Origin: Hydrogenivirga caldilitoris
GTDB taxonomy: Bacteria; Aquificota; Aquificia; Aquificales; Aquificaceae
Length of the DNA: 64,000 nt
Assembly: GCF_003664005.1 (NCBI RefSeq)
Contig: NZ_RCCJ01000001.1
Location: forward strand, 124,001 to 188,000
Reading direction: 5' to 3'
This document shows, piece after piece, positions 1 through 64,000 of this stretch. The notes under the pieces are model-generated. The model ran no database searches. It had not been told where the DNA came from and worked only from the letters and a program-made list of their open reading frames with translations. How positions within the stretch are numbered: the stretch's first letter is position 1; each line of letters starts with the position of its first letter. Made by a program: the position numbers and the translations under genes.

Positions 1-268
1 GGGTCACAGGAGCGTGATACTGAAAAGAGTAACCCAAGTCAAAGAGGAGTGCAGACTTTAGCCATTTTATGTACTGAATCAGGGCAGGCTGGTCAAGCCC
101 ATAAATTTTCTTGAGCCTTTCTATAGTCTCCGGCGAAATCTGTGGGTTGAGTTTGAGCTGGTCTAAGAAGTCTCCCGGAGCGAGCTTTATTATCAGAAAG
201 GATATGAAAGTTACGCCCAGTATGGTAGGTATGGCTTGAAGTATACGTAAAAGAATAAACTTAAACAT
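1..268 (-). CDS. Peptide/nickel-type ABC transporter permease, N-terminal part (partial)
   Basis: Only the first 89 or so codons lie in the window; the gene runs off the left edge. The translation starts MFKFILLRILQAIPTILGV, a transmembrane helix, and continues with APGDF and a GLDQP-like stretch typical of DppB/OppB permeases. Such proteins form one half of the inner-membrane channel for di/oligopeptides or nickel. The ATG (268-266) overlaps the stop of the upstream DUF1232 gene by one base (TGATG), so the two are probably co-translated. The substrate cannot be told from this fragment. Confidence 0.8.
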   Translation of the reverse strand, partial: MFKFILLRILQAIPTILGVTFISFLIIKLAPGDFLDQLKLNPQISPETIERLKKIYGLDQPALIQYIKWLKSALLFDLGYSFQYHAPVT

Positions 269-645
269 CAGAAATAGTTTGCTATGAAATACTTTGTTTC
301 TTCAAAGTATCTCTCTATCTCCTTTCTGTGCTTTTCCTTTATGTATCTTATTAGCCTGTAGTCATCCCAGTAGCCTACCATCGGTATCCAGTCGGGAATC
401 CCATCCCTGTTGTCAATGAAATACCAAAGAGCCGCTATAAAGTCCTCCTTTGCCTCCCTTTTTAGTTTGAACTCTGGGTCTGTTAGAATCCTGAAAATAA
501 GCTTCACATCAAGTATCAGGTTCCTTAGGTATTCCATCGTTGGCGGTACCTTCTCCAGCTTCTTCTTAAACTCCTCTTTCAATCTATCTAAGTTATTGAT
601 ATTTTCGTAAGTTTTATACTTCAAGAGCTTTTCCTCAAAACTCAT
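268..645 (-). CDS. DUF1232 (YkvA-like) protein
   Basis: 125 aa. The C-terminal half carries the DUF1232/YkvA core: an AALWYFIDNRDGIPDWIP segment followed by WDDYRLIRYI, where the IPDWIP/DD pattern is the family hallmark. The N-terminal half is a charged, probably helical extension. The family has no firm biochemical role and is often membrane-associated. It overlaps the downstream ABC permease by 1 nt. There is no Shine-Dalgarno; TATAAT (minus strand, 657-652) ends 6 nt before the ATG, suggesting a leaderless message. Confidence 0.72.
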   Translation of the reverse strand: MSFEEKLLKYKTYENINNLDRLKEEFKKKLEKVPPTMEYLRNLILDVKLIFRILTDPEFKLKREAKEDFIAALWYFIDNRDGIPDWIPMVGYWDDYRLIRYIKEKHRKEIERYFEETKYFIANYF

Positions 646-651
646 GGCAGT

Positions 652-657
652 ATTATA
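652..657 (-). promoter_or_regulatory. -10 box of the DUF1232 gene, leaderless type
   Basis: Consensus TATAAT on the minus strand ends 6 nt upstream of the ATG at 645. No ribosome binding site fits between them. No clear -35 is visible. Confidence 0.5.
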
Positions 658-720
658 TCATGTCCCCTTTTACAATAAACGCTTATAATTAAAGTGAGAG
701 AAGAAAAGGAGGGTCTTGAA

Positions 721-1212
721 ATGAGAAAAGCTTATATCTTTATGGTATTCCTGGGGATGTTGTTTCTTCTTCTGGGTGTAAAGGAAACAAGAGCTGCAGA
801 AGATGGTGGTGTTGTGGTACCCACCCCTCTTACAAAAAACCTCGGTGATTACTATGTGAGTATAGGTGTGTTTTCCATAGCTCAGCTGGAGAAGAACTTT
901 CCAAGAGCTTACAACCTTCTCGTCAAACATCATGGGAAACCTACACCTAATCAGACCCACCATCTCGCCGTTAGTCTCTGGAAAGAAGAGAATGGGAAGA
1001 TAACCTACCTGTCAAATTATGAGGTTGAAGCTGAGGTACGTTCTCCTATCTTCAGAGCAACAAGGGAAAAGCTCTCCAAGTACCCACACCAGTATGGAGA
1101 CAACTACGGTGGCTGGTTTGATATGTCTGACAAAGGTCTGTACCACATAGCTATCATAATCCACGAGAATGGGAAGACAAGGAAGGTTACCTTTGATTAT
1201 CTGATGCAGTGA
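721..1212 (+). CDS. Secreted protein of unknown function
   Basis: 163 aa from ATG 721, which is preceded by AGGAGG about 8 nt upstream; an upstream in-frame ATG at 694 lacks such a site. Residues 1-26 are a Sec signal peptide (basic start, hydrophobic run, then a likely cleavage after TRA). The mature part is about 135 aa, has no cysteine, and is rich in aromatic and His residues (KHHGKP, QTHHLA, DNYGGWFDMSDKG). These suggest a periplasmic beta-rich, possibly metal-contacting domain, but I do not recognise the family. It stands alone between divergent DUF1232 and sucC. Confidence 0.65.
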   Translation: MRKAYIFMVFLGMLFLLLGVKETRAAEDGGVVVPTPLTKNLGDYYVSIGVFSIAQLEKNFPRAYNLLVKHHGKPTPNQTHHLAVSLWKEENGKITYLSNYEVEAEVRSPIFRATREKLSKYPHQYGDNYGGWFDMSDKGLYHIAIIIHENGKTRKVTFDYLMQ

Positions 1213-1282
1213 GACCTCAGGAAGACCCCGTTTTCCTGTAAAATTTTAATGTTCAAACGTCGTTTTATTCGGAGGTAGTCTT

Positions 1283-2440
1283 ATGAAACTACATGAACAC
1301 CAGGCAAAGGAGATTTTCTCCCGATACGGTTTGCCGGTCCCGGAAGGGAAGGTAGCCTTTACACTGAAAGAGGCAAAACAGGTAGCTGAGGAACTTGGAG
1401 CTTTTCCCCTTGTGGTAAAAGCTCAGGTTCACTGTGGTGGTAGAGGAAAAGCCGGTGGCGTAAAGATAGTCAAGACCATTGATGAACTCCAGCAGGCTGT
1501 TGAAGGTATGCTTGGAAAGGTTCTGAAGACCTTTCAGTGTCCTGACGGAAAGCCTGTAAACAGGGTATGGATAGAGAAAGCTACTGCGATAGATAAGGAG
1601 TACTATCTCTCCATAACCCTTGACAGGGCGCGTTCTAAACCTGTAGTTATGGCTTCAGCCGCCGGTGGTATGGAGATAGAGGAGATAGCAAAGGAGCATC
1701 CGGAGGCGATACTGATAGAGGAGGTTGACCCTGAGCTTGGACTTATGCCCTATCAAGCTCGTAAACTTGCCTTTAAACTTGGACTTCCGGTCAAAGATTT
1801 CTCCAATGTGCTGCTCACCCTCTACAAGATATACATAGAGCTTGATGCTTCCCTTGTGGAGATAAACCCCCTGGTTATTGATAAGGATGGGAAGCTTATA
1901 GCCCTTGATGCTAAGCTGGAGATAGACGAAAACGCCCTCTTCAGACATAAAGACATAGAGGAGATGGAGGACGAGACTCAGATATCTCCCCTTGAGGTGG
2001 AAGCCCATAAGTACGGACTTAATTACATAAAACTCTCTGGGAGCATAGGCTGTATGGTTAACGGTGCAGGACTTGCGATGGCGACGATGGACATAATAAA
2101 GCTTGCCGGAGGTGAACCTGCCAACTTCCTTGATGTAGGTGGTGGTGCAAACGTTGAGCAGATAGCCAACGCCTTCAGGATACTTATGGCTGATGAGGAT
2201 GTAAAGGCAGTGTTCGTCAACATATTCGGGGGAATTCTTAGATGTGACAGGCTCGCCCAGGGTCTCGTTGAGGCTGGAAAGCTCGTTGAGCTTAACGTCC
2301 CCATAGTGGTAAGGATGGAGGGAACCAACGTGGAAGAGGGCAAGAGAATACTCGCCGAGTCAGGTATGAATTTCATAAATGCCAAGGATATGTGGGATGG
2401 AGCCAGGAAGGCAGTTGAGCTGGCTCAAAAAGCAAGCTGA
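1283..2440 (+). CDS. sucC: Succinate-CoA ligase [ADP-forming] subunit beta
   Basis: 385 aa, the usual SucC length. Residues 1-225 form the ATP-grasp domain, with the glycine-rich GGRGKAGG loop at 52-59. The C-terminal CoA-ligase domain contains [10 protein letters not shown]. With SucD it interconverts succinate, CoA and ATP with succinyl-CoA; in an autotroph running the TCA cycle in reverse it works in the succinyl-CoA direction. GGAGGT precedes the ATG. sucD follows after 12 nt. Citryl-CoA synthetase large subunit (CcsA), a SucC relative in Aquificaceae, is longer by about 40 residues, so SucC is preferred. Confidence 0.95.
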
Positions 2441-2452
2441 GGAGGTCTGAAT

Positions 2453-3370
2453 ATGGCGATACTTGTGAACAAGGACACCAAGGTTGTAGTTCAAGGGATA
2501 ACTGGAAAGGAAGGCTCTTTTCATGCCACCCAGTGTAAAGCCTACGGAACGCAGGTTGTTGCAGGTGTAACCCCCGGAAAGGCAGGACAGGAAGTTGAAG
2601 GCATACCCGTGTTCAACACGGTTGAGGACGCTGTTAAGGAGACTGGAGCAAACTGCTCCCTTATATTTGTGCCAGCACCCTTTGCAGCTGATGCGATAGT
2701 GGAAGCTCTTGATAGCGGTATAGAGCTTGTTGTGTGTATAACAGAAGGGGTCCCCGTAAGGGATATGATGCATGTAAAGGACTACATGAAGAAAGCTTAC
2801 CCAAACGCCAAGCTTATAGGTCCTAACTGTCCAGGTTTAATCACGCCTGGAGAGGCTAAGGTGGGTATAATGCCAGGACACATATTCAAGAGGGGGAGGA
2901 TAGGAATAGTTTCCAGGAGCGGAACCCTTACCTATGAAGCAGCTTACCAGCTTACGAGACTGGGATTGGGACAGACTACGGCGGTTGGTATAGGAGGAGA
3001 CCCAGTTCATGGGTTGTCTCATAAAGATGTAGTCAAGCTCTTTAATGAGGACCCTGAGACAGAAGCCATACTTATGATAGGTGAGATAGGGGGAACATCA
3101 GAGGAAGAGGCGGCCGAATTTATAGAGGCAAACGTGGACAAGCCAGTATTTGCCTACATAGCAGGTATAACCGCACCCCCAGGAAAAAGAATGGGACATG
3201 CCGGTGCGATAATAATGGGTGGAAAGGGAACTGCAAGGGCAAAGATGGAAGCTCTTGAGAAGGCTGGGGCATACGTTATAGACAACCCTGCAAAGATAGG
3301 AGAGACTGTAGCAAGGATACTCGGAGTCCTTGAGGTTGCGGAAGAGGAGAAAACGTGCGATACTGATTAA
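2453..3370 (+). CDS. sucD: Succinate-CoA ligase subunit alpha
   Basis: 305 aa. The N-terminal CoA-binding Rossmann domain contains [10 protein letters not shown]. The active-site histidine that is phosphorylated during catalysis is in GHAGAII (His249), followed by the conserved GGKGTA loop. The C-terminus is about 15 residues longer than the E. coli protein and acidic ([11 protein letters not shown]). It sits 12 nt after sucC, behind GAGGTCTG, as a two-gene operon. Two ferredoxins follow on the same strand; these donate electrons to the 2-oxoacid oxidoreductases acting next in the reductive TCA cycle. Confidence 0.95.
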
Positions 3371-3377
3371 GATTATC

Positions 3378-3405
3378 TTGATATACTGATTTTCTTTTAT
3401 ATTTT
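3378..3405 (+). promoter_or_regulatory. Possible promoter of the ferredoxin pair
   Basis: TTGATA (3378-3383) and TATTTT (3400-3405) are separated by 16 nt in the AT-rich gap after sucD. The following ferredoxin has a good GAGGAGG ribosome binding site. Weak -10; other registers are possible. Confidence 0.35.
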
Positions 3406-3437
3406 TATATTTCCAAGAAAACTGAGGAGGTACGCAG

Positions 3438-3668
3438 ATGGGACTCAAGGTTAGAGTTGACCAGGATACCTGTACGGCGTGTGAGCTCTGCTACGACAGG
3501 ATACCAGAGGTCTTTAAGGATATAGGAGATGGCATAGCGGATGTGGTTAAGGTTGATATAGATGATGGAGACGAAAGGTGGATGAACGTTCCCGGGGATT
3601 TGGCGGACGATGTCCAGGAGGTCGCTGACGAGTGTCCGAGTGGCTCCATAATAGTTGAGGAGGCTTGA
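3438..3668 (+). CDS. Single-cluster [4Fe-4S] ferredoxin (first copy)
   Basis: 76 aa, acidic. Cluster ligands are Cys12, Cys15 and Cys18 (CTACELC) plus Cys66 in ECPSG, the pattern of monocluster 4Fe-4S ferredoxins. From established work on Hydrogenobacter, proteins of this type carry low-potential electrons to pyruvate and 2-oxoglutarate:ferredoxin oxidoreductases. A near-identical second copy follows after 1 nt. GAGGAGG lies just before the start. Location after sucCD fits a reductive TCA role. Confidence 0.9.
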   Translation: MGLKVRVDQDTCTACELCYDRIPEVFKDIGDGIADVVKVDIDDGDERWMNVPGDLADDVQEVADECPSGSIIVEEA

Positions 3669-3669
3669 T

Positions 3670-3906
3670 ATGGCTAATAAGAAGGTTCGCATAGATTACG
3701 ACACCTGTACGGCGTGTGAGCTCTGCTATGACAGGATACCAGAGGTCTTCAAGGATAGAGGAGATGGCATAGCGGACGTGGTAAAGTACGATATAGAGGA
3801 GAGTGAAGAGGAAAGGTGGATGTACGTTCCCGAAGACCTTGAAGGGGAAGTGGAAGAAGTTGCGGACGAGTGTCCGAGTGGCTCCATAATAGTTGAAGAC
3901 GTCTAA
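3670..3906 (+). CDS. Single-cluster [4Fe-4S] ferredoxin (second, tandem copy)
   Basis: 78 aa from ATG 3670, chosen because GAGGAGG lies about 8 nt upstream; an in-frame ATG at 3655 lies inside the first ferredoxin. Ligands are Cys13, Cys16, Cys19 and Cys68. It shares almost all cluster-proximal residues with the first copy but has a longer acidic loop (IEESEEERW) and differs around the C-terminal half, so the paralogues have diverged in partner-facing surface. The stop overlaps the next gene by 14 nt. Confidence 0.9.
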   Translation: MANKKVRIDYDTCTACELCYDRIPEVFKDRGDGIADVVKYDIEESEEERWMYVPEDLEGEVEEVADECPSGSIIVEDV

Positions 3907-4654
3907 AATTATCTTCCTGGGAACCGCTGGAGGAAGGGTAACAACCTTCCGTTTGGTCAGAAGGTCTGGCGGTTTCCTTATAGACTTTTCTGGCACAAAA
4001 GTTCATGTTGATCCTGGACCTGGAGCTTTTGTTTACCTTAAGGAGCATGGTATAGATTACCGCGATATAGACCTGATAGTTTTATCCCATATACACCTGG
4101 ATCACACGGCTGACGTGAATACCCTCCTGGAAGCCTGTACAGATGGGGGGAAGCATAGGAACGTTGCCCTCTTCGCTCCCAAGTCTGCTGTTGAGGGGAA
4201 AGATAGGGTAGTTCTTCCTTACCTCCTTAAGAGGGTGACCAAACTGGCTTTCATAAAGGAGGGGGTTGAACTAACCTACAGGGATGTAACACTCAGAGCT
4301 GTCATGAGGCACTCCCATCACGGTGTGGAAACTTATGGACTGTCTTTTAATGGAGATAAGGTGGTTTACCTATCCTGTGCTAAGTACACCGAGGATATGC
4401 TTGAAGTCTATCCAAGAAAACCCAAGGTGTTCATAATCAACACGACCTTTTACAGGAAGAGAGGAGACATTGAGCACCTTTCTGTGGAAGAGGTGAAAGA
4501 TTTGATATCTGTGTGTGAGGCTGAAACAACTATCCTTACCCACTTCAGCATGGAGATGCATGAGAGGGGACCTGACATAGTGGCTCAGGAATTATCCCAA
4601 GAGCTCGGTCTCAGGGTGGTGGCTGCTCAAGACGGAATGGTAATACCCTTCTGA
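3893..4654 (+). CDS. MBL-fold metallo-hydrolase
   Basis: 253 aa, starting with TTG inside the second ferredoxin gene (14-nt overlap). The metal-binding HxHxDH motif is SHIHLDHTAD (His66, His68, Asp70, His71), with a further histidine pair at RHSHHG and a C-terminal THFSMEMH. This is the metallo-beta-lactamase fold of the RNase Z/phosphodiesterase-like group. The substrate is unknown. Translational coupling to the ferredoxin suggests co-expression, perhaps coincidental in this packed genome. Confidence 0.85.
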   Translation: MKTSKIIFLGTAGGRVTTFRLVRRSGGFLIDFSGTKVHVDPGPGAFVYLKEHGIDYRDIDLIVLSHIHLDHTADVNTLLEACTDGGKHRNVALFAPKSAVEGKDRVVLPYLLKRVTKLAFIKEGVELTYRDVTLRAVMRHSHHGVETYGLSFNGDKVVYLSCAKYTEDMLEVYPRKPKVFIINTTFYRKRGDIEHLSVEEVKDLISVCEAETTILTHFSMEMHERGPDIVAQELSQELGLRVVAAQDGMVIPF

Positions 4655-4671
4655 AGGTATAAAATATGCCT

Positions 4672-5844
4672 ATGAAAGAGATATCTATCAATGTTGGTGA
4701 GATACAGTTCGGTTATGCAAAACGTTACTTTGAGGAGTTTATAGATGCCAGACCTAAGTTTTATGAACTTATAGACAAGGTTCAAACACCAACACTTCTC
4801 ATAGACCTTGATGGGGTTAAGGCAAAGTATATCCAAGCGAGGTACCATATGCCTGATGTCAATATATTCTATGCGGTAAAGGCTAACGACCATATAGATA
4901 TCCTCCGAGCTCTCTCTGACTTGGGTGCGGGTTTTGAGGTGGCGTCCTCTGAGGAACTCCAAAAGGTCATGTCTCTGAATGTCCGGCCAGAGAAGGTTAT
5001 ATCAAGCAACCCCGTCAAACCTCTGGATTTTATAGATTACGCTTATAGCGTTGGTGTAAAAAGGTTCGCCGTTGACAGCTTTTCAGAGGTGGATAAGATA
5101 GCGAGGGTAGCCCCCCGTGCCAGGGTCTATGTAAGGATAACTGTTCCCAACGAGGGAAGCGAGTGGCCTCTGTCTAAGAAGTTCGGTGTGGATGTGGATA
5201 CAGCCCTTGACATCCTGGAGTATGCAAAGGACAGGGGACTCATACCCATAGGCTTGACCTTTCATGTGGGTTCTCAGTGTAACAACCTCAGGAACTGGTT
5301 TATAGCCATAAAGCGCTCTGCCCAACTCTGGGAGAATGCTAAGAGGAAGGGTATAAAGCTGCTTGTCCTCAATATGGGTGGTGGAATACCTGTCAGGTAT
5401 ATGCAGGAGTCACTTAGGATAGAGGATGTAGCCTATTATGTAAAAGGACTTTTGAGAAAGTACTTTCCTACGCCACCCTACGAGCTTCAGATGGAGCCGG
5501 GAAGAGGTATAGTGGGGGATCAGGGGCTAATGGTCGTGAGCGTACTTGGTAAGGCGAAGAGAGATGATGAGAATTGGCTTTACATAGACACGGGGGTGTT
5601 CAACGGACTTGCAGAAGCCTTAGGGGGGATAAGATACCCTACTTACCTGAAGAAGGAGGGAGAACTCAAAGAATGGGTTATCGGTGGTGTTTCCTGTGAC
5701 AGCATGGACGTTATCGCGAAGAACGTATTCCTGCCGGAACCCGAAGTTGGAGACCGTCTCTTTCTTTTATCCACAGGGGCATACACTACCGTTTACGGTG
5801 CGAACTTTAACGGGTTTCCCCCTCCAAGGGTTATATGTCTATAA
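4672..5844 (+). CDS. PLP fold III ornithine/diaminopimelate-type decarboxylase
   Basis: 390 aa. It has the alanine-racemase-like barrel with the PLP lysine in FYAVKAN, then HVGSQ, GGGIP, the phosphate-binding EPGRG, and the second-subunit catalytic cysteine in CDSMD. This matches eukaryotic-type ornithine/lysine decarboxylases, which start polyamine synthesis; polyamines are important in thermophiles. TAAAAT (4660-4665) ends 6 nt before ATG 4672; an ATG at 4666 is also in frame. The 3' end overlaps the convergent PilT-like gene by 14 nt. Ornithine versus lysine or carboxynorspermidine as substrate is not resolved. Confidence 0.85.
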   Translation: MKEISINVGEIQFGYAKRYFEEFIDARPKFYELIDKVQTPTLLIDLDGVKAKYIQARYHMPDVNIFYAVKANDHIDILRALSDLGAGFEVASSEELQKVMSLNVRPEKVISSNPVKPLDFIDYAYSVGVKRFAVDSFSEVDKIARVAPRARVYVRITVPNEGSEWPLSKKFGVDVDTALDILEYAKDRGLIPIGLTFHVGSQCNNLRNWFIAIKRSAQLWENAKRKGIKLLVLNMGGGIPVRYMQESLRIEDVAYYVKGLLRKYFPTPPYELQMEPGRGIVGDQGLMVVSVLGKAKRDDENWLYIDTGVFNGLAEALGGIRYPTYLKKEGELKEWVIGGVSCDSMDVIAKNVFLPEPEVGDRLFLLSTGAYTTVYGANFNGFPPPRVICL

Positions 5845-6679
5845 TCCTGAAGTCTATTTTTTCATCCTCGTTCAGTTTGAGTTCTATCACCTTTGATATG
5901 AGGCGAAGGACTTCTCCCGAATCCTCTCTTAAGAACACATCAAAGCTCCTCTTGAAGGCTTCTACACTTGAAGCTGTTGTACTGAGGACTGTTAGTACCG
6001 GTATATCAAATAGCTTTTTAACAGACCTGAGGGCATCCTTTATGGTTATGTCGCTTATGTAAATTATTTCCGGGTGCATAAAGAGGGCTTCCTCTATTCC
6101 TTCATCAAAGCTGTCCACGTCAACACCCACTTCCCTTTGGATTACTATTGAATTGCTGTGCTTAATGAGGTAGGTTATGGGTCTCTCAAGCACATATATC
6201 AGTCCTGATTCCCTTGCACAGAGCTCCTTCAGGAGTGCGTAGGAGAACAGGTTATGAACCACAAAGGACTTTCCTATTATGGCAAGTATCCCGTTGTAGT
6301 TGTAAAGGGTTGAGAACAACTCTTCAAGCTTTTCGTGAGATGGAATTATATCTCTTAGGTCGGGTATATCGTAGGGCACTTTTACTATACTTACCACGTA
6401 GCTCCCTCTCTGGGTTAGATACGTGACCCTAATCCTCCCCACATCCGGCATGCCGAAGGAGAAGAACCCTTCCTTGCCCAGAGGTCCGAGTGAGGTGGGA
6501 GTATGGGACCTCAAAGATACCAAGGTATCCCTTATGTCATCAGGTGAAAGTATGACGTCTATTATCTTTTCAACCCCCCTTTCCCTCCTTTCAACGGGAG
6601 AAGCCTTCGGTGCCAGTATAACTTCCGTAAATTCCCTCCTCTCCGAAAGATAGTTAAGTATCTCAGGTGCTATGTTCAT
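5831..6679 (-). CDS. PilT/T2SS-ATPase-like protein lacking catalytic motifs
   Basis: 282 aa, shorter than PilT (about 345-370). Segments align with PilT: an N-terminal PAS-like half (FSFGMPDVGRIRVTYL), a LERPITYLIKH region matching the EDPIE box, and IQREVGVDVDSF matching NQREVG. The Walker A position reads AIIGKSFVVHNL (from residue 133), with no GxxxxGK[S/T]. The Walker B/Glu box reads IIYISDIT, and the His box has Ser (STTASS). It is therefore probably inactive as an ATPase and may act as a pilus-motor regulator. The C-terminal AIRxQ region is missing. Confidence 0.75.
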   Translation of the reverse strand: MNIAPEILNYLSERREFTEVILAPKASPVERRERGVEKIIDVILSPDDIRDTLVSLRSHTPTSLGPLGKEGFFSFGMPDVGRIRVTYLTQRGSYVVSIVKVPYDIPDLRDIIPSHEKLEELFSTLYNYNGILAIIGKSFVVHNLFSYALLKELCARESGLIYVLERPITYLIKHSNSIVIQREVGVDVDSFDEGIEEALFMHPEIIYISDITIKDALRSVKKLFDIPVLTVLSTTASSVEAFKRSFDVFLREDSGEVLRLISKVIELKLNEDEKIDFRIIDI

Positions 6680-6717
6680 ATTTAATGTCTATTTTAATAT
6701 GTACAGGGAGGTGAGAG

Positions 6718-6842
6718 ATGATAAAGAAAACCATGAAAGGTAAAAGGTGCTACGTAACCTTTGAGCTTGAGCGAGAAGGAGTAAGGAAAGCTTACCTGGT
6801 GGGAGATTGGAACAACTGGAAGCCGGAGCCTATGAGGTTCAA
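6718..6842 (+). pseudogene. Truncated glycogen-binding (CBM48/AMPK-type) protein
   Basis: A good ribosome binding site (GGGAGGTGAG) and ATG open a frame encoding KAYLVGDWNNWKPEPMRF, the signature of the carbohydrate-binding module family 48/AMPK glycogen-binding domain. Homology stops near 6842. From there the DNA is the antisense of a glycogen phosphorylase gene, so the frame continues to 6918 only by chance. Small stand-alone proteins of this kind are about 100 aa. The simplest reading is a gene cut by a deletion shared with its convergent neighbour. Confidence 0.7.
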
Positions 6843-7223
6843 GGCAAGGTCAGAACTCTCCTTCAGAATGTCCCCTGCGAGAAATCCGAGTCCCCCGGCG
6901 TATATAAGGAGTGTGTGATGTAGTCCGTACTCTGGTGAGAGAAAGATTATGGGCTTTTCAAACCGTTTTGATAGTTCGGAGCATCTCTTCATGTAAAACT
7001 TGAAGTAAGAGTAAACGTAGTTGTAGTGTTTTAAAAAGTCTTCGCTCTTTAATCTTTCACCAAGCAGATTTGTCCTTTGCAATAACTCTATAGGGTTCTG
7101 ATTTGTATCCTTCCATAAGATAGGGTCAATACTCCTAAAAAGTTCTCTAGCCGGTGGGTTCCATGTCCACCAGAGGTTGTAAGCGAGTTCCCACAAACCT
7201 TTCTTTACTTCTTCCGGGTTCAT
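6836..7223 (-). pseudogene. glgP: Alpha-glucan (glycogen) phosphorylase, N-terminal fragment
   Basis: About 130 residues remain of a family usually near 600-850 aa. The N-terminal DUF3417 region is clear (ELAYNLWWTWNPPARELF, then DPILW), as is the start of the phosphorylase fold (SPEYGLHHTLLIYAGGLGFLAGDILKE split over 7-6.84 kb). Homology ends at the junction with the CBM48 fragment around 6836-6845; no active site, PLP lysine or C-terminal domain is present. It cannot be a working phosphorylase. TAAAAT and a GGTGAG lie before the ATG. Confidence 0.75.
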
Positions 7224-7317
7224 ACACTCACCATTTTAATACCGATGATAGCAGTCATACTAAAGAGTTTAATTTACTATATCCTTTACATAAAGGCGAA
7301 TAAAAGGAGGAAGACAT

Positions 7318-8376
7318 ATGGCGGTTAAGGACATAATGGACGCACTTCGTGGAGAAACCTTAGAAGATATCGGTCTGAAAGAGAACCTGGCACAGCTGGT
7401 GAAAGATATAAAGCTAATAGGCAGCGAGCTGGATGTCCTCCTGTACACACCTAAGAAAGGTCTTGAAGATATACTTAGGGCTAAGGTTCAGAATGCCCTG
7501 TCTGATGTGCCTGATGTGAAGAAGGTAAACGTTAAGTTCACAGAAACACCTCCCCAGCAGGCTCAGCAGGGTGCTCAGATACCCACCGGGCAACCGGCCT
7601 TTACAAAGAGAAAGGTTCCCGGTGTCAAGCATCTTATAGCTGTGGGTAGTGGTAAGGGTGGTGTCGGTAAATCAACTGTTGCCGCCAACTTAGCTCTTGC
7701 CCTAGCTAAACTCGGCTATAGAGTGGGGCTGTTGGACGCAGACATATACGGACCAAGCGTTCCAACTCTTTTAGGTTTGAAAGGTACAAGAGCTACTGTA
7801 AATGAAAGGAACAGGATAGTTCCTGCGGAAAAATTCGGGATAAAGGTACTCTCCATAGGTTTCATGCTCCCTTCAGAGGACACACCTGTTATATGGAGAG
7901 GACCTATGCTTATGAAGGCGCTGACCCAGTTCCTCTTTGATGTTGACTGGGGAGAGCTTGATTACCTTATCCTTGACCTTCCGCCCGGCACTGGGGACGT
8001 TCAGCTTACCCTTGCCCAGAACGTAGACATATCAGGTGCAGTTGTCGTTACCACACCCCAGGACGTAGCCCTCGCGGATGTGAAGAAAGCCACATCCATG
8101 TTTAAGGAGGTTCAGATTCCTGTCCTAGGTGTTATAGAGAACATGGCTTACTTTATCTGCCCCAGTGACAGTCAGAAGTACTACATATTCGGTAAGGGCA
8201 AAACCGCAGAGTTCGCTTCCGCTTACGGGCTTAAAATACTTGGCTCTATCCCCATAGACCCGGAGGTTTCGGAGCGCTCTGATAAAGGTGAGCCGATAGT
8301 CGTGGAAAACCCTGAGTCTGAAGTGGCTAAGGCTTTTTATGGTATAGCAAGGATAGTAACCCAAGAATTAAGTTAA
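7318..8376 (+). CDS. mrp: Mrp/Nbp35-family Fe-S carrier ATPase
   Basis: 352 aa. An N-terminal MIP18/DUF59 domain (residues 1-80) is followed by a low-complexity QQAQQGAQ linker and the deviant Walker A GSGKGGVGKS (110-119). These P-loop proteins carry and transfer [4Fe-4S] clusters as dimers. The usual bridging CxxC is here CPSD (Cys281, Asp284), so one cysteine ligand per subunit is missing. Strong AAAGGAGGAAG before the ATG. The next gene is an IscS homologue 12 nt downstream, consistent with a cluster-assembly pair. Confidence 0.9.
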   Translation: MAVKDIMDALRGETLEDIGLKENLAQLVKDIKLIGSELDVLLYTPKKGLEDILRAKVQNALSDVPDVKKVNVKFTETPPQQAQQGAQIPTGQPAFTKRKVPGVKHLIAVGSGKGGVGKSTVAANLALALAKLGYRVGLLDADIYGPSVPTLLGLKGTRATVNERNRIVPAEKFGIKVLSIGFMLPSEDTPVIWRGPMLMKALTQFLFDVDWGELDYLILDLPPGTGDVQLTLAQNVDISGAVVVTTPQDVALADVKKATSMFKEVQIPVLGVIENMAYFICPSDSQKYYIFGKGKTAEFASAYGLKILGSIPIDPEVSERSDKGEPIVVENPESEVAKAFYGIARIVTQELS

Positions 8377-8388
8377 GGAGGTAGGAGT

Positions 8389-9618
8389 ATGTTTGTAAAG
8401 AAAGCAGGGCAAAGAGTCGTTTATTTAGACCATATCGCTACCACGCCTGTTGCTGAGGAAGTGCTGCAGGCTATGCTCCCTTACTTCAGGGAGAAGTTTG
8501 GAAATCCAACTTCCCTTCACAGCTTTGGTCAGGAGGCAAAGAAGGCTATAAACGAAGCCAGAGAGAAGATAGCAACCCTTATAAACGCCAACACCCCGGA
8601 AGAGATAGTCTTTACCTCAGGAGGTATAGAGGCGAACAACCTCGCTATAAAGGGTATAGCGAGCGCTTACAAGAAGCGCGGTAATCACATAGTTACCACA
8701 GAGATAGAGCATCATTCAATTCTTCATCCCTGTAAGAGCCTTGAGAGGGAAGGCTGGGAAGTGACCTACCTTAAACCGGACAGGTACGGTCTTCTGCATC
8801 CAGACCAGGTAAGAGAAGCTGTTAGGGAAGACACGGTTCTTGTCTCTATAGGACACTCCAACAGGGAGATAGGTACCATTCAGAACATAAAGGAGCTCGT
8901 TCAGGCTGCCAAGGAGAAAAATCCAAAGGTTATCTTCCATACGGATGCTGCCCCAACCCTTGGACACTACCCCGTTGACCTGAAAGATTGGGGCGTAGAC
9001 GCAGCCTCCTTCACAGCTCACCTCATGTACGGACCGAAGGGTGTGGGTGCATTGTGGACGAGGAAGGGTGTTAAGGTAAGACCCCTTCTGGAGGGTGGCA
9101 CTCAGGAAAGAGGTGTAAGGGCTGGAACTGAGAATGTCCCTGGTATAGTTGGTTTTGGTGCCGCAGCAGAGCTTACCATGAAAGAGCTTGAAGACAGGAT
9201 GACCAGGCTTGCCAATTACAGGGATAGGTTTAGAAAGGCTATTGAAGAGAAGCTGGAGTACATTGAGTTCACTGGACATCCGACCCAGAGGCTTCCCCAT
9301 CACATATCCCTTATAGTTCATTTCGTGGAAGGAGAGGCTATGCTTCTCAGGTGTGATCTCATGGGTATAGAGACCGCTTCAGGTTCAGCCTGTGTCTCTT
9401 TAGCTCTCAAGCAGTCCCATGTTCTCTTCGCTATAGGGGTCCCCAAGGAGGTTTCTAACGGCTCAGTTGTCTTCAGTTTCGGAAGGGAAAACACGGAAGA
9501 GGATGTGGAATACGCCTCTGAGGAATTTCCAAAGATAGTCAATTGGCTCAGGAGTCTCTCACCCTTCAATCCGGAAAACTGGGAGAAGTATGTGAAATCT
9601 AAGGAAGGAGCCCATTAA
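8389..9618 (+). CDS. NifS/IscS-like protein lacking the PLP lysine
   Basis: 409 aa, aligning end to end with IscS. The catalytic, sulfur-carrying cysteine is kept (SGSACVS, Cys335), as are the stacking His (Cys desulfurase EH box, His108), Asp186 and the substrate arginine in FGREN. The Schiff-base lysine of the S-x-H-K motif is Leu212 (TAHLMYGPKG). Other cofactor residues also changed: Thr76 of E. coli IscS is Ile80, Asn155 is Arg159, Gln183 is Pro189. It is thus unlikely to bind PLP normally. Archaeoglobus IscS also lacks this lysine. AAGGAGGTAG precedes the ATG; mrp is 12 nt upstream. Confidence 0.88.
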   Translation: MFVKKAGQRVVYLDHIATTPVAEEVLQAMLPYFREKFGNPTSLHSFGQEAKKAINEAREKIATLINANTPEEIVFTSGGIEANNLAIKGIASAYKKRGNHIVTTEIEHHSILHPCKSLEREGWEVTYLKPDRYGLLHPDQVREAVREDTVLVSIGHSNREIGTIQNIKELVQAAKEKNPKVIFHTDAAPTLGHYPVDLKDWGVDAASFTAHLMYGPKGVGALWTRKGVKVRPLLEGGTQERGVRAGTENVPGIVGFGAAAELTMKELEDRMTRLANYRDRFRKAIEEKLEYIEFTGHPTQRLPHHISLIVHFVEGEAMLLRCDLMGIETASGSACVSLALKQSHVLFAIGVPKEVSNGSVVFSFGRENTEEDVEYASEEFPKIVNWLRSLSPFNPENWEKYVKSKEGAH

Positions 9619-9627
9619 GAGTACTCC

Positions 9628-10122
9628 TTAAACCCTTATGCAGCAGAAGGGTTTAAGCCTGTTTTCTATTTTTGGCAGGGAGTCTTTATAGGCTTTGCCG
9701 CTCTTTGGGTTTATTAAATTTGTGTCCAGCTCAAGGAGAGGTATAAGCACGAAATCCCTGTATTCAATAAGGGGGTGAGGAAGTTTTAGCTCCTCGCTTT
9801 CATAAACCAGGTTGTCCTGCAGGAGTATGTCTATGTCTATCTCCCTTGGACCCCAACGGGTACGTTCAATCCTGCCGAGTTTTTTCTCTATACTCTTTAC
9901 CTCAGCCAAAAGTTTTTTAGGCGGTAGCGGGCTTTTTAGCTCAACCACACAGTTCAGGAAAGGTGGTTGGTCTTCAACTCCCCAGGGTTCACTCTCGTAC
10001 ACCGTAGATACTTTAATCAGCTTTCCGAGCCTGGAGAGCTCTTCAAGGGCAGAAAGTATGTTTTTTACTCTGTCTCCTACGTTTGAGCCCAGACCTAAGA
10101 AGACCCTTTCCCTTGACTTCAT
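9628..10122 (-). CDS. folK: 2-amino-4-hydroxy-6-hydroxymethyldihydropteridine pyrophosphokinase
   Basis: 164 aa, typical HPPK length. Motifs include the N-terminal GLGSNVGDR, then YESEPWGVEDQPPFLN, RWGPREIDIDIL (Mg-binding DxD) and LPHPL. It transfers pyrophosphate from ATP to the pterin in folate synthesis. It is convergent with the IscS-like gene (9 nt gap) and monocistronic. TAGACT on the minus strand ends 8 nt before the ATG without a Shine-Dalgarno, another leaderless candidate. Confidence 0.93.
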   Translation of the reverse strand: MKSRERVFLGLGSNVGDRVKNILSALEELSRLGKLIKVSTVYESEPWGVEDQPPFLNCVVELKSPLPPKKLLAEVKSIEKKLGRIERTRWGPREIDIDILLQDNLVYESEELKLPHPLIEYRDFVLIPLLELDTNLINPKSGKAYKDSLPKIENRLKPFCCIRV

Positions 10123-10170
10123 TACCCAGAAGTCTAAAATTAATACAACTCAAAGTCAAAGGAGTCAGAT

Positions 10171-11310
10171 ATGAATTTACCAAAGTTAAAGATAAGACAC
10201 ATAGAGACGGATATACCTATAATCCAGGGAGGAATGGGAGTTGGCATATCCTGGGAGAACCTCGCCGGCTCGGTTGCGGCCTGTGGTGCTATAGGGGTCG
10301 TTTCTGCGGTGGGTACAGGTTACAGGCATCCGGACCTTGTCAAGAGGGATAAGTATGGAAGACCCATCGGCACCGTAAACGCCCACAGTGCAGAAGCTCT
10401 AAAGAGAATAATACAGGATGCCAAGGAGATCGCAGGGGGAAAAGGTGCAATAGGAGTTAATATACTCTCCGCCATTACAGACTATGGTCGTGTTGCGAGA
10501 GATGCGGCTGAAGCAGGAGCTGACCTTATAATCTCAGGTGCGGGTTTACCCCTTTCCCTGCCTCAGTATGTTGAAGGTTACGATGTTGCCCTCGTTCCCA
10601 TAGTTTCATCAGCCCGTGCTCTTAACCTTATATGTAAGACCTGGAAAAGGAGATACGATAGACTACCTGACGCTGTTGTCCTTGAAGGACCCAAATCTGG
10701 AGGCCACCAAGGCTTCAAGTACGAGGATTGCTTCAAACCGGAGTATCAGCTTGAGAACCTGCTCCCCAGCGTCCTTGAGGAGGCAAAGAGGTGGGGAGAT
10801 ATACCCGTGATAGTCGCAGGCGGTGTCTGGAGCTATAAGGATATAGTCTGGTACATTGAGCGTGGAGCCGCTGGTGTTCAGATGGCTACTCGTTTTGTGG
10901 CTACCCACGAATGCGATGCACCCTTGATTTACAAGGAGGTTGTCCTTAATTCCGAAGAAGAGGATATAGTTCTCCTCAAATCTCCAGTTGGCTATCCACT
11001 CAGGGTTATAAAGACACCTTTTATAGAGAGACTCCTCGCTGGTGTAAACGGTTGGAACGGATGTGTTTCAAATTGTGTTACCCCCTGCAACAGGGGAGAG
11101 GAAGCAAAGAAGGTGGGTTTCTGTATAGCCGATAGGCTTGGTGCTGCATGGCTGGGGAATTACGAGGAAGGTATATTCATAATAGGGGCGAACGGACATC
11201 TCCTGAAGAAGCAGGGAATAATCTCCGTAAAGGAGCTCCTTGACATACTTACAGGTAAGAAGCCTGACCCTACCCTTGAAGAAGACCCTATAGTATTAAC
11301 ACAGAAGTGA
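10171..11310 (+). CDS. Nitronate monooxygenase/FabK-like FMN enzyme
   Basis: 379 aa TIM-barrel flavoprotein. IIQGGMGVGISWENLA is the N-terminal FMN motif of the 2-nitropropane dioxygenase/FabK family; GPKSGGHQG and VAGGVWS are further binding loops, and MATRFVATHE closes the barrel. A late insertion carries Cys298, Cys302, Cys306 and Cys318 (CVSNCVTPC, then GFC), which could hold a metal or Fe-S cluster. Function may be nitronate oxidation or an enoyl reductase; the sequence does not decide. AAAGGAG precedes the ATG; it overlaps convergent pgeF by 23 nt. Confidence 0.8.
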   Translation: MNLPKLKIRHIETDIPIIQGGMGVGISWENLAGSVAACGAIGVVSAVGTGYRHPDLVKRDKYGRPIGTVNAHSAEALKRIIQDAKEIAGGKGAIGVNILSAITDYGRVARDAAEAGADLIISGAGLPLSLPQYVEGYDVALVPIVSSARALNLICKTWKRRYDRLPDAVVLEGPKSGGHQGFKYEDCFKPEYQLENLLPSVLEEAKRWGDIPVIVAGGVWSYKDIVWYIERGAAGVQMATRFVATHECDAPLIYKEVVLNSEEEDIVLLKSPVGYPLRVIKTPFIERLLAGVNGWNGCVSNCVTPCNRGEEAKKVGFCIADRLGAAWLGNYEEGIFIIGANGHLLKKQGIISVKELLDILTGKKPDPTLEEDPIVLTQK

Positions 11311-11917
11311 GCAACCTCTCTTTGGTTTTATCCCTCCTGTAAGAGGGTAGCTCTTCGGAACATACGGTGCACTTTTCAATCAGACCAAAGTTTTTAACCC
11401 CCAGATTTTTGAGCTCCTCAATTACAGCTTTTTGCATATCCATGAAGAGTCTGCCCTCTCTTACTGTGAGGAGGTTCGGAAACAAGTTTTTAAACTCTTC
11501 ACCTACTTCGTAACAGCAGGACTTGGCTGCTGGACCTATGAAAGCAAAGAGCTTTTCTGTGTTCTCGTATAGATTGAGCCTTTTAAGCACATGTTCTATT
11601 ATTCCAGATGCTAAACCCCTCCACCCTATATGTGCTATTCCCACCCAATCTTCACCTACAAGTACGAGAGGCACGCAATCTGCGGTTCTGACACCTACCT
11701 CAACCCCTCTCAAATTTGTCACAACGGCATCGCCTATAATGGGTGGGTAGGGAAAGCTCGTTAAGGTGATCACCCTGTTGGTATGTTTCTGAATGGGTAG
11801 ATAAAGCTTAGGGTGCTCCTCCCATTGGGTTTTTACCTCAATGAGTTTTCCCTTTACCTTTGAGCTGTATCTCAACCCTTGAGCTTCCTTGCTTTCTCTG
11901 TAGTTTTCTCTACGCAT
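11288..11917 (-). CDS. pgeF: Laccase-domain protein PgeF/YfiH
   Basis: About 195-209 aa. The DUF152/Cu-oxidase_4 hallmarks are present: KHTNRV, RTADCVPLVL and HIGWRG, giving the Cys and His zinc/copper ligands, and SCCYEVG. Members remove misincorporated L-Ser from peptidoglycan precursors (PgeF) and have been assigned purine nucleoside phosphorylase activity. The ATG at 11917 would overlap proC by 46 nt; a TTG at 11875 overlapping the proC stop (TTGA) behind AAGGAAG is an equally good start. It is the second gene after proC. Confidence 0.85.
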   Translation of the reverse strand: MRRENYRESKEAQGLRYSSKVKGKLIEVKTQWEEHPKLYLPIQKHTNRVITLTSFPYPPIIGDAVVTNLRGVEVGVRTADCVPLVLVGEDWVGIAHIGWRGLASGIIEHVLKRLNLYENTEKLFAFIGPAAKSCCYEVGEEFKNLFPNLLTVREGRLFMDMQKAVIEELKNLGVKNFGLIEKCTVCSEELPSYRRDKTKERLLTSVLIL

Positions 11918-12660
11918 CTCATCACCGTTCCCTTAAAACCTTTTCTCTCTAAGTATGCAAGACCTTCTATGGTGGTACCTCCAGGCGAAGATACCCTTAC
12001 GCTCCACTCGTTTGGATTTCCTCCCATCACCCTTATGAGCTCTGCGCTTCCCGTTATGGTATCAAGAACTATACTCAGGGCTTCCTCATAGCTGAACCCT
12101 TCTCTCACACCGGCTAGAGCCAGAGCATCTATAAAAGAGAATACAAAGGCTGGAGAACTTCCGGCGAGTGCCGTAAAGCTATCAAAGAGGCTTTCAGAAA
12201 GCTGATAAATGCTACCGCAGGTTGAAAATACCCTCACAAGGTTCTCAACCTCTTCCTCTAAGAGGTTACCGTTGTGGGTAAAAGCTATAGTTCCCCTTCT
12301 GACAAGCACGTTTATATTGGGCATCAATCTCACGAGTTTCGCCTTCTTCCCGAGGATGTCTTCGTAAAAACTCAACTCAAGACCGGCAGCTACACTAACG
12401 ACGATCTTATCTTTTAGCTCACTCTTTATCTCCTGAAGAACACCCTTCACGTCCTTGGGTTTTACCGCTATAAGGAGTATCTCGCTGTTCTTCGCTAGGA
12501 AGTACAGGTTTTGAGCGGTTGCAAAGCCGTCCTCCACGGCCTCTTTACTTTTCACTTCATTTACTTCATATATAAGTATATTTTCCCGACCAACCGAGCT
12601 GGACAACCCGAGGGCGAAAGCCCTCCCCATGTTCCCGTACCCGACTATGCCGACCTTCAT
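11872..12660 (-). CDS. proC: Pyrroline-5-carboxylate reductase
   Basis: 262 aa. The N-terminal NAD(P)-binding motif is VGIVGYGNMGRAFA. The C-terminal dimer domain has the ProC signature region (ALAGSSPAFVFSFIDALA and SSPGGTTIEGL). It catalyses the last step of proline synthesis. Its ATG overlaps the stop of the upstream DUF2103 gene by 4 nt, and pgeF follows, giving a three-gene minus-strand unit. Confidence 0.94.
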   Translation of the reverse strand: MKVGIVGYGNMGRAFALGLSSSVGRENILIYEVNEVKSKEAVEDGFATAQNLYFLAKNSEILLIAVKPKDVKGVLQEIKSELKDKIVVSVAAGLELSFYEDILGKKAKLVRLMPNINVLVRRGTIAFTHNGNLLEEEVENLVRVFSTCGSIYQLSESLFDSFTALAGSSPAFVFSFIDALALAGVREGFSYEEALSIVLDTITGSAELIRVMGGNPNEWSVRVSSPGGTTIEGLAYLERKGFKGTVMRCVEKTTEKARKLKG

Positions 12661-12941
12661 CCAAACCTCTCCTTGAAGAGTTTTTCAAAACCCTTATAAT
12701 CGTTACAAACCACAAACACCTCCTGTACGGAGGTTCCATTTTTGTACAGAAGCTTATAGCCACTGACAGTTTTGTACTTCAAGAATATGCCCTTTGAACC
12801 CCTTCCTCTATTCTGCCTCTTTATCCTACCCGGTATTATGCTATCCACAACATCCCATCTCTGGAGTTCTCCCAGTACGTTTTCCAGCCCTTCAAGTAAA
12901 TGGTGCTCAACCTTTAGCTTTCCACTCCTGTGCTTTCCCAT
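12657..12941 (-). CDS. DUF2103 family protein
   Basis: 94 aa from ATG 12941; a GTG nine codons upstream (12968) is also in frame but would add non-family residues. The start MGKHRSGKLKVEHHLLEGL is typical of DUF2103, annotated elsewhere as a predicted metal-binding protein because of its His residues. The rest is basic (RIKRQNRGRGSKG) with one Cys, which could suit nucleic-acid binding. No function is established. It heads the unit with proC and pgeF and is divergent from rpsB. Confidence 0.7.
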   Translation of the reverse strand: MGKHRSGKLKVEHHLLEGLENVLGELQRWDVVDSIIPGRIKRQNRGRGSKGIFLKYKTVSGYKLLYKNGTSVQEVFVVCNDYKGFEKLFKERFG

Positions 12942-12943
12942 GA

Positions 12944-13034
12944 TATAATAGGATAGCTTACAACGCACCTTTCCCGCTTGGGTTGCCCTTATGGGTTCTT
13001 CGGGAAAGGGAGGCGAAACCCAAGGAGGTGTAAT
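12944..13034 (+). promoter_or_regulatory. rpsB leader with hairpin and candidate -10
   Basis: TATAAT lies at 12944-12949. The leader then holds a perfect 9-bp inverted repeat, CCTTTCCCG (12968-12976) with CGGGAAAGG (13001-13009). A second, competing pairing is possible between CTTGGGTTGCC (12977-12987) and GGCGAAACCCAAG (13012-13024), next to the AAGGAGGTG ribosome binding site at 13022-13030; CACCT (12966-12970) can also pair with the site itself. Ribosomal protein S2 represses its own operon through leader RNA in other bacteria, so an autoregulatory site is likely here. No clear -35. Confidence 0.45.
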
Positions 13035-13859
13035 ATGGCAGTCATTTCCATGAAGGAGCTTTTAGAGGCTGGAGTTCATTTTGGGCACTCCAAATCCCGC
13101 TGGAATCCAAAGATGGCGCCTTATCTTTACGGTGCCAAGAATGGCATTCACATAGTTGACCTGAACAGGACTCTCGTTCTTCTTGAAGAGGCTTACAACT
13201 TTGTCTCCGATAGCGTTGCCCAGGGGGCAGAGGTTATATTCGTCGGAACAAAGAGACAGGCAAAGGAGATAATCAAGGAAGAAGCTGAGAGGTGTGGAGC
13301 TTACTATGTGAATGAGAGGTGGGTAGGCGGTCTGCTAACCAACTTTCAGACTGTTAGGAGAAGCATACAGAAGCTAAACAAGCTGGAGAGGATGGAGGCG
13401 GAAGGTATATTTGAAGTCCTACCCAAGGCTGAGGTAAGAAGGTTAAGGAGGCAGATGGAGAGACTCAGGAAGCTTTACGGCGGTATAAGGGAGATGACAA
13501 AACTTCCGGACCTGATGTGGGTTGTGGATACGGTCAGAGAGTCAATAGCCGTTCAGGAGGCGAGGAAGCTCGGAATACCTGTTGTTGCTATAGCAGACTC
13601 CAACTGTGATCCGGACGTCATAGACTACATAATCCCTGGAAACGACGATGCTATAAAGTCAATAAAACTCCTGACTTCAAAGATAGCAGACGCTGTGATT
13701 GAAGGCAGAACAAGGAAGGAGAGTGCTGAAGAAGCTCTTCCGAAAAGGGAGAGAAAGGTTGTTACCGTTGAGGAGCATGAAAAGGAACTCTTTGAAAAGG
13801 CGATGGCTATGTCCGAGAAGTACGAAGACATAGACAAGGACATAGTTGACTACGAGTGA
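13035..13859 (+). CDS. rpsB: 30S ribosomal protein S2
   Basis: 274 aa from the ATG after AAGGAGGTG; the in-frame TTG at 12978 lies in the leader and is rejected. [20 protein letters not shown] is the S2 start, [11 protein letters not shown] and PGNDDAIKS are also conserved. A charged C-terminal extension (about 40 aa, [17 protein letters not shown]) follows the core, ending in DKDIVDYE. Head of the rpsB-tsf-pyrH-frr cluster, the classical bacterial order. Confidence 0.97.
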
Positions 13860-13898
13860 TGTTTGAGTTTTTCGTAAGGAATATCTGGAGGTTTTAGG

Positions 13899-14765
13899 AT
13901 GGCAGTAAGTATGAATGATGTTAAGAAGCTCAGAGAGATGACAGGTGCCGGTATGCTTGACTGTAAGAAAGCCCTTGAGGAGGCTCAGGGAGACATTGAA
14001 AAGGCAAAGGAGATACTGAGGGTAAAGGGTTTAGCGAAAGCCGAGAAGAAGGCTTCAAGAGAGACAAAGGAAGGGCTCATAGTGGTAAAGGTCACTGAGG
14101 ATAGGAAGAAGGGGGCGATGATAGAGCTCAACTGTGAAACGGACTTCGTGGCTAGGAATGAAGAGTTCCAAGCTCTGGCAGAAGCTATATTGGAACACGT
14201 CCTTACCGTGGATGAAAATGCCGATAAACAAGGTGATGGTTCAGAGATACTCGCTCAGAAGTTTTTTAAGGATGAAAGCAAGACGATTGAAGAGCTTATA
14301 AAGGAAGCCATTGCCAAGATAGGTGAGAACATCAGACTTTCAAGGTACTGCAGGTATGATACCCAGGATTATCTCCACTCCTACGTTCACGGAGGAGGCA
14401 GGATAGGAGTTCTTCTTGACTTTAAAGCTCCTGAAGTAAATGAGCAGGTTCTGAGGCTGGTTCAGGATATAGCTATGCAGATAGCAGCCATGAGACCGGA
14501 ATTCGTAAGTATAGACACTATACCTGCCGAAGCGCTTGAAAGGGAAAAGAGGATACTCATGGAGCAAGCTAGACAGGAAGGAAAACCCGAAAACATACTG
14601 GAGAAGATAGTCCAGGGAAAGCTCAAGAAGTTTTATCAGGAAAAGGTACTCCTTGAGCAGGCTTTTATCAAGGACGACAAGAAAACGGTAGGACAGGTCA
14701 TAAGAGAATCAGGTCTCGGTGTTGATATAAAGAGGTTCTGCAGGTTTGAACTCGGTGGACTCTGA
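13899..14765 (+). CDS. tsf: Translation elongation factor Ts
   Basis: 288 aa. N-terminal UBA-like domain has [21 protein letters not shown]; the core contains the EF-Tu-contacting [10 protein letters not shown]. It is the nucleotide exchange factor for EF-Tu. It lies 39 nt after rpsB and its stop overlaps the pyrH start (TGATG). Confidence 0.97.
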
Positions 14766-15487
14766 TGGAGGAGAAGCCAAGGTACAGGAGGATACTCCTA
14801 AAGCTTTCTGGGGAGGCTTTCGCAGGGGAGCAGGGCTACGGCATAGACCCTAACTTTTTAGAGTATATATCCCATGAGGTAAAGAACGTTCACGAGCTTG
14901 GGGTTGAAGTTGCGATAGTGATCGGTGGAGGTAACATATTCAGAGGATTCCAGGGTAAGGGGATAGGTATAGACAGAGCCACAGCGGATTATATGGGGAT
15001 GCTGGCAACGGTTATCAACGCCCTTGCCCTTCAGTCCGCCCTTGAGAGGCACGTTAACATCCCAACAAGGGTACTATCAGCCATAGAAATGCGTCAGGTT
15101 TCTGAGCCTTACATAAGGAGGAGGGCTGTAAGACACCTTGAAAAGGGAAGGGTGGTCATATTTGCGGGTGGAACCGGAAACCCTTTTTTCTCAACGGATA
15201 CTGCTGCAGCCCTCAGGGCTGCCGAGATTGATGCGGAGGTTCTTCTGAAAGCAACCAAAGTGGGCGGTATATACGATAAGGACCCAGAAAAGTTCCCCGA
15301 CGCTATGTTTATAAGAGAAATAACCTATCTGGAGGTTATAAACAGGGGAATAAGAGTAATGGACCATACGGCACTCACCATGTGTAGAGAGAACGATATC
15401 CCTATAATAGTTTTTAATATCAGAGAGAAGGGAAATCTCAGAGCTGTGGTGCTTGGAGAGGAAATAGGTTCTGTTGTAAGGGGGTAG
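14765..15487 (+). CDS. pyrH: UMP kinase
   Basis: 240 aa, amino-acid-kinase fold. [13 protein letters not shown] is the N-terminal phosphate loop, GGGNIFRG the nucleotide-binding glycine loop, and [14 protein letters not shown] the UMP-binding segment. It phosphorylates UMP to UDP and is the allosteric hexameric bacterial type. Overlaps tsf by 1 nt; frr follows after 5 nt. Confidence 0.97.
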
Positions 15488-15492
15488 GCGTT

Positions 15493-16047
15493 ATGATACA
15501 GGAGATAGAAGGCATACTCAAAGAGACCGAGAAGGACATGAAAAAGAGTGTTGAGCACTTCAGGGGAGAGGTTGCAGGTATAAGGACCGGGAGAGCTTCA
15601 ACAGCCCTTGTTGAAGAGTTGAAGGTTGATTATTACGGTTCTAAGGTACCCCTTAAACAGCTTGGTACTATATCCATACCTGAGCACAACCAGATACTTA
15701 TCCAGGTGTGGGATGCTAACGCCATACCGTCCGTAGAAAAGGCTATAAGGGAGGAGCTGAATCTGAACCCCAACACCCAGGGTAACACGATAAGGATAAA
15801 CCTCCCTCCCCTGACTGAGGAGAGAAGGAAAGAGCTTGCAAAGATGCTCCATAAGCTTGCAGAAGAGGCAAGGGTTGCGGTAAGAAACATAAGGAGAGAC
15901 GCCAAGGAGCTTATAGAGGAGCTTGAAGGTATATCTGAAGACGACAAAAAGAGAGCCCTTGAAAGGCTTCAAAAATTAACGGACTTCCACATAGAGGAGA
16001 TTAACCGAATCCTTGAGGCAAAAGAAAAGGAGATAATGACGGTATGA
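15493..16047 (+). CDS. frr: Ribosome recycling factor
   Basis: 184 aa, standard length. The helical domain I start MKKSVEHFRGEVAGIRTGRAS and the RVAVRNIRRDAKE segment with the invariant arginine are both clear. With EF-G it splits the post-termination ribosome. Last core member of the rpsB cluster; overlaps the next gene by 4 nt (ATGA). Confidence 0.97.
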   Translation: MIQEIEGILKETEKDMKKSVEHFRGEVAGIRTGRASTALVEELKVDYYGSKVPLKQLGTISIPEHNQILIQVWDANAIPSVEKAIREELNLNPNTQGNTIRINLPPLTEERRKELAKMLHKLAEEARVAVRNIRRDAKELIEELEGISEDDKKRALERLQKLTDFHIEEINRILEAKEKEIMTV

Positions 16048-16565
16048 TTCTTAACCGCGACCTCCTTATAGGGATACTCTTGGCGTTGCTGGTAGCGGGT
16101 GCAGTAGGGGGATTTAATTACTGGAAGAAGTATGAGGAGAAGAGGTTAGACAGGTTAGCCGAAATGGTTTATCTTTACGAGAAGGGGGAGCTAAAGAGGG
16201 AAGAGGTTGAACAGAAGGTAAAGGGTACACCCTATTATCCTTACTTCCTTGCAATTACTTCCGGTGAAACCTCTCAGATGTTAGATAGCGTTGAGGACCC
16301 GGATGTGAAAAAACTCTTTATAGAGAAGGCATCTTTTCTGCTCTACTCCAAAAAGAAGTACGAGGAAGCCCTAGGAAAACTGTCTCATATAGGGAAAGAG
16401 GACTTCAATTACCCATCGGCGACGCTCCTGAGAGCCTTTATATATGAGGCGAAGGGGGATAAGGAAGGGGCACTCAAACTTTATAAAGAGCTGATAAAGG
16501 ATTATCCTGATACCTACTTTGCCCGTATATCCCGTGCTCAACTCTACAGTCTTGAGGGTAACTGA
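16044..16565 (+). CDS. Membrane-anchored TPR-like protein (YfgM type)
   Basis: 173 aa. One N-terminal transmembrane helix (LLIGILLALLVAGAVGGF) is followed by an outside-facing helical domain with TPR-like repeats: KKYEEALGKLSHIGKEDF and YEAKGDKEGALKLYKELIKDYPDTYFA. This resembles YfgM-like ancillary proteins of the Sec translocon, but the match is by architecture only. It is co-translated with frr (4-nt overlap), an uncommon partner. Confidence 0.65.
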   Translation: MILNRDLLIGILLALLVAGAVGGFNYWKKYEEKRLDRLAEMVYLYEKGELKREEVEQKVKGTPYYPYFLAITSGETSQMLDSVEDPDVKKLFIEKASFLLYSKKKYEEALGKLSHIGKEDFNYPSATLLRAFIYEAKGDKEGALKLYKELIKDYPDTYFARISRAQLYSLEGN

Positions 16566-16568
16566 TTT

Positions 16569-16574
16569 TAAAAT
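16569..16574 (+). promoter_or_regulatory. -10 box of surE, leaderless type
   Basis: TAAAAT ends exactly 6 nt before the surE ATG at 16581, directly after the stop codon of the TPR gene. No ribosome binding site precedes surE. Confidence 0.45.
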
Positions 16575-16580
16575 ACTCCT

Positions 16581-17336
16581 ATGCCTTTAATTCTTATAAC
16601 TAACGATGATGGGTATTTTTCAGAGGGAATAAGAGCTTTGAGAGATACCCTTAAGCCTCTGGGCAGGGTGGTTGTCGTTGCACCTGACAGAAACTTGAGC
16701 GGGGTTGGGCACTCTCTGACCTTTACTATGCCTTTAAGGCTCAGGAAAGTGGAGGAAGACTTTTATGCCGTTATAGGAGGTACACCTGCGGACTGCATAC
16801 ACCTTGGTTACCATGTGATACTTGAGGGTGAAAAACCAGACTTGGTGTGTGCCGGTATAAACGAAGGTCCGAACCTCGGTGAGGATATAACCTATTCTGG
16901 CACTGTGTCGGGTGCCATGGAAGGCAGGATATTAGGTATACCCTCTATAGCCTTTTCCGCCTTTGGCAGAGAGGAGATTATGTTCTCTGAAATTGCCAAG
17001 TCCTGCAGGAAGGTCGTAGAAAGGGTTCTTGATGTTGGCATACCTGAGGATACATATCTGAATGTAAACGTTCCAAACCTAAGTTGCGATGAGGTCAGGG
17101 GTATAAAGCTGACCAGACAGGGTAAGAGGGACTATAAGGAAAAGGTCTTCAGATACAGAGCTCCTTATGGAGAAACTCTTTACTGGATAGCCGCGGAAGA
17201 GTTTGGCTGGTGTCCCGATGAGGGGACGGACTACTGGGCGGTTTTGAACGGTTACATATCGGTTACGCCTCTACAACTTGATCTTACCAACTATGGAGCC
17301 ATGAAAGAGATTAAATTCATAGAGGATGAGGGCTGA
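16581..17336 (+). CDS. surE: 5'/3'-nucleotidase SurE
   Basis: 251 aa. The metal site is built from ITNDDG at the N-terminus, the APDRNLSGVGHS loop and the AGINEGPNLGEDI segment with the metal-binding Asn; GTPADC is also conserved. It dephosphorylates nucleoside monophosphates and is a stress-survival protein. It starts the surE-murF-PilZ-kinase unit; murF overlaps by 11 nt. No Shine-Dalgarno. Confidence 0.95.
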   Translation: MPLILITNDDGYFSEGIRALRDTLKPLGRVVVVAPDRNLSGVGHSLTFTMPLRLRKVEEDFYAVIGGTPADCIHLGYHVILEGEKPDLVCAGINEGPNLGEDITYSGTVSGAMEGRILGIPSIAFSAFGREEIMFSEIAKSCRKVVERVLDVGIPEDTYLNVNVPNLSCDEVRGIKLTRQGKRDYKEKVFRYRAPYGETLYWIAAEEFGWCPDEGTDYWAVLNGYISVTPLQLDLTNYGAMKEIKFIEDEG

Positions 17337-18663
17337 AGAACTTGCAAAAGTCTTAAAGGGAGAGCTCAGGGGCGACCCTAACCGTACGGTTAGAGGCTTC
17401 TCTATAGATAGCAGACAGGTTAATCCTGGGGATGCCTTTTTTGCTCTTAGGGGGGAAAACAACGATGGACACCACTTCGTTGAAGATGCTATCAGAAGGG
17501 GTGCGGTGGGCTCAATCGTTGAAAAAGATTTAAGGGTGGGACCGGGATTCTCCATTAGGGTTGATTCAACAGCTGATGCCCTGAGAAGGCTTGCCCTCTA
17601 CAAGAGAGCCCTTTACAAGGGCGAGGTCATAGGGGTTGCCGGTTCTGTCGGTAAAACCACTACAAAGGAGCTTATATATCACCTTCTGTCCCACGTCGCA
17701 CCCGCTTACAGAAGCAAAGGCAACCTGAACTCCCAGCTTGGTCTTCCTCTCGTTCTCTCCAATATGCCACTTGAAGCCAGATTTTCGGTGCTTGAGCTTG
17801 GAGCAAGTGCCGTGGGAGATGTGAGGAGGCTTGTGGAGATAGCACAACCACGCATCAGGGTTATAACGGCTTTAGGGGAGGAGCATCTTGAAAGTTTTGG
17901 CACAATCCTTGACGTTATCAGAGGTAACGGTGAGATATTCATGAACTTTTCCGAAGAGAGTCGCGCGGTTATTCCCCATTATGCGCTGAAGTATTACCCC
18001 CTCCCAAAGGACAAGGTTATAACCTTTGGTACTGGAGGAGACGTAAACTCTGAAGGAATCCATTTGAGTCTTAAGGGCACCGAGTTTAAGTGTATGGGTG
18101 TTGTCTTTACAATACCCGTTCTTAGCTCCGGTGTGGTTGATAACGCTCTTGCCAGCTTCGGTGTCCTTTTAGCGTTAGGCTACGACCCACGTGACTTCAA
18201 GGAAGCCCTGCAAACCTTTAGGGCACCGTCAGGCAGGATGAACTTACTTGACTATGAAAGGTTTATTGTGATTGATGATACCTACAATGCCAATCCACCT
18301 TCTGTGAGGAACGCTCTGATTACTCTGGCTTCTCTAAGAACCAAATCAAAGAAGGTGGTTGTTCTTGGAGACATGCTTGAACTTGGTAAGGAAAGCAAAA
18401 AACTTCACGCTGAAGTTGGTAAACTTGTGGTGGAGCTGGGTATTGATTTAGCCCTATTTTATGGAAATAACATGGAGGAAGCTTACCGAGAATGTATAAA
18501 ACACGGCGGAAACGCTCTATTTTTTGGTAAAAAGGAGGATATAATGGACGAAGTATTGAAATACATGAAGGATAAAAATATAATTCTCGTGAAAGGTTCA
18601 CGAGGGATGAAGATGGAGGATATCGTAGAAAAGATGGGGGAGCTGGCGAGATATGAGTATTGA
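17326..18663 (+). CDS. murF: UDP-MurNAc-tripeptide:D-alanyl-D-alanine ligase
   Basis: 445 aa. Mur-ligase order is visible: N-terminal UDP-binding domain (SIDSRQVNPGDAFFAL), central ATPase with VAGSVGKTTTKEL, the ELGAS region, and the C-terminal ligase domain with DDTYNANPPS and LGDMLELG. It adds D-Ala-D-Ala to the peptidoglycan precursor in the cytoplasm. The first base block overlaps surE; its 3' end overlaps the PilZ gene by 11 nt. Confidence 0.95.
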   Translation: MRAEELAKVLKGELRGDPNRTVRGFSIDSRQVNPGDAFFALRGENNDGHHFVEDAIRRGAVGSIVEKDLRVGPGFSIRVDSTADALRRLALYKRALYKGEVIGVAGSVGKTTTKELIYHLLSHVAPAYRSKGNLNSQLGLPLVLSNMPLEARFSVLELGASAVGDVRRLVEIAQPRIRVITALGEEHLESFGTILDVIRGNGEIFMNFSEESRAVIPHYALKYYPLPKDKVITFGTGGDVNSEGIHLSLKGTEFKCMGVVFTIPVLSSGVVDNALASFGVLLALGYDPRDFKEALQTFRAPSGRMNLLDYERFIVIDDTYNANPPSVRNALITLASLRTKSKKVVVLGDMLELGKESKKLHAEVGKLVVELGIDLALFYGNNMEEAYRECIKHGGNALFFGKKEDIMDEVLKYMKDKNIILVKGSRGMKMEDIVEKMGELARYEY

Positions 18664-19261
18664 AAAAGCTGTAGAGATTTTTATCTTTGAAGATTCTTTC
18701 TTCTTCACCACCAAGGTAAGCTTGAAGAGGGTTGAAGGGGACAGGCTTGTCTTGAGCACAACTGACCTCCTGAAGAAGTTCGCTGTCCTTGGGAAGAAGG
18801 CACATCTCAAGTACTCTACCTTTGCCTTACCTGTGAAGATCGTTGGCAAGAGTGATACGGAGCTTATAGTTACTATTCCTTCTCTGAATCCTGAGAAACC
18901 CGTTGGTGATAGGAGAAGCGCCAGGGTGCCTCCATCTCACGTCCATCCGGTCAAGCTTTTTATATCCGTAGACGGAGAAGAGAAAGAGTACGAGGTTGAC
19001 GATATATCGGAGGGAGGCTTTTCGGTTGTCGTGAGTGACCCTTATGAGGTGGATAAGTTCCTAAACAAGGATGTTAAGGTTCATATAGATTTTCCTGTTG
19101 AGGTTGAAGAGGTTAAAGGAAGTGCGAGACTGGTTAACGTTTTGGAGACAGAGGACGGCAAGATAAAGCTCGGTTTTGAGCTATTCATAGACGACGCAGA
19201 TATGGTTAAGGTAAGGTTTTATGTTTACTCAAGAATCAGAGAGATACTCAGACAGAGATGA
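18653..19261 (+). CDS. PilZ domain c-di-GMP-binding protein
   Basis: 202 aa. An N-terminal YcgR-N-like beta domain (1-85) is followed by the PilZ domain, whose ligand motif is RRSARVP, then DISEGGFSV (RxxxR and D-x-S-x-x-G). Such proteins read c-di-GMP and usually act on flagellar or pilus motors or on polysaccharide export. The window also encodes a GGDEF/EAL protein. Translationally coupled to murF; overlaps the downstream lipid kinase by 41 nt. Confidence 0.88.
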   Translation: MSIEKAVEIFIFEDSFFFTTKVSLKRVEGDRLVLSTTDLLKKFAVLGKKAHLKYSTFALPVKIVGKSDTELIVTIPSLNPEKPVGDRRSARVPPSHVHPVKLFISVDGEEKEYEVDDISEGGFSVVVSDPYEVDKFLNKDVKVHIDFPVEVEEVKGSARLVNVLETEDGKIKLGFELFIDDADMVKVRFYVYSRIREILRQR

Positions 19262-19817
19262 GCTTTCCCTGGAGATAAAGAGGCAGGTTTTTCACCTTTT
19301 CCTTATCCTCCTGTGGTGTGTGCCCATAAACCACTTCCCATACCAATTAACCCTGTTGATATTTTCTACTGTGATAGCTGTAAATCTTCTTGTCGTTTAC
19401 AGGTATGAGCCTTTAATCGGTCTATTTCATAGATTTATCGTTGAACTTGAGAGGGAAAAGAACCTATCCCGTCCAGGCATACAGGCTTTGTATGCAAACC
19501 TCGGCATTTTTCTGTCTTACATTCTTTTCGGGAAGCTTTCCCTTCTTGGTGTTGTAATTTTGGCTGTTGGGGACAGTTTTTCTACCCTTATTGGCAAGGT
19601 TTTCGGTAGGCATGAGCTCTTCTTTAACCCTGAAAAGACTTGGGAGGGGACTCTATCCTTCTTCCTGTCCGTTTATATAGTCCTCCTGCTGTGGGTAGGT
19701 TTTGAGAAAGCTCTGTTACTCTCGTGTATAGCTTCAATTGTTGAGGCAATGAGGCTAAAGGTTGATGATAACTTCCTTGTGCCTGTTATTGTAACCTCTC
19801 TCGCCTACCTGATGTGA
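19221..19817 (+). CDS. Dolichol/phytol-kinase-like CTP-dependent lipid kinase
   Basis: 198 aa, six or so hydrophobic helices. EIKRQVFHLF, then GDSFSTLIGKVFGRH and KTWEGTLSFF are the signatures of the SEC59/DGK1/VTE5 polyprenol kinase family related to phosphatidate cytidylyltransferases. Its substrate could be diacylglycerol or an isoprenoid alcohol; a link with the geranylgeranyl reductase nearby is only a guess. It overlaps the PilZ gene by 41 nt and the convergent recO by 13 nt. The start is the only in-frame ATG near the family's N-terminus. Confidence 0.8.
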   Translation: MFTQESERYSDRDELSLEIKRQVFHLFLILLWCVPINHFPYQLTLLIFSTVIAVNLLVVYRYEPLIGLFHRFIVELEREKNLSRPGIQALYANLGIFLSYILFGKLSLLGVVILAVGDSFSTLIGKVFGRHELFFNPEKTWEGTLSFFLSVYIVLLLWVGFEKALLLSCIASIVEAMRLKVDDNFLVPVIVTSLAYLM

Positions 19818-20440
19818 TGCTCAATGAACAGATCCAACAGGGTCTCTAAATCCTGGAGCGCGCCCGCTCCTATCTTTATCCTTTGGGGTTTTTCTGCCCT
19901 ATACACCTTCTTAATTAAGTTAAGGGATTCAGCGGACACCTCAACATCACCCTTGTCCGAAGTGGACCCATCTGAGAGTTTTAACATCCTCCTGTGTTTT
20001 TCCTCTTCAAGGAACTTGGGCTTCAAGCCTGATAGCTCTAAGTAGTCTAATCTGAACTTTATCCTCAGCGTATTTTGTGTACTTTTGCTCAGCATATAAC
20101 TGATAAACAGATTGAAAAGCTTTTCGTCATAGTATTTCACAAACTTCAGGATGAATCCTGATATCCACGAAAACCACAGGAACCTTTCAAAGTCCCTGCA
20201 GAGGTAGGAGAGGAACTTTACGTCACCGATATCGTTAGGTATCGCAATGCCGCCCCTTTGAGAGAGGTCAACCTCCAGAAGATTGAAGGGTTCAAACAGT
20301 CCAAAAAACCTGTGGTTGTTTAGGAACCCGTCCCTGACGAGGAGGTCAATTACCCCCCCTTTTCCGTAAACCTTTGCCAGCAAATCCTGGTCTCCAGCTC
20401 GTATTCTCTTTAGAACCAAGACCTTGGTTTTTAAACCCAT
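19805..20440 (-). CDS. recO: DNA repair protein RecO-like
   Basis: 211 aa from ATG 20440 (MGLKTKVLVL); the longer open frame from 20533 would run through the panC leader and is rejected. The N-terminal OB-fold is recognisable (VLKRIRAGDQDLLAKVYGKGG, then FEPFNLLEVDLSQRGG), with a helical C-terminal part. RecO loads RecA with RecR in gap repair. No zinc-finger cysteines are visible, as in many divergent RecO proteins, so the assignment rests mainly on the N-terminus. Confidence 0.75.
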   Translation of the reverse strand: MGLKTKVLVLKRIRAGDQDLLAKVYGKGGVIDLLVRDGFLNNHRFFGLFEPFNLLEVDLSQRGGIAIPNDIGDVKFLSYLCRDFERFLWFSWISGFILKFVKYYDEKLFNLFISYMLSKSTQNTLRIKFRLDYLELSGLKPKFLEEEKHRRMLKLSDGSTSDKGDVEVSAESLNLIKKVYRAEKPQRIKIGAGALQDLETLLDLFIEHHIR

Positions 20441-20485
20441 CAATCCTTTATAATACTTTTCTCTCGCAATCAAGGAGGTGCTTAC

Positions 20486-21334
20486 GTGCCACTTCTTTTC
20501 AAAAAGGTAAAGGAACTGAGGAATCACCTTCAAACCTTGAAGTGTGAGAAGAGCATAAATATCGGCTTTGTGCCTACAATGGGATACCTACATGAAGGCC
20601 ACAAGGCTCTTATGAAGAGGTCAAAGCTTCAGAACGATGTTACCGTTGTTAGCGTGTACGTCAACCCAACCCAGTTCGGACCCGATGAGGACTATGAAAG
20701 GTATCCCAGAAATCTTGACCATGACATGTCTGTGTGTGATGAGATGGGTGTTGATATAGTTTTTGCCCCCAGCGATGAAGAGATGTATCCTGCTGGGTCA
20801 AAGACCGAGGTATACGTGCGGGATATGAGTGAGATACTTGAAGGGAAGTTTAGACCGGGGCATTTTAAGGGTGTGGCTACCGTGGTGGTAAAGCTTCTAA
20901 ATGCAGTCCAACCCCACAGGGTCTACTTCGGCGAAAAGGACTACCAGCAGCTCAAGGTCATACAGAGACTGGTTAGAGACCTGCTGATACCGGTTGAGAT
21001 AGTCCCGGTAGAAACTGTGAGGGAACCTGATGGGCTGGCTTACAGCTCAAGGAACGTTTATCTGAACCCGGAGGAGCGGGAGTCTGCCCTCTCTATATAC
21101 AGAGCCTTCATCTTAGCTCAGGAGCTTATAAATCAGGGAGAGAGAAATGCCCAAGCTTTAAAAGAAGAGATCAGGAAGTTCATTCTATCTCACCCCCATG
21201 TAAAGAAGATAGACTACGTTGAGATTACAGACCCGGATTTAAACCCTAAGGATATTGTGGAAAGCGGAGACAGAATATTAGTTGCCCTTTGGGTTGGTAA
21301 CACAAGGCTGATAGATAACTGGAAGGTTGAATGA
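20486..21334 (+). CDS. panC: Pantothenate synthetase
   Basis: 282 aa, GTG start behind AAGGAGGTG (20472-20480). Motifs of the family: [14 protein letters not shown] (HIGH-like), [25 protein letters not shown] and SSRNVYLN. It joins pantoate and beta-alanine using ATP. A TATAAT at 20449-20454 in the recO-panC gap is a likely -10. Overlaps fmt by 4 nt. Confidence 0.96.
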
Positions 21335-22236
21335 TGAGAGTTCTCTTCATGGGAACCCCTCAATTTGCGGTTCCCAGTCTTGAGCTTATCCACAAGAACT
21401 TTAACGTTGTTGGGGTTGTTACCCAGCCGGACAAACCCGCCGGAAGGGGGAAAAGGTTAACCCCACCCCCGGTTAAGGAGCTTGCTTACAGACTGAACCT
21501 TAACGTTTATCAACCTGAGAAAGCAGGTGAGCTCTTTGATATACTCAAGGGGCTTGAACTGGACTGTATAGTTGTGGTTGCCTACGGTAAGATCCTTCCT
21601 AAGAGCATACTTGACCTGCCTCCGTACGGGGTTATAAATCTTCATGCTTCCTTATTGCCCAGGTACAGAGGTGCCGCTCCTATACAGCGAGCCCTCATGG
21701 CAGGGGAGAAAGTTACGGGAAACACGGTTATGCTTGTAAACGAAAGGATGGATGCCGGGGATATACTTTCTCAGGAAGAGGTAATTATAGGAGAGGAGGA
21801 TAACTTCTATACACTCTCAGAGAGGTTGTCCAGACAGGGGGCAGATCTCTTAGTTCGGACTCTCAATCTCTGGTTCAGGGGGAGTTTAAAACCTGTCCCT
21901 CAGAAGGAAGAAGAGGCAACCTACGCACCTCCCGTTCAGAGGGAGGAGTATAAACTCTGCTGGAAGGCTGAGGCTGAGAGTGTTAGAGATAGGGTAAGGG
22001 GCTTGTACCCTAACGTTTACACCTATTTCAGAGGGGAAAGGCTCAAGCTCCTCAAAGTCAGTGTGGTTGAAGGTCATGGTGAGCCAGGGGAGATAATAGA
22101 CGATGGAGACTTCATTGTTGCCTGCGGTTACGGAGCAGTTCAGATTCTGGAGCTTATCTCCCCAAAAGGTAAAAGAATGAAGGGTGAGGACTTTATGCGA
22201 GGTTACTCTCCCAGAAAGGGTGAGCTGTTAAAATAA
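21331..22236 (+). CDS. fmt: Methionyl-tRNA formyltransferase
   Basis: 301 aa. [18 protein letters not shown], the formyl-folate loop around [14 protein letters not shown] with the catalytic Asn-His-Asp set, and a C-terminal tRNA-binding beta domain. It formylates initiator Met-tRNA. ATGA overlap with panC; the next gene follows after 4 nt. Confidence 0.96.
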
Positions 22237-22240
22237 AGCC

Positions 22241-23125
22241 ATGGATGACAGACTGGAGCGAGTTGTACTTCTTATAGAGCATTACCTGGAACAGATCTTC
22301 GGCTCTATCAGGGTGTATAGGGAGGACAGGGAGTTTTTGATACCCTGGGGTTCAACGGTTATAAATGCTGAAGTTCTTTTAGAGGGTGAGGAGACCATAG
22401 TACACATATATTCTCCGGTAGCCCTAAGAGTAAAACCTGACAAAGACCTGATGAAATTTCTCCTTATGGAAAATGGTTCTCTGAACATGTGCTCCTTTTC
22501 TATAGAGCTGGAAAAGGGATTTGTGGACATAATTCTGGGAGTGCGATTGAAGTTTGACTTCCTTAACAAGGACCTCCTTGCCTACCTGACTATAAGCGTG
22601 GGAAACCTGGCAAACGAGTACTGTAAGGAGATAATAGCTGTGTTTGGAGGTATATCCTTCAAGGAATATGTTGAGAGAGAAAAGCTTGAAAAGAAACCTT
22701 TCGGAGAGGAAAAGGTATTACATGACATATTTGAAATGAACGGACTCAAGCTTAGCCTTGAACTCTTCAGGGGACCGGAAGAGGATACTTATATAATTGT
22801 TGGGAGGATACTGGATACGGGTCAGGTTTTCCTGAGGGCTGAGAGGAAGAGGGATATACAGGAGGTCTTTGAATTCCTTGAAAAACTTAAGGGCTACCTG
22901 TTGAAGAAGGATATAACCTCCCTTAAAAAGAGTTTAAGGCATTATGAGGTTGAAGAGCATTACCTTTACAGTATACTTGCAGGAAAAGAGAAGGACAGAA
23001 TTAAAAGGTTAAAGGAGATAGAGAAGGAGATACAGTTGCTGACAGGCATGCTAATGAAGGGGGAGATATCCCAAGAGGAGTACAGAAAGCGTATCTCAGA
23101 TATAGAGCGTAGAATGGGTCTATGA
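22241..23125 (+). CDS. YbjN/T3SS-chaperone-like protein with SHOCT-like tail
   Basis: 294 aa. Two copies of an alpha/beta module resembling the YbjN/CesT-like chaperone fold are suggested by LLIEHYLEQIFG...IPWGSTVINAEV (N-terminal) and MNGLKLSLELFRG...YIIVGRI (C-terminal). A charged coiled segment follows, ending in a short SHOCT-type helical pair (LLTGMLMKGEISQEEYRKR). Function unknown. It is the last gene of the panC-fmt unit and overlaps convergent ubiA-like gene by 6 nt. Confidence 0.55.
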   Translation: MDDRLERVVLLIEHYLEQIFGSIRVYREDREFLIPWGSTVINAEVLLEGEETIVHIYSPVALRVKPDKDLMKFLLMENGSLNMCSFSIELEKGFVDIILGVRLKFDFLNKDLLAYLTISVGNLANEYCKEIIAVFGGISFKEYVEREKLEKKPFGEEKVLHDIFEMNGLKLSLELFRGPEEDTYIIVGRILDTGQVFLRAERKRDIQEVFEFLEKLKGYLLKKDITSLKKSLRHYEVEEHYLYSILAGKEKDRIKRLKEIEKEIQLLTGMLMKGEISQEEYRKRISDIERRMGL

Positions 23126-23971
23126 AATGTAGTCAAGAAGTACAACTATAAAAAAAACCACGCTTACGTATCCGTTTACGGTGAAAAAAGCCTTGTTGAC
23201 CTTTGATAGGTCGTTGGGTTTTATCAGAGAATGCTCGTATAAGAGGAAGCCAGCCAGAAGCAAAAGCCCACCCATGTATATTACGCCGAGCCTGTTATCA
23301 TAGAAACCGAGCGATAGAAGGGATAGAAAGGTAATAAGGTGAAAGGTCCTTGCGAGCTTGAGGGCACCTTCTATACCAAACCGAACAGGAACAGATTTGA
23401 GACCATGCTCTTTGTCAAATTCATAGTCCTGCAGAGAGTAGAGTATATCAAATCCAGAAACCCAGAAAGCCATCGCTACACCCAGGATAAAAGCCTTGAT
23501 AGATACTGATGCGTTGAGAGCAACGTCCACGGCGACAGGTATGAGGAAGTAAACTAAACCAAGTACCAAATGGGGGAAGTAGGTAAACCTCTTGGAGTAA
23601 GGGTAAAGCCAGAGAAGGAAAATCACCACTGGAGACAGCAGGAAGGCTAAGAAGTTTATAAAGACCGTACTGAGAACAAACACTCCTGCTGAAAAAGCTA
23701 TGAGTCCTTTCACCTCTCCCCTTGATAAAACTCCAGATACGAGAGGCCAGCTCTGAGAGCGCGGGTTAAGGCGGTCGTAAGGTTCATCTACAAGTCTGTT
23801 GAAGGCCATGCCTAAAGTTCTGGCGCTTATTAGGGCTACCAGTATCCAGAAGAGTTTTCCCATAGTAGGAGCCTCTTTTGCAAGTAACAGGACGCTAGCA
23901 AGAGCGAAAGGTAAAGCGAACACGGTATGTTCAAATTTGACGAGTTCTGCATAGTGTTTAAGCTTTTCCAT
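23120..23971 (-). CDS. UbiA-family prenyltransferase (quinone biosynthesis)
   Basis: 283 aa with about eight membrane helices. The first Asp-rich motif is NRLVDEPYDRLNPRS and the second is SLQDYEFDKEHGLKSVP, placing it in the 4-hydroxybenzoate/MqnP group rather than MenA. It attaches a polyprenyl chain to an aromatic ring. Aquificales make a menaquinone-type quinone, by the futalosine route, so MqnP is a likely role, but no mqn gene is present here to confirm it. Convergent with the YbjN-like gene. Confidence 0.85.
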   Translation of the reverse strand: MEKLKHYAELVKFEHTVFALPFALASVLLLAKEAPTMGKLFWILVALISARTLGMAFNRLVDEPYDRLNPRSQSWPLVSGVLSRGEVKGLIAFSAGVFVLSTVFINFLAFLLSPVVIFLLWLYPYSKRFTYFPHLVLGLVYFLIPVAVDVALNASVSIKAFILGVAMAFWVSGFDILYSLQDYEFDKEHGLKSVPVRFGIEGALKLARTFHLITFLSLLSLGFYDNRLGVIYMGGLLLLAGFLLYEHSLIKPNDLSKVNKAFFTVNGYVSVVFFIVVLLDYIS

Positions 23972-24005
23972 AGGACAAGGTATATTTTATCAACATAGCT
24001 CCTGT

Positions 24006-24011
24006 TATACT
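24006..24011 (+). promoter_or_regulatory. -10 box of the fumarase beta gene, leaderless type
   Basis: TATACT ends 6 nt before the ATG at 24018; no ribosome binding site lies between. Confidence 0.45.
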
Positions 24012-24017
24012 ATTTGC

Positions 24018-24575
24018 ATGGAGAAGAGGATTAAAACACCCCTTACTGACGATGTTATAGAACAGCTCAGGGTGGGAGATAAGGTTCTCATTACCGGCTA
24101 CATATATACCGCAAGAGATGCAGCCCATAAGAGGATGGTTGAGGCTATAGAGAGGGGAGAAAAGCCACCCATAGACCTGAATGGTCAGGTTATCTATTAC
24201 GTTGGACCTACACCCCCAAAACCGGGACAGGTTATAGGTTCGGCAGGTCCAACCACAGCTATAAGGATGGACAGGTACGTTGAACCCCTTCTCAAGCTTG
24301 GACTTAAAGGAATGATAGGAAAAGGCTACCGTTCTCCTCAGGTTAAGGAGCTACTCAAAAAGTACAAGGCTGTCTATTTTGCCGCTGTGGGGGGTGTTGC
24401 TACGCTCCTCCAGAAACACATAAAATCCTCTGAGCTGATAGCCTATGAGGACTTAGGTACGGAAGCTATAAGGAGATTGTACGTTGAAGACTTTCCGGTG
24501 ATAGTTGCCAACGATATATATGGTGGAGACCTCTTTGAAGAGGGAAGGAAGAAGTACGCAAAGATAGAGCTTTGA
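24018..24575 (+). CDS. Class I fumarate hydratase, beta subunit
   Basis: 185 aa. It matches the C-terminal (beta) domain of two-subunit 4Fe-4S fumarases: KVLITGYIYTARDAAHKRM, YYVGPTPP, GSAGPTTAIRMD and KGYRSPQV. Fumarase hydrates fumarate to malate; the reductive TCA cycle uses the reverse, malate to fumarate. The alpha subunit with the cluster cysteines is not in this window, so the two genes are unlinked here. Tartrate dehydratase beta subunits are close relatives and cannot be excluded. Confidence 0.88.
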   Translation: MEKRIKTPLTDDVIEQLRVGDKVLITGYIYTARDAAHKRMVEAIERGEKPPIDLNGQVIYYVGPTPPKPGQVIGSAGPTTAIRMDRYVEPLLKLGLKGMIGKGYRSPQVKELLKKYKAVYFAAVGGVATLLQKHIKSSELIAYEDLGTEAIRRLYVEDFPVIVANDIYGGDLFEEGRKKYAKIEL

Positions 24576-24603
24576 TGCTTTGTATATCGCCAAAGAATTG
24601 GAG

Positions 24604-25797
24604 TTAGTCTATCCTTTCCACAAGGTAATCAGCGAGATGCTTTATCTCCTGCCTGTTACCAAACTTCCTAACTCCATCCCTGAGTTGTAAAACACATCCT
24701 GGACAGGTTGTAAGCACGTAGTCCGCTTCAGTTGACTTGAAGTCTTCCATCTTCTCTCTTTGTACCTTCTCAGAAAGTTTAGGGTTCTTTATACTCCATA
24801 GACCGGCGAAACCACAACAGGACTGGGCTTTTTCAGCCTTCACCACCTCTGCGCCTTCAACCCTTTCCATTACTCCATAGAAAACCTGCGGATCTACCTT
24901 CATAGCTGTGTAAGAGTGGCAGGGAACATGGAAGGTAAGTTTCTCATTCGCTGTCTTGAACCTTTGGTTTTCACCCTCTTTAAATAGTAGCTCCGCAAAA
25001 TCATAAACCTTCCAGTCCTTCCCGTAATCCTCTATAAGTGCTCCTCCGCAGGTAGGGCACGCAACCACTATGGCGTCAAAATCATACTTCTCCATCTCTC
25101 TCAGGTTATGCTCCTTTAACCTCTCAAAGGCTGAGGTGTTTCCGTGGTAAAGGTGGGGTGCACCACAGCACTTTATATCCTCCGGAACAACAACGGTGTA
25201 GCCCAGTCTGTTCATCAACTTTATAACGCTCTCTCCAGTTTTTCCATAAAAGACGTCTATCATGCAGCCGGTGAAGAAGAGAAGCCTTCCCTTTTCTTCT
25301 TGAGCTTTGAACGTCTTCCCCCTTATACCGAAAGGCTTACCGTAAGGTTTTGGCATAAACTTAACAGCACCTGTTGGTAGGGGGGTTTTTATCTCAGAGG
25401 GTAGGAAGGAGCTCAGTTTTCCTGCCGCTTTTATTACTTTTCTGCCCAAGTCCGATTGCATGAACTCAAGGCTCTTCAACCCTGCTTTAGATATTATGTC
25501 CCTGCCAAGCTCTTTTTCCTGAAGCTCTTTAGCCTGGACGAGTATCTCCTTATACTGGACATCGTTGGGACACACCCACTCACACCTTCTGCACATTGCA
25601 CACTCATTCCATTGCTTGGCGATCTCCTCATTCAGAGGGACTTCTCCCTTAGCAACCATCTCCGCTAAAGCAAGCCTCCCTCTTGCGTAACTTCCTTCTT
25701 CACCATAGTAGGAAGGACACACTGACTTACACAGACCACATTTTACGCACTTTAAAACCAGGTCCTCCGGTATGATAAGCTTACGTTCCGTCTTCAT
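24604..25797 (-). CDS. GlcF/LutA-type iron-sulfur oxidoreductase subunit
   Basis: 397 aa. Two [4Fe-4S] motifs near the N-terminus (CVKCGLCKSVCP from residue 17, CAMCRRCEWVCP from about 67) are followed by two CCG domains (CCGAPHLYHG, then CCGFAGLW). This is the architecture of glycolate oxidase subunit GlcF, lactate-utilisation LutA and anaerobic GlpC. It passes electrons from a flavin dehydrogenase to the quinone pool or a heterodisulfide-type partner. No flavin partner is adjacent, so the substrate is open. Confidence 0.85.
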   Translation of the reverse strand: MKTERKLIIPEDLVLKCVKCGLCKSVCPSYYGEEGSYARGRLALAEMVAKGEVPLNEEIAKQWNECAMCRRCEWVCPNDVQYKEILVQAKELQEKELGRDIISKAGLKSLEFMQSDLGRKVIKAAGKLSSFLPSEIKTPLPTGAVKFMPKPYGKPFGIRGKTFKAQEEKGRLLFFTGCMIDVFYGKTGESVIKLMNRLGYTVVVPEDIKCCGAPHLYHGNTSAFERLKEHNLREMEKYDFDAIVVACPTCGGALIEDYGKDWKVYDFAELLFKEGENQRFKTANEKLTFHVPCHSYTAMKVDPQVFYGVMERVEGAEVVKAEKAQSCCGFAGLWSIKNPKLSEKVQREKMEDFKSTEADYVLTTCPGCVLQLRDGVRKFGNRQEIKHLADYLVERID

Positions 25798-25854
25798 AGG
25801 GCTAATAATCTAAGCATATGTAAACTTTTGTAGGTGATTAAGTTCACAATAACA

Positions 25855-26787
25855 CTAAGCTGAAAGCATCTCCTCTATAGTAGCCACAACGCTTTCTCCC
25901 AGCGCCTTTAGGTTGTAACCTCCCTCAAGGGCAAACAGCGTGGGGGCTTTCAGTTCCTTTGCTGTCTTCAGTATGTTTCTAACTATGCTCCTAATACCTT
26001 TTGTGGAGACGTTCAAATAGGTCAACGGGTCGTCTGAGTGTAGGTCGTAGCCTGCAGAAACTAAGATGAAATCGGGAGAGAATTCTCCCATTACCTTGGG
26101 AAGAAGGTTTGAATAAACGGGCTCATAGTCAGAATCCCCAGCCCCTGCCGGCATGGGAACGTTCAAAGTGTAGCCTTCTCCTTTACCTGCACCCTTCTCC
26201 TTTGGGCTTCCTGTTCCGGGATAGAAGGGATACTCGTGGGTTGAGAAGTAAAAAACTGTATCATCCTCGTAAAAACTCCTCTGGGTTCCATTCCCGTGGT
26301 GGGCGTCAAAGTCAATTATAAAAACCTTTCCGACCTTTTTAATCTTTCTCAAATAGTGAGCTCCAATTGCTATGTTGTTAAAGATACAAAAACCCATCGC
26401 CTTCGCATACTCAGCGTGGTGGCCAGGTGGTCTTACAGCACAGAACACTGTTTCCACGTCCCCCTTAAGTATCCTGTCTATCCCCTCAAGGACCCCTCCA
26501 ACGGCTGTCAGGGAAACATCGTAACTTTCCTCAATGGCGTAGGTGTCAGGGTCTAAAAAACCCCCACCGGATTTGCAAAAATCATGAATTTCTTGGATGT
26601 AATTGGGGTCGTGGTTCAGTGCCACCTCCTCCACCGTAGCTCTTCTGGGTTTTATATCAATTACCTCTTTCAAGAGTTGGACCTTCTCAAGGTGATTCAT
26701 TATAGATATCAGCCTTTCCTTTCTTTCCGGGTGGTCAGGGTAGTCGTGGTTCAGGTAAATATCGTCATATACAAAACCCGTCTTCAT
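25855..26787 (-). CDS. Histone-deacetylase-like zinc amidohydrolase
   Basis: 310 aa. Active-site elements are all present: PPGHHAEYA with the tandem His, DFDAHHGNG with zinc Asp and His, GYDLHSDDP with the second zinc Asp, and a C-terminal EGGYN. It belongs to the class II HDAC-like/acetoin-utilisation group; such bacterial proteins deacetylate small amides or polyamines. It is separate from the longer Aquifex HDLP type. A polyamine role would fit the ODC-like gene in the window but is only inference. Start codon lies 17 bp from that of the divergent thioredoxin gene. Confidence 0.88.
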   Translation of the reverse strand: MKTGFVYDDIYLNHDYPDHPERKERLISIMNHLEKVQLLKEVIDIKPRRATVEEVALNHDPNYIQEIHDFCKSGGGFLDPDTYAIEESYDVSLTAVGGVLEGIDRILKGDVETVFCAVRPPGHHAEYAKAMGFCIFNNIAIGAHYLRKIKKVGKVFIIDFDAHHGNGTQRSFYEDDTVFYFSTHEYPFYPGTGSPKEKGAGKGEGYTLNVPMPAGAGDSDYEPVYSNLLPKVMGEFSPDFILVSAGYDLHSDDPLTYLNVSTKGIRSIVRNILKTAKELKAPTLFALEGGYNLKALGESVVATIEEMLSA

Positions 26788-26791
26788 AGGC

Positions 26792-26800
26792 TATATTTTA
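26792..26800. promoter_or_regulatory. Overlapping divergent -10 boxes, HDAC-like/thioredoxin
   Basis: Plus-strand TATATT (26792-26797) and minus-strand TAAAAT (26800-26795) overlap by 3 bp inside a 17-bp space between the two start codons. Each ends 7 nt before its own ATG. There is no room for a 5' leader or ribosome binding site on either side. Confidence 0.5.
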
Positions 26801-26804
26801 GTCT

Positions 26805-27218
26805 ATGAAAGCTTTAAGCGTAGCACTCCTGTTTTTGTTGGTGGGTTTCCTCTGGGCGTCCCGCTGGTATCCGGACTTTAGAGAGGGTGTAAGCGTGGCA
26901 AAGGAGGAAGGGAAACTTGTTCTCGTTTATTTTTATGAGAACGGGTGCAGTTACTGCAAGTATATGGAGGAGGTTGTATTTATTGACCCAAAGGTAAGCT
27001 CTTTGATGGACAGGGCTTTTGTGGTTGTTCCTATAAATGTAGAGGATATACCTAGCTATCTTGATAGACGTTTCAGAGTTATAGGCACCCCAACCTTCTT
27101 CATATACGACCCTTATAAGGACGAGATAGTAATGCAGGTACTTGGACTTCAAGAGACAGAACAATTCCTTGGACTTCTTGACCGTGCCTGCACAAAGTTT
27201 GGCTCAAAGAGGTGTTGA
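26805..27218 (+). CDS. Secreted thioredoxin-fold protein
   Basis: 137 aa. A signal peptide (residues 1-18) precedes a thioredoxin fold with active site NGCSYCKYM (CxxC) and the cis-proline IGTPTFF. It resembles SoxW/DsbD-gamma-like periplasmic reductases. It ends in two cysteines spaced by nine residues ([10 protein letters not shown]), unusual in this fold. It opens the seven-gene envelope operon with kdsC, whose TTG start follows the stop by 1 nt. Confidence 0.85.
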
Positions 27219-27219
27219 T

Positions 27220-27738
27220 TTGAGTCTTAGGCAGAAGGTTAGAAAGCTCAAGCTCTTACTCATGGATGTAGACGGGGTTCTAACTGATGGAAGGCTCTTC
27301 TACACCGAGGGGGGAGAGAGGATAAAAGTTTTTAACGTTCACGACGGGCTCGGGATAAAACTTCTCCAAAGAGCGGGGATAATGACAGGTGTTATATCCG
27401 GAAGGGAGTCAGAAGCTCTAAGGAACAGGCTATCAGAGCTTGGTATAGAGGAAGTCTTTATGGGAAGGACTGAAAAGGACAGGGTTCTAAACTACATAAT
27501 GGAAAAACACGGACTCTCCACCGAAGAGGTAGGCTTCGTGGGTGATGACCTTGTAGACATACCTGTTATGAGAAGGGTGGTGTTTCCTGTGGCAGTTAAG
27601 AACGCTCCCCCTGTGGTTAAGGAAAACGCTGTTTACGTGACAAATGCAGAGGGCGGCAAGGGAGCTGTGAGAGAGGTATGTGACCTGATACTCAAGCTCA
27701 CTGGTAAGGATAGGGCACTTATGAAAAAATATACCTGA
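27220..27738 (+). CDS. kdsC: 3-deoxy-D-manno-octulosonate 8-phosphate phosphatase
   Basis: 172 aa from TTG 27220, behind GAGGTG at 27208-27213; the in-frame ATG at 27142 lies inside the thioredoxin gene and adds non-family sequence. HAD-superfamily C0 type without a cap: [13 protein letters not shown] carries the nucleophile Asp, VISGRES and [14 protein letters not shown] complete the site. It releases Kdo from Kdo-8-phosphate for LPS inner-core synthesis. lptC overlaps its stop by one base. Confidence 0.93.
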
Positions 27739-28235
27739 TGAAGTTCTTGCTTCTCCACGGTCTTTTTCTTGTATTTTCTTTTGGAGCCGTAGCTTACGTT
27801 TCCTTTCTTGAAGGTACTTCTAAAGTACAAACTCAAGAGAAGAGCCTTGCCCGTGATGTAAGCATAAGGGTCTTCGGAGAAGACGGTGAAGAGTGGAGGG
27901 TACAGGGTAGAGAGCTTGTTTCCTTTGGTCCTGAGCTATCCCTTTTAGACGTGCTCCTTAAATCCAAAGGCGGATATGAGGTGAAAGCAAACACGATAAC
28001 CTTTCAGAGGGATAAGAATCTTGGGGTTTTGAAGGGTAACGTTGAGATAAGAGGAGAAGCCCTTTTCGTGAAAACGGAGAACGCTATTATAGATTTCAGT
28101 AAGAACCTACTCTATGGTGAGGGGGAGGTTCTTGTATGGAAAGAAAGCAACTTTATAGAAGGCAAAGGGTTTAAGGCTTATCTCAAGCCCTTGAAGGTTA
28201 TAATAAGCGATGTGAGGACGAAGCATGAGATTTAA
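27738..28235 (+). CDS. lptC: LPS transport periplasmic protein LptC
   Basis: 165 aa. One N-terminal membrane anchor (LLLHGLFLVFSFGAVAYVSF) is followed by a beta-jellyroll with EEWRVQGRELVSF, KGGYEVKANTITF and VEIRGEALFVKTENAII, typical of LptC. It bridges the inner-membrane LptB2FG complex to LptA. Order kdsC-lptC-lptA is conserved in many Gram-negatives and supports the call. Confidence 0.88.
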   Translation: MKFLLLHGLFLVFSFGAVAYVSFLEGTSKVQTQEKSLARDVSIRVFGEDGEEWRVQGRELVSFGPELSLLDVLLKSKGGYEVKANTITFQRDKNLGVLKGNVEIRGEALFVKTENAIIDFSKNLLYGEGEVLVWKESNFIEGKGFKAYLKPLKVIISDVRTKHEI

Positions 28236-28668
28236 CCTATTCTGCCTCCTCCTTCTTCTTATCTCTTTTCTTACCGTTTGGGCGCAACCCATAACCGGTG
28301 AGGCTAAGAATCTGGAATTCAAAAAGGACAGCATAGTATACAGGGGCAATGTGAAACTCACGAGAGGGGAGTCCGTGTTGCGGGCTGATGAAGTTGTTAT
28401 ATTTCTGGACGAGAAGGGAAAACCGGTAAAGATAACAGCTACCGGCAACGTAAGGTATTACGAACCTAAAAGGAGAGCCTTCTCTGAGTATGCAGAGTAC
28501 GACCTGCGTAGCGATGTGATAATTCTGAGAGGTAAGGCAAGGGTTGAGGAAGATAAAAACATACTTGAGGCGGATGAGATAGTATATGATAGGAAAAAGG
28601 AAACCCTTCAGGCGAAAGGGGATAATAGCAGAGTAAGGACCATATACATTGAGGAGGAAAAGAAATGA
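28225..28668 (+). CDS. lptA: LPS transport protein LptA (OstA-like)
   Basis: 147 aa with a signal peptide cleaved after about AQP (residue 22). The mature part is an OstA beta-jellyroll: NLEFKKDSIVYRGNVKLTRGES, then GNVRYYEPKRRAFSEYAEYD. It forms the periplasmic bridge for LPS from LptC to LptD. It starts inside lptC (11-nt overlap) and ends with a 4-nt overlap with the HU gene. Confidence 0.9.
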   Translation: MRFNLFCLLLLLISFLTVWAQPITGEAKNLEFKKDSIVYRGNVKLTRGESVLRADEVVIFLDEKGKPVKITATGNVRYYEPKRRAFSEYAEYDLRSDVIILRGKARVEEDKNILEADEIVYDRKKETLQAKGDNSRVRTIYIEEEKK

Positions 28669-28949
28669 AAAAATCAGACATAACCAGGGAGATAGCTGCA
28701 AAAAGGGGTATGTCTCAGAGGAAGGCACGTCTCATAGTGGATCAGGTGTTTCAGGTTATGGCTGAGGCTCTTGTTCGTGGTGAGAAGGTGGAGATAAGGG
28801 GGCTCGGTACCTTTAAGATAAAGAAGAAACCTTCCAGGTTCGTAAAGGACCCCAGAACTGGGGTTGAGATATTTGTTAAGGAGAAGTTTGTTCCTACCTT
28901 TAAGATGGGCAAACTCATCAAGAACCACCTAAATTCTGAAGATAAATGA
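28665..28949 (+). CDS. HU/IHF-family DNA-binding protein
   Basis: 94 aa. KKSDITREIAAKRGMSQRKA and the GEKVEIRGLGTFKIKKKPSR core match HU/IHF; the DNA-intercalating arm reads KDPRTGVEIFVKEK, with KDP in place of the usual RNP. It is a nucleoid architectural protein. Placement within an LPS transport operon is unusual; overlaps on both sides (4 nt) indicate co-translation. Confidence 0.92.
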   Translation: MKKSDITREIAAKRGMSQRKARLIVDQVFQVMAEALVRGEKVEIRGLGTFKIKKKPSRFVKDPRTGVEIFVKEKFVPTFKMGKLIKNHLNSEDK

Positions 28950-29983
28950 GGTATGACGTCCTTGTAGTCGGTTGTGGACCGGGAGGAGCAACTGCCGCTT
29001 ACACCCTTTCCCGTGAGGGTGCAAAGGTTTTAATTGTTGATATAAAGAGAGCTCCAGGTGTTCCAGTCCAATGTGCAGAGTTCGTACCGATTCAGCTCAG
29101 GCACAGGTTCCCTGAATTTTTCCCAGATGAAGTTGTCTCTCAGGCTGTTAAAGATATGGTTCACTTTACCCCATGGGGGGAACTGGTAAGGATGGGCTCG
29201 GAGGGATACGTCCTTTACAGGGACAGGTTTGACAGAAACATAGTGGAGCTTGCCTTGCAACATGGAGCTGAGCTCAGGCTAAGAACACAGTTCCTGGGTT
29301 TTGAAGATGGAAATGTTTGGCTTGAGCATATAGATGGTAGGGAAAGATACTCAGTTAAGGCTGACATAATTATAGGTGCCGATGGACCTCATTCAAAGAC
29401 AGCTAAGTTGACTGGGGAACATACGCGCATGTTCCTGACCACAGCCCAGTTTACTCTTCCTTTGAAGCATAAGCTTCACGACCTGCTTATATACTTTCGC
29501 GAATACATACCCGGTGGTTACGGCTGGGTTTTTCCAAAAGGAGAACTGGCAAATGTCGGAGTGGGGATTGACCCAGATTATCCGATAAATGTGATGGAGA
29601 GTTTGAAGAGGTTTGTTGACGAACTGCTTTCGGAAGGTCTTGTAGAATATAGGATTCTGGGAAGGACGGGAGGCTGGATACCGGCTGAAGGAGTGAAAAA
29701 ACCCATACGTGGTAAGGTTTTGTTGGTCGGAGACGCAGGTGGTTTCTGTCATCCAATCACTGGAGGGGGAATAGCCAACGCAGTTTACACTGGAGCTATG
29801 GCTGGAGAGGCAGTGCTTGAGGGAAGTATAGAGGACTATGAAGAGGAGGCTCTTGAAGTTTTTGGAAGTTCCCTTAATAGGGCAGCAGGAAAAAGGATAA
29901 AATATATGAAGTCCTGGGATAATCTCAGGTTTATAATCCCAAAGACATGGATAGCTTTTGAGGAGTATTGGAAGGAGGATTAG
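28946..29983 (+). CDS. Geranylgeranyl reductase family flavoprotein
   Basis: 345 aa. FAD-binding VVGCGPGGATAAYTLSREG, the PVQCAE region, IIGADGPHS and VGDAGGFCHPITGGGI define the geranylgeranyl reductase/ChlP-type group. Members saturate isoprenoid double bonds in quinone tails or membrane lipids. In this organism a partly saturated quinone side chain is a possible product; not shown by sequence. It overlaps the HU gene by 4 nt. Confidence 0.87.
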   Translation: MRYDVLVVGCGPGGATAAYTLSREGAKVLIVDIKRAPGVPVQCAEFVPIQLRHRFPEFFPDEVVSQAVKDMVHFTPWGELVRMGSEGYVLYRDRFDRNIVELALQHGAELRLRTQFLGFEDGNVWLEHIDGRERYSVKADIIIGADGPHSKTAKLTGEHTRMFLTTAQFTLPLKHKLHDLLIYFREYIPGGYGWVFPKGELANVGVGIDPDYPINVMESLKRFVDELLSEGLVEYRILGRTGGWIPAEGVKKPIRGKVLLVGDAGGFCHPITGGGIANAVYTGAMAGEAVLEGSIEDYEEEALEVFGSSLNRAAGKRIKYMKSWDNLRFIIPKTWIAFEEYWKED

Positions 29984-29985
29984 GA

Positions 29986-30324
29986 ATGATAGACATAGCC
30001 TTTGCCCAGGGACAGGGACAGCCAAACCCAACCGGAGCCATACTCTTTCAGGTTCTTTTTCTCGTGGGGATATTCGCCATCTTTTACTTCCTTATAATAA
30101 GACCCCAGAAGAAGGAAAGAGAAAGGCACAGAAAATTTATAGAGAGCCTTAAGAAGGGGGATAAGGTTGTAACCTCAGCAGGTATATGGGGAACGGTAGC
30201 TGAGATAGGAGATAGAACGGTCACCCTGAAAGTAGACGCGAACACAAAGCTAACCTTTTCTAAGGAGGCTGTTATAGGCTACCAACCTGAGTACGAGAAG
30301 AAAAAGGAGGAGAAGGAATCATAA
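29986..30324 (+). CDS. yajC: Preprotein translocase accessory subunit YajC
   Basis: 112 aa from ATG 29986 behind GGAGGAT; an ATG at 29968 lies in the preceding gene. A short N-terminus, one membrane helix (LFLVGIFAIFYFLIIRPQKK) and the conserved cytoplasmic KGDKVVTSAGIWGTV define YajC. It associates with SecDF. Last gene of the operon; overlaps convergent pfkA by 6 nt. Confidence 0.94.
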   Translation: MIDIAFAQGQGQPNPTGAILFQVLFLVGIFAIFYFLIIRPQKKERERHRKFIESLKKGDKVVTSAGIWGTVAEIGDRTVTLKVDANTKLTFSKEAVIGYQPEYEKKKEEKES

Positions 30325-31284
30325 GTTCAACCTTCTGCTGAGCCTCAGGGCTTCCCAGTCTATTTCCTTGGGTTCGCCAGCCCTCTGGAAGTCCTCTATG
30401 TAGAACTTTCCCCTTTTGTAAGCTACAAAACCTTTTCTTTCCCCGGAAAGAAGTGCCTCAACGGCTACCTCTCCAAACTTCATGCCCATTATCCTGTCGG
30501 TGTGGGTAGGGCTTCCTCCTCTCTGTAAATGTCCGAGAACGGTGGCTCTTATTTCCCCATACCTGTTACCCACACTCTCAAATAAGAACTGTTTAAGCTC
30601 CTCCGCCTTTCCGTATCCCTCCGCCATCACTATTATGAAGTGGAGCTTGCCCATTTCCTTTGCCTTGATGATCTCTTCGGGAATTCTCTCCTTCGGAAAT
30701 TTTTCTTCTGGAACTAGTATCAGCTCAGCACCTGTAGCCAGCCCAGCTTCAACCGCTATGAATCCCCTGTTTCTCCCCATCACTTCAACAACAAATATCC
30801 TTTCGTGGGAGCTTGCTGTATCCCTTATCTTGTCTATAGCATCAACGGCGTTCCTTAACGCTGTATCGTAGCCTATGCAGTACTCGGTACAACCTATGTC
30901 GTTGTCTATAGTGCAGGGTACACCTATAACAGGCAGTCCGCTCTCTTCAGCTATAATCTGCGCTCCTTTGAAAGTCCCCTCTCCTCCCAGGACTATCATG
31001 GCTTCTATCCCTGCTCGTTCTATATTCCTGTAAGCCGTCTCCCTGAATTCCAGGCTCTTGAACCTCTCTTCTCTACTGCTAAGAATAATAGTCCCACCCC
31101 TGTCAAGTATGCCTCCAACGTCCCTGCTGCTGAGATTCATAAAGTCACCCGCGATGAGTCCCCTGAATCCTCTTCTTATTCCTACAACTTCATGACCCAG
31201 GGAGCTTGCACTCCTGACCACAGACCTTATAACAGGGTTCATTCCAGGGGCGTCCCCGCCAGAGCAAAGTATACCGATTCTCAT
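30319..31284 (-). CDS. pfkA: 6-phosphofructokinase
   Basis: 321 aa, bacterial PfkA length. SGGDAPGMN, SSREERF, the catalytic TIDND and the GRNRGF segment are present. The ATP/Mg loop reads GGEGTFKG, so the usual Asp103 of GGDGS is Glu, while Gly104 marks an ATP- rather than pyrophosphate-dependent enzyme. In an autotroph it would run glycogen or sugar breakdown. Start codon is 19 bp from the divergent truA ATG. Confidence 0.94.
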   Translation of the reverse strand: MRIGILCSGGDAPGMNPVIRSVVRSASSLGHEVVGIRRGFRGLIAGDFMNLSSRDVGGILDRGGTIILSSREERFKSLEFRETAYRNIERAGIEAMIVLGGEGTFKGAQIIAEESGLPVIGVPCTIDNDIGCTEYCIGYDTALRNAVDAIDKIRDTASSHERIFVVEVMGRNRGFIAVEAGLATGAELILVPEEKFPKERIPEEIIKAKEMGKLHFIIVMAEGYGKAEELKQFLFESVGNRYGEIRATVLGHLQRGGSPTHTDRIMGMKFGEVAVEALLSGERKGFVAYKRGKFYIEDFQRAGEPKEIDWEALRLSRRLNL

Positions 31285-31289
31285 TATCT

Positions 31290-31299
31290 TAGAATTTTA
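31290..31299. promoter_or_regulatory. Overlapping divergent -10 boxes, pfkA/truA
   Basis: Plus-strand TAGAAT (31290-31295) and minus-strand TAAAAT (31299-31294) overlap by 2 bp within the 19 bp that separate the two ATGs. They end 8 nt (truA) and 9 nt (pfkA) before the start codons, leaving no space for ribosome binding sites. Confidence 0.5.
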
Positions 31300-31303
31300 A
31301 ACC

Positions 31304-32023
31304 ATGCCCAATTATATGCTCAGGCTTGCCTTTGTCGGAACGAATTACTCAGGTTGGCAGATACAGCCTTATGTCCCTACCGTCCAGGGGGTTTTGAAGG
31401 ATAGCATAGAACGTATCATAAGGGAAGAGGTCAAACTTGTGGGGTGTTGCAGAACAGATGCCGGTGTTCACGCAGAGGACTATGTGGCAAACTTCAGGAG
31501 CAGTAAGGGAGTTGAATGTTTAAATGTACTTAGAGGTTTGAACTCTTTACTTCCCAAGGATATAGGTGTGTATGAGGTGAAGATCGTACCCGATGAGTTC
31601 AACGCAAGGTATTCGGTAAAGAGGAAGGTATACCTTTACAGAGTCTGGAATTCGGAGGTTAGAAATCCTTTCCTTTACCCTTTCTCCTGGCAGATACCCC
31701 GCAGACTTGATATTGACGCTCTTTATGAGGGTGTGCGGCTGATATCAGGACTGAAAGATTTCTCTGGATTTGCAAAGCTTGAAGGGGAAAAGAACACCCT
31801 TATACACCTTACCTCCGAGGTTGAGGTGAGAGGGGACCTTATACAGATCAGGTTCACCGCAAGCCACTTCTTACGCTATATGGTAAGGAGGCTCGTAGGT
31901 GCTCTGGTAAGGAGAGCGGAAGGGAAGCTCAGCAGTGGAGACCTAAAAAACTTTTTAGAGGGAAAGCATTGCCCTTATACCGCTCCTGCAAAGGGTCTTA
32001 CCCTTGAGAGGGTGTATCTCTAA
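31304..32023 (+). CDS. truA: tRNA pseudouridine synthase A
   Basis: 239 aa. The catalytic aspartate is in CCRTDAGVHAEDYVANF; FVGTNYSGWQIQP and FLRYMVRRLVGALV are further TruA motifs. It modifies U38-40 of the tRNA anticodon arm. Monocistronic; its stop overlaps that of the 49-aa minus-strand gene by 4 nt. Confidence 0.95.
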   Translation: MPNYMLRLAFVGTNYSGWQIQPYVPTVQGVLKDSIERIIREEVKLVGCCRTDAGVHAEDYVANFRSSKGVECLNVLRGLNSLLPKDIGVYEVKIVPDEFNARYSVKRKVYLYRVWNSEVRNPFLYPFSWQIPRRLDIDALYEGVRLISGLKDFSGFAKLEGEKNTLIHLTSEVEVRGDLIQIRFTASHFLRYMVRRLVGALVRRAEGKLSSGDLKNFLEGKHCPYTAPAKGLTLERVYL

Positions 32024-32169
32024 TCCCTTTTTACCTCAGCTGGCTCCTTTTCCTCAACTTCCTTCTCTTCAAAGTCAGAGGGCTTTATGTCCTTAAGCTC
32101 CTCCTTTATTCTCTTACGCTCCTTGATTATAGCTTTGAGTTGTTCGTACTCCTCCATTGAGAAACACAT
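32020..32169 (-). CDS. Small highly charged protein, unknown
   Basis: 49 aa, too short for routine ORF listing. ATG 32169 follows an ideal AGGAGGTGAG 5 nt upstream, which is why I accept it. The product starts MCFSMEEYEQLKAIIKERKR and is nearly half Glu/Lys/Arg, probably one long helix with a disordered acidic-basic tail (EEKEVEEKEPAEVKRD). No family is recognised. A second in-frame ATG lies at codon 5. It could be a regulator-binding peptide or a ribosome-associated factor; nothing in the context decides. Confidence 0.6.
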   Translation of the reverse strand: MCFSMEEYEQLKAIIKERKRIKEELKDIKPSDFEEKEVEEKEPAEVKRD

Positions 32170-32285
32170 ATCACTCACCTCCTGCTTATTAAGTTCTTTC
32201 CTCTCTCAGGATTTCAAGGGCATTCCAATTATGGAACTTTTGCATTAAAGGCATTAAATTTAAAGCTTAAGCTTGCCGTATCCCG

Positions 32286-32291
32286 TATAAT
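32286..32291 (+). promoter_or_regulatory. -10 box of leuB, leaderless type
   Basis: Consensus TATAAT ends 8 nt before the leuB ATG at 32300, with no ribosome binding site. Just upstream is a tandem GCATTAAA direct repeat (32242-32249, 32251-32258) that could be an operator. Confidence 0.5.
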
Positions 32292-32299
32292 ACTCTTTC

Positions 32300-33385
32300 A
32301 TGCAGAGCTTCAGAATAGCAGTCCTCAAGGGAGATGGTATTGGACCTGAGATAGTTGATGCAACCCTAAGGGTGCTTGGCAAGGTTGAGGAGCTGTTCAA
32401 CGTTAAGTTTGAATATAAAGAGGGGCTCATAGGTGGCATAGCCATTGATGAAACAGGAACACCGCTTCCAGACGAAACCCTGGAGCTGTGCAGGGACTCT
32501 GATGCAGTTCTCCTTGGTGCGGTTGGAGGACCAAAGTGGGACAACCTTCCCACTGACAAGAGACCTGAGAGAGGACTATTGAAGATAAGAAAGGAGCTTG
32601 ACCTTTACGCTAACCTCAGACCTGCAAAGGTATGGGAGCCATTGATAGATGCTTCACCCCTAAAGCCGGAGGTGGTGAGAGGAACGGATATGCTCGTGGT
32701 AAGGGAACTTACCGGGGACGTTTACTACGGTGAACCGAGAGGAATATTTGAGGAAGGTGGGAAGAGAGTTGGTGTAAATACGATGAGGTATACAGAGGAT
32801 GAGATAAGAAGGGTTGTAATAAAATCCTTTGAAATAGCGAGGAAGAGAAGGAAAAAGCTTACGAGTGTTGATAAGTCTAACGTCCTTGAGGTAAGTGGTC
32901 TTTGGAAGCAAGTGGTTGAAGAGGTTTCAAAGGATTATCCTGACGTTGAACTTGAACACCTGTATGTTGATAACTGTGCAATGCAGCTGGTAAGGAGACC
33001 AAGCTCTTTTGATGTAATTGTCACAGGGAATATCTTTGGGGACATTCTTTCTGATGAGGCTGGTGTTGTAGTGGGAAGTCTTGGGATGTTACCCTCTGCC
33101 AGTGTGGGGGATAAACACGCCCTCTATGAGCCTGTTCACGGCTCCGCTCCTGACATAGCTGGAAAGGGAGTAGCCAACCCGATAGCCACGATCCTCTCTG
33201 CCGCTATGATGCTCAAGTATTCCTTCGGAATGGATAAAGCTTCGGATTTGGTTGAGAAAGCGGTGGAGGAGACCCTTAATCAGGGTTACAGAACACCGGA
33301 TATATACTCTCAGGGATACAATAGGGTAGGAACCCAGGAGATAACGGATAAAATAATTGAGAACATGGAGAGATATAAGACATGA
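32300..33385 (+). CDS. leuB: 3-isopropylmalate dehydrogenase
   Basis: 361 aa. [16 protein letters not shown], the substrate loop [27 protein letters not shown], and the Mg/NAD region [12 protein letters not shown] to [18 protein letters not shown] all match LeuB; the leucine-specific LLKIRKxL pattern separates it from isocitrate and homoisocitrate enzymes. It catalyses oxidative decarboxylation in leucine synthesis. Overlaps the next gene by 4 nt. Confidence 0.95.
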
Positions 33386-34878
33386 AAAAGCTACTGTTTT
33401 TCGCACTTATCCTGGTCTCCCTAACTGTCTCAAAAGAGCTGGATGCTATAAAGGATTTCTTCAATAGGAAGGGATACGTGGTTGAAAAGCTTGGGAATAA
33501 AGTTATCCTTGACCTTGGAAAAGGTAAAGTTAATGTTGGTGAGGTCTTCACTGTCTTAAAAGAGGGAAGGGAGCTCGTACACCCCGTTACCGGAGAGGTT
33601 TTGGGAAAGGTAGAGGAAGAGGTGGGTAAGGTTAAGGTCAGTAGGGTAGAGGAGAAGTTCTCTGAGGCTGATATTCTGGAAGACAAAGGGATTGAAAAGG
33701 GTGACCCTGTGAAGCTCTATTATCAGAGCATATGCTACTTGGGGAGTGAAGAAGGCTTCTTTAAGGTGAGTTCTCTGGTTGGGAACCTCCAGAAGGGTGA
33801 AGCCTGCGATTACCTTGTAAGGGAGTTTGAGGAGGGCTACGGTATTGAGTATAAGGGCTTAGCTGTGGACTTTTACGAGAAGCCCAAGCCTAAAGTTATA
33901 GTTCAGCAAACCGAGAGAGTTCCAGAGGAGTTTAAGCTGCAGGCAAAGTTTTTGATAGCTTTACCGAGCCTTCCCCTCTCAGCGGATGCTTGCAGTTTCT
34001 TCGGAAGAGATTACGCTGCAGTTCTATTTGAGAACAGGTTGGTTATATATGAGCTCCTTGAAAAGGAGTTTGCCGAATACGCAAGTATGAACCTGCCCTC
34101 CGGTTATCCTGTATCCCTCCAGTGTATACCTACTTCCGAAGGGGATGACCTGATAGTCGTAAATCAGGTTGTCGGTTCCTCTGTTAACTCTTTCCTAGTG
34201 AGGATGGTAGGCGGAAGTCCTGTGATAGTTGCCAGGGACATACCTTTCTTCGTTTCGGTGCTTGACAAGGAGAGACCTAAGGATACCCTTGTAGGTCAAA
34301 AGTTTGATGGAAGAAATTTCTGGGGGGAGGTAAAAAGGCTTGAGATTTCAGGAAACGAGCTGATAGAGAAGGAAGCGTTCAAGGTTCCCTCTGGCTTCAG
34401 AATAGATTCTGCGGTTATGCTGGGTGACCTTCTTGTTTTCACCGATAGAGATGGGTACCTTAGGGTTTACAAAGGCGATGAACTCTTGCTCTCTGAGGAA
34501 AACTTCTCCGGCTCTTACACCGTTGCAAGTATGCCGGACGTTTACCAAGGGGAGAACAAGTACACCTTCAATACAAGGCACTTCATAACAGAGATAGCGG
34601 GAAAGAGGTACGTGGGAGTGGTTAAAAACGTGAGAAGCCCAATATACAAGTTCCTTGATGTAACCAAGTTTACCGAAGGGGAGCTTTTCCTTGTTCTTAT
34701 TGATAAACGGGGTATAGCTAAGTTAAAACAGGTAACTGGGAAGAAGTTTGAGGAGGCTATTCAATCCGTTTTCAGGGCAAAAGGAGGAAGAACCTTCGTT
34801 ATCACGGGCAGGACAGGAACCCTACCCGTCCAGAACAGGGGAGACGTATTTGAGATTGAGATAGAGAGTCTCCAATAA
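33382..34878 (+). CDS. Secreted FlgT-C-like/beta-propeller-like protein
   Basis: 498 aa, signal peptide at residues 1-17. Residues about 18-110 resemble the C-terminal beta domain of FlgT-type proteins ([19 protein letters not shown], then [30 protein letters not shown]). The remaining 350 residues alternate short beta-like strands ([39 protein letters not shown]) and look like a propeller or VCBS-type repeat domain. No function is known; it is coupled to leuB by a 4-nt overlap without metabolic logic. Confidence 0.55.
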
Positions 34879-34883
34879 AGAAC

Positions 34884-37262
34884 TCAAGAGCTGGAAACCT
34901 TACTTTCCACTAGGGCAAGCTTAAAGACTTCGTCCAGATGATTCACGAAGTGGAGCTCCATCTTCTCTCTCACGTATTCAGGGAGGTCTTCAATGACCTC
35001 ATCCCTGTTTTTCTCAGGCAGTATAACTTCGTATATGCCAGCCCTCTTTGCAGCGAGTATCTTCTCCTTCAACCCGCCAACCGGCAGTACCCTTCCCCTC
35101 AAAGTAATCTCACCGGTCATGGCTATATCCATCCTCACTGGGGTGTTGGTAATGAGAGATATGAGTGCGGTTGCTATAGCGACCCCTGCGGAAGGTCCGT
35201 CCTTTGGAACAGCTCCTTCTGGGACGTGTATATGAATGTCTATGTTGGGGAATATGTCCGGGTCTATCCCGTAAGCCTCCGCGTTTGATTTTATATAAGA
35301 TAGAGCCGCTTGAGCTGATTCCTTCATTATATCTCCAAGGGAGCCTGTCAGTAGTAGTCCTCCCTTACCCTTCATCTTGGTGGCTTCTATATACATAATC
35401 TCACCGCCGACCTCCGTCCATGCTAAACCGGTTGCTATACCCACAAGAGGCTCTCTCTCCCTTTCTGGCTTATACCTCGGAACACCGAGGAGTTTCCTTA
35501 TGTCCTCCTTGGTAATCCTGAAGGGTCCAGACTCCCCTTTCAGTTTCTTAACGGCGATCTTTCTAAGTACGGAGGAAATCTGTCTCTGGAGGTTTCTTAC
35601 ACCAGCCTCACGGGTGTATCCCCTTATAATCTCAAGTATAGCCTCATCCTCAAAGTTTACCTCGCCCTCCTTTATGCCGTGCAAGGGTATAAGCTTTGGA
35701 AGAAGGTGTTTTTGAGCTATGAAGAGCTTTTCCTCTTCAGAGTACCCTGAGAGTTGTAGGAGCTCCATCCTGTCCAGCAGCGGTGTAGGAATTGTGTCCA
35801 TCCTGTTTCCGGTGCATATGAATATCACTTCCGAAAGGTCAAAGGGAAGTCCTATATAAAGGTCGGTGAAGTTTTTGTTCTGTTCTGGGTCAAGAACCTC
35901 AAGGAGTGCCGCCGCAGGGTCTCCTTGGAAGGAGATGGCGAGCTTGTCTATTTCGTCAAGCATTATCAGGGGATTCTTCGTACCTGCTTGCTTTATAGCC
36001 TGGATTATTCTGCCCGGCATAGCACCCACGTAAGTTCTTCTGTGTCCCCTTATCTCAGCCTCATCCCTTATACCACCCAAGGCTATTCTCACGAACTTCC
36101 TGCCCAGAGCCTCCGCTATAGACCTTCCCAGGGAAGTTTTCCCAACTCCAGGAGGACCCACAAAGGCGAGTATCTGAGCGGAGGATTCCCCTCCTTCCGT
36201 CAGCTTCCTAACTGCAAGGTACTCTATTATTCTGTCCTTCACCTTTTCCAAGTTGTAATGGTCTCTATCAAGGATTTCCCTCGCTCTCTCAAGGTCGTAA
36301 TTGTCTTCGGTCCTCTTGTTCCAAGGGAGCTCTATAACCCAATCAAGCCATGTTCTTATCACTCCCGCCTCTGCTGAGTCTGGGTGAAGCCGTTCAAGTC
36401 TCTTTATCTGCTTTTCAACCTCTTTCTTTATGGACTCCTCAAGCTGAAGCTCCCCAAGTTTTTTCCTGTATTCCTCTATCTCTGCTCTTCTCTCATCAGC
36501 CTCTCCAAGCTCTTCCTGTATAGCCCTTAACTGCTGTCTTAAGAAATACTCCCTCTGCTCCTTTTCTATCTGTTCCCTCGCCTGGGTGCTGATCTGCTGT
36601 TTTACCTCTAAGAGTCCAACCTCGTTGAGCAAGAATTGATGCACCTTCCTGAGTCTTTCTCTGGGGTCAAGGGTTTCAAGCACCTCCTGTGCTTCCCTTG
36701 ATTTCATTTCAAGGATTGAAGCCATGAGGTCTGCAAGTCTGCCAGGTTCTTCAATTTCCCTTATTATCATTACCACGTCGGGGATCACCTGCTTTCCAAG
36801 GGATATCGCCTTGTCCAGGAGCTCTTTCACGGACTTCATCAAGGCTTTGTCTTCTATGGTTAGGTCCTTCTCTTCTATCTCCCTTTCCTCAACGGGTTCC
36901 ACGAGGGCTACGTAGTGGTCATCTCTTAATTCAAGGCTTTTTAATATTCCCCTTTTTATCCCCTGAACCAGGACCTTTATCCTGTTCTCTTCAATTGGGA
37001 CTACTCTTATTATGTGAGCTATCACGCCAACCTTGTGTATGTCCTCCTCTTTAGGTTCATCTATCTCTTTTTCCTTCTGTAAAGTGAGGAATATAAGTCT
37101 GTCTCTCTTGGAAGCTTCCTCTATAGCTTTTATGGAGAAGTTTCTGCCCACAAAGAGGGGAAGTACCATAGTTGGAAATATGACTATATCCCTCAAAGGC
37201 ATTAAGGGATACTCCCTTGGTGTTTCTGGCACTTCGGGAACTTGCATTATATCGGGCGTCAC
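34884..37262 (-). CDS. lon: ATP-dependent protease La
   Basis: 792 aa. N-terminal substrate-binding LON domain ([20 protein letters not shown]), central AAA+ module with [11 protein letters not shown], and C-terminal protease with the Ser-Lys dyad, Ser in PKDGPSAG and Lys in [13 protein letters not shown]. It degrades misfolded and regulatory proteins in the cytoplasm. GTG start at 37262 behind AAAGGAGGAT. Divergent from thiS by 38 bp. Confidence 0.97.
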
Positions 37263-37300
37263 TGGTATCCTCCTTTGGTTTAAGTATATTATATTTTCCT

Positions 37301-37510
37301 ATGCCAAGGATCACCGTCAACGGCGAAGAGAAAGAAATAGAAAGGGAGCTAACGGTTATGGAACTCCTTCAGCTCATGGATGTAAAGTTTCGTGAAATCG
37401 GTCTTGCGGTGGCTATAAACGATGAGGTTGTCCCTAAGTCAGAGTACAGAAGCAGGAGGGTTAAGGAGGGAGACAGAATAGAAATAGTTCAGTTGGTCGG
37501 CGGAGGCTGA
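37301..37510 (+). CDS. thiS: Sulfur carrier protein ThiS
   Basis: 69 aa from ATG 37301; the longer open frame from 37217 runs back through lon. A beta-grasp ubiquitin-like protein: PRITVNGEEKEI, NDEVVPKSEY, and the C-terminal VQLVGGG whose terminal Gly-Gly becomes the thiocarboxylate. It feeds sulfur to ThiG. TATTAT ends 8 nt before the ATG with no Shine-Dalgarno. Confidence 0.9.
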   Translation: MPRITVNGEEKEIERELTVMELLQLMDVKFREIGLAVAINDEVVPKSEYRSRRVKEGDRIEIVQLVGGG

Positions 37511-37516
37511 TATTCT

Positions 37517-38251
37517 TTGGAAGATAGCCTGCTTATACTCCTGGCGTCTTTTCTAGCTGGGAGTATCAACGCTGTGGCTGGCGGTGGGACGCTTATAACC
37601 TTTCCTACTCTTGTGTTCTTGGGTTTTGACCCTGTATCCTCCAACATGACGAATACGGTAGCCCTCTGGGCTGGCTCTCTGACCGGGGCATACGGATTCA
37701 GACATAGGTTGAGGGAGCTCGGCAGTCTGGTCCTGCCTTTTTTCGTAGTTTCTACATTGGGAGCTATAGTTGGTGCTGTTTTACTCATAAAAACACCTTC
37801 AGAGACCTTTAAGGAGCTTGTTCCCTTTCTTATACTTTTTGCAGTTCTTTTGTTGTATCTCAATGAGTTTACAGGTAAAACCTTCAAAGGTATCGCTGTC
37901 TCATCAAGGTTTGCCCTCTTTCTTCAGTTCATCACCGGTATATACGGAAGTTACTTTGGTGCTGGCATAGGCATAATGATGCTTGCAAGTCTTGCCCTAT
38001 CTGGGATTAACCATATACATACTGCCAACGCTCTGAAAAATCTTTTGGGGTTTAACATAAACCTCATAGGTTCTCTGTTTTTCGCCTTCAGCGGTAAAGT
38101 TGTTTGGTCTATCGTCCCAGTTATGGTGTTGGGTTTCGGTCTTGGAGGTTACTTTGGGGCGTACATTTCCCAGAGGGTGAAAGCTTCTCTGGTAAGAGCC
38201 TTTATCCTGCTGTGGGGTTTATCGGTGGGCTTGTTCCTGTTGTTGCGTTAA
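37517..38251 (+). CDS. TSUP-family (TauE/SafE) membrane transporter
   Basis: 244 aa with about eight hydrophobic helices; TTG start 6 nt after thiS. The twin repeats carry the family pattern: AGSINAVAGGGTLITFPTLVFLG in the first half and TGIYGSYFGAGIGIMMLASLALSG in the second (listed here in part). TSUP proteins move sulfite, sulfoacetate, thiosulfate or related anions. Its place between thiS and thiG suggests handling of a sulfur species, but this may be operon hitch-hiking. Confidence 0.85.
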   Translation: MEDSLLILLASFLAGSINAVAGGGTLITFPTLVFLGFDPVSSNMTNTVALWAGSLTGAYGFRHRLRELGSLVLPFFVVSTLGAIVGAVLLIKTPSETFKELVPFLILFAVLLLYLNEFTGKTFKGIAVSSRFALFLQFITGIYGSYFGAGIGIMMLASLALSGINHIHTANALKNLLGFNINLIGSLFFAFSGKVVWSIVPVMVLGFGLGGYFGAYISQRVKASLVRAFILLWGLSVGLFLLLR

Positions 38252-38356
38252 AATTCTTTAAAATGGGGTTCAGAGTAAGACCACTGGTGATAGCTACCTT
38301 TGACCTCGCAAGGTATGAGCCTAAATTAAATCTCTCAATAATCCGGAGGTGAAAAG

Positions 38357-39160
38357 ATGACTGATTACGAAAGGCTTTTGCAGGACGACCATTTTGAAAT
38401 AGCAGGAAGACGTTTTAAATCAAGGCTTATAATTGGGTCCGGTAAGTTCAAGAGTTTCCAGCAAAACAGGGAAGTCCTTGAAGCTTCGGGAGCAGAGATA
38501 ATAACGGTCGCCGTCAGGAGGGTAAATATAACAGACCCAACAAAGGAGAACCTCCTTGATTACATAGACCCGAAGAAGTATCTGATACTGCCCAATACGG
38601 CAGGATGTTACACGGCTGAAGAGGCTATAAAGACAGCGATGTTAGCGAGGGAGGCTACGGGGATAAACTGGATAAAGCTGGAAGTCATCGGGGACCAGAA
38701 GACGTTGCTCCCGGATATGGAACAGACCTATGAAGCAGCGAAGGTGCTTGTTAAGGAAGGTTTCGTTGTCCTCCCTTACATCTTTGATGACCCTGTTTTT
38801 GCAAAGAAGTTTGAGGACGTAGGGTGTGCTGCTGTTATGCCCCTTGCAGCTCCGATAGGTTCAGGGCTTGGTCTTCAAAACCCTTACAATATAATGTTCA
38901 TAAAGGAAGCTGTTTCCGTACCGGTTATAGTTGATGCTGGTATAGGCAGCGCCGCCGATATTCCACCTGTGATGGAGCTTGGGGTTGACGGGATACTAAC
39001 CAACACCGCTCTCGCGGAAGCAAAGGACCCCATAAAGATGGCCGTGGCTATGAAGTACGCTACCATAGCCGGAAGGTTATCTTACCTTGCTGGGAGAATG
39101 CCCAAGAGGACTTACGCTGTTCCTTCTTCACCTACTAAAGGAGTTCCCTTCAAAGGGTAA
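38357..39160 (+). CDS. thiG: Thiazole synthase
   Basis: 267 aa TIM barrel. [32 protein letters not shown] and the Schiff-base lysine in [10 protein letters not shown] are family motifs, with GSGLGLQNP and DAGIGSAAD binding phosphate. It builds the thiazole phosphate of thiamine from DXP, dehydroglycine and ThiS-COSH. GGAGGTG precedes the ATG. Confidence 0.96.
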
Positions 39161-39170
39161 AGAGGCTTCC

Positions 39171-40475
39171 ATGAGAGACATTGTCATAATCGGTTCGGGT
39201 ATATCTGGTCTTTCAACTGCCTTCAGACTGAGAAAGCTCGGTTACGATGTGGTTGTTTATGAAAAGGACGAGGACATTGGTGGTAACATAAAGACTGCCA
39301 CCCAGGAAGGCTACACCTTTGAGCTTGGACCTCAGACTGTCCTCGCCGACGAAGAGGTGATGGCTTTCTTCAAAGAAGCCGGTTTGGAGCCTCTGGTTGC
39401 CTCCCCCTCTTCCAAAAACAGGTATATATACAAGGGAGGTAAACTTGTACCCCTCCCTATGAGTCCCCTGTTATTCCTCTTTTCTCCTCTCCTATCCCTG
39501 ACCGCAAAACTGAGAGTTTTAAAGGAACCCTGGGCTTCTGGACCCGTTAAGAACGAAGAAAGTATCGCTGACTTCGTGCGCAGAAGGTTGGGTCAGGAAT
39601 TTCTTGATTACATAGTTGCCCCTTTTGTATCTGGAGTTTACGCAGGAGACCCTGAAAGGCTATCCGTAAAGTACGCCACAAGGAGGGTTTACGCCCTTGA
39701 GCAGGAGTTTGGCTCCCTGATTAGAGGTGCTCTGAAGAAAAAGGCTCTGGGTCCTAAAGGTGTGCTCGTATCCTTTGAAGGTGGACTTTACACCTTAATA
39801 AGAGAGCTGGCTAGAGGTGTTGAGGTAAAGAGGGAGAATGTGGTTTTGAAAATCAGGAAGAAGGAGGACCGGTTTATCCTTGATACGAGAGAGGGAAAGG
39901 TGGAAACCAAAGCCCTTGTGGTTTCATCACCTGCCTATACAGCTTCTTATCTCCTGAAAGACCTTTCTTGGAGTGCCTCTCTGGAATTTGACAGGATAGA
40001 TTACGTACCGGTGGTAGTTGTTAACGTGGGAGTGAAATCTGGCAACGTGCCGGAAGGATTCGGAGTGTTGATACCGAGAAGGGAGGGGAAGAGAATCTTA
40101 GGAGCTGTTTTCTCTTCAAAACTGTTTCCAGGAAGGGCTCCGGCTGGAAAAGACCTTTTGACGGTTTACTTGGGAGGGGCAACCGATAGGGAGATAATTG
40201 AACTCTCTAATGAGGCTATAACCGAAATTGTGCAGAAGGAGCTCAGAGAGGTGTTAGGTATAAACTCCATAGACTTTATCCATGTTAGGAAGTGGAAGAG
40301 AGCCATACCCCAATATACACTCGGTTATGGTAAGTACCTGAACCTTGCGAAGGAAATGGAAGAGATACACAGAGGCTTGTTTCTAACAGGTAATTATCTC
40401 AGCGGTGTATCTGTATCGGATTGCATAAGGTTTTCTGAGGTCACAGCTAAAAAGGTGAGCGAATTCCTACAATGA
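39171..40475 (+). CDS. hemY: Protoporphyrinogen/coproporphyrinogen oxidase, HemY type
   Basis: 434 aa from ATG 39171; an upstream ATG at 39087 lies in thiG. FAD motif IVIIGSGISGLSTAFRLRKLG, then GGNIKTATQEGYTFELGPQ and the C-terminal GLFLTGNYLSGVSVSDCI. It oxidises protoporphyrinogen IX (or coproporphyrinogen III) in heme synthesis using O2, which fits a microaerophile. Overlaps the next gene by 4 nt. Confidence 0.92.
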   Translation: MRDIVIIGSGISGLSTAFRLRKLGYDVVVYEKDEDIGGNIKTATQEGYTFELGPQTVLADEEVMAFFKEAGLEPLVASPSSKNRYIYKGGKLVPLPMSPLLFLFSPLLSLTAKLRVLKEPWASGPVKNEESIADFVRRRLGQEFLDYIVAPFVSGVYAGDPERLSVKYATRRVYALEQEFGSLIRGALKKKALGPKGVLVSFEGGLYTLIRELARGVEVKRENVVLKIRKKEDRFILDTREGKVETKALVVSSPAYTASYLLKDLSWSASLEFDRIDYVPVVVVNVGVKSGNVPEGFGVLIPRREGKRILGAVFSSKLFPGRAPAGKDLLTVYLGGATDREIIELSNEAITEIVQKELREVLGINSIDFIHVRKWKRAIPQYTLGYGKYLNLAKEMEEIHRGLFLTGNYLSGVSVSDCIRFSEVTAKKVSEFLQ

Positions 40476-41461
40476 GAAAGCTCACTGAACTTGCCAAGGA
40501 GTTTTACTTAAACGAGCTTAACGATTACAGGCTCTATACTGAACTGTCCAGGAGAATAGAAGATGACCAACTTAGAACCTCCCTTGAACGCATAGCCAAT
40601 ATGGAGAAAGGGCATGCCCGTTTCTGGAAAGAGTTTTTAAAGGTAAGGGGAGAGGACCCCCCCTCTGAAAGGCGGGTACTCTTTCAGAGCCTTGTACTGT
40701 TCCTAGGCAGATTTGTGAATCCTCTCCTGCTGGTTTCTCTGCTTGAGCTGGGAGAAACTACCGCTTACACCCAGTATTACACCTTCCTGAAAGAAAAAGG
40801 TGGAGAGCTATCCAGTGAAGAGGTGGAGAGATTAAAGGGCATAATACTTGACGAGCTCTCCCACGAAAGTATATTCCGGGAAAAACTTGTAGAGCTTGGC
40901 TTATCAAGTGTAAGGGACATGGTTCTTGGAATGAACGATGGACTCGTGGAACTTCTTGGTGTGGTGGCAGGGCTATCTGCAGTTTACAGGCACGAGCCCA
41001 CCGTGGTTGGTGCAAGTGCTGTTGTAGTAGGAGTTGCAGGGGCTCTATCCATGGGTATAGGAGCTTTTATATCTGTCCGTTCCCAGAGACAGGTAAACGA
41101 AGCGCTAAGGGAAAGGGAGATGATTGTGTCGGAGGTTTCCGGTAAAAGCTTATCCCAACAGACTGTAAATGATGAAAATGAACTCAAGTCTGCTCTGTTC
41201 ACGGGAATCTCTTATATGTTGGGGGTAGTGTTCCCCGTGAGCCCTTACTTCTTCATGGGGGATTCTATAAAGGCTCTTGCCCTCGCTCTACTTCTGGCAC
41301 TTATCATACTATCTGTGGTTGCTTCCTTTATAGCTGTGGTCTCCGGGATTTCCCTAAAGAGAAAAATACTTGAAATGGTTCTGTCAGCGGGTTTTGCTGC
41401 TGGGGCAAGCTTCACCATAGGCAGCCTTGTTAAGATGCTGTTTAACTTAGAAGTTCCATAG
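40472..41461 (+). CDS. Ferritin-like/VIT1 fusion, Fe or Mn membrane transporter
   Basis: 329 aa. Residues 1-145 are a rubrerythrin-like four-helix domain whose diiron ligands appear as ELNDYRLYTEL, MEKGHARFW, ELGETTAY and DELSHE. The C-terminal half is a CCC1/VIT1 transporter: RDMVLGMNDGLVELLGVVAGLSA plus four further helices. The design matches MbfA-type iron exporters. Coupling to hemY (4-nt overlap) suggests iron/heme homeostasis. Confidence 0.88.
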   Translation: MRKLTELAKEFYLNELNDYRLYTELSRRIEDDQLRTSLERIANMEKGHARFWKEFLKVRGEDPPSERRVLFQSLVLFLGRFVNPLLLVSLLELGETTAYTQYYTFLKEKGGELSSEEVERLKGIILDELSHESIFREKLVELGLSSVRDMVLGMNDGLVELLGVVAGLSAVYRHEPTVVGASAVVVGVAGALSMGIGAFISVRSQRQVNEALREREMIVSEVSGKSLSQQTVNDENELKSALFTGISYMLGVVFPVSPYFFMGDSIKALALALLLALIILSVVASFIAVVSGISLKRKILEMVLSAGFAAGASFTIGSLVKMLFNLEVP

Positions 41462-41719
41462 AAAAAGGAGAGGAGGCACGGCAGAACCTCCCCTCATAAA
41501 TGGGCTGTACCCTCTTATAAATAATTTCCCTCTCCCGGAGCCACTGTGTTATAAAGAATTCTTAACCCCTAAAAATCTTTAAAAATTTTCCTATATTCTT
41601 AATCCGTTATACCCTTTAAGTCACAACGACTCTTATTGGAAGAGGCTATTTTAGGGAGTAAAGTTAAAAGTTATTTATGGACACGAAAAGGGCATTAATG
41701 TGCCTTACAATTTTTCTAT
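41462..41719 (+). other. 258-bp intergenic region with a stem-loop
   Basis: No gene was found on either strand. A 9-bp stem with one mismatch (41468-41476 with 41487-41495, loop of 10) follows the VIT1 stop codon and may end that transcript, though no T-run follows. The rest is AT-rich. TACAAT at 41706-41711 ends 8 nt before the argB ATG and is its likely -10; there is no ribosome binding site. Confidence 0.4.
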
Positions 41720-42622
41720 ATGGAAAAGTTAATAGAAAAGGCAAAAATACTTCAGGAAGCTCTCCCTTATATAAGGGAGTTTCACTCAAAGGTTTTTGTT
41801 GTGAAGTACGGCGGCTCTGCAATGATCCGGGAGGACCTCAGGGAATCCTTTGCAAAGGATGTTGTCCTGTTGAAGTATGTGGGTATAAACGTGGTCATAG
41901 TCCATGGGGGGGGACCCCAGATAAGCGTAACCCTTGAGAGGCTTGGAATAAAACCGAAATTTATCGGTGGTATGAGACAGACTGATGAGGAGACGATGCA
42001 TGTTGTTGAGATGGTTCTCTCTGGAGACATCAATAAGGACATAGTTGCCTTAATAAACAGGCACAGTGGAAAGAGAATATACGCTGTTGGTTTATCGGGA
42101 AGGGACGGCAGACTCCTCAAGGCGATAAAGTTGAATAAAGAGGTGTATTTCAAGGAGCTCGGGCTTCCGGTTCCGGAGGAAGACATAGGTTTCGTAGGTG
42201 AAGTAGTGGAGGTAAACGGTGAACTGATAAACTCTCTAATAGAGAAGAATTTCATACCTGTGATCGCTCCCGTTGGTGTAGGGGATGAGGGAGAAGCTTA
42301 TAACATAAATGCTGACGTTGCAGCTTCAGAGATAGCAAGACAGCTCAGAGCTGAGAAGCTTATCTTTCTCACCGATACGGAAGGTGTTAAGGACGAAAAA
42401 GGGGAGTTGATATCCTCCTTGACAAAGGACAAAGCTCAAGAGCTTATAGAAAGGGGTGTTATAAGAGAAGGCATGATACCAAAGGTTAAGTCCGCCCTAC
42501 GTGCTATGGAGGCTGGAGTAAATAAGGTTCACATAATAGACGGAAGAGTACAGCATTCAATACTTCTTGAGGTTTTCACCGAGAAGGGTATAGGAACAGA
42601 GATAGTTCACTCACAAACCTGA
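41720..42622 (+). CDS. argB: Acetylglutamate kinase
   Basis: 300 aa, amino-acid-kinase fold. VVKYGGSAM, IVHGGGPQI, and the arginine-sensing N-terminal helix region typical of feedback-regulated hexameric forms (IEKAKILQEALPYI). LTDTEGVKD and GMIPKVKSA contact ATP. Second step of arginine synthesis. Overlaps convergent tldD by 16 nt. Confidence 0.96.
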   Translation: MEKLIEKAKILQEALPYIREFHSKVFVVKYGGSAMIREDLRESFAKDVVLLKYVGINVVIVHGGGPQISVTLERLGIKPKFIGGMRQTDEETMHVVEMVLSGDINKDIVALINRHSGKRIYAVGLSGRDGRLLKAIKLNKEVYFKELGLPVPEEDIGFVGEVVEVNGELINSLIEKNFIPVIAPVGVGDEGEAYNINADVAASEIARQLRAEKLIFLTDTEGVKDEKGELISSLTKDKAQELIERGVIREGMIPKVKSALRAMEAGVNKVHIIDGRVQHSILLEVFTEKGIGTEIVHSQT

Positions 42623-44010
42623 CAACCCCCAAGAGTTAGCTTCCTTATCCTGACGGTTGGCTGGGCATCTGTAACCGGTACGCCTTGTCCATCTTTTCCG
42701 CATGTACCTATCGCCCATCCCAGGTCTCTTCCCACAGCATCTATATCCTGGAGGGCTTTCGGTCCGTTACCTATAAGGGTTGCACCCCTTATCGGGTAGG
42801 TTATCTCACCGTTCTCTATCATGTAACCTTCCATTACCTCAAAGACAAAATCTCCGGTGACGGTGTTTACCTCTCCGCCGCCCATCTTTACAACGTAAAC
42901 CCCTTTCTTTGTGTCCCTTACTATATCCTCAGGGTCATCCTTCCCTTTGTCTATATATGTGTTTGTCATTCTGACTATGGGGATGTGAGCGTAGCTCTGT
43001 CTTCTTCCGTTCCCCGTTGACTCCCTACCCTCCTTCATAGCCCTGAGCCTGTCGTACATGTAGCCGACCAGATAACCTTCCTTTATGAGAACCTTTCTCT
43101 GAGCTGGGACCCCCTCATCATCTACAGTAAAAGAGCCGTTATGATTGGGCAGGGTGGCATCGTCTATGACTGTTACCAATTCACTTGCGACCTTCTCACC
43201 CAGCTTACCGGCGTAGACGGATAAACCCTTTTGTACCAGATCAGCTTCAAGCCCATGCCCAACAGCCTCGTGTATCATAGTACCCCCAGCTTGGGAGGAT
43301 AGAACCACAGTAAACTGTCCTGCGGGTGCGGGTTTTGCAGTTAACATGAGGAGTGCTCTTTCTGCAGCCCTTGATGCTACAGCTTCTGGAGGAGTTTCCT
43401 CAAATATCTCAAAACCCTTTCTTCCTCCGAGGGACTCGTAACCTCTCTGAAGCACCTCCCCATCGCTTGCCACAACCTCTACGAAGAAAACAACCCTCTT
43501 CTGGACATCTTCGGTGGTTTCACCTAAGGAGTTAACTATCAGAACTTCCCTGGTTTTATCCATGAGAACGGACAAAACCTGTTTTATCCTGTCGCCGTAA
43601 CTTCTTGCTTTCTCCTCAGCGCGTCTGAGTATATCGGCTCTGAAGTTTATGTCCTCAGAGTCAGGGTCTATTATCACAGGAGTCCAACCTTCCAGATACC
43701 TGAGCCCAACAGCTACAGGTCCGTATCCTTCACCCCGTGCAAGGGTTTTAGCTAATTCAAGTAGGTTTTCGTAGGTTGGTTCTGTAGTGTATCCGTAAAA
43801 GGTTCTTCCATTCTTTATGAGTCTTATTCCCACACCCTCATCATACCCGTGGGACACCCTTCCCAGTTTCCTATCCTCAAGTTCAAGACGGGTAGTCCTT
43901 GATTTCTCGTAAAATATCTCTCCGTATTCTCCTCCTTGAGAAAGGAGGTTTGAGAGTATGAAGCCCGCTTTATCTTTGATAAGTTCTTTTACCTCTTCCA
44001 TCTTGACCAT
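42607..44010 (-). CDS. tldD: TldD-family metallopeptidase
   Basis: 467 aa. The zinc-binding site is HEAVGHGLEADL, with GTCGKDGQGVPVTDAQPTVR near the C-terminus containing the third ligand region. TldD works with PmbA/TldE to degrade peptides, including CcdA and microcin leader peptides; no pmbA lies in the window. TAAGGAGGACAG precedes the ATG. It is the last gene of the dnaX-DUF4911-tldD unit. Confidence 0.93.
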   Translation of the reverse strand: MVKMEEVKELIKDKAGFILSNLLSQGGEYGEIFYEKSRTTRLELEDRKLGRVSHGYDEGVGIRLIKNGRTFYGYTTEPTYENLLELAKTLARGEGYGPVAVGLRYLEGWTPVIIDPDSEDINFRADILRRAEEKARSYGDRIKQVLSVLMDKTREVLIVNSLGETTEDVQKRVVFFVEVVASDGEVLQRGYESLGGRKGFEIFEETPPEAVASRAAERALLMLTAKPAPAGQFTVVLSSQAGGTMIHEAVGHGLEADLVQKGLSVYAGKLGEKVASELVTVIDDATLPNHNGSFTVDDEGVPAQRKVLIKEGYLVGYMYDRLRAMKEGRESTGNGRRQSYAHIPIVRMTNTYIDKGKDDPEDIVRDTKKGVYVVKMGGGEVNTVTGDFVFEVMEGYMIENGEITYPIRGATLIGNGPKALQDIDAVGRDLGWAIGTCGKDGQGVPVTDAQPTVRIRKLTLGGCQVCE

Positions 44011-44021
44011 ATCTGTCCTCC

Positions 44022-44285
44022 TTAAAAATCAAGTTCATCAAAATTTGCTTCTCCAATAACTTCAAGCCCTCTTATATGCCTCTTGAAGCCTTCTACGATG
44101 TCCTTTAACTCCTCAAATCTGTCCGGAGAAGCTATTATATCCACTATACCCTCTCCCTTCTTGCGTGTTCTTGTCAGGGCAACTCTGTCAAGCCCGTCCA
44201 CAAGGGAGTTCAGGAAACCTACCTCATTTATGGGAACTCTGACGGTCAGTATGCGTGCTTTAACTTCCTTTTTCCTTCCGCTCAT
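44022..44285 (-). CDS. DUF4911 family protein
   Basis: 87 aa. The product is a small alpha/beta domain (ILTVRVPINEVGFLNSLVDG, then GIVDIIASPDRFEELKDIVEGF) that resembles DUF4911, an ACT/ferredoxin-like fold of unknown role. It lies between dnaX and tldD. If dnaX is read in the shifted frame, its stop at 44260 lies 26 nt inside this gene, so the two would be translationally coupled. Confidence 0.7.
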   Translation of the reverse strand: MSGRKKEVKARILTVRVPINEVGFLNSLVDGLDRVALTRTRKKGEGIVDIIASPDRFEELKDIVEGFKRHIRGLEVIGEANFDELDF

Positions 44286-45686
44286 ACTTCACAACCTTAG
44301 CGTTGAATAGCTCCATGACTTTCAGAACAGACTCGTCGTATTCCTTGTCTCCTCTTTTTTTTTCAGTATATCAAACTCAATCTCAGGGACGTTCTTCCTG
44401 AGGTTGTCAAATTCTGTCCTGAAGGCTTTGTAAGTTTCCTCATCAATCTGGAAAACCTCTTTACCGTTAATCCGAGACCTCTTGGAACCCTTCAAGGCTT
44501 TAAAAGCAACAGGGGAAAGGAGCTTTCTGATCCTATCTTCAAGGCTTTCCTCTTTTGGCTCTGGGGACTGTTCAGGCACAACCCTACCTGTGGACAATGC
44601 CTCCGATATAGGAACTATATCCTTTATGAGAGAGCTCTTTATCACTGCAAGTTCATAAGCTTTTATTGCAGGTCTGCTCCTTGCCTCAAACTTTCCCCTA
44701 TTTACTATGTTTTCAAGGTATAGGAGACTCTCAAGGGGGAATTCCTTGAACTCTTCATAGCTTTCAGGGTTTTCCACCAGACCTGAGGGGTCTTCAAGGC
44801 TTTTGATTAGCAGGGCTTTTCTAATTTCTTCCTCAAGGTTGTCCCAGAACTTGGAGAGGTTGTACCCTCTTGTGTAAAGTTCGTTCAACTCTCTTATCGC
44901 CTGCTGAACTTCTGAATTTAGTAAAAGCTTCATAAAGCTCTTGACCTTGTCGCCGCTCAGAATACCTAGGAAATCTTCAATGACCTCCTGGGTTACGTTG
45001 CCTTCCCCGAAAACACTCGCCTGGTCAAGCAAAGATGCAGCATCTCTCATACAACCCTCAGAGGCTTGGGCTATTGACCTGAGAGCCTCCTCCGTATATT
45101 TCAGGTTCTCCTGCTCACATATATTCTTCAAGTACTCAACCACTTTTTCTTCACTTACCCTCCCGAAGATTATCCTCTGGCATCGGGAAAGTATCGTCGG
45201 TATTATCTTCTCATACTCGGTCGTACAGAGGATAAAGACAGTCCTCGGAGGTGGTTCTTCCAAAGTCTTCAGGAGTGCATTAAAGGCTTCTTTTGTAAGC
45301 ATATGAGCTTCATCAATTATGTAAACCTTGAACTTCCCCTTTATGGGTGTGTAGGATACAGCCTCCCTTATCGCTCTTATGTCATCTATACCTCGGTTAG
45401 AGGCAGCGTCCATCTCTATCAGGTCTGGAAAGTTACCCCTGTCTATTTCAATACAGTTTTCACAGGTGCCACAGGGTTCTCCATCCTGAGGATTGATACA
45501 GTTGAGAGATTTTGCCAGTATCCTTGCTATTGTGGTCTTACCCACCCCCCTTGGACCGGCAAACAGATATGCGTGAGATATCCTTTTGCTCCTGACCGCA
45601 TTCTTCAGGACTTTTACCGGAACTTCCTGACCTATTACCTCTCTAAAAAACTTTGGTCTGTATTTCCTAGCAAAGGGAACGTACAT
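44260..45686 (-). CDS. dnaX: DNA polymerase III subunit gamma/tau, with A9 frameshift site
   Basis: AAA+ clamp loader: Walker A GPRGVGKTT, zinc-binding CINPQDGEPCGTCENC, DEAHML, and an SRC motif (ILSRCQRI). The straight frame ends at 44322 (454 aa, tail EETRNTTSLF). At 44355-44363 the mRNA has nine A. A one-base shift there replaces that tail with RGDKEYDESVLKVMELF and on to KGS, giving 475 aa and a credible DnaX C-terminus. Thermus dnaX uses A9 transcriptional slippage. I give the longer extent; a missing base in the assembly is the alternative. TAAAAT ends 6 nt before the ATG. Confidence 0.88.
44355..44363 (-). other. A9 slippage/frameshift site in dnaX
   Basis: Nine T on the plus strand (AAAAAAAAA in the dnaX mRNA), read as three Lys codons. 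Shifting to the -1 frame restores a DnaX-like C-terminus of 31 residues, while the unshifted frame stops after 10 unrelated residues. Confidence 0.6.
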
Positions 45687-45698
45687 AGCAATATTTTA

Positions 45699-45773
45699 CC
45701 CCGCACCCGGGACGGCAGGCTTACCCTTGCTCCCTTTCGGGCCTGGGGGAGTTCACCCTGTCCCGTTGCGGGG
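45699..45773 (-). ncRNA. ffs: Signal recognition particle RNA (small, 4.5S type)
   Basis: On the minus strand the segment contains the SRP RNA core: CCCAGGCCCGAAAGGGAGCAAGGGTAA, given here as CCCAGGCCCGAAAGGGAGCA followed by AGGGTAA, with the Ffh-binding internal loops and apical tetraloop-like GAAA. The ends pair perfectly (CCCCGCA at 45773-45767 with TGCGGGG at 45705-45699), and an inner helix forms between CGGGACAGG and CCTGCCGTCCCG. Length about 75-80 nt, the minimal bacterial form without an Alu domain. It lies directly upstream of dnaX, whose -10-like TAAAAT begins at the base after the RNA's terminal stem. Confidence 0.88.
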
Positions 45774-45790
45774 CTGTTTATAAATATAGG

Positions 45791-45997
45791 TCAGCAGGGA
45801 CATTCTTTCACGCCGAACTTCCTGTAAAGGGAAACTACTGGGCACCAGTTAGTAAAGGCTGACTGTATCTGGTTTAGAGCCATAAACAGGACAAAAACCT
45901 TCCAGAAAAGATTAACGTTACTGCCTGCAAGTCCGAAGAAAAAGACAATCAAAAGCATAACCCCTGAGGTGAGTCTAAGCATCCTGTCCATACTCAT
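45791..45997 (-). CDS. DUF2892 (YgaP-type) membrane protein
   Basis: 68 aa. Two transmembrane helices (LTSGVMLLIVFFFGLAGS and FWKVFVLFMALNQIQSAFT) then a CPVVSLYRKFG tail ending ECPC. This is the DUF2892 membrane module that in E. coli YgaP is fused to a rhodanese. The three cysteines at the end could take up sulfur. ACAGGAGGTAAAGAG precedes the ATG. Its promoter contains an 18-bp palindrome, which indicates regulation, plausibly by an ArsR-type repressor. Confidence 0.82.
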   Translation of the reverse strand: MSMDRMLRLTSGVMLLIVFFFGLAGSNVNLFWKVFVLFMALNQIQSAFTNWCPVVSLYRKFGVKECPC

Positions 45998-46018
45998 CTC
46001 TTTACCTCCTGTTTAATA

Positions 46019-46047
46019 TTATTAGAATATTCTAATATTCTTATCAA
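46019..46047 (-). promoter_or_regulatory. Promoter with 18-bp palindromic operator (DUF2892 gene)
   Basis: Minus strand: -35 TTGATA (46047-46042), 17-nt spacer, -10 TAATAA (46024-46019). The perfect palindrome TATTAGAATATTCTAATA (46020-46037) fills most of the spacer and the -10, the usual place for a repressor site. AT-rich dyads of this form are bound by winged-helix ArsR/BigR-type repressors, which often control YgaP-like genes; no regulator gene is nearby. Confidence 0.55.
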
Positions 46048-46050
46048 TCT

Positions 46051-46078
46051 TTGCAAGCTCTCCCTATGGGGCTATATT
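46051..46078 (+). promoter_or_regulatory. Promoter of the yceD-rpmF-plsX-fabH operon
   Basis: TTGCAA (46051-46056), 16-nt spacer, TATATT (46073-46078). The expected start of transcription leaves about 25 nt of leader with AAGGAAG before the ATG at 46111. Confidence 0.5.
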
Positions 46079-46110
46079 AAATAGGAATCCGGTACCTAAG
46101 GAAGTGAGCC

Positions 46111-46617
46111 ATGATTACTCTTGACTTAAAGGAAATCTTTGAGAGATATGAGGTTTTTGAAGGTAGTTATTTAATAACCCCAGAGTCTCTATCTTTGCCG
46201 GCTGACGTGGGGGAGATAAGATCACCTCTCAGGGTATCTGTAAGGATTGAGAGGGATAAGAAAGGATACAACGTTGAGCTTAATATAGTGGGTGGTGTTG
46301 AACTTGAATGTAGTAGATGCTTGGCTCTCTTTGAGAAAGACCTTTCTCAAACAACTACAAAGCATATAGAAGCCTATCCTAAGGAAGAGCATCTCTCCCT
46401 CTTACCTGAAGACCTTGACGTTTCCTTTATGGAAGAGCCTGACATAATAGTGCTTGAGGACTTGGTAAGAGAGGAAATTCTCTTAAATATACCTATGAAG
46501 CCCCTGTGCAGACCCGACTGTCCTGGAGTTCACCACCCTACGGTTATATTTGAGGATGAGAAGACGACCCATAAAGACCCCAGATTTGCTATACTAAAAA
46601 ACCTGCTTACCGAATAG
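46111..46617 (+). CDS. yceD: DUF177 (YceD) family protein
   Basis: 168 aa. It carries the DUF177 cysteine pattern, LECSRCLALFEKDL and the C-terminal CRPDCPG, and lies immediately 5' of rpmF, the near-universal place of this gene. YceD has been linked to 23S rRNA accumulation and ribosome assembly. First gene of the operon. Confidence 0.9.
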   Translation: MITLDLKEIFERYEVFEGSYLITPESLSLPADVGEIRSPLRVSVRIERDKKGYNVELNIVGGVELECSRCLALFEKDLSQTTTKHIEAYPKEEHLSLLPEDLDVSFMEEPDIIVLEDLVREEILLNIPMKPLCRPDCPGVHHPTVIFEDEKTTHKDPRFAILKNLLTE

Positions 46618-46627
46618 GAGGTTCACT

Positions 46628-46819
46628 ATGGCTGTCCCAAAGGCGAAAACGTCAAAGTGGAGAAGGAACCAGAGAAGGGCTCAAAACTTCTTTAACAAGT
46701 TTAGAAGGAGTATACCTTCCCTGAGTGAGTGCCCTAACTGTGGCGAGAAGATACTTCCCCACAGGGTGTGTCCATACTGCGGACACTACAAAGGCAGGGA
46801 AGTTATCAGCGTTGACTGA
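46628..46819 (+). CDS. rpmF: 50S ribosomal protein L32
   Basis: 63 aa. MAVPKAKTSKWRRNQRRAQ is the L32 start; the zinc ribbon (C+) form is kept with CPNC and CPYC. AGGAGG lies before the ATG. Its stop overlaps plsX by 1 nt. Confidence 0.96.
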   Translation: MAVPKAKTSKWRRNQRRAQNFFNKFRRSIPSLSECPNCGEKILPHRVCPYCGHYKGREVISVD

Positions 46820-47838
46820 TGGAACACTACAGTTTTGCCCTTGACTGTAACGGAGGAGACTACGCTCCCTTAGAGATAGTCAGGGGTGGAATACTGGCTT
46901 CTAAAGAGTTCGGGTACAAGCTTTTCCTGGTCGGTGATGGGAAAAAGATAGAAGCTATTCTGAGAAAGTCCGGTGAGCTTGGTAACCCGCTCCTTGAAGT
47001 TGTTGATGCTCCCGAGAACGTCGGTTTTCAAGAGTCCCCATCAAGTGTTTTAAAAAAGAAAAATTCCTCCCTGTACGTCGGTGCTAAGCTGGTCAGGGAA
47101 GGCAAAGCCCAGGGACTTATATCCGCCGGAAATACGGGAGCTGTCCTTGCGGTGGGCAAATTTATAGTGGGAGCTGAGGAGGAGGTAGAGAGACCGGCTA
47201 TAGCTGTAGCCTTACCAAACCCCAAGGGAAAAACCGTTCTTATAGATGTTGGTGCAAACGTTGATTCTAAACCAAGACATTTGGTCCAGTTTGCCGTCAT
47301 AGGACACACCTATGCCCAGGAGATACTGGGTATAAAAAACCCCCGTGTTGGATTGTTGAGTATAGGTGAGGAAGAAGGAAAGGGGAACGAACTTGTAAAG
47401 GAGACCTACCCCCTTCTTAAACAGACAGGGTTGAACTTCCTTGGAAACGCAGAAGGGAGGGACATATACGCTGGTACTTTTGACGTCATAGTGTGCGATG
47501 GTTTCGTTGGAAATATAATTCTAAAAGCCAGTGAGAGCTTGGGATTAGCCGTGGTCCAGATGATAAAAGAGGAGATAAAGAAAAGCCTACTGGCTAAGTT
47601 TGGAGCCTTCTTGCTCCTTCCTGCTTTGAACAGTTTCAGGAAGAAGGCTGATTTTACCGAGTACGGTGGCATACCTCTCCTTGGTGCTAAGAAACCGGTG
47701 ATAATCACCCACGGAAAGGCGAATGCTAAGGCTATTAAGAATGCGATAAAGGTTGCGGGTGAGTTCCTATCCCACGACTTTAATGTTAAGCTTGTTGAAA
47801 ACATAAGGGAACTTATTCCTGAAGAAGTGAGGGTCTGA
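46819..47838 (+). CDS. plsX: Phosphate acyltransferase PlsX
   Basis: 339 aa. ALDCNGGDYAPLEIV, SAGNTGAVLAVGKFIVG, VLIDVGANVDSKP and CDGFVGNIILKASE define PlsX, which converts acyl-ACP to acyl-phosphate for phospholipid synthesis. One-base overlaps with rpmF and fabH; plsX-fabH order is conserved across bacteria. Confidence 0.96.
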   Translation: MEHYSFALDCNGGDYAPLEIVRGGILASKEFGYKLFLVGDGKKIEAILRKSGELGNPLLEVVDAPENVGFQESPSSVLKKKNSSLYVGAKLVREGKAQGLISAGNTGAVLAVGKFIVGAEEEVERPAIAVALPNPKGKTVLIDVGANVDSKPRHLVQFAVIGHTYAQEILGIKNPRVGLLSIGEEEGKGNELVKETYPLLKQTGLNFLGNAEGRDIYAGTFDVIVCDGFVGNIILKASESLGLAVVQMIKEEIKKSLLAKFGAFLLLPALNSFRKKADFTEYGGIPLLGAKKPVIITHGKANAKAIKNAIKVAGEFLSHDFNVKLVENIRELIPEEVRV

Positions 47839-48767
47839 TGGGAACGAAGATAGTCGGTACAGGGATATCTCTTCCAGAGAACGTACTTACGAACTTTGAC
47901 TTGGAGAAGCTCGTAGATACGTCTGATGAGTGGATAACTACCAGGACGGGTATAAAGGAGCGCAGGATCGCAAAGGAGGAAAGCGTCGTTGAAATGGCAA
48001 AGGAAGCCTCCTTGCAGGCTCTTAAGAGGGCGAACCTACAACCAGAGGATATAGATGTGGTTGTGGTTGCCACGTTGACTCCAGAAAAGAAATTCCCTTC
48101 AACGGGCTGTTTGCTACAGGCTGAACTGGGCATAACCTCCGGCTACGCCTTTGACTTATCTGCAGCCTGCAGCGGCTTTTTGTACTCTCTTGAGGTTGCT
48201 GATGGGTTGCTTAAATCTGGTAAAGCTCGTAGGGTTCTCGTTGTGGGGGTTGAGAAACTGTCTGAGATAGTGGACTGGACAGATAGGAGTACCTGCGTTC
48301 TCTTTGGGGACGGAGCAGGAGCGGTAATCCTTGAAAACTCTGATGACGGAAGTGAACTGTTGGCTTCCAAGATGTACTCGGAAGGGAACTTATGGGACAT
48401 ACTTTACGCAGATAAGTGCGGCTATATAAAGATGAAGGGAAGGGAGCTCTTCAAGGTGGCGGTTAGAAACATGGAAGAGGCGTGCAGAGAGGTCTTAGAA
48501 ACCTCTGGAGTTCCCCCCGAAGATATATCCCTGATAATTCCTCACCAGGCTAACGTCAGGATAATAAACGCTCTTGCAGAGAAGCTCGGGATACCCATGG
48601 AAAGGGTTTATATAAACATAGACAGGTACGGCAACACCTCAGCAGCCTCCATACCCATAGCTCTACATGAAGCAATTGAGGAAGGAAGGCTTAAAAGGGG
48701 AGACCTCGTCCTGATGACAGCTATGGGAGGCGGCTTAACCTGGGGTGCCGCTCTCCTGAGGTATTAA
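47838..48767 (+). CDS. fabH: Beta-ketoacyl-ACP synthase III
   Basis: 309 aa. The Cys-His-Asn triad is visible in [22 protein letters not shown] and [26 protein letters not shown] starts the CoA-binding part. It starts fatty-acid synthesis from acetyl-CoA and malonyl-ACP. Overlaps the convergent yyaL-like gene by 33 nt. Confidence 0.96.
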
Positions 48768-50822
48768 CTTCCCCCTGACCTCATTTATATCCGTCGTTGG
48801 AGCTTCGCACTGGAAGTTTCTACACAGGTAGTAGGTCGTCTTTCCTTCTATTTCTTTCAGGGACCTTAAAAACTCACTTATTCTTTCAAGGCTCTCGTCT
48901 TTTATACCAAAGATGCCCTCGGGAAGGAATTCCCTCTCAAGTTCAAGGAGGTTAAACTTGGCTTCATCTCCAACACCGATCAATTCAAAGCTACCGTTCA
49001 CAAGGATATCCGCGGCGAGCAGTGAGAAGGTGTGTGCTCCAGGGAAGGAAGATATAACCTGTGAAAAAGCCCTCAAGGTTTGCTCCCCTTTCTTCTCATA
49101 CTCCTGAATTCCGAGCAATCTTCCGAGCCTGACCAGGTTATAGGCAAGAACTGAGTTTCCAGAAGGTGTAGCCCCGTCGTATATTTCCTTCTTCCTCACA
49201 AGGACTTTCTCTCCAAAGTCAGGTGTCTGAAAGAAGCCGAGGTTTTCCTCATCCCAGAAGTGTTTAAGGACAAACTCTGAGAGTTCTATGGCTTTCTCAA
49301 GATACTTACTTATAAAGCTCGCCTCGTAAAGCTCAATCAAACCCCATATCATGTAGGCATAGTCCTCCAAGAAGGCGTCTATACCAGCTTCACCGTCCTT
49401 GAATCTGTGCAGGAGTTTACCCTCTTCGGAAAGCATTCTCTCAAGGATGAAATCTGCAGCCCTCTGGGCGGTATCAATCAAATCCTTTCTTCCCAAAGCT
49501 ATCCCAGCCTTGGAGAAGGCTGCTACGGCAAGCCCGTTCCAGTCTGTGAGAATCTTTTCATCTCTTAGGGGTCTGACTCTCTCCTCTCTCCTTTTAAAAA
49601 GCTTGTTCCTTATCTCCTCCAGCTTCTGCTTCAGCACGTCCTCTTCGTACCCAAGTTCATTGGCGTATTCTGCAAGCTCCTTTTTCATATGGAGGATGTT
49701 TTTACCTACCTTCTTCCTGGTCGCTTCCTCCAGGAAGTTACCTTCCTCTTCTACTCCGAAGACCTTCTTCACCAAGTCCAGTTCCTCTTCAGTCAGGACC
49801 TCTCTGAGCTCGGAAACCTTCCAGGTGTAAAACTTGCCCTCTTCACCCTCGCTGTCCGCATCCTCCGCTGAGTAGAAAACTCCTTCGGGGGACAGCATAT
49901 CTCTACGTAGGTATTCGGCTATCTCCTCAACAACCTGGGCGAAGAACTCATCTTTTGTAGCCTGATAAGCTTCCGAGTATGTAAACATTAAAAGGGCGTT
50001 ATCGTAGAGCATCTTTTCAAAGTGAGGGAGTAACCATTCCTTGTCGGTTGAGTACCTGTGAAAGCCGAAACCAACGTGGTCCCATATACCTCCAAGCCTC
50101 ATCCTCTTCAAGGTATGCTTAACCATAGATAGAGCCCTATCGTTACCAGTCCTCCTGTAGTATCTGAGCAGAAAGATTAGGTTGTGGGGTATCGGAAACT
50201 TAGGAGCACTCCCAAACCCCCCGTAGGTTTCATCATAGGTGTGATAGAGCTCGGAGAACCCCTTGTGGAGCACGGATTCGTCAAGCCTATCGCCTATGTA
50301 ACTTCCCTCTTCACTGCTGGATAAGGCTTCAACCACCTGATTGGCAGCAGTCAGAACCTTTTGCCTGTCCGCTTTCCAGAGCTCGGCTATCTTGAGGAGG
50401 ATGTCCTTTAAACCCGGCCTTCCGTATATACTTTCCTTTGGGAAGTATGTTCCGGCAAAGAAGGGTTTCTTATCGGGAGTCATTATTACGGTTAAGGGCC
50501 ACCCTCCTGAACCCGTCATCATGTGGCAAACGCTCATATAAACGCCGTCTATGTCGGGTCTCTCTTCCCTGTCCACTTTTATAGGGACATAGTTTTCATT
50601 AAGAATGCTTGCCACTTCTTCATCTTCAAAGCTTTCCCTCTCCATTACGTGGCACCAGTGGCAGGTTGAGTATCCTATGGATAAAAAGATGGGCTTATCT
50701 TCACGTTGTGCCTTCTCAAAGGCTTCTTCACCCCAGGGATACCAATCCACGGGGTTGTAGGCGTGCTGTTGTAGATATGGGCTTTTTTCCTTGATTAACC
50801 TGTTAGGCTTTCTCTTTTCCAT
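48735..50822 (-). CDS. YyaL/Spermatogenesis-associated-20-like thioredoxin-domain protein
   Basis: 695 aa. N-terminal DUF255 thioredoxin-like domain: [20 protein letters not shown] and the CxxC in [16 protein letters not shown], followed by an (alpha/alpha)6-type barrel with [17 protein letters not shown] and [14 protein letters not shown]. The family is widespread from bacteria to mammals; no accepted activity. Monocistronic, divergent from the ICMT-like gene. Confidence 0.9.
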
Positions 50823-50884
50823 TTAGAAGAATTTGGTGCGCTCTTATCCTGGCGTGATGAGTTTTATCAGGGTTTAATTATTGG

Positions 50885-51409
50885 GTGGGCTCCCTTATAC
50901 TTTCTTTGGTTCATAGCCTTCTTTGGTCTCTGCTTTTCCTGGTTCTTATCCCATTTACTCTAATTAAGCCCAGCCTCTCTGAAAGGGTACTCTGTATCCT
51001 CACTGGTATCCTTCTCATATTCCTGGGTCTTATCCTTTTCCTGCTTTCTGTATGGGAGCTATCCAGGGCTGGAGGGACAACAACCGTTCTCAAAAGAGCG
51101 AAAAGGCTTGTTAAGGGAGGAGTTTACAGCTGCAGTAGGAACCCTATTTACGTTGCTGTAATTCTTATCTCCTTGGGAGAGTCCCTTACCTTTTGCTCTT
51201 CAGCTTTCTTGGGATACACCTTTCTTCTTACACTTGGGTTGCATCTCTGGGTTATCCTGTTTGAGGAACCTATGCTCAGGAGGATTTACGGCGACGAGTT
51301 TGAGGATTATTCAAAGGAAGTACCTCGCTGGGTAGCTTTTCCAGATATAGTGACCTGCTTGGGAAGGCGAAGGAGGAACCGTTCCTCTCAACTATCTCCA
51401 TTATCTTGA
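50885..51409 (+). CDS. ICMT/phospholipid-methyltransferase-like membrane protein
   Basis: 174 aa, four hydrophobic helices, GTG start. The family motif is VKGGVYSCSRNPIYVAVILI followed by LFEEPMLRRIYGDEFEDYSKEVPRWV, typical of isoprenylcysteine carboxyl methyltransferase-like (PEMT) enzymes that bind SAM within the membrane. The family core ends near codon 153; the last 20 residues are basic and lie antisense to the mscS 3' end (134-nt overlap). Substrate unknown. Confidence 0.8.
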   Translation: MGSLILSLVHSLLWSLLFLVLIPFTLIKPSLSERVLCILTGILLIFLGLILFLLSVWELSRAGGTTTVLKRAKRLVKGGVYSCSRNPIYVAVILISLGESLTFCSSAFLGYTFLLTLGLHLWVILFEEPMLRRIYGDEFEDYSKEVPRWVAFPDIVTCLGRRRRNRSSQLSPLS

Positions 51410-52415
51410 GGTTTATATCTTCCACTATCTTGAGGTACTCGGCGTAGTCGGCTGTGTCGGTATAGTATTGTAAAAGTATGTTCAGAGAGCTGTCACCGAA
51501 AACCTCAAAATGGACGTAGAAGTTTTCCTCCTTAGATACCCTGGGATGGTTGGCTAACATATCCCTTATGTCCCTGAGTATATTTTCCATCTGCTCCCTG
51601 GTGGTGGAGTAAACCAGACCTATGTAAGTTCTCACCCTTCTTTTGTCCCTTCTTGACCAGTTGTCTATATTCTGGTTCACTACCTCCTTATTGGGGATAG
51701 ATACGAGGGTTTTGTCAAAGGTTCTTATCTTGGTTGACCTAAGTCCTATCTCTTCTACCGTTCCCTGAACACCGGCTATCTGACCGGACTCTCCGCTCAG
51801 TATGGGTTTATCAAGGAGTATGACAAAGCCGCTTATTATATTTTCCAGTGTATCCTTTGCTGCCAGGGACACTGCCAAGCCTAGGAGACCGACCGAAGCT
51901 AAAAGGGCGCTTACGTTTATGCCCCACTCCTGAAGTATGGCAACACCTATAACGAGGATGATAAAAGCTTTTGTAAGCTTTACCAGGAAACCTCCTATCT
52001 CTCTGGAAAGTTCCCTTCCGAATCTCTGGGCAAACTCATAAAACTTGTCTTCAAAGGCTGTTACGAGGTTAAAGGACATCCACCCTAAGGTGAAGACTGC
52101 CAACGTTTTTATGACCTTTAGCGTTATTTTGCTCTCTATACCGATTATGGCAAGGGACAACCCAATACCTGCGATAACCACCAGGAAACTTATAGGTCTT
52201 GTCCAGGCTCTCAGTATTATGTCATCTATCTCCGTAGGGGTCCTCCTCACAAGCTTTCTCAGGGAAGTTATCGCCACAAGGGTGAAGAGTTTTCTGAAAA
52301 AGAAGAACAGGAATAGTACAAGCAGGGCGAGTATAAATCTGTAAAGGGGTGTTCCGAGTATAACGAAGTTCAGGTATTCCTGAAGATTTCTGACTGTTTC
52401 CACAAGACTTTCCAT
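51276..52415 (-). CDS. mscS: MscS-family small-conductance mechanosensitive channel
   Basis: 379 aa. Four to five membrane helices in residues 1-180; the pore-lining TM3 and beta domain are recognisable in ALLASVGLLGLAVSLAAKDTLENIISG and VQGTVEEIGLRSTKIRTFDKT (partial). The cytoplasmic vestibule ends with FAFPSRSLYLEKL. It releases osmolytes on hypo-osmotic shock. The last 44 codons overlap the convergent ICMT-like gene. Confidence 0.92.
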   Translation of the reverse strand: MESLVETVRNLQEYLNFVILGTPLYRFILALLVLFLFFFFRKLFTLVAITSLRKLVRRTPTEIDDIILRAWTRPISFLVVIAGIGLSLAIIGIESKITLKVIKTLAVFTLGWMSFNLVTAFEDKFYEFAQRFGRELSREIGGFLVKLTKAFIILVIGVAILQEWGINVSALLASVGLLGLAVSLAAKDTLENIISGFVILLDKPILSGESGQIAGVQGTVEEIGLRSTKIRTFDKTLVSIPNKEVVNQNIDNWSRRDKRRVRTYIGLVYSTTREQMENILRDIRDMLANHPRVSKEENFYVHFEVFGDSSLNILLQYYTDTADYAEYLKIVEDINLKIMEIVERNGSSFAFPSRSLYLEKLPSEVLPLNNPQTRRRKSS

Positions 52416-52430
52416 TACAACCTGAGATTA

Positions 52431-52436
52431 TATAAT
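52431..52436. promoter_or_regulatory. Symmetric -10 element between mscS and cutA
   Basis: ATTATATAAT (52427-52436) is a perfect palindrome containing TATAAT on both strands, midway between start codons 28 bp apart. It ends 7 nt before a GTG and 10 nt before the ATG of cutA, and 11 nt before the mscS ATG. Confidence 0.45.
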
Positions 52437-52446
52437 ATCAAGAGTG

Positions 52447-52761
52447 ATGGAAGGATACCTGGTGGTTCTGATAACTACACCCACGGAAAAGGGAGAGGAG
52501 CTGGCAAACTTCATCGTTCAAAACAAGCTCGGAGCCTGCGTTAACGTAATCCCTGAAGTAAAGTCTACATACTGGTGGAAAGGGAACATAGAGAGGGATA
52601 GGGAGTCACTTCTGGTTGTGAAAACGAGTTCAAGGAAGTTCAACGAGCTGGTGGATAGGGTGAAGGAAGCCCATCCCTATACCGTTCCTGAGATAGTAGC
52701 TCTGCCTATATTTGCGGGAAATCCTGACTATCTGAACTGGATTGGGGAAAGCCTTGAATGA
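52447..52761 (+). CDS. cutA: Divalent-cation tolerance protein CutA
   Basis: 104 aa. YLVVLITTPTEKGEELA, LGACVNVIPEVKSTYWWKG and HPYTVPEIVALPI are CutA1 hallmarks; it forms very heat-stable trimers related to PII. Role in metal tolerance is debated. A GTG one codon upstream (52444) may be the actual start. sbcC overlaps by 4 nt. Confidence 0.93.
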   Translation: MEGYLVVLITTPTEKGEELANFIVQNKLGACVNVIPEVKSTYWWKGNIERDRESLLVVKTSSRKFNELVDRVKEAHPYTVPEIVALPIFAGNPDYLNWIGESLE

Positions 52762-55685
52762 GACCCCTTAAACTTGAGCTTGAAGGTTTCACGGTTTATA
52801 AAAAGTCTCAGGTAATTGACTTTGAAAAATTAAACTTCTTCATAATCCAGGGCAAAACGGGTGCGGGTAAGACCAGCATAGTTGACGCTATAACTTTCGC
52901 CCTTTACGGGAAGGTTCCAAGGTACGGGAAGTCTCGTTCTGCAACCACTATGGTCATGTCCAAAGGAAGCAAGAAGTTAAAGGTCTCCCTTGAGTTCTCT
53001 GTGGGGGGAAAACGCTACAGAATAGAGCGCTTTTACAGGGAGAAGCCTAAGGAAGACGTGGTTCGTGTTGAGGAGGAGGGGCGCCGCCTTGACCTGAAGA
53101 AGACAGATATAGAAGGCTGGGTTGAGAAGGTTACAGGACTTGATTACAACACCTTTACAAAGGTGATTCTCCTTCCACAGGGAGAGTTTGATAAATTCCT
53201 TAAGCCTTCTTCTCCAAAGGAAAGGAGAGACATACTTATAGGACTCCTGAACCTTGAGGTTTTTGATAGGGTTAGGGAGCTTGCCGCAGAGACCTACCGC
53301 TCTCTGGAGGGACAGCTCAATGCTATAAAGGCTGAGCTTGAGAGTTTGAGTGAGCTTACCGAATCGGACATTGAAGAGCTTGAGCGCAGGAGACAAAAGC
53401 TGGAGAGGGAGGTTGAGGGTTTGAGGAGTGTCCTCTCCGAGCTGGAGGAACGCCTTAGACGTGCAAGGGAACGGGAAGAAACCGAGATAGAGCTCGTTAG
53501 GGCAAAGGAGAACCTTGAGGGGCTCCTGTCTAAAAGTCAAGAGTTTGAAACGTTGAAAAGGAGGGTGGAACTGGCGAGGAGGCTCCTTCCCTATCTTCCC
53601 TACATAGAAGGGCTTGAAAGGATAGCTAAAGAGCTTAGGGACTTGAGACTGGAAAGGGAGAAGGTTTTAAAAAAGAAGATAGAGGTTGAAGAGGAGCTTA
53701 AAAACGTAAAGCTTGAAAGGGAAGAAGTTGAAAGAGAGTATTCTAAGCTACCCAAACTTAGGGAGGAACTCCATCTACTGGTTAGTGAGAGGGAGAGGCT
53801 CTCCCTTGCAAAGGAGGAACTTTCTTCCATTGAGCAGAACCTCAAGGCTGTGGAAGAAAAGGAAAAGGTTTTAAGACAGAAGGAGGAGGTTCTCAAAGAC
53901 AGGGAGGAGAAGCTCCAGGTTGGCGAAGAGTACATCAGGAGAACAGAGGAGGAGATTAACTCCCTTGGGTACGATGAAGAGGAGTATGAAAGGCTCTTAA
54001 AGGAGGTTGAAAAAAAACAGACTCTCCTGGAGCAGCAGAGGAGGCTTGAGGAGATAGAAAGGGAACTTAAGGAGCTTGAGAGTTTACGGGATGTAAAGGT
54101 AAGGGAGCTTAAGAGCCTCAGAGAAAGTCTTGAGGAAGCGGAGAGAGAGCTACAGGAGAGTAGCATAAAGGTCTATGTTCAGCATATAAGGGCTCATTTG
54201 AAGGAGGGAGATCAGTGTCCTGTATGTGGCGGGGAGTTTAAGGGAACACCGGAAGGACAGGAGAGTGCGGATACCGAAGGTCTGAGGTTAAAGGTTAAGG
54301 AATTGCAAAACAGGCTTCTTTCCGAAGAGAAGGAGCTCTCATCTCTGGAAGCTAAGGTAGAGTCCCTGACTAAGGAGAGGGAGAGCCTTTCTTCAAAACT
54401 AAGAGGTTGGGAGAACATACTGAAGATAGACATAGAAAGCAGGCTGAAGACCTTAGAGGAAAAGAAGAAAAAGAAGAAAGAGCTTGAGGAGAAACTCAAG
54501 AAGTTTACTGAGAGATATAATCAACGCTTAAGGGAGAGGGAAGAAGCCCTGAGGGAAGTTGAACGTCTGAAGAGCGAGCTGTCCTCTTTGAAAAGCTCCA
54601 TTGACGAGAAGAGAAAGAGGCTGAGTGGACTTCTCAAGGGGGAAACCACCCCTGAGGCTGTGGATGAAAGACTTTCAGAGTTAGCGTTTAAGGAGAAAGA
54701 TATAAAGAGTAAGATTGAAGAGGTTGAAAGGAAGAGAGAAGAGATAGGTAAGTACATAGAAGAGCTTAACAAGAGTTTGATATTCCTTGATACAAAGCTC
54801 AGTGAGATAGAAAGCTCCATAGAGGGTAAGGAGAAGGAAAAGAAGGAGAACAGTAGAAAGCTGGCACCTCTCTTTGAGGAGCTGGGAGACCTTGATAAGG
54901 TAAAGGAACTCTCTATGACACAGGAAGAACTTTCTGCCCTTGAGAGGGAACTTGAGACTTACAACAGGGAGGTAGCGGGGCTTGAGGATAGGATAAAGGA
55001 GCTTGAGAGGAAGCTTTCCCAGATTCAAGAGACTGAAAAACCTGAAAACATAGAGATGCTACTTGCCAGTAAGAGGGAGGAGCTTGAACAGCTCTTGAAG
55101 ACGGTAGGAGAACTTAAGATAACAGCCCAGCAAAAAAGGGAGTTGTTGGAGAAGAAAGAGAGTCTTGGAAAGAGAGCCTCTGAGATAGAGCGAGAGATTC
55201 TCATATACTCCCAGATAAGTGAAGACCTTAAGAGTAATAAACTTCAGGACTTTGCTGCAAGCCTTATGCTTAATAGGATAGTGGAAAGGGCAAGTGAATA
55301 CCTCTACAACTTCACAAACACTTATGAGTTTGGACTTGATGACAAGGGGGAGCTGGTTGTCATAGACAGGGCTCAAGGTACAGAGAGGGACGTCAAAAGC
55401 CTTAGCGGAGGGGAAACCTTTCTGGCGAGTCTGTCCCTTGCGCTGGGTGTAAGCGACATCCTATCTGCGGACGCCCATTTGGAGAGTCTTTTTATAGATG
55501 AAGGTTTCGGCTCCCTTGATGAGGAGACCAGAGAAAGGGTCAGTGACATACTTGAGGTTATAAAACAGAGGATAAACAGGATGGTTGGGATTATATCTCA
55601 TATTCCTGACCTGGCGGAGCGGTTCCACCAGAGGGTTGTTGTAAAGAAGCATGGGGACTTTTCAACGGTGGAAGTTTTCTATTAA
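52758..55685 (+). CDS. sbcC: SbcC/Rad50-type SMC-like ATPase
   Basis: 975 aa. Walker A is IQGKTGAGKTSIVDAI; the ABC signature LSGGETFLASLSLALG and Walker B SLFIDEGFGSLD are near the C-terminus. Between them run two long coiled coils joined by a zinc hook CPVC at residues 487-490, almost exactly mid-protein. With SbcD/Mre11 nuclease it trims DNA ends and hairpins. No sbcD is adjacent; it is coupled to cutA by a 4-nt overlap. Confidence 0.95.
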   Translation: MRPLKLELEGFTVYKKSQVIDFEKLNFFIIQGKTGAGKTSIVDAITFALYGKVPRYGKSRSATTMVMSKGSKKLKVSLEFSVGGKRYRIERFYREKPKEDVVRVEEEGRRLDLKKTDIEGWVEKVTGLDYNTFTKVILLPQGEFDKFLKPSSPKERRDILIGLLNLEVFDRVRELAAETYRSLEGQLNAIKAELESLSELTESDIEELERRRQKLEREVEGLRSVLSELEERLRRAREREETEIELVRAKENLEGLLSKSQEFETLKRRVELARRLLPYLPYIEGLERIAKELRDLRLEREKVLKKKIEVEEELKNVKLEREEVEREYSKLPKLREELHLLVSERERLSLAKEELSSIEQNLKAVEEKEKVLRQKEEVLKDREEKLQVGEEYIRRTEEEINSLGYDEEEYERLLKEVEKKQTLLEQQRRLEEIERELKELESLRDVKVRELKSLRESLEEAERELQESSIKVYVQHIRAHLKEGDQCPVCGGEFKGTPEGQESADTEGLRLKVKELQNRLLSEEKELSSLEAKVESLTKERESLSSKLRGWENILKIDIESRLKTLEEKKKKKKELEEKLKKFTERYNQRLREREEALREVERLKSELSSLKSSIDEKRKRLSGLLKGETTPEAVDERLSELAFKEKDIKSKIEEVERKREEIGKYIEELNKSLIFLDTKLSEIESSIEGKEKEKKENSRKLAPLFEELGDLDKVKELSMTQEELSALERELETYNREVAGLEDRIKELERKLSQIQETEKPENIEMLLASKREELEQLLKTVGELKITAQQKRELLEKKESLGKRASEIEREILIYSQISEDLKSNKLQDFAASLMLNRIVERASEYLYNFTNTYEFGLDDKGELVVIDRAQGTERDVKSLSGGETFLASLSLALGVSDILSADAHLESLFIDEGFGSLDEETRERVSDILEVIKQRINRMVGIISHIPDLAERFHQRVVVKKHGDFSTVEVFY

Positions 55686-55785
55686 ATTTTCCAAATAATG
55701 TTTTAAAAAAATTCAAACAACATTTCAACGTGACAAAATAAGTTATTGATATATCTTTAAAAATAGAACACAGGAGGTGAAATCA

Positions 55786-55977
55786 ATGGACAGGAAAAGG
55801 AGTGTATTTAAAGCTGCCGAGTATGTCAAAATACTGAAGAAGTTCCAGCCCTCCTGTTGGGAAGAGGCTGATTACGCTCAGGAGTGTATACCTTCAAACT
55901 TTAAGAACCTTAACGGTACCAGCGGTCGTAGGGAGGATTACTACGTAGATTTCTCGGATATAGTTGCGGTAAGGTAA
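55786..55977 (+). CDS. Small orphan protein, unknown
   Basis: 63 aa from ATG 55786 behind an ideal CAGGAGGTGA. Starts MDRKRSVFKAAEYVKILKKF and ends REDYYVDFSDIVAVR; two Cys (CW, EC) and a Tyr/Asp-rich tail. No family recognised. The 100-bp gap upstream is extremely AT-rich and likely holds the promoter. The stop codon abuts that of convergent hisC with no gap. Confidence 0.6.
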   Translation: MDRKRSVFKAAEYVKILKKFQPSCWEEADYAQECIPSNFKNLNGTSGRREDYYVDFSDIVAVR

Positions 55978-57033
55978 TCAGTTCAGAGAGACGAGTACCT
56001 TTTCCAGAGCTTCCAGGAAGATATCGTTCTCTTCGGGCTTACCTATGCTCACCCTAAGGCATCTATCAAGGCCCGGAAGATAGGACATGTCCCTTATGAG
56101 TACATCCCTTTCAACGAGACCCTTGTGAACAGCTTTTGCGTTGAAGGGTGTTCTGAAGAGAATGAAGTTGGCTCTGCTGGGAAATACCTCAACCCCTTTA
56201 ATCCCCTTTAACTCTTTTAATACTCTCTCACGCTCGCTTGTTACCTTTTTAACGCTCTCTTCTATGAAATCTCTACCACTGCTCAAGACAACCTTAGCTA
56301 TTATCTGAGATGGAGACGTTACGTTGAAAGGCAGTCTTAACTTATTTAACTCCGACACTACAGATTCTTTTCCAATGAGAATACCAACCCTCAGACCTGC
56401 AAGCCCTATCTTTGATAGGGTCCTTAGAACAACCGTATCCTCTCTCTTAAGAGCCTCATCCTTAAAACTCTCCCCCGAATAGCTGTAGTAGGCTTCATCA
56501 ACAACTGTGAAGACACCTTCTTCTCTTATCCTGTGTATCTTCTCCTTGGAGAAGAGGTTTCCTGTTGGGTTGTTTGGGTAAGAGTAGTAGGCAAGAACCA
56601 CGCTTTTGTTAGCTATCAGCTCAAGGCTCTTCTCAAGGTTTATGTCAAAGTTTTCATCAAGCTGGACGCATACCTTGGGTCTTCCCAGCATGTCCGCTGA
56701 GATTTCGTACATGGGAAAGGTAGGAACGGGTACGTATACCCCCTGGCTAAAATCTCCGACAGCTATTGAGAGGTAGTATATGAGCTCGTCCGAGCCGTTC
56801 CCCAGGAGGATATTTTCGGAAGAGACACCAAAGAAGTCTCCTATAACTTCCCTGAGCTCCTCCGAATTGGGGTCAGGATACCTGTTCAGTTGAGTTTCCT
56901 TTAACTCATTTAGTATAAGAGTTTTTAAGTCTTCTGGCAGGTCATAGGGTAACTCGTTGGAGGATAGCCTTATCCTTGCCTTTGTGGTTTCGGTCTTGTA
57001 CGCCTTTAAACTGTTAAGTCTTCTGGATAGCAT
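55978..57033 (-). CDS. hisC: Histidinol-phosphate aminotransferase
   Basis: 351 aa, fold type I PLP enzyme. RLSSNELPYDLP, LLGNGSDELIYYL, YSYPNNPTGN, DEAYYSYSG and the PLP lysine in RTLSKIGLAGLRVG, with RVSIGKPEEN at the end. It makes histidinol phosphate. It is the last gene of a minus-strand unit starting at trpB. Confidence 0.93.
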   Translation of the reverse strand: MLSRRLNSLKAYKTETTKARIRLSSNELPYDLPEDLKTLILNELKETQLNRYPDPNSEELREVIGDFFGVSSENILLGNGSDELIYYLSIAVGDFSQGVYVPVPTFPMYEISADMLGRPKVCVQLDENFDINLEKSLELIANKSVVLAYYSYPNNPTGNLFSKEKIHRIREEGVFTVVDEAYYSYSGESFKDEALKREDTVVLRTLSKIGLAGLRVGILIGKESVVSELNKLRLPFNVTSPSQIIAKVVLSSGRDFIEESVKKVTSERERVLKELKGIKGVEVFPSRANFILFRTPFNAKAVHKGLVERDVLIRDMSYLPGLDRCLRVSIGKPEENDIFLEALEKVLVSLN

Positions 57034-57037
57034 TAAG

Positions 57038-57280
57038 TCAGGGCTTAGCTCCTGTGCCTTCCTCTTCTTTCTCTTCCTCTTCCGCTTTCTTCAGATACAG
57101 TTCAAGCTCTGCCACCGTTGATTCCTGAAGTTTGTCTTCCAGTATGCCCTTAATTAACCTGTTTAGCTTTTTATCGTCTCCCATAGCGATACCACTCAGG
57201 ACAAGATAAAGCCTTTTTGGTAGTGAGAGAGATACTTTTTTATACCTTGGTCCGCCTCTTCTTTTACCTTTTCTAGCCAT
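57038..57280 (-). CDS. Ribbon-helix-helix-like small protein
   Basis: 80 aa. A basic N-terminus (ARKGKRRGGPRYKK), a short strand VSLSLPKRL, and two helices resembling a ribbon-helix-helix DNA-binding fold, then a Glu-rich tail (KKAEEEEKEEEGTGAKP). It has a strong AAGGAGGTGG site. It could be an antitoxin-like or autoregulatory DNA-binding protein; no toxin partner is obvious. It lies 4 nt before hisC. Confidence 0.5.
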   Translation of the reverse strand: MARKGKRRGGPRYKKVSLSLPKRLYLVLSGIAMGDDKKLNRLIKGILEDKLQESTVAELELYLKKAEEEEKEEEGTGAKP

Positions 57281-57326
57281 AATACCACCTCCTTCTGTTT
57301 CCCTTGTTAATTATTTTAGCGCTTTT

Positions 57327-57812
57327 TTATATGTTTTCAAACTTTATATTGAACTCAATTGCGTGATTTATTAATTCGCAGTAAACCTTAAAGGGAGTAA
57401 GTATGACTTCAAGCTTCTTGTTGGGTTCAATAAGGCAACAGGCACCGTTTAACAGCTCCTTAAGGAGCCGAAGCTTTGTATTCAGGGTGTTTATTAGTTC
57501 AAGGCGTTCCATTTCCCGTTCAACCTCATCGGGTATGCCGGACAGAAAGGTTATGTCAAAGTTAAAGACCTCATACTCGTCGTATATAGAATCAAGAGCC
57601 TCTTCAAGTCTCAAGAGAAACTCCTCTTCAACCTTTAATAGGAACTCACTCAGGAGCTTTTGCTCTCTCTTGTCAAGTAGAGCTTCCCCGAGTATCTTTG
57701 TTTCCTCAATGTCCGCCTTTAGCTCGGACTTTATACCTGTAAGCAAGTCTATGTTGAACCTCAGAATGCGGTCATAGACCAGAACCTTCTCAAGTATCTT
57801 TATCTTTTCCAT
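57327..57812 (-). CDS. Helical protein of unknown function
   Basis: 161 aa, almost all predicted helix (ILRFNIDLLTGIKSELKADI, LLSEFLLKVEEEFLLRLEEA), acidic, with a CC pair in NGACCLIEP. No family recognised. It begins inside the toprim gene (23-nt overlap), so the two products are probably made together and may form a complex. Confidence 0.5.
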   Translation of the reverse strand: MEKIKILEKVLVYDRILRFNIDLLTGIKSELKADIEETKILGEALLDKREQKLLSEFLLKVEEEFLLRLEEALDSIYDEYEVFNFDITFLSGIPDEVEREMERLELINTLNTKLRLLKELLNGACCLIEPNKKLEVILTPFKVYCELINHAIEFNIKFENI

Positions 57813-58155
57813 CTCTTACCTCAACAATCTCCTCAATATGAATTATACCCGCTCCTCTCAGATACTCTCTGAAGTCTTCAATTACAAGGAAGCCTTGAGA
57901 ACTCAGTAACTCCTTCACCTTACTGTTTATCCTTTCACCGTGGGGGTCAAGGTCGTACAGGAGGATAACCCCTTCTGCTATGGGTTCTAATAGGTCGGGT
58001 AGGTCTGCGAACCTCTTTCCAGAAAGGGTAAGGACGTTTCTTATCCCGTACCTGCGTAGGGCTTTGAGGTCGTTCTTTCCCTCAACGAGGACAGGGTATC
58101 TTTGAGACAGCTCTCTCAGTTTCTTTATCCAGTCTCCGAAGCTCTCAAAGTCCAT
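57790..58155 (-). CDS. Stand-alone Toprim-domain protein
   Basis: 121 aa, essentially one Toprim domain: the catalytic-type Glu is in [13 protein letters not shown] and the metal-binding DxD in [12 protein letters not shown]. It resembles RNase M5/DnaG-type small toprim proteins that act on RNA or DNA phosphodiesters, but lacks the C-terminal extension of RNase M5. It overlaps trpB by 11 nt and the helical gene by 23 nt. Confidence 0.75.
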
Positions 58156-59332
58156 GCCTTATATGCTTCATAACGTGCCACATGTCCTTATCTCCCCTGC
58201 CAGAGAGGTTCACGACCACAATTTTTCCTCTCCCAAGCTCTCTCGCCACGTCAACCGCTCTTATGACGGCGTGGGCTGACTCAAGGGCTGGTATTATGCC
58301 CTCAGTCTTGGAGAGCAATTTGAAACCCTCAAGGGCTTCCTCATCGGTAGCACAAACGTATTCCCCCCTTCCGGAGTCTTTCAGCCATGCGTGTTCTGGT
58401 CCAACACCGGGGTAGTCAAGTCCCGCCGATATGGAGTGGGTAGGGAGTATCTGCCCTTCCTCGTCTTGGAGAAAGTAGCTCTTCATGCCGTGAAGGACAC
58501 CCAGATGTCCTCCGGTCAATGAAGCGGCGTGCTTACCGGTTTCTATACCGTAGCCAGCAGCTTCAACGCCTATAAGCCTTACGTCCCTGTCGCCTATGAA
58601 GGGGTAGAAGATGCCCATCGCGTTTGATCCACCTCCAACGCAGGCGATAACAGCGTCCGGGAGTCTGCCCTCCCTCTCAAGGATTTGCTCCCTCGTTTCG
58701 TTTCCTATAACGCTCTGAAAGTCCCTGACTATCATAGGAAAGGGGTGAGGTCCGACCACAGAGCCTATTACGTAATGGGTGGTCCTGACGTTGGTAACCC
58801 AATCTCTGAGAGCTTCGTTTATAGCGTCTTTCAGCGTTCTACTTCCGCTCTTTACTATCCTCACTTCGGCGCCGAGGAGTTCCATTCTGAAAACGTTAAG
58901 CTCCTGTCTCTCTGCGTCCTCTTCCCCCATATAAACCACGCATTCAATACCTAACAAAGCACAGGCTGTTGCGGTTGCAACTCCGTGCTGTCCGGCTCCC
59001 GTTTCCGCTATGACCCTTCTCTTTCCCATCCTTTTGGTGAGGAGAACCTGTCCCAGCGTGTTGTTTATCTTGTGAGCTCCCGTGTGGAGTAAATCTTCCC
59101 TTTTGAGGTAGATCTTCGCACCACCCACGTACTCGGTGAGGTTTTTAGCGTAATAAAGAGGTGTGGGTCTGCCCGCATACTCCTTAAGAAGTTCTTCCAG
59201 CTCCTTTCTGAAACCTTTATCCTCCTTCAGCCTGTTGTAGGCTTCTTCAAGTTCTTCAAGGGCGTACATCAACGTCTCTGGGACGAACTTCCCGCCAAAG
59301 TCCGCAAAGTACCCTCTTTCGTCAGGTAGCAT
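58145..59332 (-). CDS. trpB: Tryptophan synthase beta subunit (TrpB1)
   Basis: 395 aa. [15 protein letters not shown], the PLP lysine in [25 protein letters not shown], and [10 protein letters not shown] for phosphate binding. It condenses indole and serine. trpA is not adjacent, as in other Aquificales with dispersed trp genes. It heads the trpB-toprim-helical-RHH-hisC unit; TATAAT ends 7 nt before its ATG. Confidence 0.95.
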
Positions 59333-59339
59333 AGCCTTA

Positions 59340-59345
59340 ATTATA
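59340..59345 (-). promoter_or_regulatory. -10 box of trpB, leaderless type
   Basis: Minus-strand TATAAT ends 7 nt upstream of the trpB ATG (59332); no ribosome binding site between them. Confidence 0.5.
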
Positions 59346-59394
59346 GGGTGTAAATATTCTGGCTTGTAAGGTAAATTAATGAAGAGGGTGAGCC

Positions 59395-62300
59395 GTGATA
59401 AAGGGTAAGAGCCTTTTCTTAGAGATAATAAACGACATAATCTACATGGTAAGAATTGAAGGCTCCCAGGACCCTGCGACTGCGAAGGTTGAGTATATAA
59501 ACAGCAGGGTAAAGGAATTGACGGGCTATGAGCCTAAAGACTTCATCTCAGACCCCTCCCTCTGGGTGAACTTGGTCCATCCGGAAGACGTTGACAGCGT
59601 CCTGAGGGTGACCTTGAAGCTGTTGAAGGAGAAGGAGCCTCAGGTAAGGGAGTACAGGGTAAGAACGAGAAAAGGGAACTACATATGGGTTGAAGACAGG
59701 ATCATACCAATCCTTGAAAAGAGAAAACTCGTGGGATTTGTGGGTGTGGCAAGGGACATAACGAGGAGAAAGACACTTGAAGAGCTTACCCTTTTAGCTC
59801 TTGAGCTTGACCTCAGAGAGCTATTCAACAGGGCTGTTTCTTTAGTCAGGGAGGCTTTCAATGCGGACCTCGTTGTTATATATGAGGTTCCTGAAGGTGA
59901 AAGGGAAGGAGTCCTCAGGGCTGGCATAGGTGTAGAGAGAAAACTCATAGACAGGTACAGGCTACCCCTGCAGGAGGGAACGGAGTTTTACTATACCTAC
60001 ACATCCCAAAAGCCTGTGGTTGTGAAAGACGTTGATAAGGAGAAGAGGTTCAAGTTTACGCCTGACACATACCTCCTCGGGCTAAAGAGCGGACTTTGTA
60101 TACCTATAAGGGAAGAGGAACCTTACGGAACTCTCTGTGTTTACTTCAGGGAAGCCAGAGACTTCACGAAGGAAGAGCTTGACTTTGTGAACTCTATCTC
60201 CAACATCCTTGGGCTCGCTACGAAGAGGCACAGGTATAAGAATAGGCTTGAGGACTCTGAGAGGAAGCTCCAGAAAGCCAACAGACTCTACAAGACCCTC
60301 TCGGTGATAAGCGAGGTTATACTGAAGGAGAGGGAGCTTAAAGCCCTGTTCTTACAGGTCTGTATAGCCTGCACCACTTTCGGAGGGTTCAAGGCTGCCT
60401 GGGCGGGACTCTTCAGGAACTCCCATTTTGAGGTGTTCTCCTCCTGCGGTGACACGGGTGATTTCTTCAGGGAGGTTGAAGCCCCGCTCCTTGAAAGGAT
60501 AGAAGAGGGGGTTGGACCCTGCGGGAAGGCTTTCCTTACGGGTGATATAGTTGTGAACAACGATACGAAGACTTCTGTAAAGGAAAGGGAGCTCAGGGAG
60601 AGTATGCTGAAAAGGGGCTTCCTCTCCTCCGCTTCCGTGCCCTTGAGGAGGAACGGGAAAGTGATAGGCCTCCTCGTCCTTTACGCGGGAGAAAAGGACT
60701 TCTTTGATGAGGAGACGGTGAGACTCGTCAGGGAGATAGGTGAAGCCCTCTCCTTTTCCATCGTCTTCATAGAGAAGGAGAAGGAGCTGAACACCCTCTC
60801 TCTGGCTATTGAGCAGACCTCAGACTGGGTTCTCATAACTGACAAGGAGGGAGTTATCCAGTACGTTAACAGGGCGGTCACCGACATAACCGGCTACAGC
60901 CAAGAGGAGCTCCTTGGACAGACGCCTAGGATATTCAAGTCGGGAAAGCATACCAGGAGTTTCTATAAGAAACTCTGGGAAAAGCTCCTCTCAGGGGAGA
61001 GATTCAGCAGTGTTTTCATAAACAGGGATAAGAGGGGTAAGGTTTTTTACCTTGACCAGACCATAACCCCGATAAAGGACAGTTCGGGCGAGGTGGTGGG
61101 TTTTGTCTCAACCGGAAAGGACATAACCCACGAGAGGGAACTCCAGGACAGGCTGAACTACATAGCATACTATGACCCCGTAACGGAGCTCCCCAACAGG
61201 GTGAACTTCATAGAGAGGCTAAAGTTCGCCCTATCAAGGCTCAAACTTACGGGAAGAAGTCTTGCGGTTCTTTTCATAGACGTTGACAGGTTCAAGTATG
61301 TGAACGACACCTACGGCTATCTGGTCGGTGACGGCGTGCTTAAGGAGATAGCGAGGAGGATGAGAAGCTCGCTCAGGGAGGGTGACACCGTTGCAAGGCT
61401 GGGTAGCGACGAGTTCGGTGTTATCCTAACGGACCTCGCCCGAAAGGAGGATATACCACGGGTTATGGAGAAACTCTTCTCCGCCATGGAGGAACCTATC
61501 GTGGTTGACGGTAAAGAGGTTATAGTTACGCTCAGCGTTGGTATCTCTATCTTCCCTGACGATGGTAGCGATGCCGAAGACCTCGTTAAAAAGGCTGAGA
61601 TGGCTTTGGCGCACGCCAAGGAAGACATTAGAAACAGTTACCAGTTCTTTAAGGAGGATATGAACGTTCACATAACCGAGTTTGTCCTCCTTGAAAGACA
61701 CCTCTTCAGAGCCCTTGATAGGGGTGAGTTCGTTATCCACTACCAGCCTTACTACGACCTGAAGGGCATGATACCTTCTGGTGTTGAAGCCCTGCTCAGG
61801 TGGAACAGCGAGGATATAGGTTTCGTATTTCCCTCAAGGTTCATACCAGTCCTTGAAAGCACGGGGCTTATAGTTAAGGTTGGAGAATGGCTCCTCGGAG
61901 AGGTTTGTGAAACCATAAAGAGGATAGAAAAGCCCGTCTCTGTGAACATATCGCCGGTTCAGTTCAAGGATAAGACCTTTCCAAAGAGGGTGGAGCAGGT
62001 CCTTGAAAGGCACGGCGTAGATGGTAGTTTCCTGACCCTTGAGATAACCGAGAGCACGTTAATGGAGGATGTGGAATTTGCTCAAAGGAGCCTGAAGAGG
62101 TTGAAGAGTCTGGGTGTAAAGGTTGCAATTGATGACTTTGGAACTGGTTACTCCTCCCTTGCATACCTTAAATTCCTGCCGGTTGACTTCCTCAAGATAG
62201 ACGTCTCCTTTGTGAGGGAGATAGATACCGACCCGGACGACAGAGCCATAGTGAACGCTATAATCCAGCTCGCCAAGAACCTCGGTCTGAGAACCATTGC

Positions 62301-62424
62301 GGAGGGTATAGAGAGTGAAGAACACCTCCAGATTCTAAAGGAGCTTGGGTGTGATTTCGGACAGGGGTATTTCTTGGGAAAACCTATGCCAGAGGGGGAG
62401 GTTATGAGGGTGCTTGGGCTATAA
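59395..62424 (+). CDS. PAS-GAF-GAF-PAS-GGDEF-EAL sensor protein
   Basis: 1009 aa, GTG start behind GAGGGTGAG, soluble (no membrane helix). Order: PAS (about 10-125), GAF (130-285), GAF (295-470), PAS (475-590), GGDEF (600-765), EAL (780-1009). The cyclase signature is GSDEF (670-674; second Gly replaced by Ser), so cyclase activity is doubtful. The EAL domain keeps EALLRW (798-800), [22 protein letters not shown] and QGYFLGKP, so c-di-GMP hydrolysis is likely, perhaps with GTP or ligand control. The PilZ protein at 18.7 kb is a possible reader. Confidence 0.92.
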
Positions 62425-62432
62425 TAATGTCT

Positions 62433-64000
62433 ATGCACTCCTACAATCCCAGGGATATAGAGGAAAAGTGGCAGAGAATCTGGGAAGATAGGGGTGTATT
62501 TAAGGCTGAGGAGTTCAGGGGAAACAAGTTTTACGTCCTTGAGATGTTCCCTTACCCATCGGGTAGAATTCATATGGGACACGTCAGGAACTATACCATA
62601 GGGGATGCGATAGCTCGTTTCCTCAGAATGAAAGGTTACAACGTTCTCCACCCTATGGGCTGGGATGCCTTCGGTCTTCCTGCCGAGAACGCCGCCATAA
62701 AGCACGGCATACATCCTGCCAAGTGGACCTATGAAAACATCTCCTACATGAAGAAGCAACTCAGACTACTTGGGTTCTCTTACGACTGGGATAGAGAGGT
62801 TGCAACCTGCGATCCCGAGTATTACCGATGGAACCAGTGGATATTCCTTAAGATGTACGAGAGAGGAATAGCTTACAGAAAGACCGCTGTGGTTAACTGG
62901 TGTCCCCACGATGAAACGGTCCTCGCCAACGAGCAGGTTATAGAAGGGAAGTGCTGGAGGTGTGGAACTCCCATAGTGCAGAAGGAGATACCTTCCTGGT
63001 TTTTAAAAATAACAGCCTACGCGGAGCGCCTCCTTGAAGACCTGAGCAGGCTTGAAGGGAAGTGGCCTGAGAGGGTATTGGCTCAGCAGAGAAACTGGAT
63101 AGGAAGGTCTGAGGGTGCCCTCCTTAAGTTCTTTGTGGAGGAAACACCCATTGAGGTATTTACCACGAGACCAGATACGGTCTTTGGAGCGACCTTTATG
63201 GTTCTTGCTCCCGAACACCCGCTTACCCTTGAGCTTGCAAAGAGAGGTGGTAGACTTGAAGAGGCGGAGGAGTTTGTCAGAAGAGTGAAATCCCAATCAA
63301 CCCGTGACAGGACAACCAGTCCTGATAAGGAGGGTGTCTTTTTGGGAGTTTACGCCAAGAACCCGGCTAACGGAAGAGACGTGCCCGTGTGGACTGCCAA
63401 CTACGTTCTCTATGAGTACGGGACTGGAGCTATAATGGCTGTTCCAGCCCATGACCAGAGGGACTGGGAGTTTGCAACCAAATACGGGATAGAGATAACG
63501 CCTGTTATACTTCCCCAGGAGGGTGAATGGGATTTCGGGAAGGGAGCCTATGAAGGTAGGGGAAGGCTTGTTAACTCCGGAGAATTCACCGGTATGGACT
63601 CTGAAGAGGCGAAGGCTAAGATAACCCTCTGGTTGAAGGAAAAGGGGCTTGGCGAACCGAAGGTAACATACAGACTCAGGGACTGGAATATATCCCGTCA
63701 AAGATACTGGGGTACACCTATACCTATAGTTTACTGTGAAGCGTGTGGCATGGTTCCAGTTCCTGAGGACAAGCTCCCCGTTGAATTGCCCTTAGATGTT
63801 AAGTTCACAGGAAGGGGTAATCCGCTTCAGAGTTCTGAGGGATTTGTAAATACAGAATGCCCGAAGTGCGGAGGACCGGCGAAGAGAGAGACAGACACTA
63901 TGGACACCTTCTTTGACTCTTCCTGGTATTTTCTGAGATACTGTGACCCCAATAATGAAGAGGCTCCTTTTGAAAGGGATAAGGCGGACTACTGGATGCC
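62433..64000 (+). CDS. leuS: Leucyl-tRNA synthetase, N-terminal part (partial)
   Basis: About 522 codons are present; the gene runs off the right edge. [14 protein letters not shown] starts the Rossmann catalytic core, IHMGHVRNY is the HIGH motif, [13 protein letters not shown] and the zinc-binding CWRCGTP follow, and the editing domain includes [18 protein letters not shown] (62420-62425) ends 7 nt before ATG 62433; an ATG at 62427 is also in frame. In Aquifex the enzyme is split into two subunits after residue 630 or so; the split point would lie beyond this window. Confidence 0.95.

Follow-up and report, generated by a model that had tools for sequence, protein, structure and literature searches.

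The window, a 64,000-nucleotide stretch of the genome of the thermophilic bacterium Hydrogenivirga caldilitoris, encodes an IscS homologue whose cofactor site has been lost, directly downstream of a gene for an Fe-S carrier ATPase. The features relevant to this pair are the following:

7318-8376, forward strand: gene for an Mrp/ApbC/NUBPL-type Fe-S carrier ATPase, ending 12 bp upstream of the IscS homologue (PF10609, 5.8e-106)
8389-9618, forward strand: coding sequence (409 aa) of the IscS homologue without a PLP site (Aminotran_5, 7.8e-83; 87% identity to the Aquifex aeolicus protein of PDB 9WFY)
8434-8436, forward strand: Ile16 (Ile or Leu in all covering orthologues; replaced by Ala in mutant 9WER of A. 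aeolicus)
8626-8628, forward strand: Ile80, Thr76 in E. coli IscS (Ile in 69/69 covered orthologues)
8863-8865, forward strand: Arg159, Asn155 in E. coli IscS (Arg in 71/71 covered orthologues)
8953-8955, forward strand: Pro189, Gln183 in E. coli IscS (Pro in 57 orthologues, Ala in 14)
9022-9024, forward strand: Leu212, encoded by CTC, where E. coli IscS has its Schiff-base lysine, Lys206 (Leu, Tyr or Phe in 72/72 distinct orthologues)
9391-9393, forward strand: Cys335 of the mobile loop, retained (Cys in 72/72 orthologues)
9469-9471, forward strand: Val361, at the position of the arginine that binds the substrate carboxylate, Arg356 in E. coli (Val in 72/72)
9547-9594, forward strand: C-terminal tail LRSLSPFNPENWEKYV, where IscS has the helix that docks IscU (predicted helix 395-406; docking role, PMC2854127)

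Re-deriving the open reading frame from the window sequence returned the coordinates and the 409-aa translation given by the first-pass annotation. The protein belongs to the class-V aminotransferase family of fold type I (PF00266, 7.8e-83) and passes the IscS subfamily model NF002806 (335.8 bits, cut-off 304), while falling short of the curated equivalogs for both IscS (TIGR02006; 392 bits, cut-off 643) and NifS (TIGR03402; 479 bits, cut-off 531). Its upstream neighbour matches the ApbC model at 1.4e-95, under that model's cut-off.

Five cofactor and substrate residues have been lost, with His108, Asp186 and Cys335 still in place. The Schiff-base lysine that marks a PLP-dependent cysteine desulfurase of the IscS/NifS type is replaced by Leu212, within SFTAHLMYGPKG, whose CTC codon lies three base changes away from either lysine codon, AAA or AAG. 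Translation and orthologue alignment bear out the remaining replacements listed at first pass (Ile80, Arg159 and Pro189 for the Thr, Asn and Gln contacts of PLP) as well as the three retained residues. The first-pass annotation erred on one point, namely that the substrate arginine was kept: the arginine of the SIRFS motif (Arg356 in E. coli IscS) aligns with Val361, so that the erosion of the site is more complete than first described.

How widespread is this state? A relative of the protein at E <= 1e-40 is present in 101 of the 112 searchable genomes of the order Aquificales, and further orthologues were found in a wider genome collection. Residue counts refer to 72 distinct sequences from two families, some of which do not cover positions 16, 80, 159 or 189. 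Position 212 is Leu in 51 of them, Tyr in 20 and Phe in one; lysine, whose occurrence in relatives had been named at first pass as counter-evidence, is found in none of the 72. Relatives from other phyla and lysine-bearing paralogues have Thr, Asn, Gln, Lys and Arg at the five sites, the sole exception being a Ser at position 80 in L078. The PLP and substrate site has thus been dismantled at five positions, and the loss is fixed across two bacterial families. As the first-pass annotation held, no single sequencing error can account for it: the identical residues recur in independent genomes, which rules such an error out.

The loss of catalytic residues is what one would also expect of a decaying, functionless pseudogene. 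However, dN/dS amounts to 0.013-0.020 against three close relatives (with dS near saturation), the reading frame is intact in the orthologues examined, the loop cysteine is invariant and the operon is conserved. These observations refute decay, to which we assign next to no probability; selection maintains the protein. Its predicted fold, loop cysteine and IscU-docking tail are all kept under strong purifying selection. An AlphaFold2 model (pLDDT 90.6) superimposes on Archaeoglobus fulgidus IscS with an rmsd of 1.0-1.5 A. The tail, with the pattern LR.xSPF.xENW, is conserved among the lysine-less proteins and absent from lysine-bearing paralogues. Binding is abolished when E. coli IscS loses residues 376-404 (PMC2854127).

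The lost PLP site as such is not new. Genome G001, which we take to be that of A. aeolicus strain VF5, encodes an orthologue 87% identical to the window protein, from another genus and with the same residues lost. The sequence of PDB entry 9WFY (wild type) is 100% identical to this gene, and six further entries (9WFE, 9WFB, 9WF8, 9WEW, 9WER and 9WEP) hold mutants of the same protein. The mutations accumulate from R159N plus L212K (9WFE) through V361R (9WFB), P189Q (9WF8) and I80T (9WEW) to I16A (9WER). Such stepwise restoration implies that at least one group has already recognised the lost site. No paper on these entries or on Aquifex IscS was found in the literature searched. The 9W entries are probably recent, since foldseek did not list them in a copy of the PDB that ends on 8 April 2026. 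What the present analysis adds is the phylogenetic extent of the loss, its operon setting, the missing desulfurases and a paralogue in nif clusters.

The precedent invoked at first pass, A. fulgidus IscS, is real. As described in PMC7585200 (citing Marinoni 2012 and Pagnier 2014), that protein has no lysine and no activity, and its cysteine is a ligand of a [2Fe-2S] cluster on IscU; at the lysine position PDB 4EB5 has D and 4R5F has K. The A. fulgidus protein (4EB5, 4EB7, 4HVK; D199K mutant 4R5F) and the window protein share the loss of both the lysine and the substrate arginine, the loop cysteine and, as predicted for the latter, the fold. As judged by sequence, the window protein also has the IscU-docking tail looked for in a protein of this type, and each has an IscU with which the A. 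fulgidus protein works and the window protein is proposed to work. In contrast, A. fulgidus IscS keeps the equivalents of Thr76 and Asn155 (SGATEANN, HANNEIGT), where the window protein has Ile and Arg. In our tree, A. fulgidus IscS stands apart from the Aquificales proteins and groups with lysine-bearing sequences at 86/100; a single shared origin is therefore not supported, and two state changes suffice. The catalytic lysine has also been reported missing from IscS1 of Methanosarcina acetivorans, which was proposed to act like its A. fulgidus counterpart (PMC7585200). This likeness is one of description, and M. acetivorans additionally has an active IscS2 and SufBC. E. coli IscS and human NFS1 (~40% identity) resemble the window protein in the loop cysteine, the IscU-docking C-terminal region and the fold (predicted for the window protein), but are active PLP enzymes with all five site residues.

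Could the protein nonetheless still be a desulfurase, holding PLP non-covalently or employing another lysine? His108, Asp186 and the overall (predicted) fold remain, and the PDB entries name the molecule a cysteine desulfurase. Yet Lys, the substrate Arg and the Thr, Asn and Gln contacts have all been replaced, the replacements are conserved, and the depositors restored exactly these residues; A. fulgidus IscS, with fewer changes, is already inactive according to PMC7585200. Given that Arg, Thr, Asn and Gln are gone too, hidden use of PLP through another lysine is unlikely, and we regard retained desulfurase activity as a whole as highly improbable.

The gene neighbourhood points to Fe-S cluster assembly. 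An Mrp/ApbC-type gene lies immediately upstream of the lysine-less iscS in 57 of 59 non-redundant loci, and in one of the two others a contig end cuts inside the gene. In 11 of the 20 loci examined from the second family, the order is mrp, lysine-less iscS and iscU, then a PP-loop (ThiI/MnmA-like) gene, with iscU following iscS directly in nine of these 11 and after ~2 kb in the other two. These 11 loci provide the genetic link to IscU that, together with a lost lysine and a kept loop cysteine, characterises the A. fulgidus type. In the window's own genome, iscU is unlinked (G000:C1:1197347-1197814), but there too the PP-loop gene follows it. Across the order, IscU was found in 98 of 112 genomes, and in the Aquificales proteins all three cluster cysteines are conserved, as are the Asp, the His and the N-terminal Tyr. 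These proteins also carry an extra conserved cysteine (L160:7348-7815, forward strand; L080-L099), reading GQCGNPxCGD compared with GxVGxPxCGD in the four non-Aquificales IscU proteins seen, which is possibly an additional cluster ligand that co-evolved with the dead IscS. The PP-loop ATPase (L160:7817-8863, forward strand), linked to iscU in both families, combines ThiI/MnmA-like HUP and NFACT-R-type domains and may be a tRNA-thiolation enzyme that this system supplies as well.

SufB/D was found in none of the 69 searched genomes of the two families with lysine-less IscS, as opposed to 23 of 23 in three neighbouring families, among whose listed genomes there was no relative of the window protein at E <= 1e-20. 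Across the phylum, the SUF system (SufB/D core) and the lysine-less IscS look mutually exclusive, the former being seen in families f3-f5 alone and the latter, together with IscU, in f1 and f2 alone. One genome, G033 (99% complete), has IscU, with no IscS homologue of either kind detected, which could reflect an assembly gap or further reduction.

A second, lysine-bearing desulfurase, suggested at first pass as something to look for, does exist in the window's genome: a single NifS-like protein (L002; motif SAHKFHAPKG) near fdhE and without an IscU-docking tail. The arrangement recurs in A. aeolicus, whose only lysine-bearing NifS lies inside a formate dehydrogenase operon (L119:1-6113; the corresponding region of the window's genome, again with its only copy, is L002:1468-4051). 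As both paralogues lack the LSP tail, they more likely sulfurate formate dehydrogenase. In 10 of 12 single-contig genomes checked with PF00266, no lysine-bearing class-V desulfurase was found (G028, G029, G032, G035, G036, G038, G050, G052, G057 and G099). These ten otherwise contain the lysine-less protein, an alanine-glyoxylate-aminotransferase-like protein (inspected in eight) and, in some, a dead homologue linked to nif genes, their remaining PF00266 matches being weak and to unrelated aminotransferases.

What, then, does the protein do? We consider it likely that the protein descends from a cysteine desulfurase, has given up PLP binding and now serves as a partner of the scaffold IscU. 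In the simplest model, this partner would be structural and ligand-donating, with sulfide as the sulfur source: the lysine-less IscS would dock on IscU, the Cys335 loop would reach the IscU assembly site and supply a ligand (or hold a persulfide), the sulfur of the cluster would derive from free sulfide instead of cysteine, and Mrp would carry clusters onward as a downstream carrier. The first-pass annotation had proposed just such a PLP-free scaffold or sulfide-dependent assembly partner, and the genomic record (gene order, a canonical IscU, no SUF, and many complete relatives in which a lysine-bearing class-V desulfurase is missing) is consistent with it. Sulfide-fed assembly has a parallel in E. 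coli without IscS, which builds clusters anaerobically from H2S and requires IscU to do so (PMC13015791).

Alternatively, the protein may act as a PLP-free sulfur carrier, Cys335 being loaded with persulfide by a rhodanese, a TusA-like protein or a lysine-bearing NifS and passing it to IscU. This is the main competitor of the sulfide-fed model. Cys335 is invariant, the window's genome encodes three rhodanese-domain proteins (four domain matches) that could load it, and some genomes have a lysine-bearing NifS, which in the window's genome (L002) could feed IscU. Against such a relay, many complete genomes keep the lysine-less IscS without any lysine-bearing NifS, the latter sits beside fdhE wherever its neighbours were examined in Aquificaceae, and the conserved surroundings of the lysine-less iscS contain no recognisable rhodanese. 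We hence deem the relay unlikely, if far less so than retained catalysis, and favour the sulfide-fed, ligand-donating partner.

The sulfur of Fe-S clusters is commonly assumed to come from cysteine desulfurase in all organisms. A bacterial lineage would here have converted its desulfurase into a component without enzymatic activity and retained it, which suggests that the role of IscS as a scaffold partner is separable from its catalytic role. Whether early life in sulfidic settings assembled its clusters straight from sulfide could thereby become testable in culturable bacteria.

Five Aquificaceae genomes (G028, presumably H. thermophilus, G027, G030, G035 and G050) encode a second, possibly new lysine-less NifS-like protein, flanked by nifV on one side and an aldehyde-ferredoxin-oxidoreductase-like gene on the other:

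L118:4644-5837, reverse strand: nif-linked lysine-less NifS-like protein
L114:2157-3353, forward strand: nif-linked lysine-less NifS-like protein
L164:8124-9212, reverse strand: nif-linked lysine-less NifS-like protein
L165:7530-8660, reverse strand: nif-linked lysine-less NifS-like protein
L166:1678-2781, reverse strand: nif-linked lysine-less NifS-like protein

No active NifS was seen in these five nif-cluster stretches; nifB and nifA each lie nearby in four of five, and a model match confirms nifH in G050. Four of the five copies have eroded the motif further (e.g., to DGPSLLGPQ, and to SPC or TPC around the loop cysteine); the copy in G030 still has Ile80, Arg159 and Tyr212. In the tree, they group with the lysine-less Aquificales clade, although their branches are long and the grouping is weakly supported (67/92). 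It is conceivable, though we would put the chance at somewhat below even, that many Aquificaceae assemble all of their Fe-S clusters, and the diazotrophs among them their nitrogenase clusters, without a cysteine desulfurase, the housekeeping IscS and the nif-linked homologue both serving as PLP-less partners and all cluster sulfur coming from sulfide. With two dead homologues and no lysine-bearing class-V desulfurase found, H. thermophilus would offer a sharp test case for nitrogenase.

Elsewhere in the window, a 143-aa open reading frame on the reverse strand (6792-7223) matches alpha-glucan phosphorylase (best model, 816 positions). Since the match is confined to the N-terminal DUF3417 part, it looks like the remnant of a truncated gene.
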